This document shows, in pieces, positions 1-64,000 of a stretch of DNA of 64,000 bases. The notes beneath the pieces were generated by a model. It had not been told where the DNA came from and made no database searches. It saw only the letters and a list, made by a program, of their open reading frames with translations. The stretch's first letter is position 1; each line of letters opens with the position of its first letter. The DNA is from Adineta ricciae (lineage: Eukaryota > Rotifera > Eurotatoria > Adinetida > Adinetidae). Made by a program: the position numbers and the translations under genes. The DNA lies in contig CAJNOJ010000129.1 in NCBI GenBank assembly GCA_905250025.1, positions 1 through 64,000 on the forward strand, read 5' to 3'.

Positions 1-235
1 GACCGCTTCTCACGGTATAGATGTTTATTGACTACTCTACATGACCAGAATGTATCTCTTTCACAATAAGACACGCGCTTATATAGAGAAGAGGAAAGAG
101 AGAGATGACCCGGAGATAGTACGATATAGAGGTGAGAGGATAAAGAACAGAAAGAGATGAACGATATCATTATCGTTACACTATCCAGTTTTTTGCATTC
201 TATCCTCGCAAAATCTTTCGGATCTCGTAACTTCG

Positions 236-1035
236 TTGTTTCTGGTTATGCCTCAAAAGTCGAAAAGAACATCTCAATCAGCCGCAGCTATAAAAAGTCG
301 TTGGGCTAAGAAAAATGTTGATGAATTAGATGATGCTTTTGTTCCGGATATCCCGAGCGATCTGCATGACTCAAATGAAAATAATAAAGAAAAGAACTGT
401 TTAAAGAACAAAATGAGCGTTTTGGATACTGGAAACTTATTTGAGGCATTGTAGGAAGAGACTTCCATTCGGCCGCTATCTGTATTAGTTTGTTTATCAT
501 TCGTGTATTTCGGGATACCTCGGCGAGATATTGATTTATTTCTAAAAGCGATCGGTGGACTTACCGCGAAGACTTGCAAGAAATGGAGTACAGATATAAT
601 CGAACAAGACTTAGAAGAATTTCTGCAAGACAACAGACGTGGTAAACACACCCTCACCTTCTAAGCTGTTGTTCTTATGTCTGGGTTTCAAAATTGAAAA
701 TACTTGCTAGTGACTATGGTGTAACAATAACCTTCTCGCCGAAATTTCACTGCGAGTTGAATCCAATAGAAGGACTATGGGCGCATTTGAAGCAGTATAT
801 CAGATGTCGAACCGATCAAACCTTTCCTACAATGCTCAAGTTAATTCAAAAATCCAGAACGAATTCTCTTGAGAAAAACGTTTCTCTTAAACTTATCAGA
901 AGATTCTGGCGTACTTTGATCGCATATGAACGTGGTGACTCATATGAAGATGTACTGAACATGTATTTCAGTTCCATGTGCAAAACTAACGCGATTTCAC
1001 ATCGTCAAATCACTAATGCCAGGCTAGATGACTGA
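236..1035 (+). mobile_element. Remnant of a DDE-transposase DNA transposon
   Basis: Three open pieces on the + strand read like one decayed transposase. Positions 236-454 give a basic N-terminus, 455-663 continue the same frame past a TAG with a stretch containing GIPRRDIDLF, and 694-1035 hold the C-terminal catalytic part with the motif HCELNPIEGLWAHLKQYI. That motif is typical of the region around the last acidic residue of Tc1/mariner-like DDE transposases. The middle of the catalytic core, including the first two acidic residues, is missing, so an internal deletion is likely in addition to the stop. I could not define terminal inverted repeats; the left end may lie outside the window. It cannot encode a working transposase. 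The superfamily is inferred from one motif. Confidence 0.65.
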
Positions 1036-1040
1036 TTTTG

Positions 1041-4018
1041 TTGTTTACCGTGTCTGTTCACCTTAAGGATATTTCAATAAGTATTCAAAAGAAATAGTCA
1101 TTAGAAAGATCTTTATCATTATAAACATATAAGTTGCTCAAAAAGAAGAAATTAAAGCGAAAATACTGTTAAAAATCAAAGAAAAAAAATCCGATAGAAC
1201 ACGTGGAAAAAAACGATGAAATCTTGGGAATGAAAGTGGATAAAGGGAAAAGGATACGTAGATTATATCTAGGGCATCTAGGAAATCGAACGATGAAAGA
1301 AAAAAATGTATATCTTTACTAGAAAAATGAGTTGATGCATTTTTAATGCGAGGCACTCAATTTGTCCTCATATTAACAAAACTGATTTTTCTCAATGACA
1401 AAGACATGAGTCGAACCGCTAAAAAGCAGTGTCCTAGAATCAGTTTTTGATGCTGAATCAGGAGAAGAAACTTCCAAAGGTAAAACATATTTTTTCAAAA
1501 CCATACGGTCAAATTTCGAGTGAGAATCCCGATTTTTCGAAAACCTCGGTTTTTGTAGTATTTCGAAGATTTCTCCTCGAAGACGACTTTCTATGTCACT
1601 AAATTATACATATTCGGATTCAGCGGATCAAACTGCATCATATCACATAAAAAGATCAACAAAAAAAAATTTGCTCCACTTTTGCCTGTCGCCAACCTTA
1701 CAACAACTTCTGCTTAGATATATACTATCTTTGGATTTAACGAATGCGACTCTCAAGCAGGAAGAATAGCGCAAGATGTAGCATAACTAAGGCTAACATT
1801 TCCTTGCTTAAGATCCACTAATGTTGCTCATTCTTACCGAGACTTCTTTGTAAGCATATTTCGATATGTTTCAACTTTCATACTGATCTCATCATATAAA
1901 TTACTGTTGTTGTATTCCTTCAGTTACCGTTTTCCTTTCAACTGTTTATTGCGTGTTTTATTGATTAACTGACTTTCTAATCCAAAATCTTATCGACCAT
2001 TTCGTTTCTTTTATCGAACGCTTAGATCAAAATCTTTTTGAAGCAACTTTTTCATTTACTTTTTATTCTATCAAAGCTATTTGTACGGTTAGAGTATCTT
2101 TTTTGCTTACTACTATATGTATTTCAATATCTTTGTACTGATTGATGTTCTATTTCTAGATGAAACAATAGTTTCTTACTAAATTTTTTTAACTGTCCGG
2201 CTTTACAGTATATTTTACACGGATATCCAGAAGTACGCAGTTGTCTAGATACTTTTTGGTCTTTATCATAATAAGCATCGTAAATCGTTCTAAATCTTTC
2301 AAGCTTTATATATGTCGTTTTCCAAGCTCGTTGAGGTATGACAAATTGTGACTGTTGCTCAAACGCGTACAAATATAACTAAGTACTCTCATCTCTTAAT
2401 CTTTGTATATCTAGTCTGTTCTATCTGCTTCGCAACGAGTATTGCTTTCTTTTAGGTGGTTTCTTACCAAGTTTCATCGGATCACTACCAAAGAATGGAA
2501 CATTCTCATATGTTATATAGAGAATTAGCGTGTCAACATAGCATATTAACGTGTCTATGTCTGAAAGTGGTATTCCATCGGCAGGTGATTGTATATCATC
2601 GTGTGCATTCATGTGTGATGATGTTGGATAGTCTACAATAATAAAAACACACTGCTCAATATGTTGCAAACCTAGAATTTTAAAATGGTCCAATGACAAT
2701 AAAACAAATTAATGAAAAGAGCGTTGTTTCGTCTCGCTTTGTGCTCATATATTTGGATTTATGTTTATGATACTGTTTGCACCTCTGGTCAGACATACAG
2801 ATAATTCACTGAAGATGCAACCAGTTTGGCTTGGTATTAAGATTTGCTCAGCTACTAACGAAAATATTGCAGCTTTTTTCCTAGACCTTCTGACTGATGA
2901 ACTGTGGAGATCAACTCTCAAATGCATAGCTTCTCAGTTGCTAACTCACCAAAAGTCTTCCCTCAAGCTTCTAACGAAACAAGAGTTTGTCAATTTCTAT
3001 GTCGCGTTGATGAACCGATGCAGCTGTTAAAAGCTCTTCTTTTAATCTGCCTCAAACGTGGCATGGATACGTTGGGAAGTGTAATAAATTAATACAAACA
3101 AAGTGACTCATCCTTAACCTAAGTGTGCCATTGTAAGTACTCATTTTGAAAAGTAAAAAAGATACTCTCTTTGATAGGTTCAGATCGCATTCAAAATGCT
3201 TGCTTCCGTAGATAAAAAATACGCAAGTGATAGTTTCGCCTTCAAAATATTGATAAAGAGTTCGGTCTCAAGTACATCAGAATAAAACAAAATCGAATAC
3301 AGAGCACACCACCAACAAATGAAACGTACTGCTCTCTTTGTGGTAAACATAATACTAGATAAAATGAGACTAGTATTCGCGTTCAAAAAACTCGATTCTC
3401 AATTACAAGTTAATTCGTTTTCTTCCTATTTACTTTTTACGAAAAACGCGTAGAAACGAAGAAGAAAAATCTATTGGTGTTGCTAGGAATATATTGTTGA
3501 TAAATTGAAGATAGAAGGACTTTCCGTATTGTTCAATTTGTATCAAAGCAAAATGTTATCTACAAAAAAGCCAATAAGGATATAAGCACACCTATACTTG
3601 ACAAACGGTAGACCCTCCATCGACGTGTCTGCGCCGCCATACGAGTCGCCAGAAAAAGAGAGAGAGAAAAAGAGAGAGAGATAAATTATAAAACGATCAA
3701 CCAATTAAAAAAATGTTCTGTTTAATCCGACCTCTGGTGTCACCACATTCAACGTGTAATTTATTTCTGAATACATCTTTTAAGTGACATTACAATGAGT
3801 ATAAGGAAACTTTTCACAAGAAATTATTACAAATTTTGTTCATATGTGTGTTTGTGTTCTATCACGCAGATGATTTCTATTGGTGCGGTATCATTAGGTT
3901 CCACCAATGAAAGAATCGAGAATTCAAGCTCATGCATATATTTCATTTTCCAGCAGTTTCGATCTTTTCGACATATTCGATAATATTTCTCATTCGATTC
4001 TCAAACAACTTAATCAAT
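1041..4018. other. Gene-poor stretch, no supported gene
   Basis: Nearly 3 kb with only short open frames on either strand and no recognisable domain. It includes a GA-rich simple repeat at about 3655-3685. A minus-strand frame at 2124-2372 and another at 2421-2699 look slightly peptide-like but have no known motif or convincing splice partners, so they are not called. Confidence 0.5.
3655..3685. repeat. (GA)n-rich simple repeat
   Basis: Runs of GA dinucleotides interrupted by short A runs, in intergenic DNA upstream of the first von Willebrand A-like gene. Confidence 0.7.
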
Positions 4019-5384
4019 ATGTCATTGAACGCTTGTTTTATCGAAGTCGATGCTACTGGAACTTATGTTGCATTTCACCCTGTACAGATTCAACGTGGAC
4101 AAATTATTCCAGAGTACAATTTTATGAGTATATGGTCGGAACCTCTACCAGAAGATTCATCGAAAGTTACTGAAGCGCTGTGTAAGTAGAGCATATCATT
4201 TTCAATCATTTATAGAGATAAAGATTCTAAATAAAAGTCGAATGGCATATTAATTCCAACATATAATGTGTTCTCTTCTCCCATTTCAAGACACTAAACA
4301 GTAATGGCGCGACCGGCGATATAACACAACCCTCAATCTTCAGAGAATCGTTTTTTGCTCATCAAAATCAAATTTTTTTCAAATTCACATCAAACAGGGT
4401 CGTAGGTAGATTTAGTTTTTAAAATTTTAAAATGGTCCTGGAAAAACTTCAGCAACGTTCTGAAATATTTTAGAAACTCAGTACTAAAGTTTTCCAGAAG
4501 CCAAAAGGTTTTCTGTGGATCCGATTGAAACCTGAGGGGCAATACAGGATTTTTTACTTTATCTTAGTTTTTCTAGAAAGTCAAGGCAGCCCCACGCTAT
4601 TCCTCATTTTTGCAAAATTCCTAATTTTTCGCGCAACTTTAAAAAAGAAGCAGTCATCATAGCACCAGAATTTATATATCACTCTAAAAAACTCAAATTT
4701 CGGTTGAGTCGCGCCTCTACCGGTGACAATAAGGCAACTTCTCATAGGCATTATCTACATACATTTTAGAATAGAAGCTTTTTTCTAATCTCATCATCTA
4801 ACGTATATGCAAATTGATTTTTCTCTAATTTATATTTATGTTTTTTTAGTGGAATCTATTGTTAAAGTGTTCAATAGAATGCCAACTACAGCGGTGAGTA
4901 AAATTACCTATTACTAATAAAAAATGCATCTTAATTATCTATAGGACTTTAATGATGGTCGCCATGAAAGACTGGTTATTTGGCTGAATGTTGAGCTTAT
5001 TCCTCCTAATATTAATCTGTTACAACTGTCAGCTGGGTTCATACATTCCGAAATCACATTGGTTTTTGTAACTGAAATTACTCGTGACTTCCAAACTTGG
5101 GATCTTTATCGTGAAACGGCTCGAAACACCGGTATGCACAAATATTCTGGACTGACTTCATATGTTGTTTTCCATTCGTGTTAGGTGGTGAGTATATACT
5201 GCTTCCAAGTGATCCAACGGCTCTGGAACGTGCTATATTATCGGTCATTAATGGTGGAGATACTCTACGACAAGCATTTCTTCATTTACGAACGCAACAA
5301 AGCACAGCAACTCCTAGTCGTCCAACTGATGCCAATGAACAAACACAAGGTGCAGCCAACGACTTGATTTTCCCGTTTGACTGA
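4019..5384 (+). CDS. vWA-like protein, truncated paralogue
   Basis: Four exons are proposed: 4019-4181, 4850-4893, 4945-5131 and 5185-5384, all with GT-AG borders and matching phase, giving about 197 residues. The third exon ends in a hydrophobic strand followed by DFQTWDLYRETARNTGGEYI, which matches the last strands and helices of the vWA-like protein encoded on the other strand at 6854-7619 (both end in LRQAF). The N-terminal metal-site residues and the TDG motif found in the minus-strand copy are not visible, so this may be a shortened or diverged copy. Function is unknown. The first intron is 668 nt, far longer than its neighbours, and seems to hold an inserted element. The start at 4019 is the first ATG in a consistent frame, but upstream exons are possible. 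Confidence 0.55.
4298..4735. repeat. Possible MITE-like insertion in an intron
   Basis: The intron at 4182-4849 is more than ten times the local norm. Within it, a segment starts near a GGCGCGACCGG motif (about 4305) and ends near its inverted counterpart GTCGCGCCTC...ACCGGT (about 4709-4725). The shared GGCGCGAC core in inverted orientation suggests short terminal inverted repeats of a non-autonomous DNA element. No coding capacity is visible inside. Confidence 0.35.
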
Positions 5385-5875
5385 TAACAATGCAAAAAAC
5401 GCTTAAAACTTTCTTAGACTTATTGACACTCAGATTTATAATAAAAAAAAAGAAAAAAAATGATCTGAGCGTACAAAAATATCGTTCTAGATTACATTCG
5501 GTTGTTTCTTTTCAGATAATACAAGCGTTACATATAGTAGCGACTGTTTCGTAGCGCTACACTAAGACAAAATTCCATCCATGCTTCTTACAAACATGAA
5601 CCGACAACCACAGTAACTAATTGGAAGTCGAACTTGCTATTATGAAACAAATAAGTAACGATCCGTTACATTTTCTTCAATGGACAGTCGTATCATTAGT
5701 ATTTAAGTACCCAGCTGTTTGGTCGATCAAAACGAAGAAAAGAATATTACATCGAGAAACTGAAACAACTAATTTTAGTAGAACTATCTGCAACATTTCG
5801 ATCTAATGCCGAGAATATCGACGTAAGTCACCTGTTTTCCACGCTGACATGACGCTCAGTATAGCAATTTATCTG

Positions 5876-6484
5876 TTAGCTTTTTATTTTTGACATTAAA
5901 CGATCTTTAGTCGAAGGACGCTTTGCATCTCGAAAACTTGTCGCTTGGAATTTTAAATGAGGTGTCAATCGGCGAAAGAGTTGAATGACTGTGTCAAGTA
6001 ATACGTCTGCCGGTTGATACGTGCCAGAGTTATTGTTCAGCCAAAATGCGTTGTTTTCATCCCGCCAAAATTCTCCCGCAAATCGAACATCTTTAGAGTT
6101 ATTACATAACGTTGCATGTTTACAAAATAGACGGTGTAATAAATTATGACTTTGAGAAGTTTGTACAATTGAGAATGAACTGCCAGTCAGAACAAAGTTG
6201 TAACGAAATTTAGAATCATGTTTGGATAGTAATTGTTCTAGAAGATCTTCTATTGTTGTGGAGTATGGTAATTGTTCCCAATTATCAATAATTTGTGACT
6301 GCGAAGCAAATATTAATGGTGTAAGGTAGACGATACTTCGTTTAGCTATGTTTTTAGGTGTCATTGAAACGAACGGAGGAAGTTTATCTGGAAGATATTT
6401 GTTAATTAGTTCACTTGAAATGTCATATTTGTAAGCAATATAGTCATCGAATGCTGTAGACGTCAATATGCTTTCTTCGAACAT
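5876..6484 (-). CDS. Uncharacterised 202-residue protein
   Basis: A single uninterrupted frame from ATG at 6484 to the stop at 5876, long for this AT-rich DNA, so probably a real intronless gene. No known family was recognised. The C-terminal half holds a motif reading NNNSGTYQP followed by an amphipathic helix, FAGEF shortly before it, and a basic tail. Motifs of the N-x-S-G-x-Y-x-P type occur in several unrelated effector-like proteins; a link is speculation. No signal peptide or membrane segment is evident. It lies 370 nt downstream of the minus-strand vWA-like gene and faces the + strand paralogue across about 490 nt. Confidence 0.55.
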   Translation of the reverse strand: MFEESILTSTAFDDYIAYKYDISSELINKYLPDKLPPFVSMTPKNIAKRSIVYLTPLIFASQSQIIDNWEQLPYSTTIEDLLEQLLSKHDSKFRYNFVLTGSSFSIVQTSQSHNLLHRLFCKHATLCNNSKDVRFAGEFWRDENNAFWLNNNSGTYQPADVLLDTVIQLFRRLTPHLKFQATSFRDAKRPSTKDRLMSKIKS

Positions 6485-6853
6485 TGAGTAACTTTGCGAA
6501 ATAATGTGTGCAGTAGTTATTTATATGTCACCATTGTTATGAAACTCGCCATGCAGAACATGCAGTTTTGAAAACAAGCGAAACGCTCCCACCAACGCCC
6601 ATTTCGCGTCATATGATTGCCCGTTCGGGTATGTTACATTACCTAGCGACATATTGACTCACGAAGTAATTGCACATATTTTTTTAATCGAAAGATCAAC
6701 TTGGATTCTATATACTGAGAATTTCATTCATTGCAGTTATCGATGAGAACTAAGAAATAAAAGTAACATTGATTGTAGAAGTTACAGAAAGCGACAAACA
6801 GATCTGAAGTGTTCATAAAATAAAAAATCGATATTTTAAGGAATGTCTGAAGT

Positions 6854-7619
6854 TCAAATATGACGGAATGCTTGTCGGAGTGAATAACTATCAGTTAGCA
6901 CCATCGTTGTAACACGTCCTAAATCACGAGCTGCGTCTGCCATCAACATATAACCACCATCTACAAAGTATAGTAAACAGCTTATTCATTACAGTTACTT
7001 TTAAGTATAGGTCATCTCTTTTCTCATACCTGTACTATGAGATAAATCACGAAAAAAATTCCAAGTATCAAAGGCAGGTGTACAAATGAGAACAACGGCT
7101 AAAGTAATACCATACCGACGAAATTCACGGGTTAATTGATCACGATCAGCACCAAAACGAATACTGCCATCGGTAATCATTACAGCTAATCTTTCACAAG
7201 ATTCTTCATGGCCATTCTATGGAAAATATTGAGCCAATTAATTATGCTTCAAAATAGTCTTCTTGTACTCACATTGTGAGACTCTATAGATTCAAAAGCT
7301 TCATTCAAAAGCTCACCTACATATAAGATACAGAATTACAATAAACATGTTTTTGGTAGAAAACGTCGGGATCATGATTTTTCCAATTAGATGCAAAGAA
7401 TTTGATTGATTACTTACAGAATGGTGTGCTTATTTCAGAATTAGGCATTCCTCGTATTATGGCACCAAGTCTTCGTGTAAATTCGTTGATTAATTGCGGA
7501 TTATTATAAGCATCAACAATAATTTGATTGCCATCCAGCTCACCCTGAAATCGATTGAACAACATTCCACTGCTTTCAGCAGAAAGGCTGAATATAATAC
7601 AAGCAATTGAATTGACCAT
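6854..7619 (-). CDS. vWA-like domain protein
   Basis: About four exons on the minus strand, starting at ATG 7619 (MVNSIACIIFSLSAESSG). The fold signature of a von Willebrand A / midasin-type domain is visible in order: a hydrophobic first strand followed by SAESSGML in place of the usual D-x-S-x-S, then STPFGELLNEAF, where the Thr could be the third metal-site ligand, then the strand LAVMITDG with the characteristic TDG, and later GITLAVVLICT and GGYMLMADAARDL. The absence of the first Asp suggests altered or lost metal binding. The protein is only about 220 residues, essentially the bare domain, with no signal peptide. Such domains usually mediate protein binding; the partner is unknown. It is convergent with a paralogue at 4019-5384. 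Confidence 0.6.
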
Positions 7620-9626
7620 TTGAATCTTTAAATAAAGGTTAAAGTGAAAATCTATTAGAAACGGACGATCAGCTATTGAAGCATTCAAAATAATGATTGA
7701 CGTAAAAAAAAAACGTGTACAAGACTTCTTTCTGTTGCGTGAGATACTCGACAGTGACTGTAGATTAAAAAAACAACCACCGAATGTAAAAAATAATCGA
7801 TAAATGTTTTTCCTAATATACAGTGTCTTCTCTCCTTTTTTTTTTCTTTCGTTAAGTTTCTAACAAAGTAATCATGTATAGGACTTTTTTTTTTCTTACG
7901 TCCAGACGATCTCCGACGCAGCCTTTTGCTTGTTCTCTCTTCCCTCTTTTTCTCGTAACCGCGCTCATAATTGTCGTTCTCCTATACGACGGACTGATTC
8001 CGTCGATATAAAGGCTATCTAGTTTTTACTCAGGTGTTAAGAATGCATGTAATGCGAGAAAAAAACACTAGTTTGGATATATTTTATAGAACTATAACTG
8101 TATGTGTGTGAAAGTTGTTACTCACAAACTTCTCAACGGCAGAAATCTGACTTGACATATGTTTATCAAAATACATAAATTTTCTCGTCAATGTTTTACA
8201 TTCTTCAATCTCAATTTCACAATCTTTGCTTCACGACGCTGCTAACCATCGAATGCTCGAATACAGACGATTATTCATTCATCGTATCATCACTACGAAC
8301 AAACTGTTTGATGAAACTAGTTACAAAAAAAATCTTTACGAAGCACATTGATCAATTTGAAATAATTTAGAGTGTCCAGAGAAAAAGTTCTGCTGATCCA
8401 CTAATGAATGCTAAATATTTCATAGTACTCGAAAGATAATGAAGACGACAAAGACTGTCGTATTTTCAATTCAAATTCAATTGCACATCTTGTTGATTGT
8501 ATTTGACACAGTAATGATTAGTAAATAGTTGTAGATGCGAAACTAAAATCAATACTAAATAAACAGAGGAATTTTCAATTTTCCATAACTGTTATAACCT
8601 AGTGCGATATAAAGACTGATTGCTGCCATTAGTCATCGATCAACTATTGTCATTTCCGATTTCTTTTCGGTTTTTGTGTGTTAGTTGACACATACAATCT
8701 TTCGATATACCATTCGTTTATCAATGTATCATTATCTTTGCCTATTGTCCTGTTTGATGCCTTCGGCCGTTCATTGGTTCTATGATACCGTAAATTTGCC
8801 TTGGTGATCGTATTTTCTTTTTGTCTTTCCCCTACTCGTTCTATATTCGCGAAGCAAAAGAAACACACGGAACATTGTTTACGCAGTCGTTTTCTTCCTA
8901 CGATGTACTATTAGCAATAACACAAATAGTGATGCCTTTGCCATCCACAATGAGTTAACAAATACGATCTGTCGAGCATGCATTAATTTTTCTTCCTCGT
9001 CGTGTTACACAACGGAGATTATAATAAACTTTATTTTAACGTCAATAGTACGAAAATCAAGCGAAATGTTATTGATAGAAAAAAGTGACTCGGTGTGTCA
9101 AGCTCTGTTGTCCAATTAATGATGCAAGCTTATATCGTTGAGATGATTGAAAATCTTGTTTCTAAACGATGACAATGTTAAATTTGAACAAACAAAAAGA
9201 AGATCTGTATTTTAAATGCTTACATGCATCGACGTCAGTTGTGAGAACTATGATACAGTGACGTCAATGGGATGTCTTTCTTCTATAGATGCCATTGTCA
9301 TCTTGTCTTTCTTTCTTCCTAGGTAATATTCTAAAGGAATACTTTCACAATATTAACCCCTCTTGATCCTATATATATAGTCGAAGGTTTTATGTTGCTG
9401 CTCGGTTTTCATTCACTTCAAGACGTGATGTGACAATGATCGTGTTGTATCTTGCATGCTATCTATTGGTACATTTATTGGACCAATAGGATATTCTATG
9501 AAAAAGCCATGATTCATGTTAACGTAATTTTTCTGTCGAAATTAGTAACGAATACATAAAAGTTTGTTTTCTAGATTCGTTCTTCTAGTATTGCGTTTAT
9601 AGATGAGGAAATGATATAATTGCATA
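7620..9626. other. Intergenic region without a supported gene
   Basis: Two kilobases of AT-rich DNA between the minus-strand vWA-like gene and Pelota. Pyrimidine-rich runs and scattered short frames are present, but nothing with a recognisable product. It must hold the upstream regions of both flanking genes, which diverge from it. Confidence 0.5.
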
Positions 9627-11023
9627 ATGCGTCTAATCAAAAAGATTCTTGATCGTGGCTCTGCGGGTGAGCTAAAGCTTGAACCCGAAGAACCAGAAGA
9701 TATGTGGCATGCGTACAATTTGATTGCCGCTGGTGACAGTCTCCGTGCATCAACAGTGCGAAAGGTAGTACAAACTACAGATACAGGATCATCGACAACG
9801 ACAAAGAAACGAATGATTTTAACCATCGAAGTGCAAAGCGTTGGTTATGATAGTGCAGCAGCGAGTACATTGAGAGTAAAGGGACGAACGATCGAAGAAA
9901 ACGAATTCGTTAAAAAAGGTATTATAGACGATTAAAACAAATTTTCAATATCTTTTTTCCTTGTAGGTTCCTACCACACACTTGACTTAGAATTACATAG
10001 TGCCTTTACCTTGAGAAAACATGAATGGGATTCTATAGCTCTCGATCGCGTCGAAATGGCATGCAATCCAGTTCACCAAGCTGATGTGGCAGCTGTTATT
10101 ATGCACGAAGGTTTAGCGAACGTATGTCTCATTACTGAACATTTGACAATCAATCGTCAAAAAATAGAACATACCATTCCAAGAAAACGCAAAGGTCTCT
10201 GTGCTCAGCATGACAAAGGAATGGAGAAATTCTTCGATGTCATCATTGCTGCTATCATTAAACATATAGATTTTTCCATTGTGAAAGCAGTTATTATAGC
10301 AAGTCCAGGTTTTATTAAAGATCAATTCTATCAATATATGTTAGCTAAAGCTACACGCGATGATGAAAGACATTTGCTTGAAAATCGCAATAAATTTATT
10401 CTATTACATTCAAGTAATGGTTTTAAACATGCATTAACGGAAGTTTTACAAGATCCACTGGTCTTAAATCGATTATCGGATACGAAAGCGACAGGTGAAA
10501 TGAAATTACTTGACCAATTTATGCAATTGTTAAATGATGAGCCCGAAAAAGCTTATTACGGGTTAGAAGTAATTGAAAAAGCAAATCAAGCACAGGCTAT
10601 TGAACGTGAGAGGAAAATCTCGAGATTCGATGGAATAATCTAAAATAATTTATCTGTTTAGATTTACTGATAACTGATGAACTCTTTCGAAACATTGATT
10701 TCAATAAACGACGTCGTTATGTTCAACTCGTAGATTCTGTCAAAGAAAATGGTGGTGATGTTCGATTATTTTCCAGTATGCATGCGTCGGGCGAACGATT
10801 AGGTCAATTGACAGGTATTGCCGCAATTTTGCGGTTTCCCATGCCTGACCTTGACCTCGCTGATGATCATCAGCATCACGAAGCGAATAATGGAAACAAT
10901 CACGATGATTTACAACCGAATCCGAATCGACCGACGGATGATGATGCTGATTTTGATGAAGATCCATCCGCGAACACCTATCGCACATTGAATGCAAATC
11001 GAGCTGAAGCATCAGCTTGGTGA
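9627..11023 (+). CDS. PELO: Protein pelota homologue (Dom34), ribosome rescue factor
   Basis: Three exons (9627-9918, 9967-10605, 10662-11023) with phase-1 GT-AG introns give about 430 residues. The protein begins [20 protein letters not shown], the start of the eRF1 domain 1 fold of Pelota/Dom34, with the [12 protein letters not shown] segment that follows it in the family. The third domain is clear at [22 protein letters not shown] and [13 protein letters not shown], near-identical in order to animal Pelota. As in the family, the GGQ motif of eRF1 is absent, since Pelota recognises stalled ribosomes without peptide release. It works with Hbs1 in no-go and non-stop mRNA decay in the cytoplasm. 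The acidic, His/Asn-rich tail is longer than in human. Identification is firm. Confidence 0.95.
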
Positions 11024-11684
11024 TAATATTCATCTATGTCATTAGGCAAATCTTCTTCAAAATTTTTCTTTCTTTATTTATTTCGCGGGTGTTCACTTCT
11101 CTTCTTCTCTCTATCGTATAAATACGTCTCTCTCTCTCTCTTTATGTGTGTGTATTTTCACACGAGTGGCGTACTGAAGATTTCTTGAGATATTTATCGT
11201 TTAACTCTATTTTTCTGCTACTCCTACACTCATATATTTTGATTTGTCAGGTTATATTCTTGTTGCATTGAAGTAAAGAAAAAGAAAATCAAGATTTCCT
11301 ATCGACAAAAAAAAACATTTCTTCTCTTCCAACTAAAATCCTTTTTGCTTCTGCCATTGAGTCGAAGTAAAGAAAGACACTTCGATGCGTTGCGCCATCT
11401 AGATGAAAAAACAAATGATTGACGCATTAATGATTAAAACAACGTCAAATTACTTGATTAATTGCATATCTAATAATATTCGTTTGTAGATTTTGATTCG
11501 AAAAAAGAACTTTTTGATTGGCTTTCAAAAATGGTTTTCTAGGCCACGTATTCCTACCAATAATTTTCAATTCTTATGTTTACAAATTCCACATATCATT
11601 CACTTCAACATCTGATGCCTTTCTTCTAGATAAGCGCGCCAGAATCATTAACACAACTCTCGTTAGGAATTAGTTATATTTAAG
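11024..11684. other. Intergenic region, Pelota 3' side to KDEL receptor
   Basis: About 660 nt with T-rich and CT-repeat patches (11127-11141) and no gene seen. It includes the 3' UTR of Pelota and the upstream region of the KDEL receptor, which lies in the same direction. Confidence 0.5.
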
Positions 11685-12492
11685 ATGAATATCTTTCGAT
11701 TATTAGGGGATTTTTCCCATTTGGGAGCAATCATTATTTTATTATTAAAAATTTGGAAAACACGTTCATGTGCTGGTAAGGACAAGCTATGAGTATGTCT
11801 GTCTCCTTTCTACATATTTCATCTTAGGTGTTTCGGGCAAGAGTGTTTTACTCTATGCAGTCGTCTTCACATGTCGTTATCTTGACTTATTTACACATTT
11901 TGTTAGTTTGTATAATTCGGTTATGAAAATAATTTATCTCGTTTCAACGTATTTTACACTGTTTTTGATTTATCGAAAATTCAAAGCAACCTACGATCGT
12001 AATCATGATACCTTTCGTATTGAGTTTTTAATCTTACCTTCGGCTGTACTTGCTCTCTTATGGAATCATGAATATTCCGTATTGGAAGTAAGTTTGATTG
12101 CGAAAATTACACAAACATAAATGATTTTGTTTTCGTTTCGAAAAGATTCTTTGGACATTTTCGATCTATTTGGAATCTGTAGCTGTTCTTCCACAGTTAT
12201 TTATGGTTAGTAAAACAGGTGAAGCTGAGACGATTACAAGTCATTATTTATTTGCATTGGGTATCTATCGATTTCTCTACATTCTCAATTGGATCTATCG
12301 GTACTACACGGAAAACTTCATCGATTGGATATCCGTCGTTGCAGGTGTTGTTCAGACAGTTCTTTATTGTGACTTTTTCTATCTTTACATAACTAAAGGT
12401 AAGATAGAAGAAATTCGTGCTTTGACAAGAAAATCATTTTATGTGTTTTGATTTTAGTTTTGAAAGGAAAAAAATTGTCTTTACCTGCTTAA
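11685..12492 (+). CDS. KDELR: ER lumen protein-retaining receptor (KDEL receptor)
   Basis: Four exons (11685-11775, 11828-12087, 12146-12398, 12458-12492) joined by 52-59 nt introns give about 212 residues, the usual length for the family. The N-terminus [20 protein letters not shown], the segment [18 protein letters not shown], and the C-terminal [11 protein letters not shown] are hallmark Erd2/KDELR stretches; the short last exon carries the di-lysine-like cytoplasmic tail used for Golgi-to-ER return. Seven hydrophobic segments are visible. The receptor captures H/KDEL-tailed ER residents in the acidic Golgi and returns them in COPI vesicles. A polyadenylation-type AATAAA lies about 260 nt downstream (about 12757). 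Identification is firm. Confidence 0.97.
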
Positions 12493-12995
12493 ATCTCGGT
12501 CGATTTATCTTCGTCGGACTCGATTTTTTTTTGGTTATCTGTTTTCTTTTTCTCTTTTTTATTTAACATCAATATTGTTATCAAGTGTCTTTATGAAAGA
12601 GGACTTAATTAGACACAACACTTTTCTTTCTTTGTTATTCGATGATCAAATCTTTTCTATCCTTAGAAAAAAAAAATAACATCACTTACATTCTTTTTTT
12701 CTTCGCTTCATGCATGTTTTCTTCTTTATTTTGCTGTATGTTACACTTTAAAATCAATAAAAGAAAAAGAGGAAAAACGTCAATGACTTCTTAGGCTAAA
12801 CTTTTCCTTTTCCAGTGCTTTGTCATTATGTTCTTGTTTTGCTTTCTCTCATCGTTTTTCATGTCTATGGGCTTTAGTGTGCTTCTTGTTTTTTGTTTTG
12901 TTTTATTCGTTTTTGTCATTATTCTATCCATTCTAAACGAAGTTGAAAAAAGATAATTTGAGGTATAAATGATACTACTTTGGTTTGCTTTCCAG
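12493..12995. other. Intergenic region, KDELR to RPP21
   Basis: T-rich spacer of 503 nt. An AATAAA hexamer occurs near 12757, a plausible cleavage signal for KDELR. The last bases before the RPP21 start read TTGCTTTCCAG directly against the ATG, a good splice-acceptor shape with no obvious cis donor close by. Confidence 0.5.
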
Positions 12996-13576
12996 ATGAC
13001 AGAATCAGAAACTAAATCGAAAAAGACTCGAACAGGTCATTTAACGTCACCGACAAATGTAAATGCAGCAAATCATCTTTCGTATTTATTTCAAGTATGT
13101 GAGGTCGAGTTTGTCATCCTATTGCTCACACGCATGATTTCCGTAGATAGCACATACAGTTTTATTAACGACGACGGATTTGAACTTAGTTCGTCATCTT
13201 GTCAAACAGATTCGTGTACATGCTCAAAAGAAACAAATTCGTTTGTAAGAGAAACGAGATCATTGTCAGAGTTTTCTTCATGGAGTGCTTTAGACATCCG
13301 GAAATGAAACGTTTGTTGTGCCAATGTTGTAATATGATTCTATGGGCACCGTTAACTGCGAATGTCCATTTTAGTAAGGATTTTCAATGAAGACAACGTA
13401 TCATCGATCCTTTTCATTTAGATAAACGTAAAACAGGAATTGTTGTCACTTGTTCGACATGTGGTCGATCTCGAACGTATCCAAAACAGAATTCTTGGCC
13501 AACGGAGCATGGTGCTCATACACCGAGCGATTGGCTTTTTGATCTCTCATCTTCCGTTGCAAAAGAAAAGAAATAA
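12996..13576 (+). CDS. RPP21: Ribonuclease P/MRP protein subunit p21 (Rpr2/RPP21 family)
   Basis: Four exons are proposed: 12996-13094, 13147-13244, 13294-13373 and 13422-13576, with introns near 50 nt, giving about 143 residues. The helical N-terminal part reads NAANHLSYLFQIAHTVLL, followed by HPEMKRLLCQCCNMIL and VVTCSTCGRSRTYP. The CxxC...CxxC pairs form the zinc ribbon of Rpr2/RPP21/SNM1 proteins, and the order matches human RPP21. The protein is a subunit of nuclear RNase P, which trims tRNA 5' leaders, and possibly RNase MRP. The start at 12996 sits directly after TTTCCAG, suggesting a trans-splice acceptor. The next gene begins 29 nt after this stop. Family is confident; RPP21 versus the MRP-specific SNM1 branch is less so. 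Confidence 0.85.
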
Positions 13577-13605
13577 TTCATCATTTTCGTTTTCATTTAT
13601 TCTAG
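13577..13605 (+). promoter_or_regulatory. Candidate spliced-leader trans-splice acceptor between RPP21 and mS37
   Basis: The whole spacer between the RPP21 stop and the next ATG is 29 nt. It is T-rich and ends TTTATTCTAG directly before ATG, a standard polypyrimidine-AG acceptor. Spliced-leader trans-splicing is established in bdelloid rotifers, so the simplest reading is a two-gene transcript resolved by trans-splicing. This is inference from spacing and shape. Confidence 0.5.
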
Positions 13606-14233
13606 ATGGGTAGATTTGATCCTCAATTTCGTTTTTTAAAATATAAACCACCATCGAAGCTTCCGAGGTAATTGACTTCGATTATATTTGCTCTATGACA
13701 ATTGTTTTGTTTAGAGCGATTCTTGCGCCGAATTATCGTCTCAATCAATTTCAATTTCGACAAGCATTACCTGCACGATTACGAGATTATGTCCGTGGTG
13801 GCGGAACAAGTGCATCAGGTAGATTGCTATTCTAATCCTTCATTTTGATCATGTTCGATCTTTAGAATACACTTGTGGTCCATTGATGAACATTGTAAGT
13901 GATATTTTCTTCGCAATATTCCTCTCACTTAGTTGAAATCTATAGATGTTAACTTGTTTGCAAAAAAATGAATATGATAATTTTGGATGTGAAAAGGAAG
14001 TTGCTGATTTTTATGCATGTGTCAACGAATTTCAAGTACACTGTCTACTTACACGAAACATTTTTTTCTAAATATGATCTCTTTCATAGAAAACAAGTGC
14101 TGTCGAAAAAGAAAATCTTAAAGGTGGTGGTGATCCAGATAAAGTAGTCAAACAATTCGCCAAAAATCGGCAACCAGCTTGGCTATCGAATAAACTTTTA
14201 AAAACATACCCAACATCATCATCTGTCGAATAA
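13606..14233 (+). CDS. CHCHD1: Mitochondrial small ribosomal subunit protein mS37 (CHCHD1)
   Basis: Five short exons (13606-13667, 13715-13818, 13866-13894, 13946-14035, 14090-14233) with phase-consistent borders give about 142 residues. The twin-cysteine helix pair is in the middle: a cysteine in EYTCGPLMNIM, then LTCLQKNEYDNFGC and KEVADFYACV. This matches the human CHCHD1 pattern MACWKQNEF...C...FLDC in spacing and sequence, and the C-terminal SNKLLKTYP fits its NKLNKLLQRFP. Such proteins enter the intermembrane space or matrix and are oxidised by Mia40; mS37 sits on the small mitoribosomal subunit. It follows RPP21 by 29 nt in the same direction, so the two may share one promoter. Confidence 0.88.
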
Positions 14234-16543
14234 AATCTGTTGTTCCTATTTTTGTATTTGTCAGTATCTTAGGACTAGGATTCATTGAAAAATATACATG
14301 CTATGCAAACAAGATTCTGCATAATCTTTTGGTTAATAGGTTGACGGACATGCCCTTTCATCACCGCTATGTTATCGACTGTTGGCGTGTGGTCTTGTTT
14401 TCGATTCTATTAACAAAGATTAGTTTGTGTTATTGAATTAATACCCATCACTACGATCGTATTACATACGAGCGATAATTAAAAAGAGTCTGTTGATCAT
14501 TTTCAGTGCCTGATAACTAAACAAATAGTCGAAGAACATTGCTAATGTTCCGTCTTATTGGATCCTTGTCAATAATCCGATATAACTAGTAGTAGACAGA
14601 CAGGGGAATGTTTATCTTGTTGTCTTCAGCATACATAAGATCTAGATGACATAACATGTGCAAATTGTCCTTCTTTTTTTTCTGCGTCTACTCTTAATGT
14701 TGTTCTAAAGTATCAAGGACCAATTCAATACACTTCATGCATAGCAAAAGTGAATAGCGGAGCATCGGATGAATTCATTTGTTCGGCTTCATCATCTTCT
14801 TGCCGTCGTCAGGAATGGCAAGCTCGAGATAGTCATTGAATAGAAACTACTTAGATAAGAATTGTCATTTCTGGATGTCGGATGTAATAGAAAAAAAACC
14901 AAGAGACGAGGAGAAAAAGGAAAAAAAAGGAAGAAGAGACAAGAGTGGAAGATGTGTCTTCGTTCGACAGCCATTCATGGTGTATTTCTTCAATTGACAG
15001 ACTCGAAACGATCTGTATATGTATATGTTGCTTTCACCGATTAGATGCCCGCATTTATCATTACTCTTATTGTGTCACACAGATAAGGAACATCAACAGT
15101 CGAAATAACCACATGGCTGCGTTGGCAAATAGAACTCGATGTTTATCTTTTGTCATATACACGAGAACTGGTGAGTAAAAGTACTTTGTTAACATATACA
15201 TTGATTTTCTTTTCACTCGTTCTCCTTGTCAATTTTTTTATCAAGTAAAATCAATATACCAGGGGACATGTAAATAGTAATGTATTAAATCATTAATAAG
15301 TCATCGATGATTATTTCGACTATTAGCCTAAAGGGAATTAATTCTCATTTCATGCGACAAGGTTCTTCTTCTTCATAACGCAACATCTCGTCTTATCAGT
15401 TGTAATAAAAAAAAAACGGGATTAAATGGAGTGTTCTCTTCCTCGTTTTCTCCTTTTCTCTTCTTCTGTTGCGTTAGGACTACTGACAATGAAATGCTCG
15501 TTTTCAATGAGTATCATCGTATGTGACGTACATCAACTGACACACAGTTAGAGAAATTGTATATTTTGATAATCGAAAGATGTTAGCAAGTTATTAGTTC
15601 TATGTCCTTGTCTTTCATATTCATCACTGTGTGTGTTTTGGGCGCAAGGAACGAATGCCAACAAGTTCTAATGAGGTTAACTAATGTCAATCGACTAATA
15701 CGCATCTGGTGAACACAATGATTTCTTTTTGCTTTCCGTACAAGCACGTTTCGCATGACATCATGTGCAATGCGTATCGACCATCGGTTTGACTTGCTAA
15801 GGTGAGCAGCGAAAAAGCTAACGTTCGACTCTATTAGCTCATCACACTTTCAATCATAAAATAGCGTGTATATTTCTTTTTGCTAGCGACAAAAAATATC
15901 GTGATTAGTTATATATGCATTTGTGTCGTAAATAGAAGTCAAATCATGCGTTGCGGGTGTCTACACACAGAACAGTAATGCAAATGTTCGTAAAATTGCA
16001 ATACTCGTACTGAGTATGATATGCTGAAGACTCGCCTCTTTCTAAGACCGATGCCATTGAGTGACATAGTACAACGTAGTTTTCTTCCGTAGACAACTTC
16101 CGCTCAAACGATAGAAAAAATTTGAGTTTCATTATATATTGAACGATGGTATAATTAAAAATTCCAATCACGTGCTAATCGGTAAACATAGACAGTCGGT
16201 TTCTTTTGTTTTATTTCACATGTATAGTTTATTTTGTCATGTTCTTATCAATCGTTAGTATAGTTTCAATGTCATACAATTTGAACTGTCCAAAAAAGTA
16301 AAGAATGAACTATTAGATTTAAATTTCTTTTATTCTCTTGGAGTATGCGTTTTGTCAATAGTATGAGTGTAGAAAAGACGACAGAATGTTTTCTTTTGTC
16401 GTTCTGCATAGCTACGGCGAACGATTGAATTCTTCTAGACATTGAAATTACTTTTTGTGTTGAAATTGTATCTTTCGTCTTTACTTATTTAGAACGATTC
16501 ATAGACATGCGAACAAACTATGAATGATGGCCGATAATTATCA
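14234..16543. other. Long intergenic region, no gene recognised
   Basis: About 2.3 kb of AT-rich DNA with small open frames on both strands but no recognisable domain, RNA gene or repeat family. An A/G-rich patch lies near 14890-14945. It presumably holds the promoter of the DUF1647 gene. Confidence 0.5.
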
Positions 16544-18084
16544 ATGATACGCCCGACTAGAAGAGTCGGGCAACAAGCCAGTCTATGGCTTTTGTTTGCG
16601 CTCCGCATAAAAAAATGTTTTCGACTTCGATATTTATTAATAACATTAATTATTCTCATTCTGTTAACATATTTACGCCTTATTAATCATGCTCCCGTCG
16701 ATCCATCGATATTGAACGACGCATTGTCTGATCATCGACAACAGAAGAATTCTTTAGACAAACTCCACTCATTAAAATGTAATTTTGATGAAACTGAATC
16801 GCTACTTCGTTACAAATCACCTCGATCATCACACACGGACAGTCGTCCAAGACCGACAATCGAACGACTACGTAAGCTCTTTCAAATGCTCATTTCCTAC
16901 GAAGACAAATTTCGTCGTGTATTCGATCACCTCCAGATCTTTCGTTTTACCGACATGCACAATACACTACGTCCATACGCTAATGATACGCAACGTTTAC
17001 ATAACATTTATTGTCTATTACAACGATATACAACCATATCCGATAGCGGTCATATCGACATACAATCAAGCTTTATCAATTATTTATCTCAAGTTTCGAG
17101 CTATTTAGCGGATGGTTTTGATAACCAACATTTGAGTTGGAATACAACTTCAATCGATGAAATTCGTAAACCGGTTATTGTTCTTGGATCGAATGTTCAT
17201 TTTTTTAATATGCTACAAGCATCCATGCGGACTATTGATAAGTTTTTAAAAGATCATAACGTTGTTATCTATGATCTAGGATTCACTGCAAATCAAGTAG
17301 ATATGGTAAGATTTGAATCAGTATCAACATATGAAAGACAACATTGAAATCTTATTTGAATTTTCTACGTTAGATTACGGCAAATTGTAAACGTTGTACA
17401 GTTATTAAATTTCCATTTGAGGAAATCAAAAGCGTAGCCGGTCATGTTCAGAATTTAGCCAATTTTGCATGGAAACCGATTATCATTCATGTAAAAACTT
17501 CATAATCAACAAAGAATTCAAGAAACGGAATATTTCTTTTCTCGTTCTAGGATGCTGTGCGACGTTTTGGCTCTATTATTTACGGTGATACATCTGTTCG
17601 TTATAATACTTCACATTTCACTCGATTACTCATTGATAATGAAATCCGTGGCTTTTCATGTCGGGAATTACCTGGTCATTATCTACCATGCTACACATTA
17701 GAGAAAACATTTACATGGTTCAATGAAACACCGTCGACGTTTGATAACGTCTACATCGCTGAAGCAGGCTTCGTTGCTGTCACAGATAACTTCTTATCAC
17801 GCCTGGTACTGAAGACATGGGTTACTTGTGCCCTTGATCCAGAATGTATCGCACCAACTCAATCAAAATCAGTATGCAAACATCGCTCCAGTGCAGGGAA
17901 CGTTCATCGTTATGATCAATCAGCAATGGTAGTCGTACTTTCGTTCTATTTCTTTCCAAGTTCACGAAATGGTAGTACAAGTAATCCAGCTCCGTACGAT
18001 ATGTATGCTTCCATTCAAGGTAAACTAGCAGAAGTTCGACGTGGTGAAGGCGATCCAACCTATTTTACTGTCCATAAACCCTAG
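16544..18084 (+). CDS. Type II membrane protein with a DUF1647 domain
   Basis: Three exons (16544-17305, 17374-17490, 17551-18084) give about 470 residues. A basic cytoplasmic N-terminus is followed by one transmembrane segment (about residues 27-47, LLITLIILILLTYL), a stem, and a lumenal domain from about residue 205. The domain carries the run HNVVIYDLGFTANQVDMI, then IKFPFEEI, NFAWKPIII and RRFGSIIYGDTSVRY, which in order match the DUF1647 family known mainly from nematodes and other invertebrates. The layout and the VIYDLG/IIYGDTS strands resemble Golgi glycosyltransferases, but the enzymatic activity is unproven. Several N-x-S/T sites lie in the lumenal part. Family assignment is good; the function is inference. 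Confidence 0.75.
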
Positions 18085-18407
18085 AACAGTCAAAAGTAAG
18101 TTCCTTTGGTATTGCTGTGATATGATAATTTATAGAAGTTTGTTTTGTTATTTTTTTATTTATTAATAATAAATATTGATCACAAGATTAAGTTGCTCTC
18201 CAAGGTGCATCATGGTCTACCTGACGTCGAAAGTCGTCAGTGTTGCTTTCACAGAAGGAAAGTTCATCTTTAATTGAAAACAAAAATTAGTTTTATTCAC
18301 TTACTACTGCTACGATAGCGTCTATCTGATCGTATGCATTCATCATTACTTGACTATCTCGTTTACAGTGTACATTGTTCCGATAATCAAGAATCGACTG
18401 TTTTTAT
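18085..18407. other. Convergent intergenic region
   Basis: Between two convergent genes. Contains AATAAT/AATAAA-like signals (about 18165-18175) for the + strand gene; nothing else was recognised. Confidence 0.45.
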
Positions 18408-19289
18408 TTAAAAGAATAAGAAGAACAAAAGTAGAATTTGTAATACCGATTGAAGAAAAAATTGGAACAAATGAAATGTTGATGAAGTAGAATTCGATTG
18501 GACTGGACCTATTTTACAACGAGCGTCAGGTGAATGACGTGTACAACCATCAACGCCGCCTGGACAGTTAATATTGATCTGTGATTGAAGGTAATGTTCT
18601 AGTTGTTGAAATTGATTCTGAACTTCAGCTTGAGGACATTTATCCAAACGAGATTTTAGACAACGGAAATATGCTGTCGATTGCTGACACCAACTACGTT
18701 TATTCAATGTATTCCATGACGGATTAAATCTAACAGTAATCATCAATGGTTGACATAAGTCGTTGATGACTTTCACTTGACATATCTCATTAGCATTCGA
18801 TGTTTGAATAGGCGATGAACCGAGAATACCATTTTTGGCTACCGCACCTGCATTGTGAGTACCACCACTTCGAACAGAATCCGCTGCTTCGGGTTGCTTT
18901 GGAGTATCCCAGATAATGTTAAATTTATAATCTTCAATTTTATCACTACAAAAGCCCAACAGTTCATCAACGCGTTTCCGAATGCCTAAAACAAAGGTTC
19001 GAGTCTGAATTTTACTACTGTACAAAATTCTATCTAACTCCTTACCTTTCATAATGGATTCCATCGCCATTTCATACTTTTCCTTGTTCTCACAGCCACG
19101 ATATTTCTTGTGAACACATTCGAAATAGACTCGTGATGCAGTACAATATTTGATTGGATCTGTTTCTCGATCTTCTTTTTCCGGCTTTTGACCGCATGCA
19201 CGTGAACCCATCACATCACACGCATGGATGGTCGAAATCATGATGATTACGAAACAAGAACAACAATACATGAAAGAACTATACATCAT
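18408..19289 (-). CDS. Secreted Cys-rich protein with two related domains, probably GPI-anchored
   Basis: The start at 19289 gives a hydrophobic signal peptide (about residues 1-23, ending near IHAC). Two cysteine modules follow: YCTASRVYFECVHKKYRGC in the first half and WCQQSTAYFRCLKSRLDKC in the second, a clear internal duplication with a C...YF.C....C core. The C-terminus is Ser/Thr-rich then wholly hydrophobic (LLLFFLFF), as for a GPI anchor signal. A 60-nt intron at 18986-19045 keeps the frame open, so the unspliced frame looks continuous; its borders (GTAAGG...TTTTAG) are good and removing it joins MKG to IRKRV. The family was not recognised with certainty; invertebrate T20D4.11-like modules are one possibility. 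Confidence 0.7.
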   Translation of the reverse strand: MMYSSFMYCCSCFVIIMISTIHACDVMGSRACGQKPEKEDRETDPIKYCTASRVYFECVHKKYRGCENKEKYEMAMESIMKGKELDRILYSSKIQTRTFVLGIRKRVDELLGFCSDKIEDYKFNIIWDTPKQPEAADSVRSGGTHNAGAVAKNGILGSSPIQTSNANEICQVKVINDLCQPLMITVRFNPSWNTLNKRSWCQQSTAYFRCLKSRLDKCPQAEVQNQFQQLEHYLQSQININCPGGVDGCTRHSPDARCKIGPVQSNSTSSTFHLFQFFLQSVLQILLLFFLFF

Positions 19290-19693
19290 TGTGTTGCATC
19301 GAAATATCTAATGTTTAAAAACGAAGACAAGTCATTAATTTTATGATTGTCACCTTCTCGTTCAATACACGATTGCAGAAGAAATTGTTGCTAACAATTT
19401 TGAATAATCAAGACAAGAAGAAAAAAAAAGAAAAGAGATCATGCACGCACGAAAGACGAACATTTCTCGTTTACCGATCGATATGTTGTTGCATCAACGA
19501 GAAATCGTTGACATTTTCTCATTAAACAAACAACAGAAGCTTTATTGAATCTCAGTGATGAGATATAACGAGAGATGAACAGAGAGTGAAAGAGAACAAA
19601 TATTTATTTAATAGCAAAATGGATGTTCTCCGTACGATGATAATTAAACACTAAACAAAACGCGATTGTTACGTCGCTCTCGCTTTCTGTTCA
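19290..19693. other. Intergenic region, secreted Cys-rich gene to POLR3H
   Basis: About 400 nt. It includes A-rich tracts and presumably the POLR3H 3' UTR. No gene seen. Confidence 0.45.
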
Positions 19694-20417
19694 TCAAGAT
19701 GTTTCAATCCACCATGATTTCAGTCCTAGACCTGGTTCAGATATTGAGCCAATAATTGTATAAGGTATTTTTTTATCATCGTCATTAGCAGTTTGAGTTA
19801 TGGATGCACCCGGGTTTGGAGACTCTTTCGGTGCCGTATCTTCGAAAATTTCCTGTACAACACGAAAACTAAAAGCACGATAAATAATTTATTTCTAATA
19901 GAATCAATTCTCTCTACCGGATTTCTTCTCCAATTTCCATGACAAGATCATGTGTTTCATCGCCGGTTTCATATTGCCATGCCCATGTTTGTTCTGCTTC
20001 GATAAAGCGTGATGGATGTTGAAGTTTAGTCGATGGAATGAGTATATCATCAAAAAAGCCTAACGTCACTGTAATACCATCTTTACTCGATGAGCGAATT
20101 TTACCTTTGAAAATATGAAATATTCATGAAATAAGCGAGTCATTTTCGACATTCTTACCAACAAGTATTTCGTCGATATTTGGACGGAAGACGACATAAC
20201 GAAATTTGACTTTGATATGAAAATTAGCATCTGATGGCAAGAGGATGCAATCACCCATAGATAAAATATCATACAAACAAATACACAAGCCTAATTCCTG
20301 AAAGATTGTGTTCGCTAGTTTGCGATCGAGTTCTTCGGCGACAATCGTACTCAATTGTTCATTGAATAAATGTGGTGCAATCGAGACTGTGTCATCCAAT
20401 GTTGCCACAACAAACAT
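19694..20417 (-). CDS. POLR3H: DNA-directed RNA polymerase III subunit RPC8
   Basis: Three exons on the minus strand from ATG 20417 give about 205 residues, the family's usual size. The N-terminal SHS2-type domain starts MFVVATLDDTVSIAPHLF and contains GLCICLYDI; the OB-fold half contains VTLGFFDDILIPSTKLQ and ends GSISEPGLGLKSWW, all close to the human RPC8 sequence in order. RPC8 and RPC9 form the stalk of RNA polymerase III, the equivalent of RPB7/RPB4, needed for initiation on tRNA and 5S genes. The acidic insert before the end is variable in the family. A TTCTAG acceptor-like signal lies 8-13 nt upstream of the ATG, and STOML2 ends 122 nt upstream in the same direction. Identification is firm. 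Confidence 0.95.
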
Positions 20418-20539
20418 TTCTTTCTAGAAGATAAGTGTCAATATATAGATAGATATATGCGCATATTTCATTTTCACTAAACACATTAGATTCTTGTTTA
20501 TTTGTTTTTTTAAAAAACCGTTTTGTAACAAATAAGAGC

Positions 20540-22106
20540 CTATGGAGTGTCTTTTTCATTTGGTGCTTTTTTAGCACGCCGTACTGCGGACATGGCATCA
20601 CCGGTTAGTTTAGTATCGGTAGGTTGAGAAGTTGACGGCGAAGATGGTATCGACGGTGGTGATTGAGTCAGAAAACCTTGTCGATCTTTGCTCTGAAGAT
20701 TATTATAGATTGCTAATGCGGAGGCAACCATCGATGACATATCACCGGTATTAGATGGTAAAAGTATGGTATTATTCGTTCGAGCAAGGTTACCGAAAGC
20801 ATGAACATATTGTTCAGCTATTTGTAATGAAGCAGCATTACGACCTTCCTAAATTTTTAGAAGAAGAAGAAGTGAGTATTCTTTGAAAAGAATGGTCAGG
20901 CTTTACTTCAGCTTGAAGTTGATCTGAAATAATTTTAAGTGCTTCTGCACGAGCTTGTGCTTTTGCACGTATGGCGTCTGCTTCACCAGTAGCATTGTTG
21001 ATTTGTTCAAGTCGAAAACCTTCACTAGCCAAGATAGTTGCTTGTTTTGTACCTTCAGCTTTGTTAATCTGACTTTCCCGAATACCCTCACTCTCGAGAA
21101 TGGTCGCTCGTTTACGTCGCTAAAACATAAAGCTTAATCGAAAAACAAAACTTAGTCTTCATCGTTACTTCAGCTTCGACTTGCATTTGCATAGCTTCTT
21201 GAACTTTAGCAGGAAGGCGAATATCACGAATTTCATACCTGTAGCAGTCACCTTAGACAATGACAGAATCACAACAAGCAAAAAAAGTTAACTAACCGAA
21301 GACAGTTGATTCCCCAAGCTTTGGCAGCTTTATTGATTGCATCTATTGAATATCGCAACGACATAATTGATAATACACAAAAAATAAAAGAATATCTTAC
21401 CAACAATACCAATATTTAGTGATTCTCTCTCTCGAAATACTGTATCCAACGAGATTTTGCCAATTTCAGAACGCATCGTTGTTTGCGCTAGCTGAGTGAC
21501 AGCAAATTCAGCATCTTCAACACCATAGCTAGCCTAGTGTACATATTTCACATGAATATCAATATGTCACTTCTATAAATGTGTATTTACCAAATAAGGA
21601 TCAAATACTTTCAGATACAAAACACCATCGATGTTCAATGTAACATTGTCTAGAAAAAAAACAAACAGTGCATTTCTCAACGAATTTTCACTTCGAACTA
21701 ACCTTTTGAAATAGCTGTTTGACTTGGAACTTCAATGGCAATTTCTTTCAAACTCTGCACATAGCTGATTCTATCAATCACTGGTAAAAGTAAATTCAAG
21801 CCCTTGAAAACATCAACTAATCGTTTTACAACGAGATGTATAGCAGTTTTCACTCACGGGATTTAAAGTCTTATAAAATTTTCCCATTCTCTCCACAACC
21901 CATGCTTCCTGTTGTGGTACAAATAGAACAACGGTATTAAATGGTAAACGAGAACGAAAACGATATTGTTGTTCAGTTGTTGCCGTCGTTATTGCTCGTT
22001 GTAATAGACGACGCTAATGAGAAGAGATATAGTAATGATTAAAGTCAATATTCCGCACACTTACAGACACAATCGGACCCAACGTTCGATTCAAGACAAA
22101 TGCCAT
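20540..22106 (-). CDS. STOML2: Stomatin-like protein 2, mitochondrial
   Basis: A multi-exon gene starting MAFVLNRTLGPIVS at 22106, followed by an Arg-rich presequence (RRLLQRA) suited to mitochondrial import. The SPFH/band 7 domain begins at VVLFVPQQEAWVVERMGKF, and then comes SYVQSLKEIAIEVPSQTAIS, NVTLNIDGVLYLKV and YGVEDAEFAVTQLAQTTMRSE, all diagnostic of SLP-2 rather than plasma-membrane stomatins. A long coiled coil (MQVEAERRKRATILESEG... AEALKII) precedes AEQYVHAFGNLA. The C-terminal tail is Ser/Pro-rich and diverged. SLP-2 organises cardiolipin-rich inner-membrane domains with prohibitins. It lies between CDK20-like (upstream) and POLR3H (downstream), all on the minus strand with short spacers. 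Confidence 0.95.
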
Positions 22107-22305
22107 ATCGATTTGCGCGACAAAACAAAAATGATTTCTACAAAAAGTGGATGATGCAAGAATAGAGAAGTCTGTGAGTGATTCATTTCAATTTCTATCT
22201 GTAGTATCACACACAAGCAGGAGTATTTTTATTTTTTTTTATCAATCTGACATCATTCATGGAAAAAATATATAAAAATGTGTAGCATTATCTGACAAGT
22301 AAAAT

Positions 22306-23760
22306 TCATGGAGAGAAAAGTTGTCGTTTTGTGTCATCTAAAGCAAAATGAAAGAAAAGATTTGATGATGCAATTGTTTCGAATACAACTTACTATTTAA
22401 GTGGCTATAGTCGCTGGGGAGATTCTCATCGTTAACACTTAAATCATTCATATGGAATGGATCCCGACTATGACGATGACGAGGTGCTGCTGAACGTGGA
22501 ATATCTTCAGGTTTCGATGCAGGAGGATTACTAGTAAAATAGGAAGATTCCAAAGCCTAGAAAGACGAAACACTTAATCATTACATATTTTTGTGTAACT
22601 TGTTTCTCATACCTGTTTAGCTGTAGCTCGATATTTAGGATTCATCACTAGTAGGCTTTTCAATAGTGTTAACTCTTGTTCATTGGCTTTGGGAAATTTT
22701 TTTTCGAAAGTTTCACCATTATTTACTAAGCTTTCGTCATTGAATTGAAGAAAATGCTTGAAATGTTTCGCCTCTGGCCATGTTTTATCAGTAGGCTCAC
22801 CAAGTAAGCGATAGATCATAAGAATCTGTTCAATTTCGCTTTTACTTGGAAAAACAATATGACGATTGATTAGTTCGCCTAGGACAACACCTAGCGACCA
22901 CATGTCCGTGTTTGTACCATACTGACGATCACCGAGAAGAAATTCTGGCGAACGATACCAAGCCGGTGGTAATCGATGAAGTTTTCGACATGTATCATCC
23001 ACATAGATCGAAATACCGAAATCAGCGATTTTGATGATACCATGCTCATCGATCATAATGTTTCCTGGTTTAATATCCTATGCCATCGAATACGATTTAT
23101 GACGAGATTTACATCAAGTGGAAGTATCATACTTGATGCATAATACCCGAAGAATGAATGTATTCCAGACCTGACAGCATCATGTAGGCCATCGATTTAA
23201 TATGACTGTGCGAGTACCGGTTGTCTGTACAATGAATCAAACGCTAAACGAGACCAAGCTCTGTGCAAAAGAAGACAATTTCTCTTCGAAGATTCGACAC
23301 TTACACCAAGATCAGCAAGCATCAATTCGAAAACTAATACAGCAACTTTAGAGTCCGGCGTATAAAATGAATCAAGTAACTAAACGAAAATCTTGTATCA
23401 CAGAACTTTCCGCAAAACAAATGTGTACTCTAATAACGTTAGGATGATCTAATTTTCGTAACATTTGCATTTCATTTTCTGCCGCTGGTTCAGCCCAATC
23501 CGTATATTCGCCATGACGACCAACTTTTATCTATCGAAAAGAAATCAATACGTTCTTGAATGTTGCATTCGAAGGAATTCCCAACTTTTTTTATGGCCAC
23601 TTCGGCACTTGTTGGAAGATACCGAGCTTTGTATATGCCGACAAGCTAAATAGATATCGAATGATTTTTCTGATGTAATCTTATTGTTTTCGTTGAGTCA
23701 TACTGAATCTTCGACAATCACTTCTTCGACCACATAATTTTCGGATTTCGCGGACGCCAT
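22306..23760 (-). CDS. Cyclin-dependent kinase, CDK20 (CCRK)-like
   Basis: Six or more exons from ATG 23760. The N-lobe has EVAIKK with the ATP-site lysine, but the glycine loop reads VEDSLVGIYKAR, lacking the usual G-x-G-x-x-G. The segment LVFELMLADL matches the CDK20-specific FEFMLSDL. The catalytic loop spliced across an intron reads MHQDIKPGN, so the Arg of HRD is Gln. DFG is intact (IADFGIS), then PPAWYRSPEFLLGDRQYG, DMWSLGVVLGELI and SEIEQILMIYRLLG follow. The tail SYFTSNPPASKPEDIP also fits CDK20, which acts in ciliary and cell-cycle control. A last small exon (22306 to about 22337) is inferred from splice borders. Assignment to CDK20 is by similarity; the odd glycine loop and HQD may lower activity. 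Confidence 0.75.
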
Positions 23761-24169
23761 TGAATTGAACAAATCGAGAAAAGCTAAACAAAGACTTCTG
23801 TAGATTTGATTTCTTTTTCTACTATTGTTTATTTATTTCAATGATAAAAGCCAAAGAAAGACAAGAAAAATGTCGATTAGAACCCAGCCAACAAATAAGA
23901 AAAAGAAAATGTATTTATTCGGTTTTACAGCGACATCTTTCTGTCAGCCTAGATATGTTTTTTCTCTCTCTCTCTCTCTTTCTGCGTTCACCAATTGGAT
24001 CACAAGCAACTAAGTCAGTCAAATAGAGCGAAAGAGTTGATTGATTGATAGGTAGATAGTGAACGACCATCGGTCAAATTGTTTTTTTTTTTGTTGTTGT
24101 TTCTCCTTTCACAAGAATTTTAATTAGAATTTGTTTCAATTTAGTTACATTTACAGCAACAATGCAGAT
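23761..24169. promoter_or_regulatory. Shared divergent upstream region of CDK20-like and CBP/p300
   Basis: About 410 nt separate the two start codons, which point away from each other. It contains a CT dinucleotide run (23960-23980) and a T run (24082-24092). A bidirectional promoter is likely but no element was identified. Confidence 0.4.
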
Positions 24170-27100
24170 ATGAATACCAATAATATCAATACTCCATTGT
24201 CAAATCGAGTATGTCGCTTTTTTCACGTGAAGAAAACCGCAAAAACGAACGTCATTTTTTTTTGTATAGTCCGACGGTACTGATTCGGGATCGATCATTC
24301 CTTCGATGTATCCATCGACTCCAGCAGCACCCGGAAACAATTATTTATCACACCGAACGTTTATTCCGCCAACCCCGGGATCTGTCAGTTCAGACATTGA
24401 TACATCGAATCTTACATCTATTCAACAAAATGATCCACGAAGAACTATCATTCAACAACTTGCACTTTTACTGCATGCACATAAATGTCTTCAACGCGAA
24501 CGACAAGCACAAGCTTGCAATGGAGATAATCATGGAACAGCGCCGACAACGACATCATTGAATCTTTGCACATTACCACATTGTGCGACAATGAGGACAG
24601 TGCTTCAGCATATGACAAAATGTGCTGATTTCAAAAATTGTACATGTAAGTTATATGAACTATGAAGTTGCCTTTAAGTATGATGAATATCCACCTTTTT
24701 TCTACATAGTTAATCATTGTGTTCAATCACGTCATATAATACTCCATTGGAAAAATTGTACTACCCCAAATTGTTCCATATGTGGAACATTAAAAAAGCC
24801 ATCAGCACTTCGTCCACAGAACTCTATTCGTAAGTTCGAATGTTTTTTATTTCTCGTTTGAACAACATGCAACTGACTCTTTCGTTTAGCCAAAGAATGG
24901 CAACAACAATTACACACCGATCAACGAAATCATTTAGTAAAAAAGATTGTTGCAGCACTATTAAATACTGTGCAACAAGACGGCCGTTCTCTTCCACCTG
25001 ATCGCCTATCAGCAGTTACATCCTATGCTCAACAAACGGAAGCAGAAACTTTCAATACAGCTATCAGTCATGAAGACTATTTCCATCGTCTGGCTGAACG
25101 TATTTATAAAATACAAAAAGATTATGAAGAAAAACATATGTCGAAGAAACAGCAAATCTTAACGACAACATTGACATCCATAGATAAATCAGCTGGTGAA
25201 CAAGGTCCACCAAATCGTATTGCGCCACAATCAGATTTTCCACCCTCATTTTTATCATCTTCCACAGCAACGCCACAAATCAAGTCAGAAAATCATACTC
25301 CGAATCCCACGCAATCAGTCTCCTTTGATACACATCGCATTTCGACTGATAGTCTCAATCGTATGACTCTAAATAACAATACTTCAAATACAACTACCCA
25401 TTCAGATACCAATGGCACACATGCTGATGTAAAACCAATTAAAGCAGAACAGATATCACCCAATCACGATACCAAAATTCAAGTAAGTCATTGAAAGACA
25501 CGAAGTTTCGCGAAAAAAGAACAGTCAACTGAAACTCAGCCTTGAACGCTGCGCACCTAATGACCTTTGTTGAACGCACAGGGATGTTGAGAATCTCTGC
25601 AGTTTTCGGTCGATTAAATCATATAAATTCTGTCTGTGTTCTAGGCTAACACTACTACGATGACAACGATTATTAAAAAAGAAGAAACTATTAGTACGAG
25701 TGAAACATCGGTCAATGGTAATAATATTACAACAACGACTGTTGAATTGATAAAAAGTGAAAAAACTGATATTGAAACAACTCAACCGAATCGTCCACCG
25801 CCGATTGATGCTGCAAGTAAACTATTGCAGAAACATCCAGCCGTATTTTCTCCAGAGGATATACGAGAGAAAATGACACCTGTACTTCGGCAGTTATACG
25901 ATCAAGAAGAAGGTATTTGGTTTCGTCAACCAGTTACAGAAGCGATTGCGCCTGGATATTTTGATATAATTAAATATCCAATGGATTTCTCAACAATATT
26001 CACTAAATTAGATGAACAGAAATATACGACACCGTTTCAATTTTGCGAAGACATTTGGCTTGTATTCACGAACACTTGGACATTCAATAAGAGAAGTCAA
26101 AAAGTATATAAAGCCGGTCTTAAGGTAAATGAGAAGCGAATTATGAGAAAATCAACTGTGCATTGTGTATTCTTAGATTTCTGAAATGTTTATGGAACTA
26201 GTTGATCCTATCATGAAAGATTATGGTTATTGCTGTGGACGTCAGTATGTTTTCTTACCATCAGCCATGTTCTGCTATGGAGTCAATGGTATGTGTTGTA
26301 CTATTGCGCGTGATGGTGATTATTTCGTTTATAATAATCCGGATTCATCAAGAAATAATCTATCCGGTGATAAATATACATTTTGCAAGAAATGTTTCGA
26401 TTCTGTTAAGTCAGAATATATCTTAGTTGGCGACGATCCCGCCCAAACCTTAGCTGAATTACCTAAAGCCGAATTTCAACAAGCGAAAAATGACCATCAA
26501 GAACAAGAAGCCATGACGGACTGTATTGTTTGTTCACGACGTTTTCATAATATCTGTGTTCTCTATCACGAGCATATCTGGCCGGAAGGTTATGTATGTA
26601 AAACATGTGTAAGTCAGTACAATATTAAACGAAAAGAAAATCGTTATTTGGCACACAAATTAACAATGACTGATTTAGCAAATGCATTAGAAAAACGCGT
26701 TAACGATTTTCTTCGAAAAGATTGTGATCCTGATACAGGCCGTGTTACCATACGAGTATTAGCTGCAAGTGACCGTATATGTGAAGTCAAACCAAGATTA
26801 AAGAAACATTTTGGTACACAAGTACCCGACGGCTATCCTTATAGAACGAAAGCGATATTCGCATTTCAAGAAATCGATGGTGTCGACGTTGTTCTCTTCG
26901 GAATGCACGTTCAAGAATACGATAGTCGATGTCCAGCACCAAACACCAGGTAAGGTTTTCAATTAAGTTCGAGTTACAGAATACACTCATCTATTTCTAC
27001 TTAGACGTGTTTATATCTCCTATTTGGATTCAGTACATTATTTTCGACCGAAACACAAACGAACGGCGCTTTATTTCGAACTCCTCATCGGCTATCTCGA

Positions 27101-29869
27101 ATATGTTAAACAATTAGGATTTGCTTATGCACACATTTGGGCATGTCCACCAAGCGAAGGCGATGATTATATCTTTCATTGCCATCCAGCTGAACAGCGT
27201 GTGCCAAAACCTAAGCGTTTACAAGAGTGGTACAAAACAATGTTGGATATTGCTGTGAATCAACGAGTCGTCGTCGATTACAAAGTTTGTTTTTGATAGC
27301 ATCGAGATGTTTTTTTTAGTGACAACGGAATATTTGCTCTAGGATATTATGAAAGACTGTACTGATAGTGGTGTGAACAAAGCATCGGATCTTCCATATT
27401 TTGAAGGTGATTTTTGGTCTAGTACAATCGAAGATTTGCTGAAAGAACTCGATACCGAAGAAGAAGATCGAAGAAAATTCGAAGAACTTGAAGCAGTCAA
27501 GGCCTCAGATGATGGCTGTTTCGACGATCCAATCGAGCCAGAAGAGCCAACTGAAGTAAAAGGAAAAGCTAAGAAATCAAGAAAGATTATTCTGTTAAAT
27601 TTTGATAGATATCGGATAAACGTAAATCAGGTGGTGCGACAACACATAAGAAGAAGAATTTCAAGAAAACAGCTGGTCAACGGCGAATAGCACGAAAAAA
27701 TATGTCGAATGGCACAGATCTAATCACGAAAATCTATGCAATGATGGAAAAACACAAAGAAGTAATATAAAATCTTTTGTCAACGGTACATTCGCACAAA
27801 CCCATTTCCATTCATTTATTTAGTCGTTCTTTGTTGTTCGTCTACGCAATCCTATGTCCAATCCAGCAACGTTAACCGATACAGATCCATTGATTCAATG
27901 TGATTTAATGGAATCTCGTGATGCTTTTCTTAACTTTTCTCGTGATAAACATTGTGAATTTTCTTCATTACGTCGTGCCAAATATTCAACCATGGCTTCA
28001 CTAATTGAATTGCATTCGTCAACAGCAGATAAAGTTTCGTATACATGCAATTCGTGTCGACAGCTATGTGATATTCGATATCATTGTACCGTATGCGATG
28101 ATTATGATCTATGTAGTAAATGTTACACAACAGTTAAACATGAACATCGCATGGATCGTACAGATGATATGAGTGAAACACCAGCTAATTCAGATACACC
28201 GTTAACAACTCAACAACAGCGACAAGTCATGATGCAACGACAATTGGAAGCCATACGTCATGCAGCACAATGTCGGAATGCAAATTGTATATTCAAAAAT
28301 TGTGCACCATGTCAAAGATTACTTCAGCATGCGAAGGAATGTACGAAGCCATCAAGAAATCAATGTCCATTATGTCATAAACTTATATCCCCTATTTGGT
28401 ATCATGCGAAAACATGTACTGATCAAAACTGTCCGGTATGTTTTCTTGTTCTTCGTCTTTCTATCGAGTCTATTGAGAAAATATCATTTTATTTAGCTGC
28501 CCTATTGCGCGAGCTTTAAAAATAAACTTCAGCGACAACGTGCAGCAACTATGCAAGCAGATCGACGACGTATCAAAGCAATGCATCGGGCTAAAATGGC
28601 GCCAGGTACATTAGGAGTGATAGTTGTATTAAAAAATGTGACACTGATTTTTTTCGCACATCTAGGGCCATCTCCACTCAATACACAAAGTACGGAGCCT
28701 ACACCTACACAGTATCATCATCCAATGGAGTCCGCTTCGCCAAGCTCATCTGGTAAAATGATGCCCTCAGGTGGTAAAGGCGGTAAACCTGCATCGATGA
28801 GTGGATTAGTGCGAGCTAACCTATCTTCTCAGCAAGTTTCTTCACAACACCCAGTTTATTACAACGGTGGCAAAGGCGGCCCAGGAAGTGGTGCGTATCC
28901 CATGATGATGTCTCATCCACAGCAATCTTCACAGCCATGGATGACACAACAACAACAACAACATCGATATGGATCGCATATGGCCAGTGGTGGTAAACCA
29001 ATGGCTTACACTCAACAAAGAATGCCGTATGGTGGAGATCCGTATATGATGCGACAACAAACCCCGCAAGTGCCATCAACATCTTATCCGTATCCATCGA
29101 ATATAGGTAAATAACTGAGCGCTAATGATGATTCTATATAGAATTTTTCTTAAATAATTTAGCTCCACCAGGCTATCCTCATTCTCAGCTAATGGATCCC
29201 AATGCAATCGCAGCAGCTCGTGCTGGTAAACCTATGTTACCTCAGCAAGTGCCACAGCCACAACAGCAACAAGTACCAACGCGATATCCATTGAACTCCT
29301 ATTATAGCCATCCATCATCAATGTCTTACCAACAACAACAACAGCAGCAGCAGCCGCCGCAAATGCAACAACAACCGCCCCATCGATCACTTTCCCAAGG
29401 CCCAACTCCTACCTATTCGATGCCATCTACTCCAGCGCCGTCAAACGGTGCTAGTTGTAAACCAATTCTTCTCGATTCGCTCGAATCGAAACCTGACGAT
29501 CTCTTAGACGATCCATCGAAACAACAACCACAACAGTCACAGCAACAGCAACAAATGTTCCATTCACTTATTCAATCTCGTTCACGTTCACAGACTCCTT
29601 CTTACTATCCGAATATGTCACCAGCTAATGCTTCTTATTATTCTCCTCAACGTCCAATGACACCCACAGGAGATTATAGTATGGTCCAAGCACGTGGTAT
29701 TCGACCGCCACCTCCTGCTGCCTATGGAACTTTACCAGTTCAGCAGCGTATTCGAACTCCACTTGCTCCGCCTATGTCATCTGTAACGAGTGATCCATCA
29801 ATGGGTATGACACCAAATTCTATGGGACTTCAGTCCACTCCACCTCCACCTTCTGTAACGCCTCGTTAA
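24170..29869 (+). CDS. CREBBP/EP300: CREB-binding protein / p300 histone acetyltransferase
   Basis: More than ten exons encode roughly 1,650 residues. Domains in order: TAZ1 ([15 protein letters not shown] ... [19 protein letters not shown], completed in the next exon), KIX ([19 protein letters not shown]), bromodomain (25840-26200, [14 protein letters not shown]), a RING/PHD-like Cys segment, the acetyltransferase core ([42 protein letters not shown]), ZZ finger ([23 protein letters not shown]), TAZ2 ([12 protein letters not shown] ... CPLCHKLI), and a Gln/Pro-rich tail. The core is nearly identical to human CBP/p300. It acetylates H3K27 and other targets as a coactivator. It is shorter than the ~2,400 residues of vertebrates: the nuclear-receptor region is absent and I could not see the NCBD. 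The start at 24170 ([12 protein letters not shown]) is the first consistent ATG. Confidence 0.96.
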
Positions 29870-30777
29870 AATCAGAATTATTTTCTTTCTCGATCTCTAT
29901 TTATTATCTTCGTACGTGTGTCTCTTGCGCTCTATTTTTTGGCCGACTGATTTTATTCTTCTCTTAAATTATCGGCAAGGGTCTCATGTGTTTTTTCTCA
30001 TTTCATTTTCTCTCTTTTTATACACATTCATATATCTCTCATACATATATGAAACAAATAACTCAATTCATTTGGTTTCATTTTCTTTCGAGTGTGTTCA
30101 TGTACATAAAGTTGAATCTTTTGTTTTTTTTTCTTTTCTTGCTTCTTTATGAAAAATATGCGCCTCGTTCAGCTATGGTAGTTTTGTCAATTGTTTCTTT
30201 TTTACATCGCTCATGTATATTAATATCTGTTTGCTGTGGAACAAAATAAAAACAAAGGCATCTTCGTTTCTCTCTCTCTGAATATTTTTCATAACAGATT
30301 TTGTTGATGTTGTTGTTGTTATTCGCTTTGTGCATTAAGTTTATTTCTCTCTCATTCGTTGTTGTTGTACTCTGTTGAATCCTCATTTCTTTATCTCTTC
30401 TTGATTTCCACAAGGAGTATGAATCAATCGATGTGTATGTATCACATGTCTCTTTTTTCCTTCTCTTTAAGATTTGTCTGTCTTTCTTCCAGACAATATA
30501 TGCTTTTCCTCTCGCTTTTTTCTATAAGCCCGAGCGCGCGCTATTGCCGTCAAAAATCTTATTTACTTTCTTTTTTTCTACTTGTACTAATAATAAAGTG
30601 AAATGATCAAATGAAAAGCAGAACGATTTTTTCTTAAATATATGAAATTGTGTATTTGTTATGAATGAACAGCAATCGTAGAGAATTCTGGGACTTAAGG
30701 TATTCGATGATAGCACTGTGTTTTGAAAGAAAATATTAATATCGATCATCAGAATTGTGCTAACATGTATGTTTGTT
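29870..30777. other. Convergent 3' region of CBP/p300 and the PBZ-array gene
   Basis: About 900 nt, very T-rich on the + strand, with AATAAA near 30247 and AATAAAG near 30593 that could end the CBP transcript. No gene recognised. Confidence 0.5.
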
Positions 30778-33700
30778 TTAATTCTCGTCGGAATCGTCCG
30801 CTTTTGCTGCTAAGAAAACGAAAAGTGGAAGATATGCCATTTATAAAGACGATTAGAGACCACTCACTTTTCGAAGTTGTTGTAATTTTATCTAAAACTC
30901 TTTCACCATGAAAATAATCTTTGCGATGTTTACTAGATTTGTTGTTGCATCTACTTTGATGGAAACATGGTATGAGAAAATCTGGGAGATTCGTATGTCG
31001 ATACGCTGCTCGGTGGACAGGATCGTCTAGCTTGTCACAACTTCGACCGTTGTCGCATTTAGGAGCACGATGTGGTTCATGAGTAAGATGAGGTTCTCTT
31101 TCCGAGCAGAGTTCTGAATAACGACATGGGTGCGAATATGTTAAATTATGTTCTGGAACATCGGACGAGTACTGAAGAAGACAGTAGATGCTATCTTTAC
31201 ACGGTTTCAAAGGTGACTTCGGAGTTTTAGCAGAAGCACTCTTTCGTTTGTCTGCCATATGATCATACTCGAGTTTGCTCTTTACCGTCGGTCGATTCGA
31301 ATCATCGTATTCTGTTGTTGAACTGGCACTTGCACTTGTGCTTGCCGTTGATGCGCTCCCGAAACTTTTATCGAATGTTGGGTGCATCGAGGGTTGTCTT
31401 GTAAAATGTATAACTAAATTTTTCATCGGCACTTTATGATTACCAGCACTCACATGAATAAAATTCAATTTAGTCAAATCAAGATCCGATCGACTGAATC
31501 TACAACACATGATACCTCGGCTGTAGAGCGCATTTGGTCCAGCATGTGCAAGAACAACAAAGCCAGTCAAAAGATGAAGCTCTAAGCAATAAGTAAAATA
31601 ATCTGTATTGTTACAACCAGTGTAAAACGTATCTGTTTTCACTGCATATTTCTTTTTGCTCGTGATTATTTCATGTTGAAATGGATGACCAACTGCAAGA
31701 TAAGAAATCGGTTCGTGATATTGATCGTCAATTGCAATAGGTTTTGCGGCAACATAGCATATTAAACAACGTAAATGTGATTGATCCACATCTAGATCAA
31801 TCTTTTCACTTGACAACGTTAACATCATATCACCGTGTAAAGCTTTCCAGTAGATATGAGTTATATTATCTTTTGATGGATGAGCCTCTTCGAAATTATA
31901 TTGTGCGTACGCTTGCGAAATTGTGAGAGGTAAAACATAGTGTTCATCGAGATTGGTAGAAGGTATTGTCATTGTTATACCTCTCAGATAGCTCAATGCT
32001 AAAGAAGGAGTATACTTTTTATACCGCTGTAATATCGTTCTTACAACTGCCTCTTGGTAATCAGCTCGTGCTTTCGAGCTTGGCGTCGCCCCGAATGTTC
32101 CTTTATCAGGCGTTAGTTCAACTTTGTGGTCTGCAATAGTAATGCGATCGCTAAATACGGCCTCAACGGCTCTTCTTGCATCCTCACTAAGATGATCAAA
32201 AAGACTCCTTGGCATATAGATATGATCAATATAGTCTAAAGGAATCAGTTGAGGTAGATGTGCTTCGATCGTTTGATGAGAATCAACTGCAAGCCATCGT
32301 TGAAGTATTTGATCAAGAGTAATATCCATTGATTTCAAGTTGAATTGTGAACTAGTGAGTGCCATCAATTCCAGTGCTGCAGCATGCTCATAGCCTGGCA
32401 CTCCAGCATGTAATTTAGTCGCATGATAATGTTTCACTCGTTCGGCAGTAGAACCCGGATCCTTACCCAACCATGGTCGCATTGTATAGGCTCTACCGCT
32501 AACAAACGACGTAGCTGCTTGCATAGAGAAATTTGCATCACAATGATGCAAAATCTCTCGTTTAAAGATGATAATTATATCACCGTAATAATGACCCATA
32601 TGTGGTCCAAGGATACTGAAAACAAGTTTATCAGTACCTAACGCTTTGTCGGAGGCGTAACCAATACCGGCGGGATCGGAATGAAGTTTGATAGATGCTC
32701 GTGCAATATCAATTGCTTTTGAGCGTAATGCTCTCATGTCATTCGATGGAATTGTACCAGATAATTTATTCTCTTTCTTTCTTACTGTATCCTCAAAGGA
32801 TGATGCGACGAATATTTCCGGATTTGCAGATTTCGATAGAAATCCTTGCTTGCCAAATTCGAGACAAACTAACGCAGTAACATATTTTCTTGCATCTTCT
32901 TCATATGTTTTGATTTTCAAAGCATCAATACGTCTGATTCGACTGTGATGTAAGACGGAATTGGCAACGAACGTTGGATCCTTCAAGTGCTCCATGTATT
33001 CACGACTCATTACATGGCCATGGAGAAGTATAGACTCAAATATAACTAAGTTACATCGATGGATGGGTTGTACCGTACGTATCCAATCAACAATTTCATC
33101 AGGTATTATGCCTGACGGTAAAGGCTTCCAATTCTGTTTGCTAACAAATCGACTAACACATTCTACGTTGTTCCTGTGGTTCTGAACAAAATCTACTTGT
33201 TTATTCGTACCATAGTATCTTACAACGCCAGGCTCATGTATGATATGATGACGAAATTGAAGTCTATGCTCAAGTTTATCCGGCTCCCGGCAGTCGTCAC
33301 GGTATGGACATAACGGTCGAATATCAGGAATATGCGGGTGTGTCAATGTATTAATGTGTTCTTCGTCGGAAACCATACTGCATTTTTCACCGTATGGACA
33401 CACTTGACGTGCAATATGAATTGATCTAGATTGATGTAATTGTGTTTGATCAAGACAGTTTCGTCCAAGTTTGCAAACATGAGCAAAATTCAGACAATGT
33501 TGTTGGATGACTGTTGAAAGACTTCGATTATTTTTTGATTCACAGAGAGCACTATGCATTGGACATTCGAATGGAGTATGTGGACACGGAGGTGGAAATG
33601 GATGCTGAAAATCTTCGAAATGACTCTTGTCATGGAATAAAGCACAGTTGTTTCCGTATGGACAATATGGAGCAAAATGTCGATATTGATCACAATGTTC

Positions 33701-34154
33701 TTTAACTTCCTTCAGATAATCAATACATTTATGACTCTGCGGGCAAAGTGGTAAGTGTCGATACATTTTCAAATGATCTTCTGTTTGTTTCTTGCACCGA
33801 CCTCCATCAGGACAAAAGGATGGATGTTCATATTCGCGACAATGATTCTTGTCGCCGATCTGGTCACATTTACCACCCTTCCGACATTGACTTTGGCTTG
33901 ACGACTTGCTTGCGGTAGTTCCATCATCTTTAGATTTCTATCAATTAAGACGAATTTTGTCAGTAGAAAGCACTTATATTTACTTTCATTGAGAAGAAAA
34001 TACTTTTATGAAAATTTACCTTCGAAGAACTCGCTGATTTCGATGCGAGCAAATTTTCTAGACATGCACGGTGAAATGTAACGCCCGACGCTGTCGTTAC
34101 CTCCTGATCGTCATCTCCATGCAAGGGCTGATTACATGACGAACAAATTGACAT
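30778..34154 (-). CDS. PBZ-like zinc-finger array protein with an unrecognised central domain
   Basis: Starting at ATG 34154, the first exons give a half-LIM-like CSSCNQPL ... HRAC site and a Ser/Lys linker; a single large exon then runs from about 33950, with a short last exon after a 50-60 nt intron near 30840, ending ADDSDEN. About seven CCHH fingers of the form C-x5-C-x5..9-H-x5-H crowd the first 300 residues (for example CPYGNNCALFHDKSHFEDFQH) and four more lie near the C-terminus (for example CDNGRSCDKLDDPVHRAAYRH). The pattern CPYGxxC...H....H is that of the poly(ADP-ribose)-binding PBZ finger of APLF and CHFR. The ~600-residue middle has conserved-looking strands (FVSGRAYTMRPWLG, GDIIIIFKREIL) but matches no family I know. 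The predicted role is binding poly(ADP-ribose) or nucleic acid; catalysis is unproven. Confidence 0.75.
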
Positions 34155-34662
34155 TTTAAACAAATCTAATGTATAAAGAAATCCTTCGTTTCAAACATAT
34201 TCAGATTTCAGAACATAGAGTACCTCAGATCAACAATCGCAAAAGCTGAAGATAAAATATGATTGTCATCAACCGGACGCAATTTCTTCGAAATGTTTTA
34301 AATCCAAACTACTGGGGAGCAAAACTTCATGAGTGTAATAAATTTCTTTTCTTTAGTTTGATAGGAAGAAAAAAAAACTTATCTGGCGTAAATAACTACA
34401 AAAAATTCCAACATAGGTGTCAGTACTGAAGAGAAAAAAACACGGTTTCACATGCTTTCTTTTCGATTAATAACAAGGAAGAACACAAAAAAGCATTTTC
34501 TTCTTTTTAAATTTTTTATGGCTGTTTTTTTCTTCTGTTCTTCTGTAAATATATCTAATCTACTTCTGTATATATTACCAACACTAACGCAGATGAAAAT
34601 ATACACATGCTTTTAGATCATTCACCATGAACTACAAACAATGTACGAACATTGAGACATAC
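34155..34662. other. Intergenic region, Arf-like gene to PBZ-array gene
   Basis: About 500 nt of AT-rich sequence between two same-strand genes; no gene or repeat family seen. Confidence 0.45.
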
Positions 34663-35392
34663 TCATAAGAAATTAAAAATTCTATTCAAGAATTCTTTCA
34701 TATAAGTCATATTTAAAAAAGATTTCAGATGGCTTTGAATCGATTTTGCGTCGTGAATTGTCTCCGTTACTGGTTTTAGTAGATCTTGTCTTTCTACCAT
34801 GGCGTCTATCAGCCATCCCAATCCTTCACGAACACCTTCACCACGAATTGCGCACGTTGGATGTAAATGCCATTTTTTAATCCCATCCAACTTGACTAAA
34901 TTGAGTTTTACCTTTAACTCGTCCAGTGTCATTGCAGTTGGCAGATCTTGTTTATTAGCAAGAATGAGGAAAGGTTTGGTGCGTAATCCCTCTTCATTGG
35001 CGAGCTGATGCAGTTCATTACATGTTTCTTCAATCGTTGTTCGATCACTGGAATCGACTACATAGATTATTCCTGTCATTCGTCGATAATACGCTCGCTG
35101 TAATGCGCGACCTGCTGAACGTCCGCCTTCGTCGAGTAAAATAACTGAGTTATTGTTTATAGGAACAATCTGGATTTCTAAGCCCATCGTGTATAAGGAA
35201 TCATGTTGATTTTCAAGTTTTCTGGGAAAGAAGACTACGGAAGTTTTACCTAAATATAAAAGTAGCGTAAATGAATACTAGACTGCCAGAAATGAGCAGT
35301 TCGTTACCAGCTGAATGCGCTCCCGCTATGAATACCATGAATGATGAACGTTTAGAATCGGGTTCAGTTCGTTTGTTATGTGAAGAAGCCAT
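34663..35392 (-). CDS. Divergent Arf/Arl-type small GTPase
   Basis: Two or three exons from ATG 35392. The P-loop GAHSAGKT is split by an intron after the second Gly codon's first base. Then YTMGLEIQIV takes the place of the switch I PTIGFN, LLDEGGRSAGRAL the place of WDVGGQ, IIYVVDSSDR, NKQD (guanine specificity) and CAIRGEGVREGLGWLIDAM, the Arf-family G5 region. The protein is therefore an Arf-family GTPase but two features are odd: the catalytic Gln after DxGG is Arg, and residue 2 is Ala, so no N-myristoylation. A hydrophilic C-terminal extension of about 35 residues follows the G domain. It may bind GTP but hydrolyse it poorly. The exact subfamily is not clear. Confidence 0.75.
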
Positions 35393-35704
35393 TTCTATGG
35401 ATTAGCTTTGCTCGAATTGCTAGCGACCGACTAGACAGAAGATTTTGCTCGGTTTTTTCCTCTCTCAAATATACCTTTTCTAACGTGACAATGAGTAAGA
35501 AAAGTTATAGTATTCAAACTGTGACATCGTGTCAAATATTTCACAATTCGAATGCAAGTCTTTCGATGACTCAACAAGAAGAACAAATGTAACTATCTCA
35601 TTTTTACAGTAGTTAATAAAATCCAACAAATTTCTTATTATAAAGTTTGGAGCACAAAAAAGAACTAAAATTGACTATATTCGAAATTGAATAAAGTGCT
35701 TTGT
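35393..35704. other. Intergenic region, caspase-like gene to Arf-like gene
   Basis: A 312-nt spacer between two minus-strand genes. Small frames on the + strand here are antisense noise. No element recognised. Confidence 0.4.
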
Positions 35705-36654
35705 TCACCAGTACTTGTATGGGTACTGAATAGCACCGTACCATAAATGTTTTCGATGTGGATATCTGTGGCTTTGTAGATGAGAACGATCATGAGAGCT
35801 ATATGAGGGATCATCAAACTGCGATCGATGATGTGATGCTCTGTGATGATCACGATGCCATTGATGATCAGGTGCCTCTAAAGAATTTTCAGAGATTAAA
35901 TATGAAACTAATTATTTGATCATAACTAACTGATCATTGGATAAAAACTCATGCCATTTGGCCAAATATTCGCATTGAGATAAATAGGTTCATTACAATT
36001 ACTATGGATGTAAGGTAATTGTTCATTGTCTGAACCTCGCTGTACATCGATAGCAACATGTTTCAGTACGGTTTCTATTTCAATATTTGGCATTGCAAGA
36101 CGCGGAAGTAAATGATGCGTATACACACTGTTTCGAAGGTCAGATCTGGCTATAGATGATGCACCTGCTGCACATCCATAAGCAATAATAGTTGATGGTG
36201 GACCTTTCATAGGTGCAAGACCATCTCGTAATTTTGGACGTCGATCGAAAAATGAGTTCTGTCTAACTGCGTCTGAAATGCTGACACGTGTCCGACAGCA
36301 ATCTAGGATGACGATGACAACTCGCGGCCGGTTTTGATGCAACTGTTGGATTACGCTTTGAGCGTCGGTGCAGTAAGGATTGGAAAAATCTATAGGTAAT
36401 AGAAGATTCTTTCCATCAAATTGAGCGCCATGACCAGAATAGTAGAAGACAACGATAGAACCTGGTCGAACCGAGCGTGCGAATTTATAGACTGTTGAGT
36501 CCATTTGCTCCTCGGTGAGATCGATTCCTACCCGGACTTGAAAACCAACCGATCGCAAGGATCTAGCTGTGTCTCTTGCGTCATGAGCACATGGTGTTAG
36601 GTTTCCTTCTTCGTATCTGACATTTCCTATAGCCAGCGCTTGTTTTGGGTTCAT
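35705..36654 (-). CDS. Caspase-like peptidase (C14 family) with intact dyad
   Basis: Two exons (36654-35931 and 35877-35705) give about 299 residues. The p20-type fold is clear: QALAIGNVRYEEG, then ARDTARSLRSVGFQV, IVVFYYSGHGAQFDGKNLLLP with the catalytic His, and VVIVILDCCRTR with the catalytic Cys. It resembles the bacterial/eukaryotic caspase-domain proteins of C14 rather than classical animal caspases: there is no CARD/DED prodomain and no QACxG. After the intron comes a His-rich tail with about a dozen His residues, ending YKYW. The start at 36654 is the first ATG in frame. It faces a paralogue on the + strand about 870 nt away. Cleavage preference cannot be read off. Confidence 0.85.
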
Positions 36655-36882
36655 TGTAATGGCGCGCAAAAACAAAACTTCAAGCGGAAATCTAGAAATA
36701 CTGACGTAATTTTTTACGAAAAGTATGAAACTTTAGAAATGAATTTGTCAAAAAAATAAGTTGTTGTTATTCCTGTAGGGAAAAGAATGCTGTGGTCGAA
36801 ATTAATCATAGCATATGGTTGATGTCGGAAGGTAAAAGCATGACTGTGGAGAAAAATAGATCGATGTTACTCATTTTTTCTT

Positions 36883-37128
36883 CTACTCAGTGTATAATGT
36901 CACGTTGCTTAACACTTCTGTAAGAGTATATCAGTAAAAAAGAAGTATCACAAGTCAACCAGATGTATAGATATGATCAGTTTGCTTACCTTTTTTATTT
37001 TTTTGTTTACGTGAGAAACGAGCAGGTGGGAAATGTATTGGATCATTGGTTATAATATGGCGAACTAATGAAAATGTTTTACTAGCTTCATTGCTCCATG
37101 CTTTTTTCTCTTGTCCTTGACAGTTCAT
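36883..37128 (-). CDS. Candidate 57-residue basic protein
   Basis: Two exons are proposed: 37128-36990 (MNCQGQEKKAWSNEASKTFS...) and 36917-36883, joined by a 72-nt GTAAGC...TTACAG intron in matching phase and ending TLYTE. An acceptor-like ATGTTTTAG lies about 18 nt upstream of the ATG. No known family. It sits between the two divergent caspase-like genes. It could equally be an exon of a longer transcript; support is only splice shape and a peptide-like composition. Confidence 0.35.
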
Positions 37129-37522
37129 TTTTGCCCGAAACCTAAAACATTGCTTTTTCCACTTTCAGTTTTGTGTGCCTCTTAGTAAACATGTCATATG
37201 AAAATTAGCTACAAAGTGTTGATAGAGTGTACTATTTATCGGTGCAAACTATTGGACCTGAACCATTCTTCCCCCACAGCATGCATTGCAAACTATCATG
37301 TTGAAAACAAGCAAATGTCCTCTTTTGCGTTTAGTGGTTAATCATCCGTCAGAAGTGATGTGAGCGATAAACAGATTGTATCATACATATCGATACCATA
37401 AAACGCGAGTGGTTTTATATTTCATTTCAAGGATTTTAGTGATTATCTATATGACAAGTCAATCTATACATTTTCATCACACCCCAATTCTTATATTTAA
37501 TTAGATAAAAAAAAACATTTCT

Positions 37523-38476
37523 ATGTTTCAAAGGCAAGCATTAGTCATTGGCAATGGCAATTACAAAGCATCACCACGAAAGTCATGTGTAAACGATGCG
37601 AATGATATGTCTGTTGCACTACGTTCAATCGGATTTCTTACACATTGTGCAACTGATCTGAACAGTTACGAATTGGAACGACGTACGAATAGATTCGCAC
37701 AATCCATCGAACCGAACTCTCTAGTAGTGTTCTATTATTCTGGCCTTGGTGTACAGTACAATGATTACAATTATTTAATCCCAACAGATAATGCAGGAAT
37801 CAATGCTGAGAGTATCAAGGAAGATGGTATTAATATTGAAAATTTCGTCGAAACCTTACAAAACAAAGCCCCTAGAGTAGTGATTGTTATTCTTGACTGT
37901 TGTCGACCGTATCGGGAGTTGGGACGTTTGAATCCATTTTTTGATCGAAATACACTTGGCTTGCTCCAAGGACTTGCGCCTGTACGGCCACCTCCGTCTA
38001 CTGTCATTGCCTACTCTAGTGCAGAAGGAACATCATCGACAAGATTGATCGTCAAAGGAAGAAATAGTATATTCACTCATCATTTACTTCGTCATATAAC
38101 CACACCAAACGTCGATATTGATACGATTTTGAAACTTGTTTCTTGGAGTGTTCAACAAGAAACTCGGAATCGGCAAATACCTATTCGGTACAGTAATGTG
38201 TACGAAAACATCTATCTTGTCAATACCGGATTTAACCAAAATAATCTACAATGGTCGTATGGTATGCAACTAAAACAACCCATCGGTGAGTAAGATTTTT
38301 GTGATATTGGGTGAGATTTTTCGATGAGCATGTATTTAGGTATGAGAGATTATCAGCCAAGACTTATGCTAGATTATGCTCATCATCAACATCATCATCA
38401 TCATCATCATCATCATCATTCACGTAAAACGAGGAGAGCAAAGAATGTGATCCATCCATTGACATACCATTTCTAA
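37523..38476 (+). CDS. Caspase-like paralogue lacking the catalytic His
   Basis: Two exons (37523-38285, 38340-38476) give about 300 residues. It aligns along its length with the minus-strand caspase-like protein: QALVIGNGNYKASP, IEPNSLVVFYYSGLGVQYND, PRVVIVILDCCRPY, LAPVRPPPSTVIAYSSAEG, SIFTHHLLRHI. The catalytic His of YYSGHG is Leu here, while the Cys of DCC is kept, so it should be inactive as a C14 peptidase. The second exon encodes a run of ten His codons within a His-rich tail, matching the His-rich tail of its partner. The frame is open throughout, so it looks like a maintained pseudo-enzyme rather than a dead gene. It may regulate its partner; that is inference. Confidence 0.85.
38382..38420 (+). 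repeat. (CAT)n repeat encoding polyhistidine
   Basis: Two CAT codons, CAA, then ten CAT codons inside the last exon of the caspase-like pseudo-enzyme. Unit purity suggests recent slippage, so length may vary between alleles. Confidence 0.85.
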
Positions 38477-38787
38477 ACTTTTTCGAGAAATTAGTTAATC
38501 TTTCCAATATGCATAATTAAACAAAATCGAGACATCATGTATGAATACAATTGTTTTACCCAATGTCTTTGTAAATTATATATTTGTAATCCGAATAATA
38601 TTAACTTAATATGATAACTCGTACAATTCAAAACAGAAAATGAACTATTCCACCAAATATTCAGTATCACTTAATATGAACAAATTGATCCAACAAAGAA
38701 AGATAAACGAATGATTATGAAAAAAGAATGAGAAGAAAATTCCCGAATCGTTCTGTTCATTTAAAAGAAAAAGAAATATTTGAGATT

Positions 38788-40254
<1,467 letters not shown>

Positions 40255-40786
40255 ATTCCTATGTTGCAAAGGAAATCTAGAATATTTTTTCATAGTAAAA
40301 TGTTATTTGATTTAAAGTAAAAGAAAAGATAAAGCGGTCAGAGTAAGAAAACGTTAGGAATGCAGTGATTTGTGTCAATAAGCACAGATAAAAAAAGAAC
40401 CATTGAGAATGAATAAGTCACAGAAGAAATCCACAGATAAGCAAAAATGGACAAATAATTAAAGAATACATTCTTTCACGTTACAAAATTACCTAAAGGA
40501 GTGTAGCATACGAAAGAAAACAAATGAATGAATATCACGGGGGGGAATTGGCATTTGCTTAACAGCATATTATAAATTCTGCTTTTGTAATTCCTTGCTT
40601 TTCTCAAACTTGAGGCACAAACATATACATTATTGGAATGTCAGAGAAGATCAAACGAGAAAGAAAAAGAAAGTTATGAATAGAAGCATGTGCATGAGTT
40701 CATACAGATGAAAACTGAAGACAATGTAAAAAAAAATCGAGAGTAACACTACAATAAATAGAAACATGACAAAGATATAGTTAATC
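40255..40786. other. Intergenic region, neurobeachin-like 3' side to GALE
   Basis: AT-rich 530 nt with a G run (40540-40547). No gene recognised. Confidence 0.45.
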
Positions 40787-50558
<9,772 letters not shown>

Positions 50559-51765
50559 TTTGAAATCTTAAAGGAGAAACAAAATAACAACAAAAATGCT
50601 TGGGCATCCCTCACTCTATCTTCAAATTTGAATGTCAGATTGACAAACAGATCTATTAGTATTTAAACAGAACAATGGCTGAATTTTGTCTCTTATTCAC
50701 GATTTCTACAGCTTCACTTTTCTTTGTTTTCAATTACTAATTCAATCTTATATCTTTTCTTTTTTTTTTGTTCTATCAATACAAAGGTATACAAGTTGTT
50801 GATTACTCACGACACTCAAAGAAATGCGACACGTCGGGTTCAGATAAGCTATATAGACTTTTTTCGCCATTGTATTGAAATGACACTTTACCTCTTCAAC
50901 AGAAAAGAGGGCGCTCAACATCAACCTGAGTTCTTGGCACACCTGTTGAAGACGAACGAACTGGACACGTTGAAGAATGTGTAAATTACGAAAGAATATC
51001 AAACTAAACGTTTTTTTTTTCATTTTGCTTAGCTTGTGTAATTACGACTGTTTCCGACTTAAATCGATATGTCATTTACTAAATGCACACATTAACATAA
51101 ATGATCACTTGTCATACGTCATTAGCATGAAAATTCCAGTTCTACTGGTAGACAAAGTTAAGAACATGACCAATATTAGCTAAGGTCTTGGAGTAAGTAT
51201 AGAATCTGACATCATTTTGGTTGATACGATCTAAACTTAGTTTCGAAGTTGTTTTATTGACAAAATAGGTTATTGAGTTTATTTTATTAGTAGTTCCTAT
51301 GAGCCCATAAGAACTTCTCCGATGATCACCTTTAGAAGCATTTGTTTGACAAATAAGTAAAAAGCTAATAACGTAGAAGAACTTTTCCTTTGAAGGTGGA
51401 AGAGAGCGATATAAACTATGTCGAACACTTCATTTTTCTTGTTAATCAATAAATATGTCAATTAGATGGTAATCTGGAGTTTTATTTCAGAGGACAAATG
51501 ACGTTTTGACGAAAATTGCGATCATTTTGAAGAAGAATTATCATGATGATGACCGAGGATCGAATACTATTCAAAACGAAATATCCGTCACTATTTTTTT
51601 CTCACTAAATGTGACGAAGATATAACTTGATTTCAAGTGGTTTCATACAAAACAAATATTGCACTATTGATTTATTTTATCAAGCAGTTCAGTATGAAAT
51701 TGAGCAGTATTTATTTGGATTGGAATGATGAAAGTAATAAAATAGTCAATAGCATTCACACTCGT
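50559..51765. other. Intergenic region, GHL10 3' side to neurobeachin-like 5' side
   Basis: About 1.2 kb between two minus-strand genes. T-rich, with short non-conserved frames; no gene supported. Confidence 0.45.
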
Positions 51766-53171
51766 TTATAACCAACTCATCTTTGGAATGATGGCCTTTT
51801 GTGTATAAAGTTTAGCAAGTTCAGCTTGAATACCTTTAACGTTTTGCATAATTTGTTTTACCGAGTAAAATACGTTGCCGAGTGCTAAGCGATCACGCAT
51901 TGAACGAGTGATATTGATTTGACGGACAATTTCATTCACTGGCCAGTTATGACCAGTTGGAAGAATTCGGTAAACTGCATTGCCTGGATAGACATGTCGA
52001 CCTTTGGCTGATTGTTGTATCCACCAATTCAAAAGAGCGGAATAAGATTGTGCTGGCGGATCAATCTGCCAGTAGAGCTGAGGTGTCATATAATCAACTA
52101 GTCCTTGTTCTAGCCACATTTTCGTATCACAATATAAACTGTCAAAGGATGAAAGACCTGTTATACCAGCCGGTACACCATTCTTATAAATACCAAACGG
52201 TGATATGCCGAATTTAACCTTTGGTCGAATGGCATGCATTCGTGTGTACATGGTTTGTACTAGTGTATTTACACTTGAACGACGCCAGTCACTTTTATTC
52301 AATTTGCCACCGGATTGTTGGTATGCAGTATATGTTGAAGCATCTGGAAAATCTGTTCCATCACTATAGGGATAGAAATAATCATCCATATGAATACCAT
52401 CCACAGCATATCGACGAACGATGTCTTCAGTTACATTGACAATGAACTGTTGGACCTCAGCTGCACCTGGATCCATCCATATATAATTATTATATGTGTA
52501 GGCATACTTTGGAAATCGTTTAGCCATATGGTTAGATGCAAATTCATATGTTGCACCTGACATTCGACCACGGTATGGATTTATCCAGGCGTGTACTTCA
52601 ATATTGCGTTTATGTGCTTCATTGACAATGAATGTCAATGGATCCCATAATGGTGATGGGGCTTTACCGTGCGTGCCCGTCAAATAAAAGCTCCACGGTT
52701 CCAACGTTGAAGCATACAATGCATCACCCACTGGTCGTACCTGTATTTAGAAAGAAAAAAGAAAACAACAGTGAAACCAAGTGGACCGATTAGTAGGCTT
52801 CGACTTACCTGAAAGACTACAGCATTCATATTTAGTGTTTGAATAGTATTGAGAATATTGATTAATTCAGTCTGTTGTTGGGCTGGTGTTGCAGTTCTTG
52901 ACGATGGCCAATCAATATTAGCTACGGTGGCGATCCAAGCAGCGCGAAATTCTTCTTTTGGTGGCTCTAGCGAAAAGCAACATTTGATATCAGTTGGTTT
53001 TGATTCGCATAAACCGCTCATGTACAGAGCATTGGGACATAGAGTTTCATTGATACATTGTCCAACACCATACTGAGGATGATTGTAGGTGTCACACGTG
53101 TCGCCTTTTACAGTGAGTGTGAACGAGTATAATGAATAAAACACATAAGTGAGTATAAAAAATGAAATCAT
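51766..53171 (-). CDS. Secreted GHL10-family glycoside hydrolase-like protein with Cys-rich N-terminal module
   Basis: Two exons (53171-52809 and 52740-51766) split by one 68-nt intron give about 446 residues. A signal peptide (MISFFILTYVFYSLYSFTL) is followed by a small Cys module (VGQCINETLCPNALYM, then GLCESKPTDIKCC), then a GHL10/DUF187 barrel: EFRAAWIATVANIDWPS, MNAVVFQVRPVGDALY, EVHAWINPYRGR, the signature YAVDGIHMDDYFYPY with paired acidic residues, FGISPFGIY and DYMTPQLYWQID. GHL10 proteins are mainly bacterial (YngK type) and are thought to cleave glycans. A metazoan copy with a spliced intron suggests horizontal gain followed by domestication. The start at 53171 is the first ATG before the signal peptide. 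Substrate is unproven. Confidence 0.88.
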
Positions 53172-54297
53172 TGTTTTTTGCACTCAAAAATGAAAAAGAA
53201 AACCGTTTAGACCATATATTTTATATCTTCGCATCGAGTACCACCTGTGTATTTGTACAAGATCAACACACCTTCTCGTTGATTGAAAAGAATATCAATA
53301 TCAATATTTTTATCCTATTACATAAACCACCGAGAGCTGCCTTCTTGTATTACTACTAAGCATTTGCCCAGTAAGTTATTGATAAGTATTTTTAATACTT
53401 TCATCGTATATGTGACAGCGCACGCAAGGTATTACATTATTTTCTGTAATCAGACAGTATAAATTGTGCTACTCTACTTTTTTCCTTCATTTTTGTTTCT
53501 TTTTCGTGTAAGTGGACGTGGGGTATCTACTTGAATCGAAGTTCAATATAGAGGCTGTGAATATGTGTTCATGTAGATAAACGAATGAAATCGTTAGTAG
53601 AAAATATCTAATCTCATTTCCACGCAGTACGAGTCAATTTTTCTGTTTAAATGTATTAGTTTCATGTGGTCGTAGTTGAACGCATAATTTCTTGTCAGTT
53701 TAATGTATCATCTTTTAGTATATTGTTATACTGATTTTAGATAGTATCAATACATGACAGAATAAATGGGGAAAATCTTAAATATTAAAACATCAATGGT
53801 TCTACTATGCATAATTTAAGCCAAGAATACGCGTCGATCTAGCATACCAACCTTAAAATGTTTTAAGGAAAGATATGGATATATGCTATTAAACGCACGA
53901 CAAAAAAAACTAATCTTGAAAATAAGTACACAACAAATCAAAGTACTTGGCGTCGAACATATTTCGGAGGACATAAAATATCCGATATTGAATAGCGATA
54001 TAGGAAACAAAAGATATTCCGTTCTCATTTTCGTTATAACAATATAGTACTCCGTGTATATTCATCCTTTACGCAGAGGTACGCTCATGCAATTGACCGC
54101 TCCCTTTAGTAGTTCATCACATATCAAATACAATATTATCAAAAACATATGTTATGCATATCATACCAAGATTTTCGTGCTGCTGGACGTTATACCTGAC
54201 AAAGATGAATTATTGAAGCGCCAATAATAGTTAGCTTACAGTGCAACTAATTTACGAAAATTTGTAGTACAATTGACTTATAAGATTGCAGTAGCCA
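53172..54297. other. Gene-poor region upstream of GHL10
   Basis: AT-rich, no recognised gene. A short frame near 53816-54028 on either strand has no known motif. Confidence 0.45.
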
Positions 54298-54466
54298 TAT
54301 GATATGGATATCTGCCAAGTTGCTTTCACTGGAAATTTTAAAATGCTCTCAGCTGATACTATTGTCGACAACGCTAGAACACATACGGCATGGTATTTTC
54401 CAACCTACTTATGGTCTATTTCGTTATATTCAAGTTATAGCCAGCTTGATCACCACTATTAATCTT
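54298..54466 (+). mobile_element. Short transposase-like scrap
   Basis: A short + strand frame reads DMDICQVAFTGNFKMLSADT then IVDNARTHTAWYFPTYLW before a stop. The VDNARTHTA stretch resembles the segment around the second acidic residue in DDE transposases. Both flanks lack related sequence, so it is a fragment at most about 55 codons long. Evidence is one motif. Confidence 0.4.
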
Positions 54467-54559
54467 TTACCAAGTTATTGCTATTTTAATGAATCTAATG
54501 TGCTGTCACATATACACCTGCCCAGGTCGATCATTCCGGCGACTGGATCCGTTGAAATC

Positions 54560-54782
54560 TGAGTCGGTTCCGGTACAGATCTTCTCGATTCCAGCAAGTT
54601 CCGGCAGGTTCCTTGCCGCCGGATTTGCACAGGAAATGTCCGATCAGTTTCTGGCCGTTTTCAGCTCGAAGTTTGCAGGAAACGGTCGGGAAATGACTGG
54701 AACCTACGTTTGAACATCCGGCCGGAATCCGGCGGCAAGGAAATGGCCGGAAAACGAACCTAACCGACCGGAACCGACCGTG
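54560..54782. repeat. GC-rich foldback palindrome
   Basis: The left arm holds TCGGTTCCGG (about 54564) then TTCCTTGCCGCCGGAT (about 54609). The right arm holds ATCCGGCGGCAAGGAA (about 54727) then CCGGAACCGA (about 54768), the exact reverse complements in mirrored order. About 100 nt of loop lies between, itself rich in GGCCG/CGGCC pairs. The patch is much richer in GC and CpG than all surrounding DNA. It is most like a foldback/MITE element; it could form a long hairpin RNA if transcribed. No target-site duplication was defined. Confidence 0.65.
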
Positions 54783-55604
54783 CCATAATAACCTGGGTGC
54801 ATATAAGTGTAAAAGATACCATCTGTCAAAAGCTGCAAACTTTATTTAAATTTTTTAATTTCGATGCAAAAGATATGGACACAATCAGTACACAAGAGAA
54901 ACAGAATCCAAAATACGTAAAAAACGCTTATCATTTATATGCACGCTTTTTTTCTCGGCCAACGCCGCAGTTTACCACTTAGAACATATTTTTTACTGTA
55001 AAACAACATAAGAAAATAAAACAACATAAGAAAACAAACGCACACAACGAACTGTTTTTACGCTTGCTTATTTCAGGTACATAACGAAGAACTTCTGTGT
55101 GCGTTTTTTTTCTGTTTTTTTTTGCAATTTTTTTATTGATGAATCAATTGTTCATCCTTAACCACCTAATTCAAGTAGAATTCAATTATTAGACAGATTG
55201 TTTTTTGTCCTTATTTTTCAGATAAGCTATTGATCTGTCTACAGCAAAACAGTAGTGTCAAACTCGAAAGTTAAATTCAAGTTATACGTGTATGACATGT
55301 GCTGGCGATATCTAGTTTGACATTTAAAATTGTCGACCTTTTGTGTTTTCTCTTTTCGTCCGACCATAAAAAGCAATCAGTCTAAACCTTTATTTTGTTC
55401 TAAAATGTTGAAATAGTCTGCTGTAGAGATCCTCTTCGAACAAATCCAATGTTAGCTTTTCTTTCGCGTACGAAAAGAGATTGGAACTGATTTGGATCCA
55501 TAGTTTCTGGATTTTCAACCTCTTTAACGCTTTCAGTCCCGGCTTTTTTTGTGCAAAACTCGAAGTTTTTTTTTCGGAAAACTTTTTAATACAACCTTTG
55601 TTCT
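54783..55604. other. AT-rich gene-poor stretch
   Basis: Short frames at 54797-54982 and around 55390-55600 without known motifs. A-rich and T-rich tracts near 55011-55030 and 55105-55135. No feature recognised. Confidence 0.45.
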
Positions 55605-56780
55605 TTGACGAAGAAGAAGTATTCTTGTGACAAAAATCTATTATTAGTTCATCTTTGCAGGATAGTCTTTGAAGCAATTCATAGAGGAACATCACCATCA
55701 AGACAAGAATACCATATATCACTTCGAATATCATGGGATCCACAAACGAGCATGCAACATACATATGTAAAACTAATAAGTCGAAAGCAAAGAAACAAGG
55801 ATGGTGCTCGCTTAACATCTGCTATTAAAAGACAAGATGTTCGAAAAATATACCATGAGCACCTTTGTTCAATAACCGCGATTGGACGTATATATAAGTC
55901 GCCGGGACTCAACGGATTAAATAACAAAATGACTTTTTCAAATTGCCAGATGGATGTGCAAACTCTAACACAGTATGCTTTCTTCATTCGTTTCAATGAA
56001 GAACGTCAAAGAGAAAGATCTTTTCGTGTTCTTGACCGTCGACTTGTTTCAGATGTTTAAACAGGAGATTTTATAGAAGGAGCAATCTTCAATGTACACG
56101 TGAATTGTATTCCAGTGTCTTTTTATGTCAATAAAGGAACACATCCTCCAACTGAAAACGACCAATTCATCAAATTTGGTTTTTACGTTATCAACAACGA
56201 TAATTATGTTTGTACCCTCAGTAACGTACCGGTGACAATTCGTTTACCAGCTGTCTGTGTGATTATCAAAGTTAAAAGTAAAAAATATTTTTTCATTTCT
56301 TATTCGGAATCGATTTAATCCTTTCAGATTATGATCAACAAACATCTGAATGGATGCGGCAAAAGTGATAATTTATGATCCAACAACTTTTTTCTTTTTT
56401 TTTGTCTTTTTTAAAACAAAATGTTTCATTCGTATGCAGTCTTCGCCAACTAATTTTTTAAAATAACAGGTGATACACCCAACATAATAAATATTACTTA
56501 TACGATCGTCGAACGTCTTCCTCGATTGGAGACCATCCAAGTACGTTGTCATGATCGAATTCTACCAAAATTCATACTTATTTTTATTAATGAACCAAAT
56601 AATTTCACTTTATTTATTGGTGAATGTGGAAGACCAGAAACAGACTCTATGAATTTGAATTGCATACTCTACGAACACCCAACATGCGACTATTTCGAGC
56701 GGATACTGGAGTTTTTTACGCCGAAGATTTTCTCTATGTTTAGCTTTGACTCACTTTGTACTTCGATTGAATTAAGTTAA
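55605..56780 (+). pseudogene. Interrupted coding-like stretch of unknown family
   Basis: Adjacent + strand open pieces at 55605-56060, then to 56318, and 56526-56780 read like one protein-coding region that is no longer, or not simply, continuous. Visible segments include LNNKMTFSNCQMDVQTLTQY and HPPTENDQFIKFGFYVINN. No family was recognised, so host gene, mobile element or other origin cannot be separated. It sits in the gene-poor repeat-rich part of the window, which favours a relic. Alternatively it could be an intron-containing gene with unusual splice sites. Confidence 0.35.
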
Positions 56781-57385
56781 TGGCATTGATATTTATTTTA
56801 TTTAGAATATCAAACTACAAAAATAATTCAACAGAATAAATAAACAATTCGATGTGTAAATTATTGATTCTTTACTTGAAAGTTGTTTTAGTAGAAATAA
56901 TTCATTTATTTGACGATATTGCTTGTCCGGGAAAATACATGTGAATTTGACGTAGTATATACTAGCTCCGAATTCGAGTATTTCCTTGGCTGCATTTGCT
57001 TGTGAAAGCTTTCAGACACTCAGAACATACTTTCCAGATGTAACTCGAGAGTGAGGGTGCAGCATGCGTTAACATTTATTTTGATCGGCTTTATTATGAC
57101 TGTTTGTGTGAAGACAATACCATTCATTGGATTCACAATACAAGTTAGTGAAGTTTATTAAATATATTAGATCAATCGTCATACAACGAATAGAAAACAA
57201 GTAAAAGCGTTGAGCTATGTTTAGAGTTGTTGTTCAAAACAGGCCAAAACAGACTTTTTATTGTCTAGAAAAAGTCTCAACATCAACATACATCTTGAAC
57301 ATCTGGCAACAATAACAGAAATAAAAACGACTAAATGGCAGAATGAAAGTAAAAAGATGAACAATAAATATAACTAAACACCAAT
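56781..57385. other. Intergenic region downstream of SEC24
   Basis: About 600 nt, AT-rich, with AATAAA-type signals on both strands. No gene recognised. Confidence 0.45.
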
Positions 57386-60300
57386 TCATTTTCTAATCTG
57401 TTCTTGAATGTAACGTAAGAATTCTACATAAGACATGCTTGATTCTGATCTGTCATCTACCATGTGACGTGTGAAGAGATGGCGATTTGGTGAATCTTCC
57501 CTAAAGATAGCAAAGAAAAAAAACAGTGATCTCGTTCCATTGTTTTCCTGAGACAAAGATACAAACCTCATAACGTGTACGGGAACACCATTGGGCCGAT
57601 TTTGTATTAGATAAGTGAGGAAGTTATGAATCTTAATTGACAATGGATTGTCGATTTCTGGCAATGAGTACTAAGATGAAAGAATATGGAAAAGTGTTAA
57701 TCACATTTGTTTGAATTTGTACTATTTACCGCATCAAAAGGTAATGATGAGAAGGTGGGCATGTTGAAAACACTCTGAACGAAATGATCACTAATTGCTC
57801 TGCCAATATAAATGTATATGTATTCATTTGTATCCAATATATAAGCACCATGAGCATCAATATACTGAAAGGATAGATGAGCACGTGCTGGTATATACAA
57901 TTCATCTTCACCATCTTGAACGATTCGACTCTAAAAAATCTGAAGTATAACGAAAACAAAATAGGAATGCCACTACTCGTACCTGGTCCTCAATGGTATG
58001 AATCGGATAGAGGTCTGGATAGAATATTTGCATTAAATATTTCGTTGGTAACGTTTTACATAAATCTATATAGTATGCTCGTTCATCTGCTTTGATTGAA
58101 CTACCGGTTCGAAATGCGGTCTAAATAAAATCAAGAGATAAATTTGGGACAATTGAATCGTTAGCTTTCTTACTGATTTTATCATACTGAGCATGTATAA
58201 CGGTAGAAGCCGTATCGCATGTGGTACATATAGTGAGCCAGTTCGATTCGACGAGTCAACAGACATGGTTGCTTTGATGACATCACAAGCAACATTAGTC
58301 ATTCCTTCGCGTGCTTCTTGAATGGACGATGTTGTTGATCGATCAGCCGCTTAATTACACCAAACGAAATCACATTGACATTTAGGATGAAGAATTTAGT
58401 TTACCCATTTTTGCAATCAACGCAACCATCGCTTCTTGATCAGCATTTGAACAGATATCTTTTAACGCAGCACTAACTGGTAGCGATAGTGTATGCACTC
58501 GGATACGTCTCTCACCTAATTGGATTATAATGGATTTTTGTTATATGACGATGTCCTGTTACCTTTGCTAGACGTATAAAGAAGCGCAACTTGAAATGTA
58601 ACTGATTTATATTGGGCTAGAGAATCTTCGATGGCAACTTGCATACCAAATGCAGCATCGGGGTTTATATTTGGTAAAACAAGTAGATCCACCGATCGAA
58701 CAAAACCATTACCATAGAAGGTTTGAATTGAAAGAGCTAAAATTAAAAGAAAAACTAGAAGCTCTAGAAAATCAATGCCTATAAAGATAAACCTGGAGGC
58801 GATCGTAAACGCATTACAGCCTCGAAACCGATCTTCCGTTGTAAATAACGCCTTAAATCATTTTCAAAGCGTTCAACTTGATCGGGTGAATGTGTTGCGT
58901 GAAAGTTTGGATAATACTTGACTTCACCACCGGAATATTTCGATATACAACCTAGAAAAAGTAATTTTACTTGCTCTATCATATCAATCAAAGTATTCCA
59001 CATACTTAACGTTGTCAAGTCAATATAATGACTATTGAGCAGAAATAGATCACAGGCAATTTGTTGTGAAGCATAATCTAATGAAAGTTTCTTGTAAAAA
59101 TCGGATGTTGGCGTGAGTACTGTTGGTTCTTTTCCTGTTTGTTCATTGAGAGCGCCTGGATTTATATTTGGGAGGCGTGTTTGAAAAACTGTTATTCGAC
59201 CACCTGTCTGGTGAAGTAGTTTTTCAGCGATTAAAAGGGATGTGCCCAATGCGGAATCTGTTTCATGATTATTTTGATAAACTTTTGGTAATTGATCAAG
59301 AAACGATTCGATTATTGTTCGACATTCACTTAAATTGACCATGATACCATCAGGTACAGGAAGAACTTCGTCTAATTTGCTCTCAATATTTTCTAAATCT
59401 GGCACAATCATTATGCGAAATGTGCCATTGTGTCGATCAGATAGATCATAGAAATGAATTCGACTATCGTATGTTAAAAAGCCAATTTTTGTACGCGCAT
59501 CACCTGGTAGGCTACTCAAGTTCTCAAATAGTATCTCACAAAACGATTGAAGATAACCTAAACATTTCTTTAATAGATATGAAAATCGGAAATTGACAGT
59601 AAATTGACCTGTTTGCACAGCATTGTGAGACACATCAAGCAGAAATAGATACATTGCTGGTTGAGGTGGTCTAGCCTACATGTGAAATCGTTCATAAAAA
59701 GTAATTCGATTTGTGTAGATTTTACCATGTAATCAGATGTAGCCGTGTATTCAACCGTACCAAAACGAACTTCTGGTCGTCGACTTGGATCACCATATGT
59801 TTTCGAAACAGGATCGAACAGAAATTCTTGTGGTACTATATATAAGTGAAAGACATGAAAGAGGAATGAACTGATTGACAAAAAACTTACAATCATTCAT
59901 ACGAAAGCAGATACTACAACGCCATCGTGTATTATCAAGAAATGTTACGAATGGATTGATATAACTTTTACATCCATCACATCGGATTATTTTCGAGCCT
60001 TGAATAACACTTAGACTCTATGAGAAAAATACACCTCAACTAGAGTTGTCACAGAATATAGAAATGTCATACATCAAGATCTTTGAATGGATGAATTAGG
60101 ATACCAAGTGGAAGCCGACTTTTATTGAGCAAATCTTTAGTTTGTGGAATCACGTTAAGACTACATCGCATGACTCTGTAGAGTGCAAAAGAATGGCAGT
60201 TTCATATTGAATTCACAAGACTCAAAAGAAAATCTAATTACAACTTACTCTGGATTACAGTTCATTTGCTTAGTGTCTTCATTTAATAATGGTGATATGA

Positions 60301-61122
60301 GCGTATCATCAGCGAATGGACTAATGACAGTTTTCTCTTTGAGCAAATCAATTATATAGTTGTTATTGTTCTAAAATAAAAACGTGATTCAAAATTGACC
60401 TTATGAGAAAATGACTAACTGAGTAAGAACCATTAATAGTATTCGTTGGCTGACCCATCATATTATTCATATTACCACCCATTCCATAAGTCACCGGTTG
60501 TGACTGTTGACCAGGATACATGGTTGGTGATGGAATATGGGATTGAGGAATAGCCATTGGGTTTGGAACGGCACCGTACTGTGGAAAAGGATGACTTGAA
60601 GGTGGTTGGATATTGGGATTTGGTATCTGCGGCATAGGTTGTAGCGGTTGTATTTGAGGACGATAGGCAGATGCAGGTGAAGGGTACATTGGTCGAACGG
60701 TTGGTTGCGGAGACGGATTGTATGTGGTTGCTGTGGCTGTAGGGTATGCATTCGATGATGACGATGTAAGTAATGGAGGAGCTGGATTTGCTGGTGTCTG
60801 ATAGAAATTCGATGTTGGCAGAGGCGGAGTCTGACTTGATGTATGCTGATTCATTGATGTTGGTTGATATTGTGTCATTGGAGAGAAATTCGATGAATTT
60901 GGCTGATATGCATGTGGAGGAAATCGAGCAGATGATGTATTCGAACTTGGTGGAAAAACAGGAGCAGGTAATCCATTTTGTACTGGATGAGTATTTGGCG
61001 GAAATATCTGCATATGAAGGAAAGTAAGCGAACTATTTGAAGGAAAAAGATTCTTTAGATCTTACTGGGTTAGACATTCTGTCTGGAAACTGTGGACCGC
61101 TTGGTGGACGTATTGCTGCCAT
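57386..61122 (-). CDS. SEC24: Protein transport protein SEC24 (COPII coat)
   Basis: A multi-exon gene from ATG 61122 ([19 protein letters not shown]) to the stop at 57386. The first ~220 residues are Pro/Gln/Asn-rich and disordered, as in SEC24. Then comes the zinc finger ([16 protein letters not shown]...[11 protein letters not shown], near 59890-60010), the trunk ([55 protein letters not shown]), the beta-barrel/helical part and the gelsolin-like C-terminus ending [17 protein letters not shown]24 is the cargo-selecting subunit of the inner COPII coat at ER exit sites. Which vertebrate paralogue group (A/B or C/D) it belongs to was not resolved. It is head-to-head with the PqqB-like gene, 321 nt apart. 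Family identification is firm. Confidence 0.94.
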
Positions 61123-61443
61123 AGATAGAATATCTGAATAATCCAGTGTTATCTACAAAGATTTGAAGATGATCAATTCGTTCGAAGAAATAGATAAAGT
61201 TCTCATTTCATTATCTCATTGAAGTTTTTGTTGATGATGATAATGTTGTGTGTTGTGTGTGTGTTGAGAGTCTAAGTTGAGACGATAAGTTGCATATTTA
61301 ACCAATTGTAAATATTTGAAAACTAACGACCTCTAGAGAATTTAAGATTATTCTATCTATTCTCTACGATTTGTATTGAAATCGAGGTAAAATGTAATCA
61401 TCATTTTGTAAGTCATACAACTATCGTATTGCTTGAAGTACTT
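61123..61443. promoter_or_regulatory. Shared divergent upstream region of SEC24 and the PqqB-like gene
   Basis: 321 nt between divergent start codons, with a GT-rich run at about 61246-61265. Likely promoters for both genes; no defined element. Confidence 0.4.
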
Positions 61444-62424
61444 ATGACAGGAAATAAAGCTGAAATACTTCTATTAGGTATTGCTCAAGATGGTGGTATG
61501 CCACAAATACGATGTCAATGTAAAAACTGTAGTTTAGTTCATCGTGGACTTCTACCGCAACAATACACAGTCAGCTTAGCTATCATCGATCGAACAACAA
61601 ATCAAGTATGGCTCGTTGATTGTTCGCCAGATGCTCGAAATCAATATTCAATGTTACAAAACCATTTTGAACCGGAGAGATCATTTAAATTAGAAGGCGT
61701 CTTTTTAACTCATTTACACATGGGGTACGAGTAGATGAAATTTGTTTTCACACTTTTTTATTACTTACGTTTTCAGACATTATATCGGTCTATTTCAGTT
61801 CGGACGTGAGACAATGGATTGGAAAGGTTTAAAAGTAGGTCAACATCCTTGGTACTCAGTGGTAATCCATTCGTTATCATATAGATCTATGGCACTGAAA
61901 GCGTCTGTCAATTTTTCCGAAACAATCAACCTTGGTCCACCTATATCGAAATAGGAAACTTTGTTTTAAATCCACTTGTACCGCAAGTAGAAGTTCAATT
62001 ATCATCAAATCTGCATATTAGATCTCAACTCGTTCCACATCGAGCTGAATTCAGTGATGCCGTTGGTTATTTCATTCGTGGTCCAACACGAACAATCTTC
62101 TTCTGTCCAGATGTTGATAGTTGGGATCGTGGTTGGTCAAATGAACATGGTCTCTCACCTACAGACATAGTGCAATCTGTTGACCAAGCGTACCTTGATG
62201 CAACATTTTTCAGTGCCGACGAATTACCCAATCGAAAAATTGATGAAATTCCACATCCAACTGTCCTTCAAACGTTGGAAAAATTCAAAGGACTGGAACA
62301 TAAGATTACTTTAATACATTTCAACCATTCCAATCCTTTGTACGACATACAAAGTAAACAACGAGAACAATGTCAACAAGTCGGAATCAACATCGGCATT
62401 CAAGGAGCAATTTCTAAATTATAA
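61444..62424 (+). CDS. PqqB-like metallo-beta-lactamase-fold hydrolase
   Basis: Three exons (61444-61724, 61777-61834, 61885-62424), phase-consistent, give 292 residues. The N-terminus AEILLLGIAQDGGMPQIRC with a following CxxC, the strand VWLVDCSPDARNQ, the metal motif THLHMGHYIGLFQFGRE (split by the first intron) and NNQPWSTYIEIGN follow the PqqB-related branch of the MBL superfamily. The usual H-x-H-x-D-H is H-L-H-M-G-H, so the Asp ligand is Gly, as in many PqqB relatives. These are mainly bacterial; no PQQ pathway partner is near. The introns show it is a eukaryotic gene, probably gained by transfer. Reaction and substrate are unknown. The chosen ATG is the first in frame. Confidence 0.82.
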
Positions 62425-63652
62425 TCTACTCAACAAGAAACTGAATTTTTACTGTAGATATAGATTTTCGAGGAATAAAATGCATCTGATTACTTAAACT
62501 CAAAATAATAACATCTATATCAATAACAAATGCGAATCACCTGTTCGTACCTATCGAAGTATGTTATTGATATCTTCTATGTGTAATTGAGCATTCGTTT
62601 CTTCCATTGCGTAACGAACTTAATCAAGAATTGAATTCTAGTAATTGGTATAAATTCGAATTTGTCTGTAGATACGGTTATATAATTTACAAATCGAAGA
62701 AAAAAAAAGGATGCAAACATCAAATATTTATGTCCGATAACAATGTCTTTTCTGATGTTTTCTTAAATTTTACACACTTATTTCGATATACGGATCAAAG
62801 AACATCTTATCACAACATGTGGTCGCTTTTTCTATCGATTTGAGTGGATTTCTCCATAGGTTCTTCTTTGTCATAACGATGTTATAAGAATGACAGACGA
62901 TTGACCTGATGTTCTATCCTCTCGCTAGGAGATGACGTTGTAAGTACCACCGATTAAACACTTCAATAAATTCACCTCATCGGAATTGTTCATCGATAAT
63001 TTTCACACTCGTTTGACCGTTACTCACTTCATCAAATGAAGTGTTACATAGAGAGAATAATAAATGATTAGATCAGATAATCAACATTTTTATTGCATAC
63101 CATTTTTTTCTAATCGGTCAAATCAGTATTGAGAGACAAAAATACACATCATATTCAAATGATCTCATTTGTTTATCGAGATTGATTGAGAGATAATGGA
63201 CACGATTGGATTCGTTAGAAAATTCATTATAAACATGCAATCAGATCAGATTATGTTTGATGAGAGTTTGTTTCTCATATTTTTCATGTTGCCTTCAGAT
63301 TTCAAAGTGGATTAAACAAGTAGTCGTCTCTTTAATCATCAATCGACACATACACATTGTTGATTATTCAAATTACTTGTCGTTCTCTCCAAGACATCGA
63401 TACTCTCATATATTGACGCCGTGAAGTAGAAAGAATTCAATTTGCCGATTACACAATCGACTGGCTTTGAAGTTATTTTATATGCCTTTCGTAAATGTGA
63501 CAAGATATTAGCCAACAAGTGAATATCTAACATTTATTTTCTTCTTATAAATGCGCAGATGTGCGTCGAGTCGGACAACTGATTAAACAACGAACATTTC
63601 TAGCTAATTACAACTAATTACCATCGCGTTTCTTTTTTCCAGTTCATCCTAT
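62425..63652. other. Intergenic region, no gene recognised
   Basis: About 1.2 kb of AT-rich DNA downstream of the PqqB-like gene, with A runs near 62700-62708 and no supported gene. Confidence 0.45.
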
Positions 63653-63750
63653 CTCGTAGACATCACTCGAGTCAAAAGAAGATTAGAATTCCGGTGAAGT
63701 TTGCTTTGCCTAAAGGCGATCATCAAAGTTTAGTTAATGACAATTTCACT
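63653..63750 (+). CDS. Possible partial exon at the right edge
   Basis: A TTTTTTCCAG acceptor is followed by an open stretch (SRRHHSSQKKIRIPVKFALP and on to NDNFTR) and then a GTACGT donor-like site. The composition is protein-like, but no family was recognised and the rest of any gene lies beyond the window. Confidence 0.25.
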
Positions 63751-63978
63751 CGTACGTTTTTTTTTTCTTCGACGATCATATCTGAAGACAACATTTGTTG
63801 CCCTCGAACTATACAACACTCGTTGTCCATTAGAAAGGAAGAACATTCTTTGGTCTTGCTGTCTAATTGATCATCATAGAAAATATTCCTATGGTCTCAT
63901 GTGTATATCGAAACGGATGTTAGCTCTCTTTATTTTATTTTCTTTCGTTTCATGAGCTACGCGTATAATCAAATTGTA

Positions 63979-63979
63979 N
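63979..63979. other. Assembly gap marker (single N)
   Basis: One N, immediately followed by T-run CTTCGACGATCA, which also occurs at about 63757-63777. The same sequence on both sides of a gap suggests overlapping contig ends that were not merged. Confidence 0.8.
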
Positions 63980-64000
63980 TTTTTTTTTCTTCGACGATCA

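Follow-up and report, generated by a model that had tools for sequence, protein, structure and literature searches.

How is a long predicted rotifer protein to be understood in which arrays of zinc-finger motifs flank a large core at both ends, and do its fingers belong to poly(ADP-ribose) (PAR) metabolism? The question is raised by a gene within the window, i.e. the whole 64,000-nt stretch of Adineta ricciae contig CAJNOJ010000129.1 (positions 1–64,000) analysed here. The gene runs on the minus strand from an ATG at 34154 to a stop codon ending at 30778, exactly the limits given in the initial annotation, and encodes 1079 aa in three exons whose intervening introns were predicted from sequence alone. 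Exon 1 (34020–34154, minus strand, as are all features of the gene) encodes the N-terminal half of a degenerate RING-H2 finger (C-x2-C ... F-H-x2-C). It is followed by a predicted GT-AG intron of 82 nt (33938–34019) and by exon 2 (30868–33937), whose reading frame is open from 33937 to beyond 30868 and which holds an N-terminal array of eight PBZ-like CCHH fingers (aa 63–275; 33248–33886), a core of about 640 aa (aa 284–925; 31298–33223) and a C-terminal array of four PBZ-like fingers (aa 958–1055; 30908–31201). A second predicted GT-AG intron (58 nt, 30810–30867) precedes exon 3 (30778–30809), which supplies a short acidic tail and the stop codon. The arrangement described at the outset, finger arrays at both ends of one long protein, is thus borne out as eight plus four fingers around the core, the count rising from about eleven to 12; the acidic tail is present and confined to the last few residues (ADDSDEN).

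The first cysteines (C1) of the 12 fingers are located at aa 63, 87, 110, 137, 163, 200, 225 and 255 in the N-terminal array and at aa 958, 983, 1006 and 1036 in the C-terminal array. The strict pattern C-x5-C-x6-9-H-x5-H occurs nine times in the protein, whereas 5000 residue shuffles yielded it 0.023 times on average and never more than twice, which rules out chance and agrees with the clustered motifs reported earlier; the remark that many of them start with CPYG was overstated, since CPYG is present in two of the 12 fingers (aa 137 and 225). Eleven of the 12 have the four CCHH ligands of PBZ (PF10283) together with H-x5-H, whereas finger 10 (aa 983), the second of the C-terminal array, departs from the pattern and retains three conserved ligands only. 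Among the 11 four-ligand fingers, the cysteines are spaced C-x5-C in ten and C-x6-C in one, the gap between C2 and the first histidine is 6–7 residues in eight and 9, 10 and 21 in the other three, and the aromatic residue of H-x3-[FY]-x-H is kept in nine, compared with an F+Y content of 7.8% in the protein. Across an alignment of 18 members, which includes the window gene and some near-duplicate rows, none of the 32 zinc ligands of the N-terminal array varies; of the 44 columns that are invariant in this alignment, 33 are C or H. In the C-terminal array (16 rows, one of them incomplete there), 13 of the 15 ligand columns are invariant and two near-invariant. The two arrays are homologous to each other (hhalign, 97.5%). 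Finger 4 (33602–33664, aa 137–157) carries an extra invariant histidine four residues past C2, giving C-x5-C-x3-H as in CCCH fingers.

The kinship of the fingers is most apparent at the level of the family. Pfam PBZ matches at E≤1 were obtained for 14 of the 18 N-terminal arrays (best 2.4e-10) and 13 of the 16 C-terminal arrays (best 1e-7), and any other Pfam family matched the arrays of at most three members. One relative (locus L023) reached 49.5 bits with PBZ; its other finger, of RanBP2 type, narrowly misses the cut-off of that family. When the profile of the N-terminal array was compared with solved structures, the PBZs of APLF matched best, at E 0.0073 and 0.01. The window's own arrays remain below the curated PBZ cut-off of 22.7 bits, the N-terminal one without a match at E≤1 and the C-terminal one at 10.2 bits, and exon 2 of the window gene matched no Pfam family at E≤10. 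Scored singly with a local PBZ model, finger 4 obtained 16.4 bits and finger 7 14.3, fingers 1, 11 and 12 fell at 8–11, and none of the remaining seven exceeded 6.6; shuffling the whole protein 200 times gave 7.9 bits at best. The PBZ identity first proposed is therefore upheld as a relationship of the family, and in the window protein itself fingers 4 and 7 alone score well clear of the shuffled sequences. As for an unrelated CCHH or CCCH class, which had been considered from the start, the CCCH matches were weak and each appeared in at most three of the 18 members; judged by profile similarity, PBZ is the best-supported family for these fingers.

According to the accessible text of a review (PMC4030884), PBZ fingers conform to [K/R]xxCx[F/Y]GxxCxbb...Hxxx[F/Y]xH, and the ADP-ribose contacts of APLF are Y381, Y386 and R387 (PMC6264785). 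The corresponding triad, scored as Y at C1+2, Y at C2+1 and R at C2+2 (aromatic/aromatic/basic, with H counted as aromatic), is found in none of the 12 window fingers and in one of 208 fingers of the family, the window included. By comparison, among 20 Pfam PBZ matches in 13 other regions of the same genome, picked by PBZ score and hence biased towards the triad motif, 18 have the triad, and the remaining two begin mid-finger and show its CYR part; a stricter pattern caught 16 of these PBZs, all 16 with the triad. These sequences show that the genome keeps recognizable canonical PBZs beside the finger class of the window gene. With the triad missing, the link of the window protein to PAR rests on the company of domains in its relatives and not on finger residues. 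The initial annotation had proposed high-avidity binding of PAR or nucleic acid. A PAR context finds support in the domain of poly(ADP-ribose) glycohydrolase (PARG), the enzyme that removes PAR, itself a signal of DNA damage: this domain lies just upstream in 16 of 27 long match rows. High-avidity reading of PAR is not borne out, since the window's arrays stay below the cut-off and the triad is absent.

This domain company was found by searching the genome (130 Mb, 1033 contigs) with the window protein, which yielded at least 55 matches at E≤0.001. At least 27 of them, the window included, are long match rows covering ≥600 of 1029 query residues; these numbers are lower bounds, as 45 of 58 candidates were scored, and the 27 long rows include homologous and tandem copies and thus represent fewer distinct genes. 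In 16 of the 27, a match to PF10021 (microbial-type PARG) is located upstream on the same strand, at a distance of at most 3 kb; this figure includes two rows (C98:305531 and C137:81237) that are separated from their PARG by another match piece, the distances being 1.5 and 2.8 kb. The other 11, the window gene among them, have no PARG upstream. Five long relatives that were scanned all contain PF10021 (E 4.5e-6 to 8.9e-22). Genome-wide there are 33 PF10021 matches at E≤0.01, 21 of them upstream of a family match by no more than 3 kb; none of the 33 lies at the window gene or elsewhere on contig C129. Of the 14 fetched frames with a PARG match, 13 retain an intact catalytic loop GGG-x7-QEE, and a profile of these 13 matched the structures of TcPARG (3sig; 6e-19), where the motif falls into alignment, and DrPARG (5zdb; about 7e-18). 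The domain that aligns with the catalytic loop of these known enzymes in the relatives is thus missing in the window gene. As to a bacterial origin of this PARG, the only two loci found, with 36 and 34% identity and both from MAGs, are too little for a claim. In the fourteenth frame (L024, 2334–7739, plus strand) the PARG is recognizable and the frame otherwise open, but the GGG...QEE loop is broken, and this copy is likely inactive. Separate microbial-type PARG matches occur in short frames on contigs C205 and C142 (up to 150 bits, above the family domains); on C142, two of the three contain a stop. The genome also gave 41 matches to the PARP catalytic domain (PF00644) at E≤1e-10, which are pieces rather than genes, several with internal stops, so that PAR writers may be numerous too.

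The beginning of the window protein points to the same relatives. It had been described as half of a LIM domain, but it proves to be half of a RING, aligning to complete RINGs upstream of relatives. Exon 1 keeps four of the eight RING-H2 ligands; it scores 23.6 bits with Prok-RING, under the cut-off, and 17.2 bits with LIM over half the profile, for a cut-off of 22.9 bits. A search with exon 1 revealed a similar piece upstream in seven of 18 fetched loci at E≤0.01, and the four such pieces that were scanned are all RING fingers (zf-RING_2, E 3e-8 to 8e-28). At locus L021, four tandem RINGs, identified by a Pfam scan, share one frame (7463–8335, minus strand) upstream of a PARG and PBZ-like frame. 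Four tandem RING-like fingers also lie in one frame (1337–2209, plus strand) upstream of a PARG and PBZ-like frame at locus L022. From position and strand, we infer that the RING exons are spliced to the PARG frames. A combination of RING and PBZ is known from CHFR, a ubiquitin ligase of FHA-RING-PBZ architecture which is not known to have a PARG. CHFR resembles the long relatives in having both domains in one protein, and differs from the window gene, where half of the RING is lost and FHA was not seen.

Taken together, the sequence comparisons identify the window gene as a member of a large family whose long members are built as RING(s), microbial-type PARG, PBZ-like array, family-specific core and PBZ-like array, the window gene itself lacking PARG and a complete RING in the predicted model. 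The half-RING form is shared with the copies on contigs C74 and C217, and is therefore older than their split. In a core tree of 18 rows, with midpoint rooting only, the window, C74 and C217 copies form one clade (99/99), and two sister pairs each join a copy with PARG and one without it (L024/L036 and L025/L037, both 100/100). These mixed pairs, together with the half RING, favour repeated loss of PARG as the probable history of the family; assembly or frame breaks may lie behind some of the other PARG-less rows.

A gene lacking one domain and half of another could be a decaying, functionless copy of a PARG gene, an explanation that the absence of PARG and the half RING would fit. The comparison with its closest copy, on contig C74 and 94% identical (the other 25 long rows are 38–61% identical, 14 of them in open frames of 1600–2000 aa), makes this very improbable. 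The two frames adjoining the C74 copy (locus L032) carry Arf and caspase Pfam domains, as do the frames directly upstream of the window gene, an Arf-family GTPase at 34663–35274 and a caspase-domain frame at 35926–36729 (both minus strand), and the C74 copy was therefore taken as the collinear partner. Between the partners, exon 2 shows a dN/dS of 0.19 overall, with 0.11 for the N-terminal fingers, 0.21 for the core and 0.12 for the C-terminal fingers, and none of 47 ligands is changed. These values, to which the frame kept open over three exons may be added, argue that the window gene is not a relic, and on this estimate it is under purifying selection.

The core, of which about 600 residues had been noted as unknown, has 49 positions invariant in 18 rows, many of them polar, and its roughly 640 residues are without a match in anything searched: no match recurred among members in the sequences of solved structures (PDB), Pfam or NCBIfam, the window exon gave nothing consistent in PHROGs, and tblastn of the window core against plasmids and phages gave no match. 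A pattern-based scan for the core returned 52 candidate stretches in prokaryote genomes and 11 in viral contigs, none of which was confirmed. A degenerate copy of PARG was rejected as its origin (hhalign probability 0.1%). No PARP profile matched any of the 18 cores at E≤1 when a PARP or ADP-ribosyltransferase identity was considered, and none of the 41 PF00644 matches at E≤1e-10 falls on a core locus. Its E-A-H and Y-G-D motifs may resemble those of DUF3626 (PF12294); PF12294 found nothing in this genome, nothing in 296 genomes belonging to one phylum and nothing in the control set either, and the resemblance plays no part in our reading. At locus L038, a single frame (1485–6290, minus strand) contains two cores in tandem, the first complete and the other partial.

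As the best single account, to which we give about an even chance, the window protein would be a non-catalytic zinc-finger scaffold in PAR metabolism, acting within this family. Its 12 fingers would offer a multivalent surface for PAR, PARylated partners or adjoining nucleic acid, the target would be held through many weak contacts, and the core would bring a second activity or a partner. Without PARG, the target might be held or shielded rather than stripped, or the protein might compete with those sisters that have PARG. Of all the steps in this proposal, direct contact between the fingers and PAR is the least secure, because the APLF contact residues are absent, and for the same reason the binding of nucleic acid or of partners is to be taken as a serious rival. 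Fingers turned from PAR to nucleic acid, with the CCHH array binding RNA or ssDNA and the core as effector, would be in keeping with the family-wide loss of the triad beside frozen zinc ligands, with the structural nearness of PBZs to ssRNA-binding C3H1 tandem fingers noted in the accessible text of PMC4030884, and with the CCCH matches seen in a few members; those matches are weak and confined to at most three of 18 members each, however, and PARG in the same polypeptides of relatives speaks for PAR company, so that we consider this alternative somewhat unlikely. The order of the 12 finger positions is kept across members and most residues between the ligands vary, as would suit zinc knuckles that space the core or serve as a protein–protein scaffold with no polymer ligand. 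We regard a mainly structural array as unlikely in view of the PBZ profile kinship and the number of fingers, which suggest an inherited binding role.

For the scaffold reading, and more speculatively, the core could be a new enzymatic or sensing domain acting on ADP-ribose marks or on ends labelled by them. The family would then unite a ubiquitin ligase, a PAR eraser, a multivalent finger array and a new activity within a single chain, the window gene keeping the fingers and the new activity; we consider this extension rather doubtful.

The combination of PARG and PBZ in a rotifer is already known, and the PARG-less form would be a variant of it. In the accessible text of PMC4245714, which cites Slade et al. 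2011, several PBZ repeats accompany a microbial-type PARG in Adineta vaga, a combination that the long relatives of the window gene share and the window gene itself does not; that text does not mention the core, RING or copy number. Similarly, rotifers are listed among the eukaryotes with bacterial-type PARG in the available part of PMC6445106. Across the literature listed, which partly comprises the best entries of longer lists and leaves most subscription papers outside, the portions available do not describe the core, the RING, the copy number or the PARG-less form. The tandem PBZs of APLF (2kuo, 2kqb), the best profile matches in the PDB, share CCHH ligands and the H-x3-[FY]-x-H half with the window fingers, but number two rather than twelve and have the ADP-ribose-contact triad that the window fingers lack. 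In a bdelloid, strong induction of PARP genes follows radiation and drying (PMC10809525); the accessible texts of two transcriptome papers, PMC10809525 and PMC12220480, deal with the expression of PARP, and neither PARG nor PBZ occurs in them as a word. If our reading is correct, one animal genome would hold many genes combining RING, PARG and long PBZ-like arrays, plus PARG-less forms, and the family would provide concrete candidates for the reading and removal of PAR in such an animal. It also raises the question of whether binding of PAR is still possible for PBZ-type fingers that lack the contact residues of APLF.

On the other side of the window gene, its convergent neighbour (27824–28516, plus strand) encodes ZZ and TAZ zinc fingers, a pair known from CBP/p300, followed by glutamine-rich frames up to 29869.
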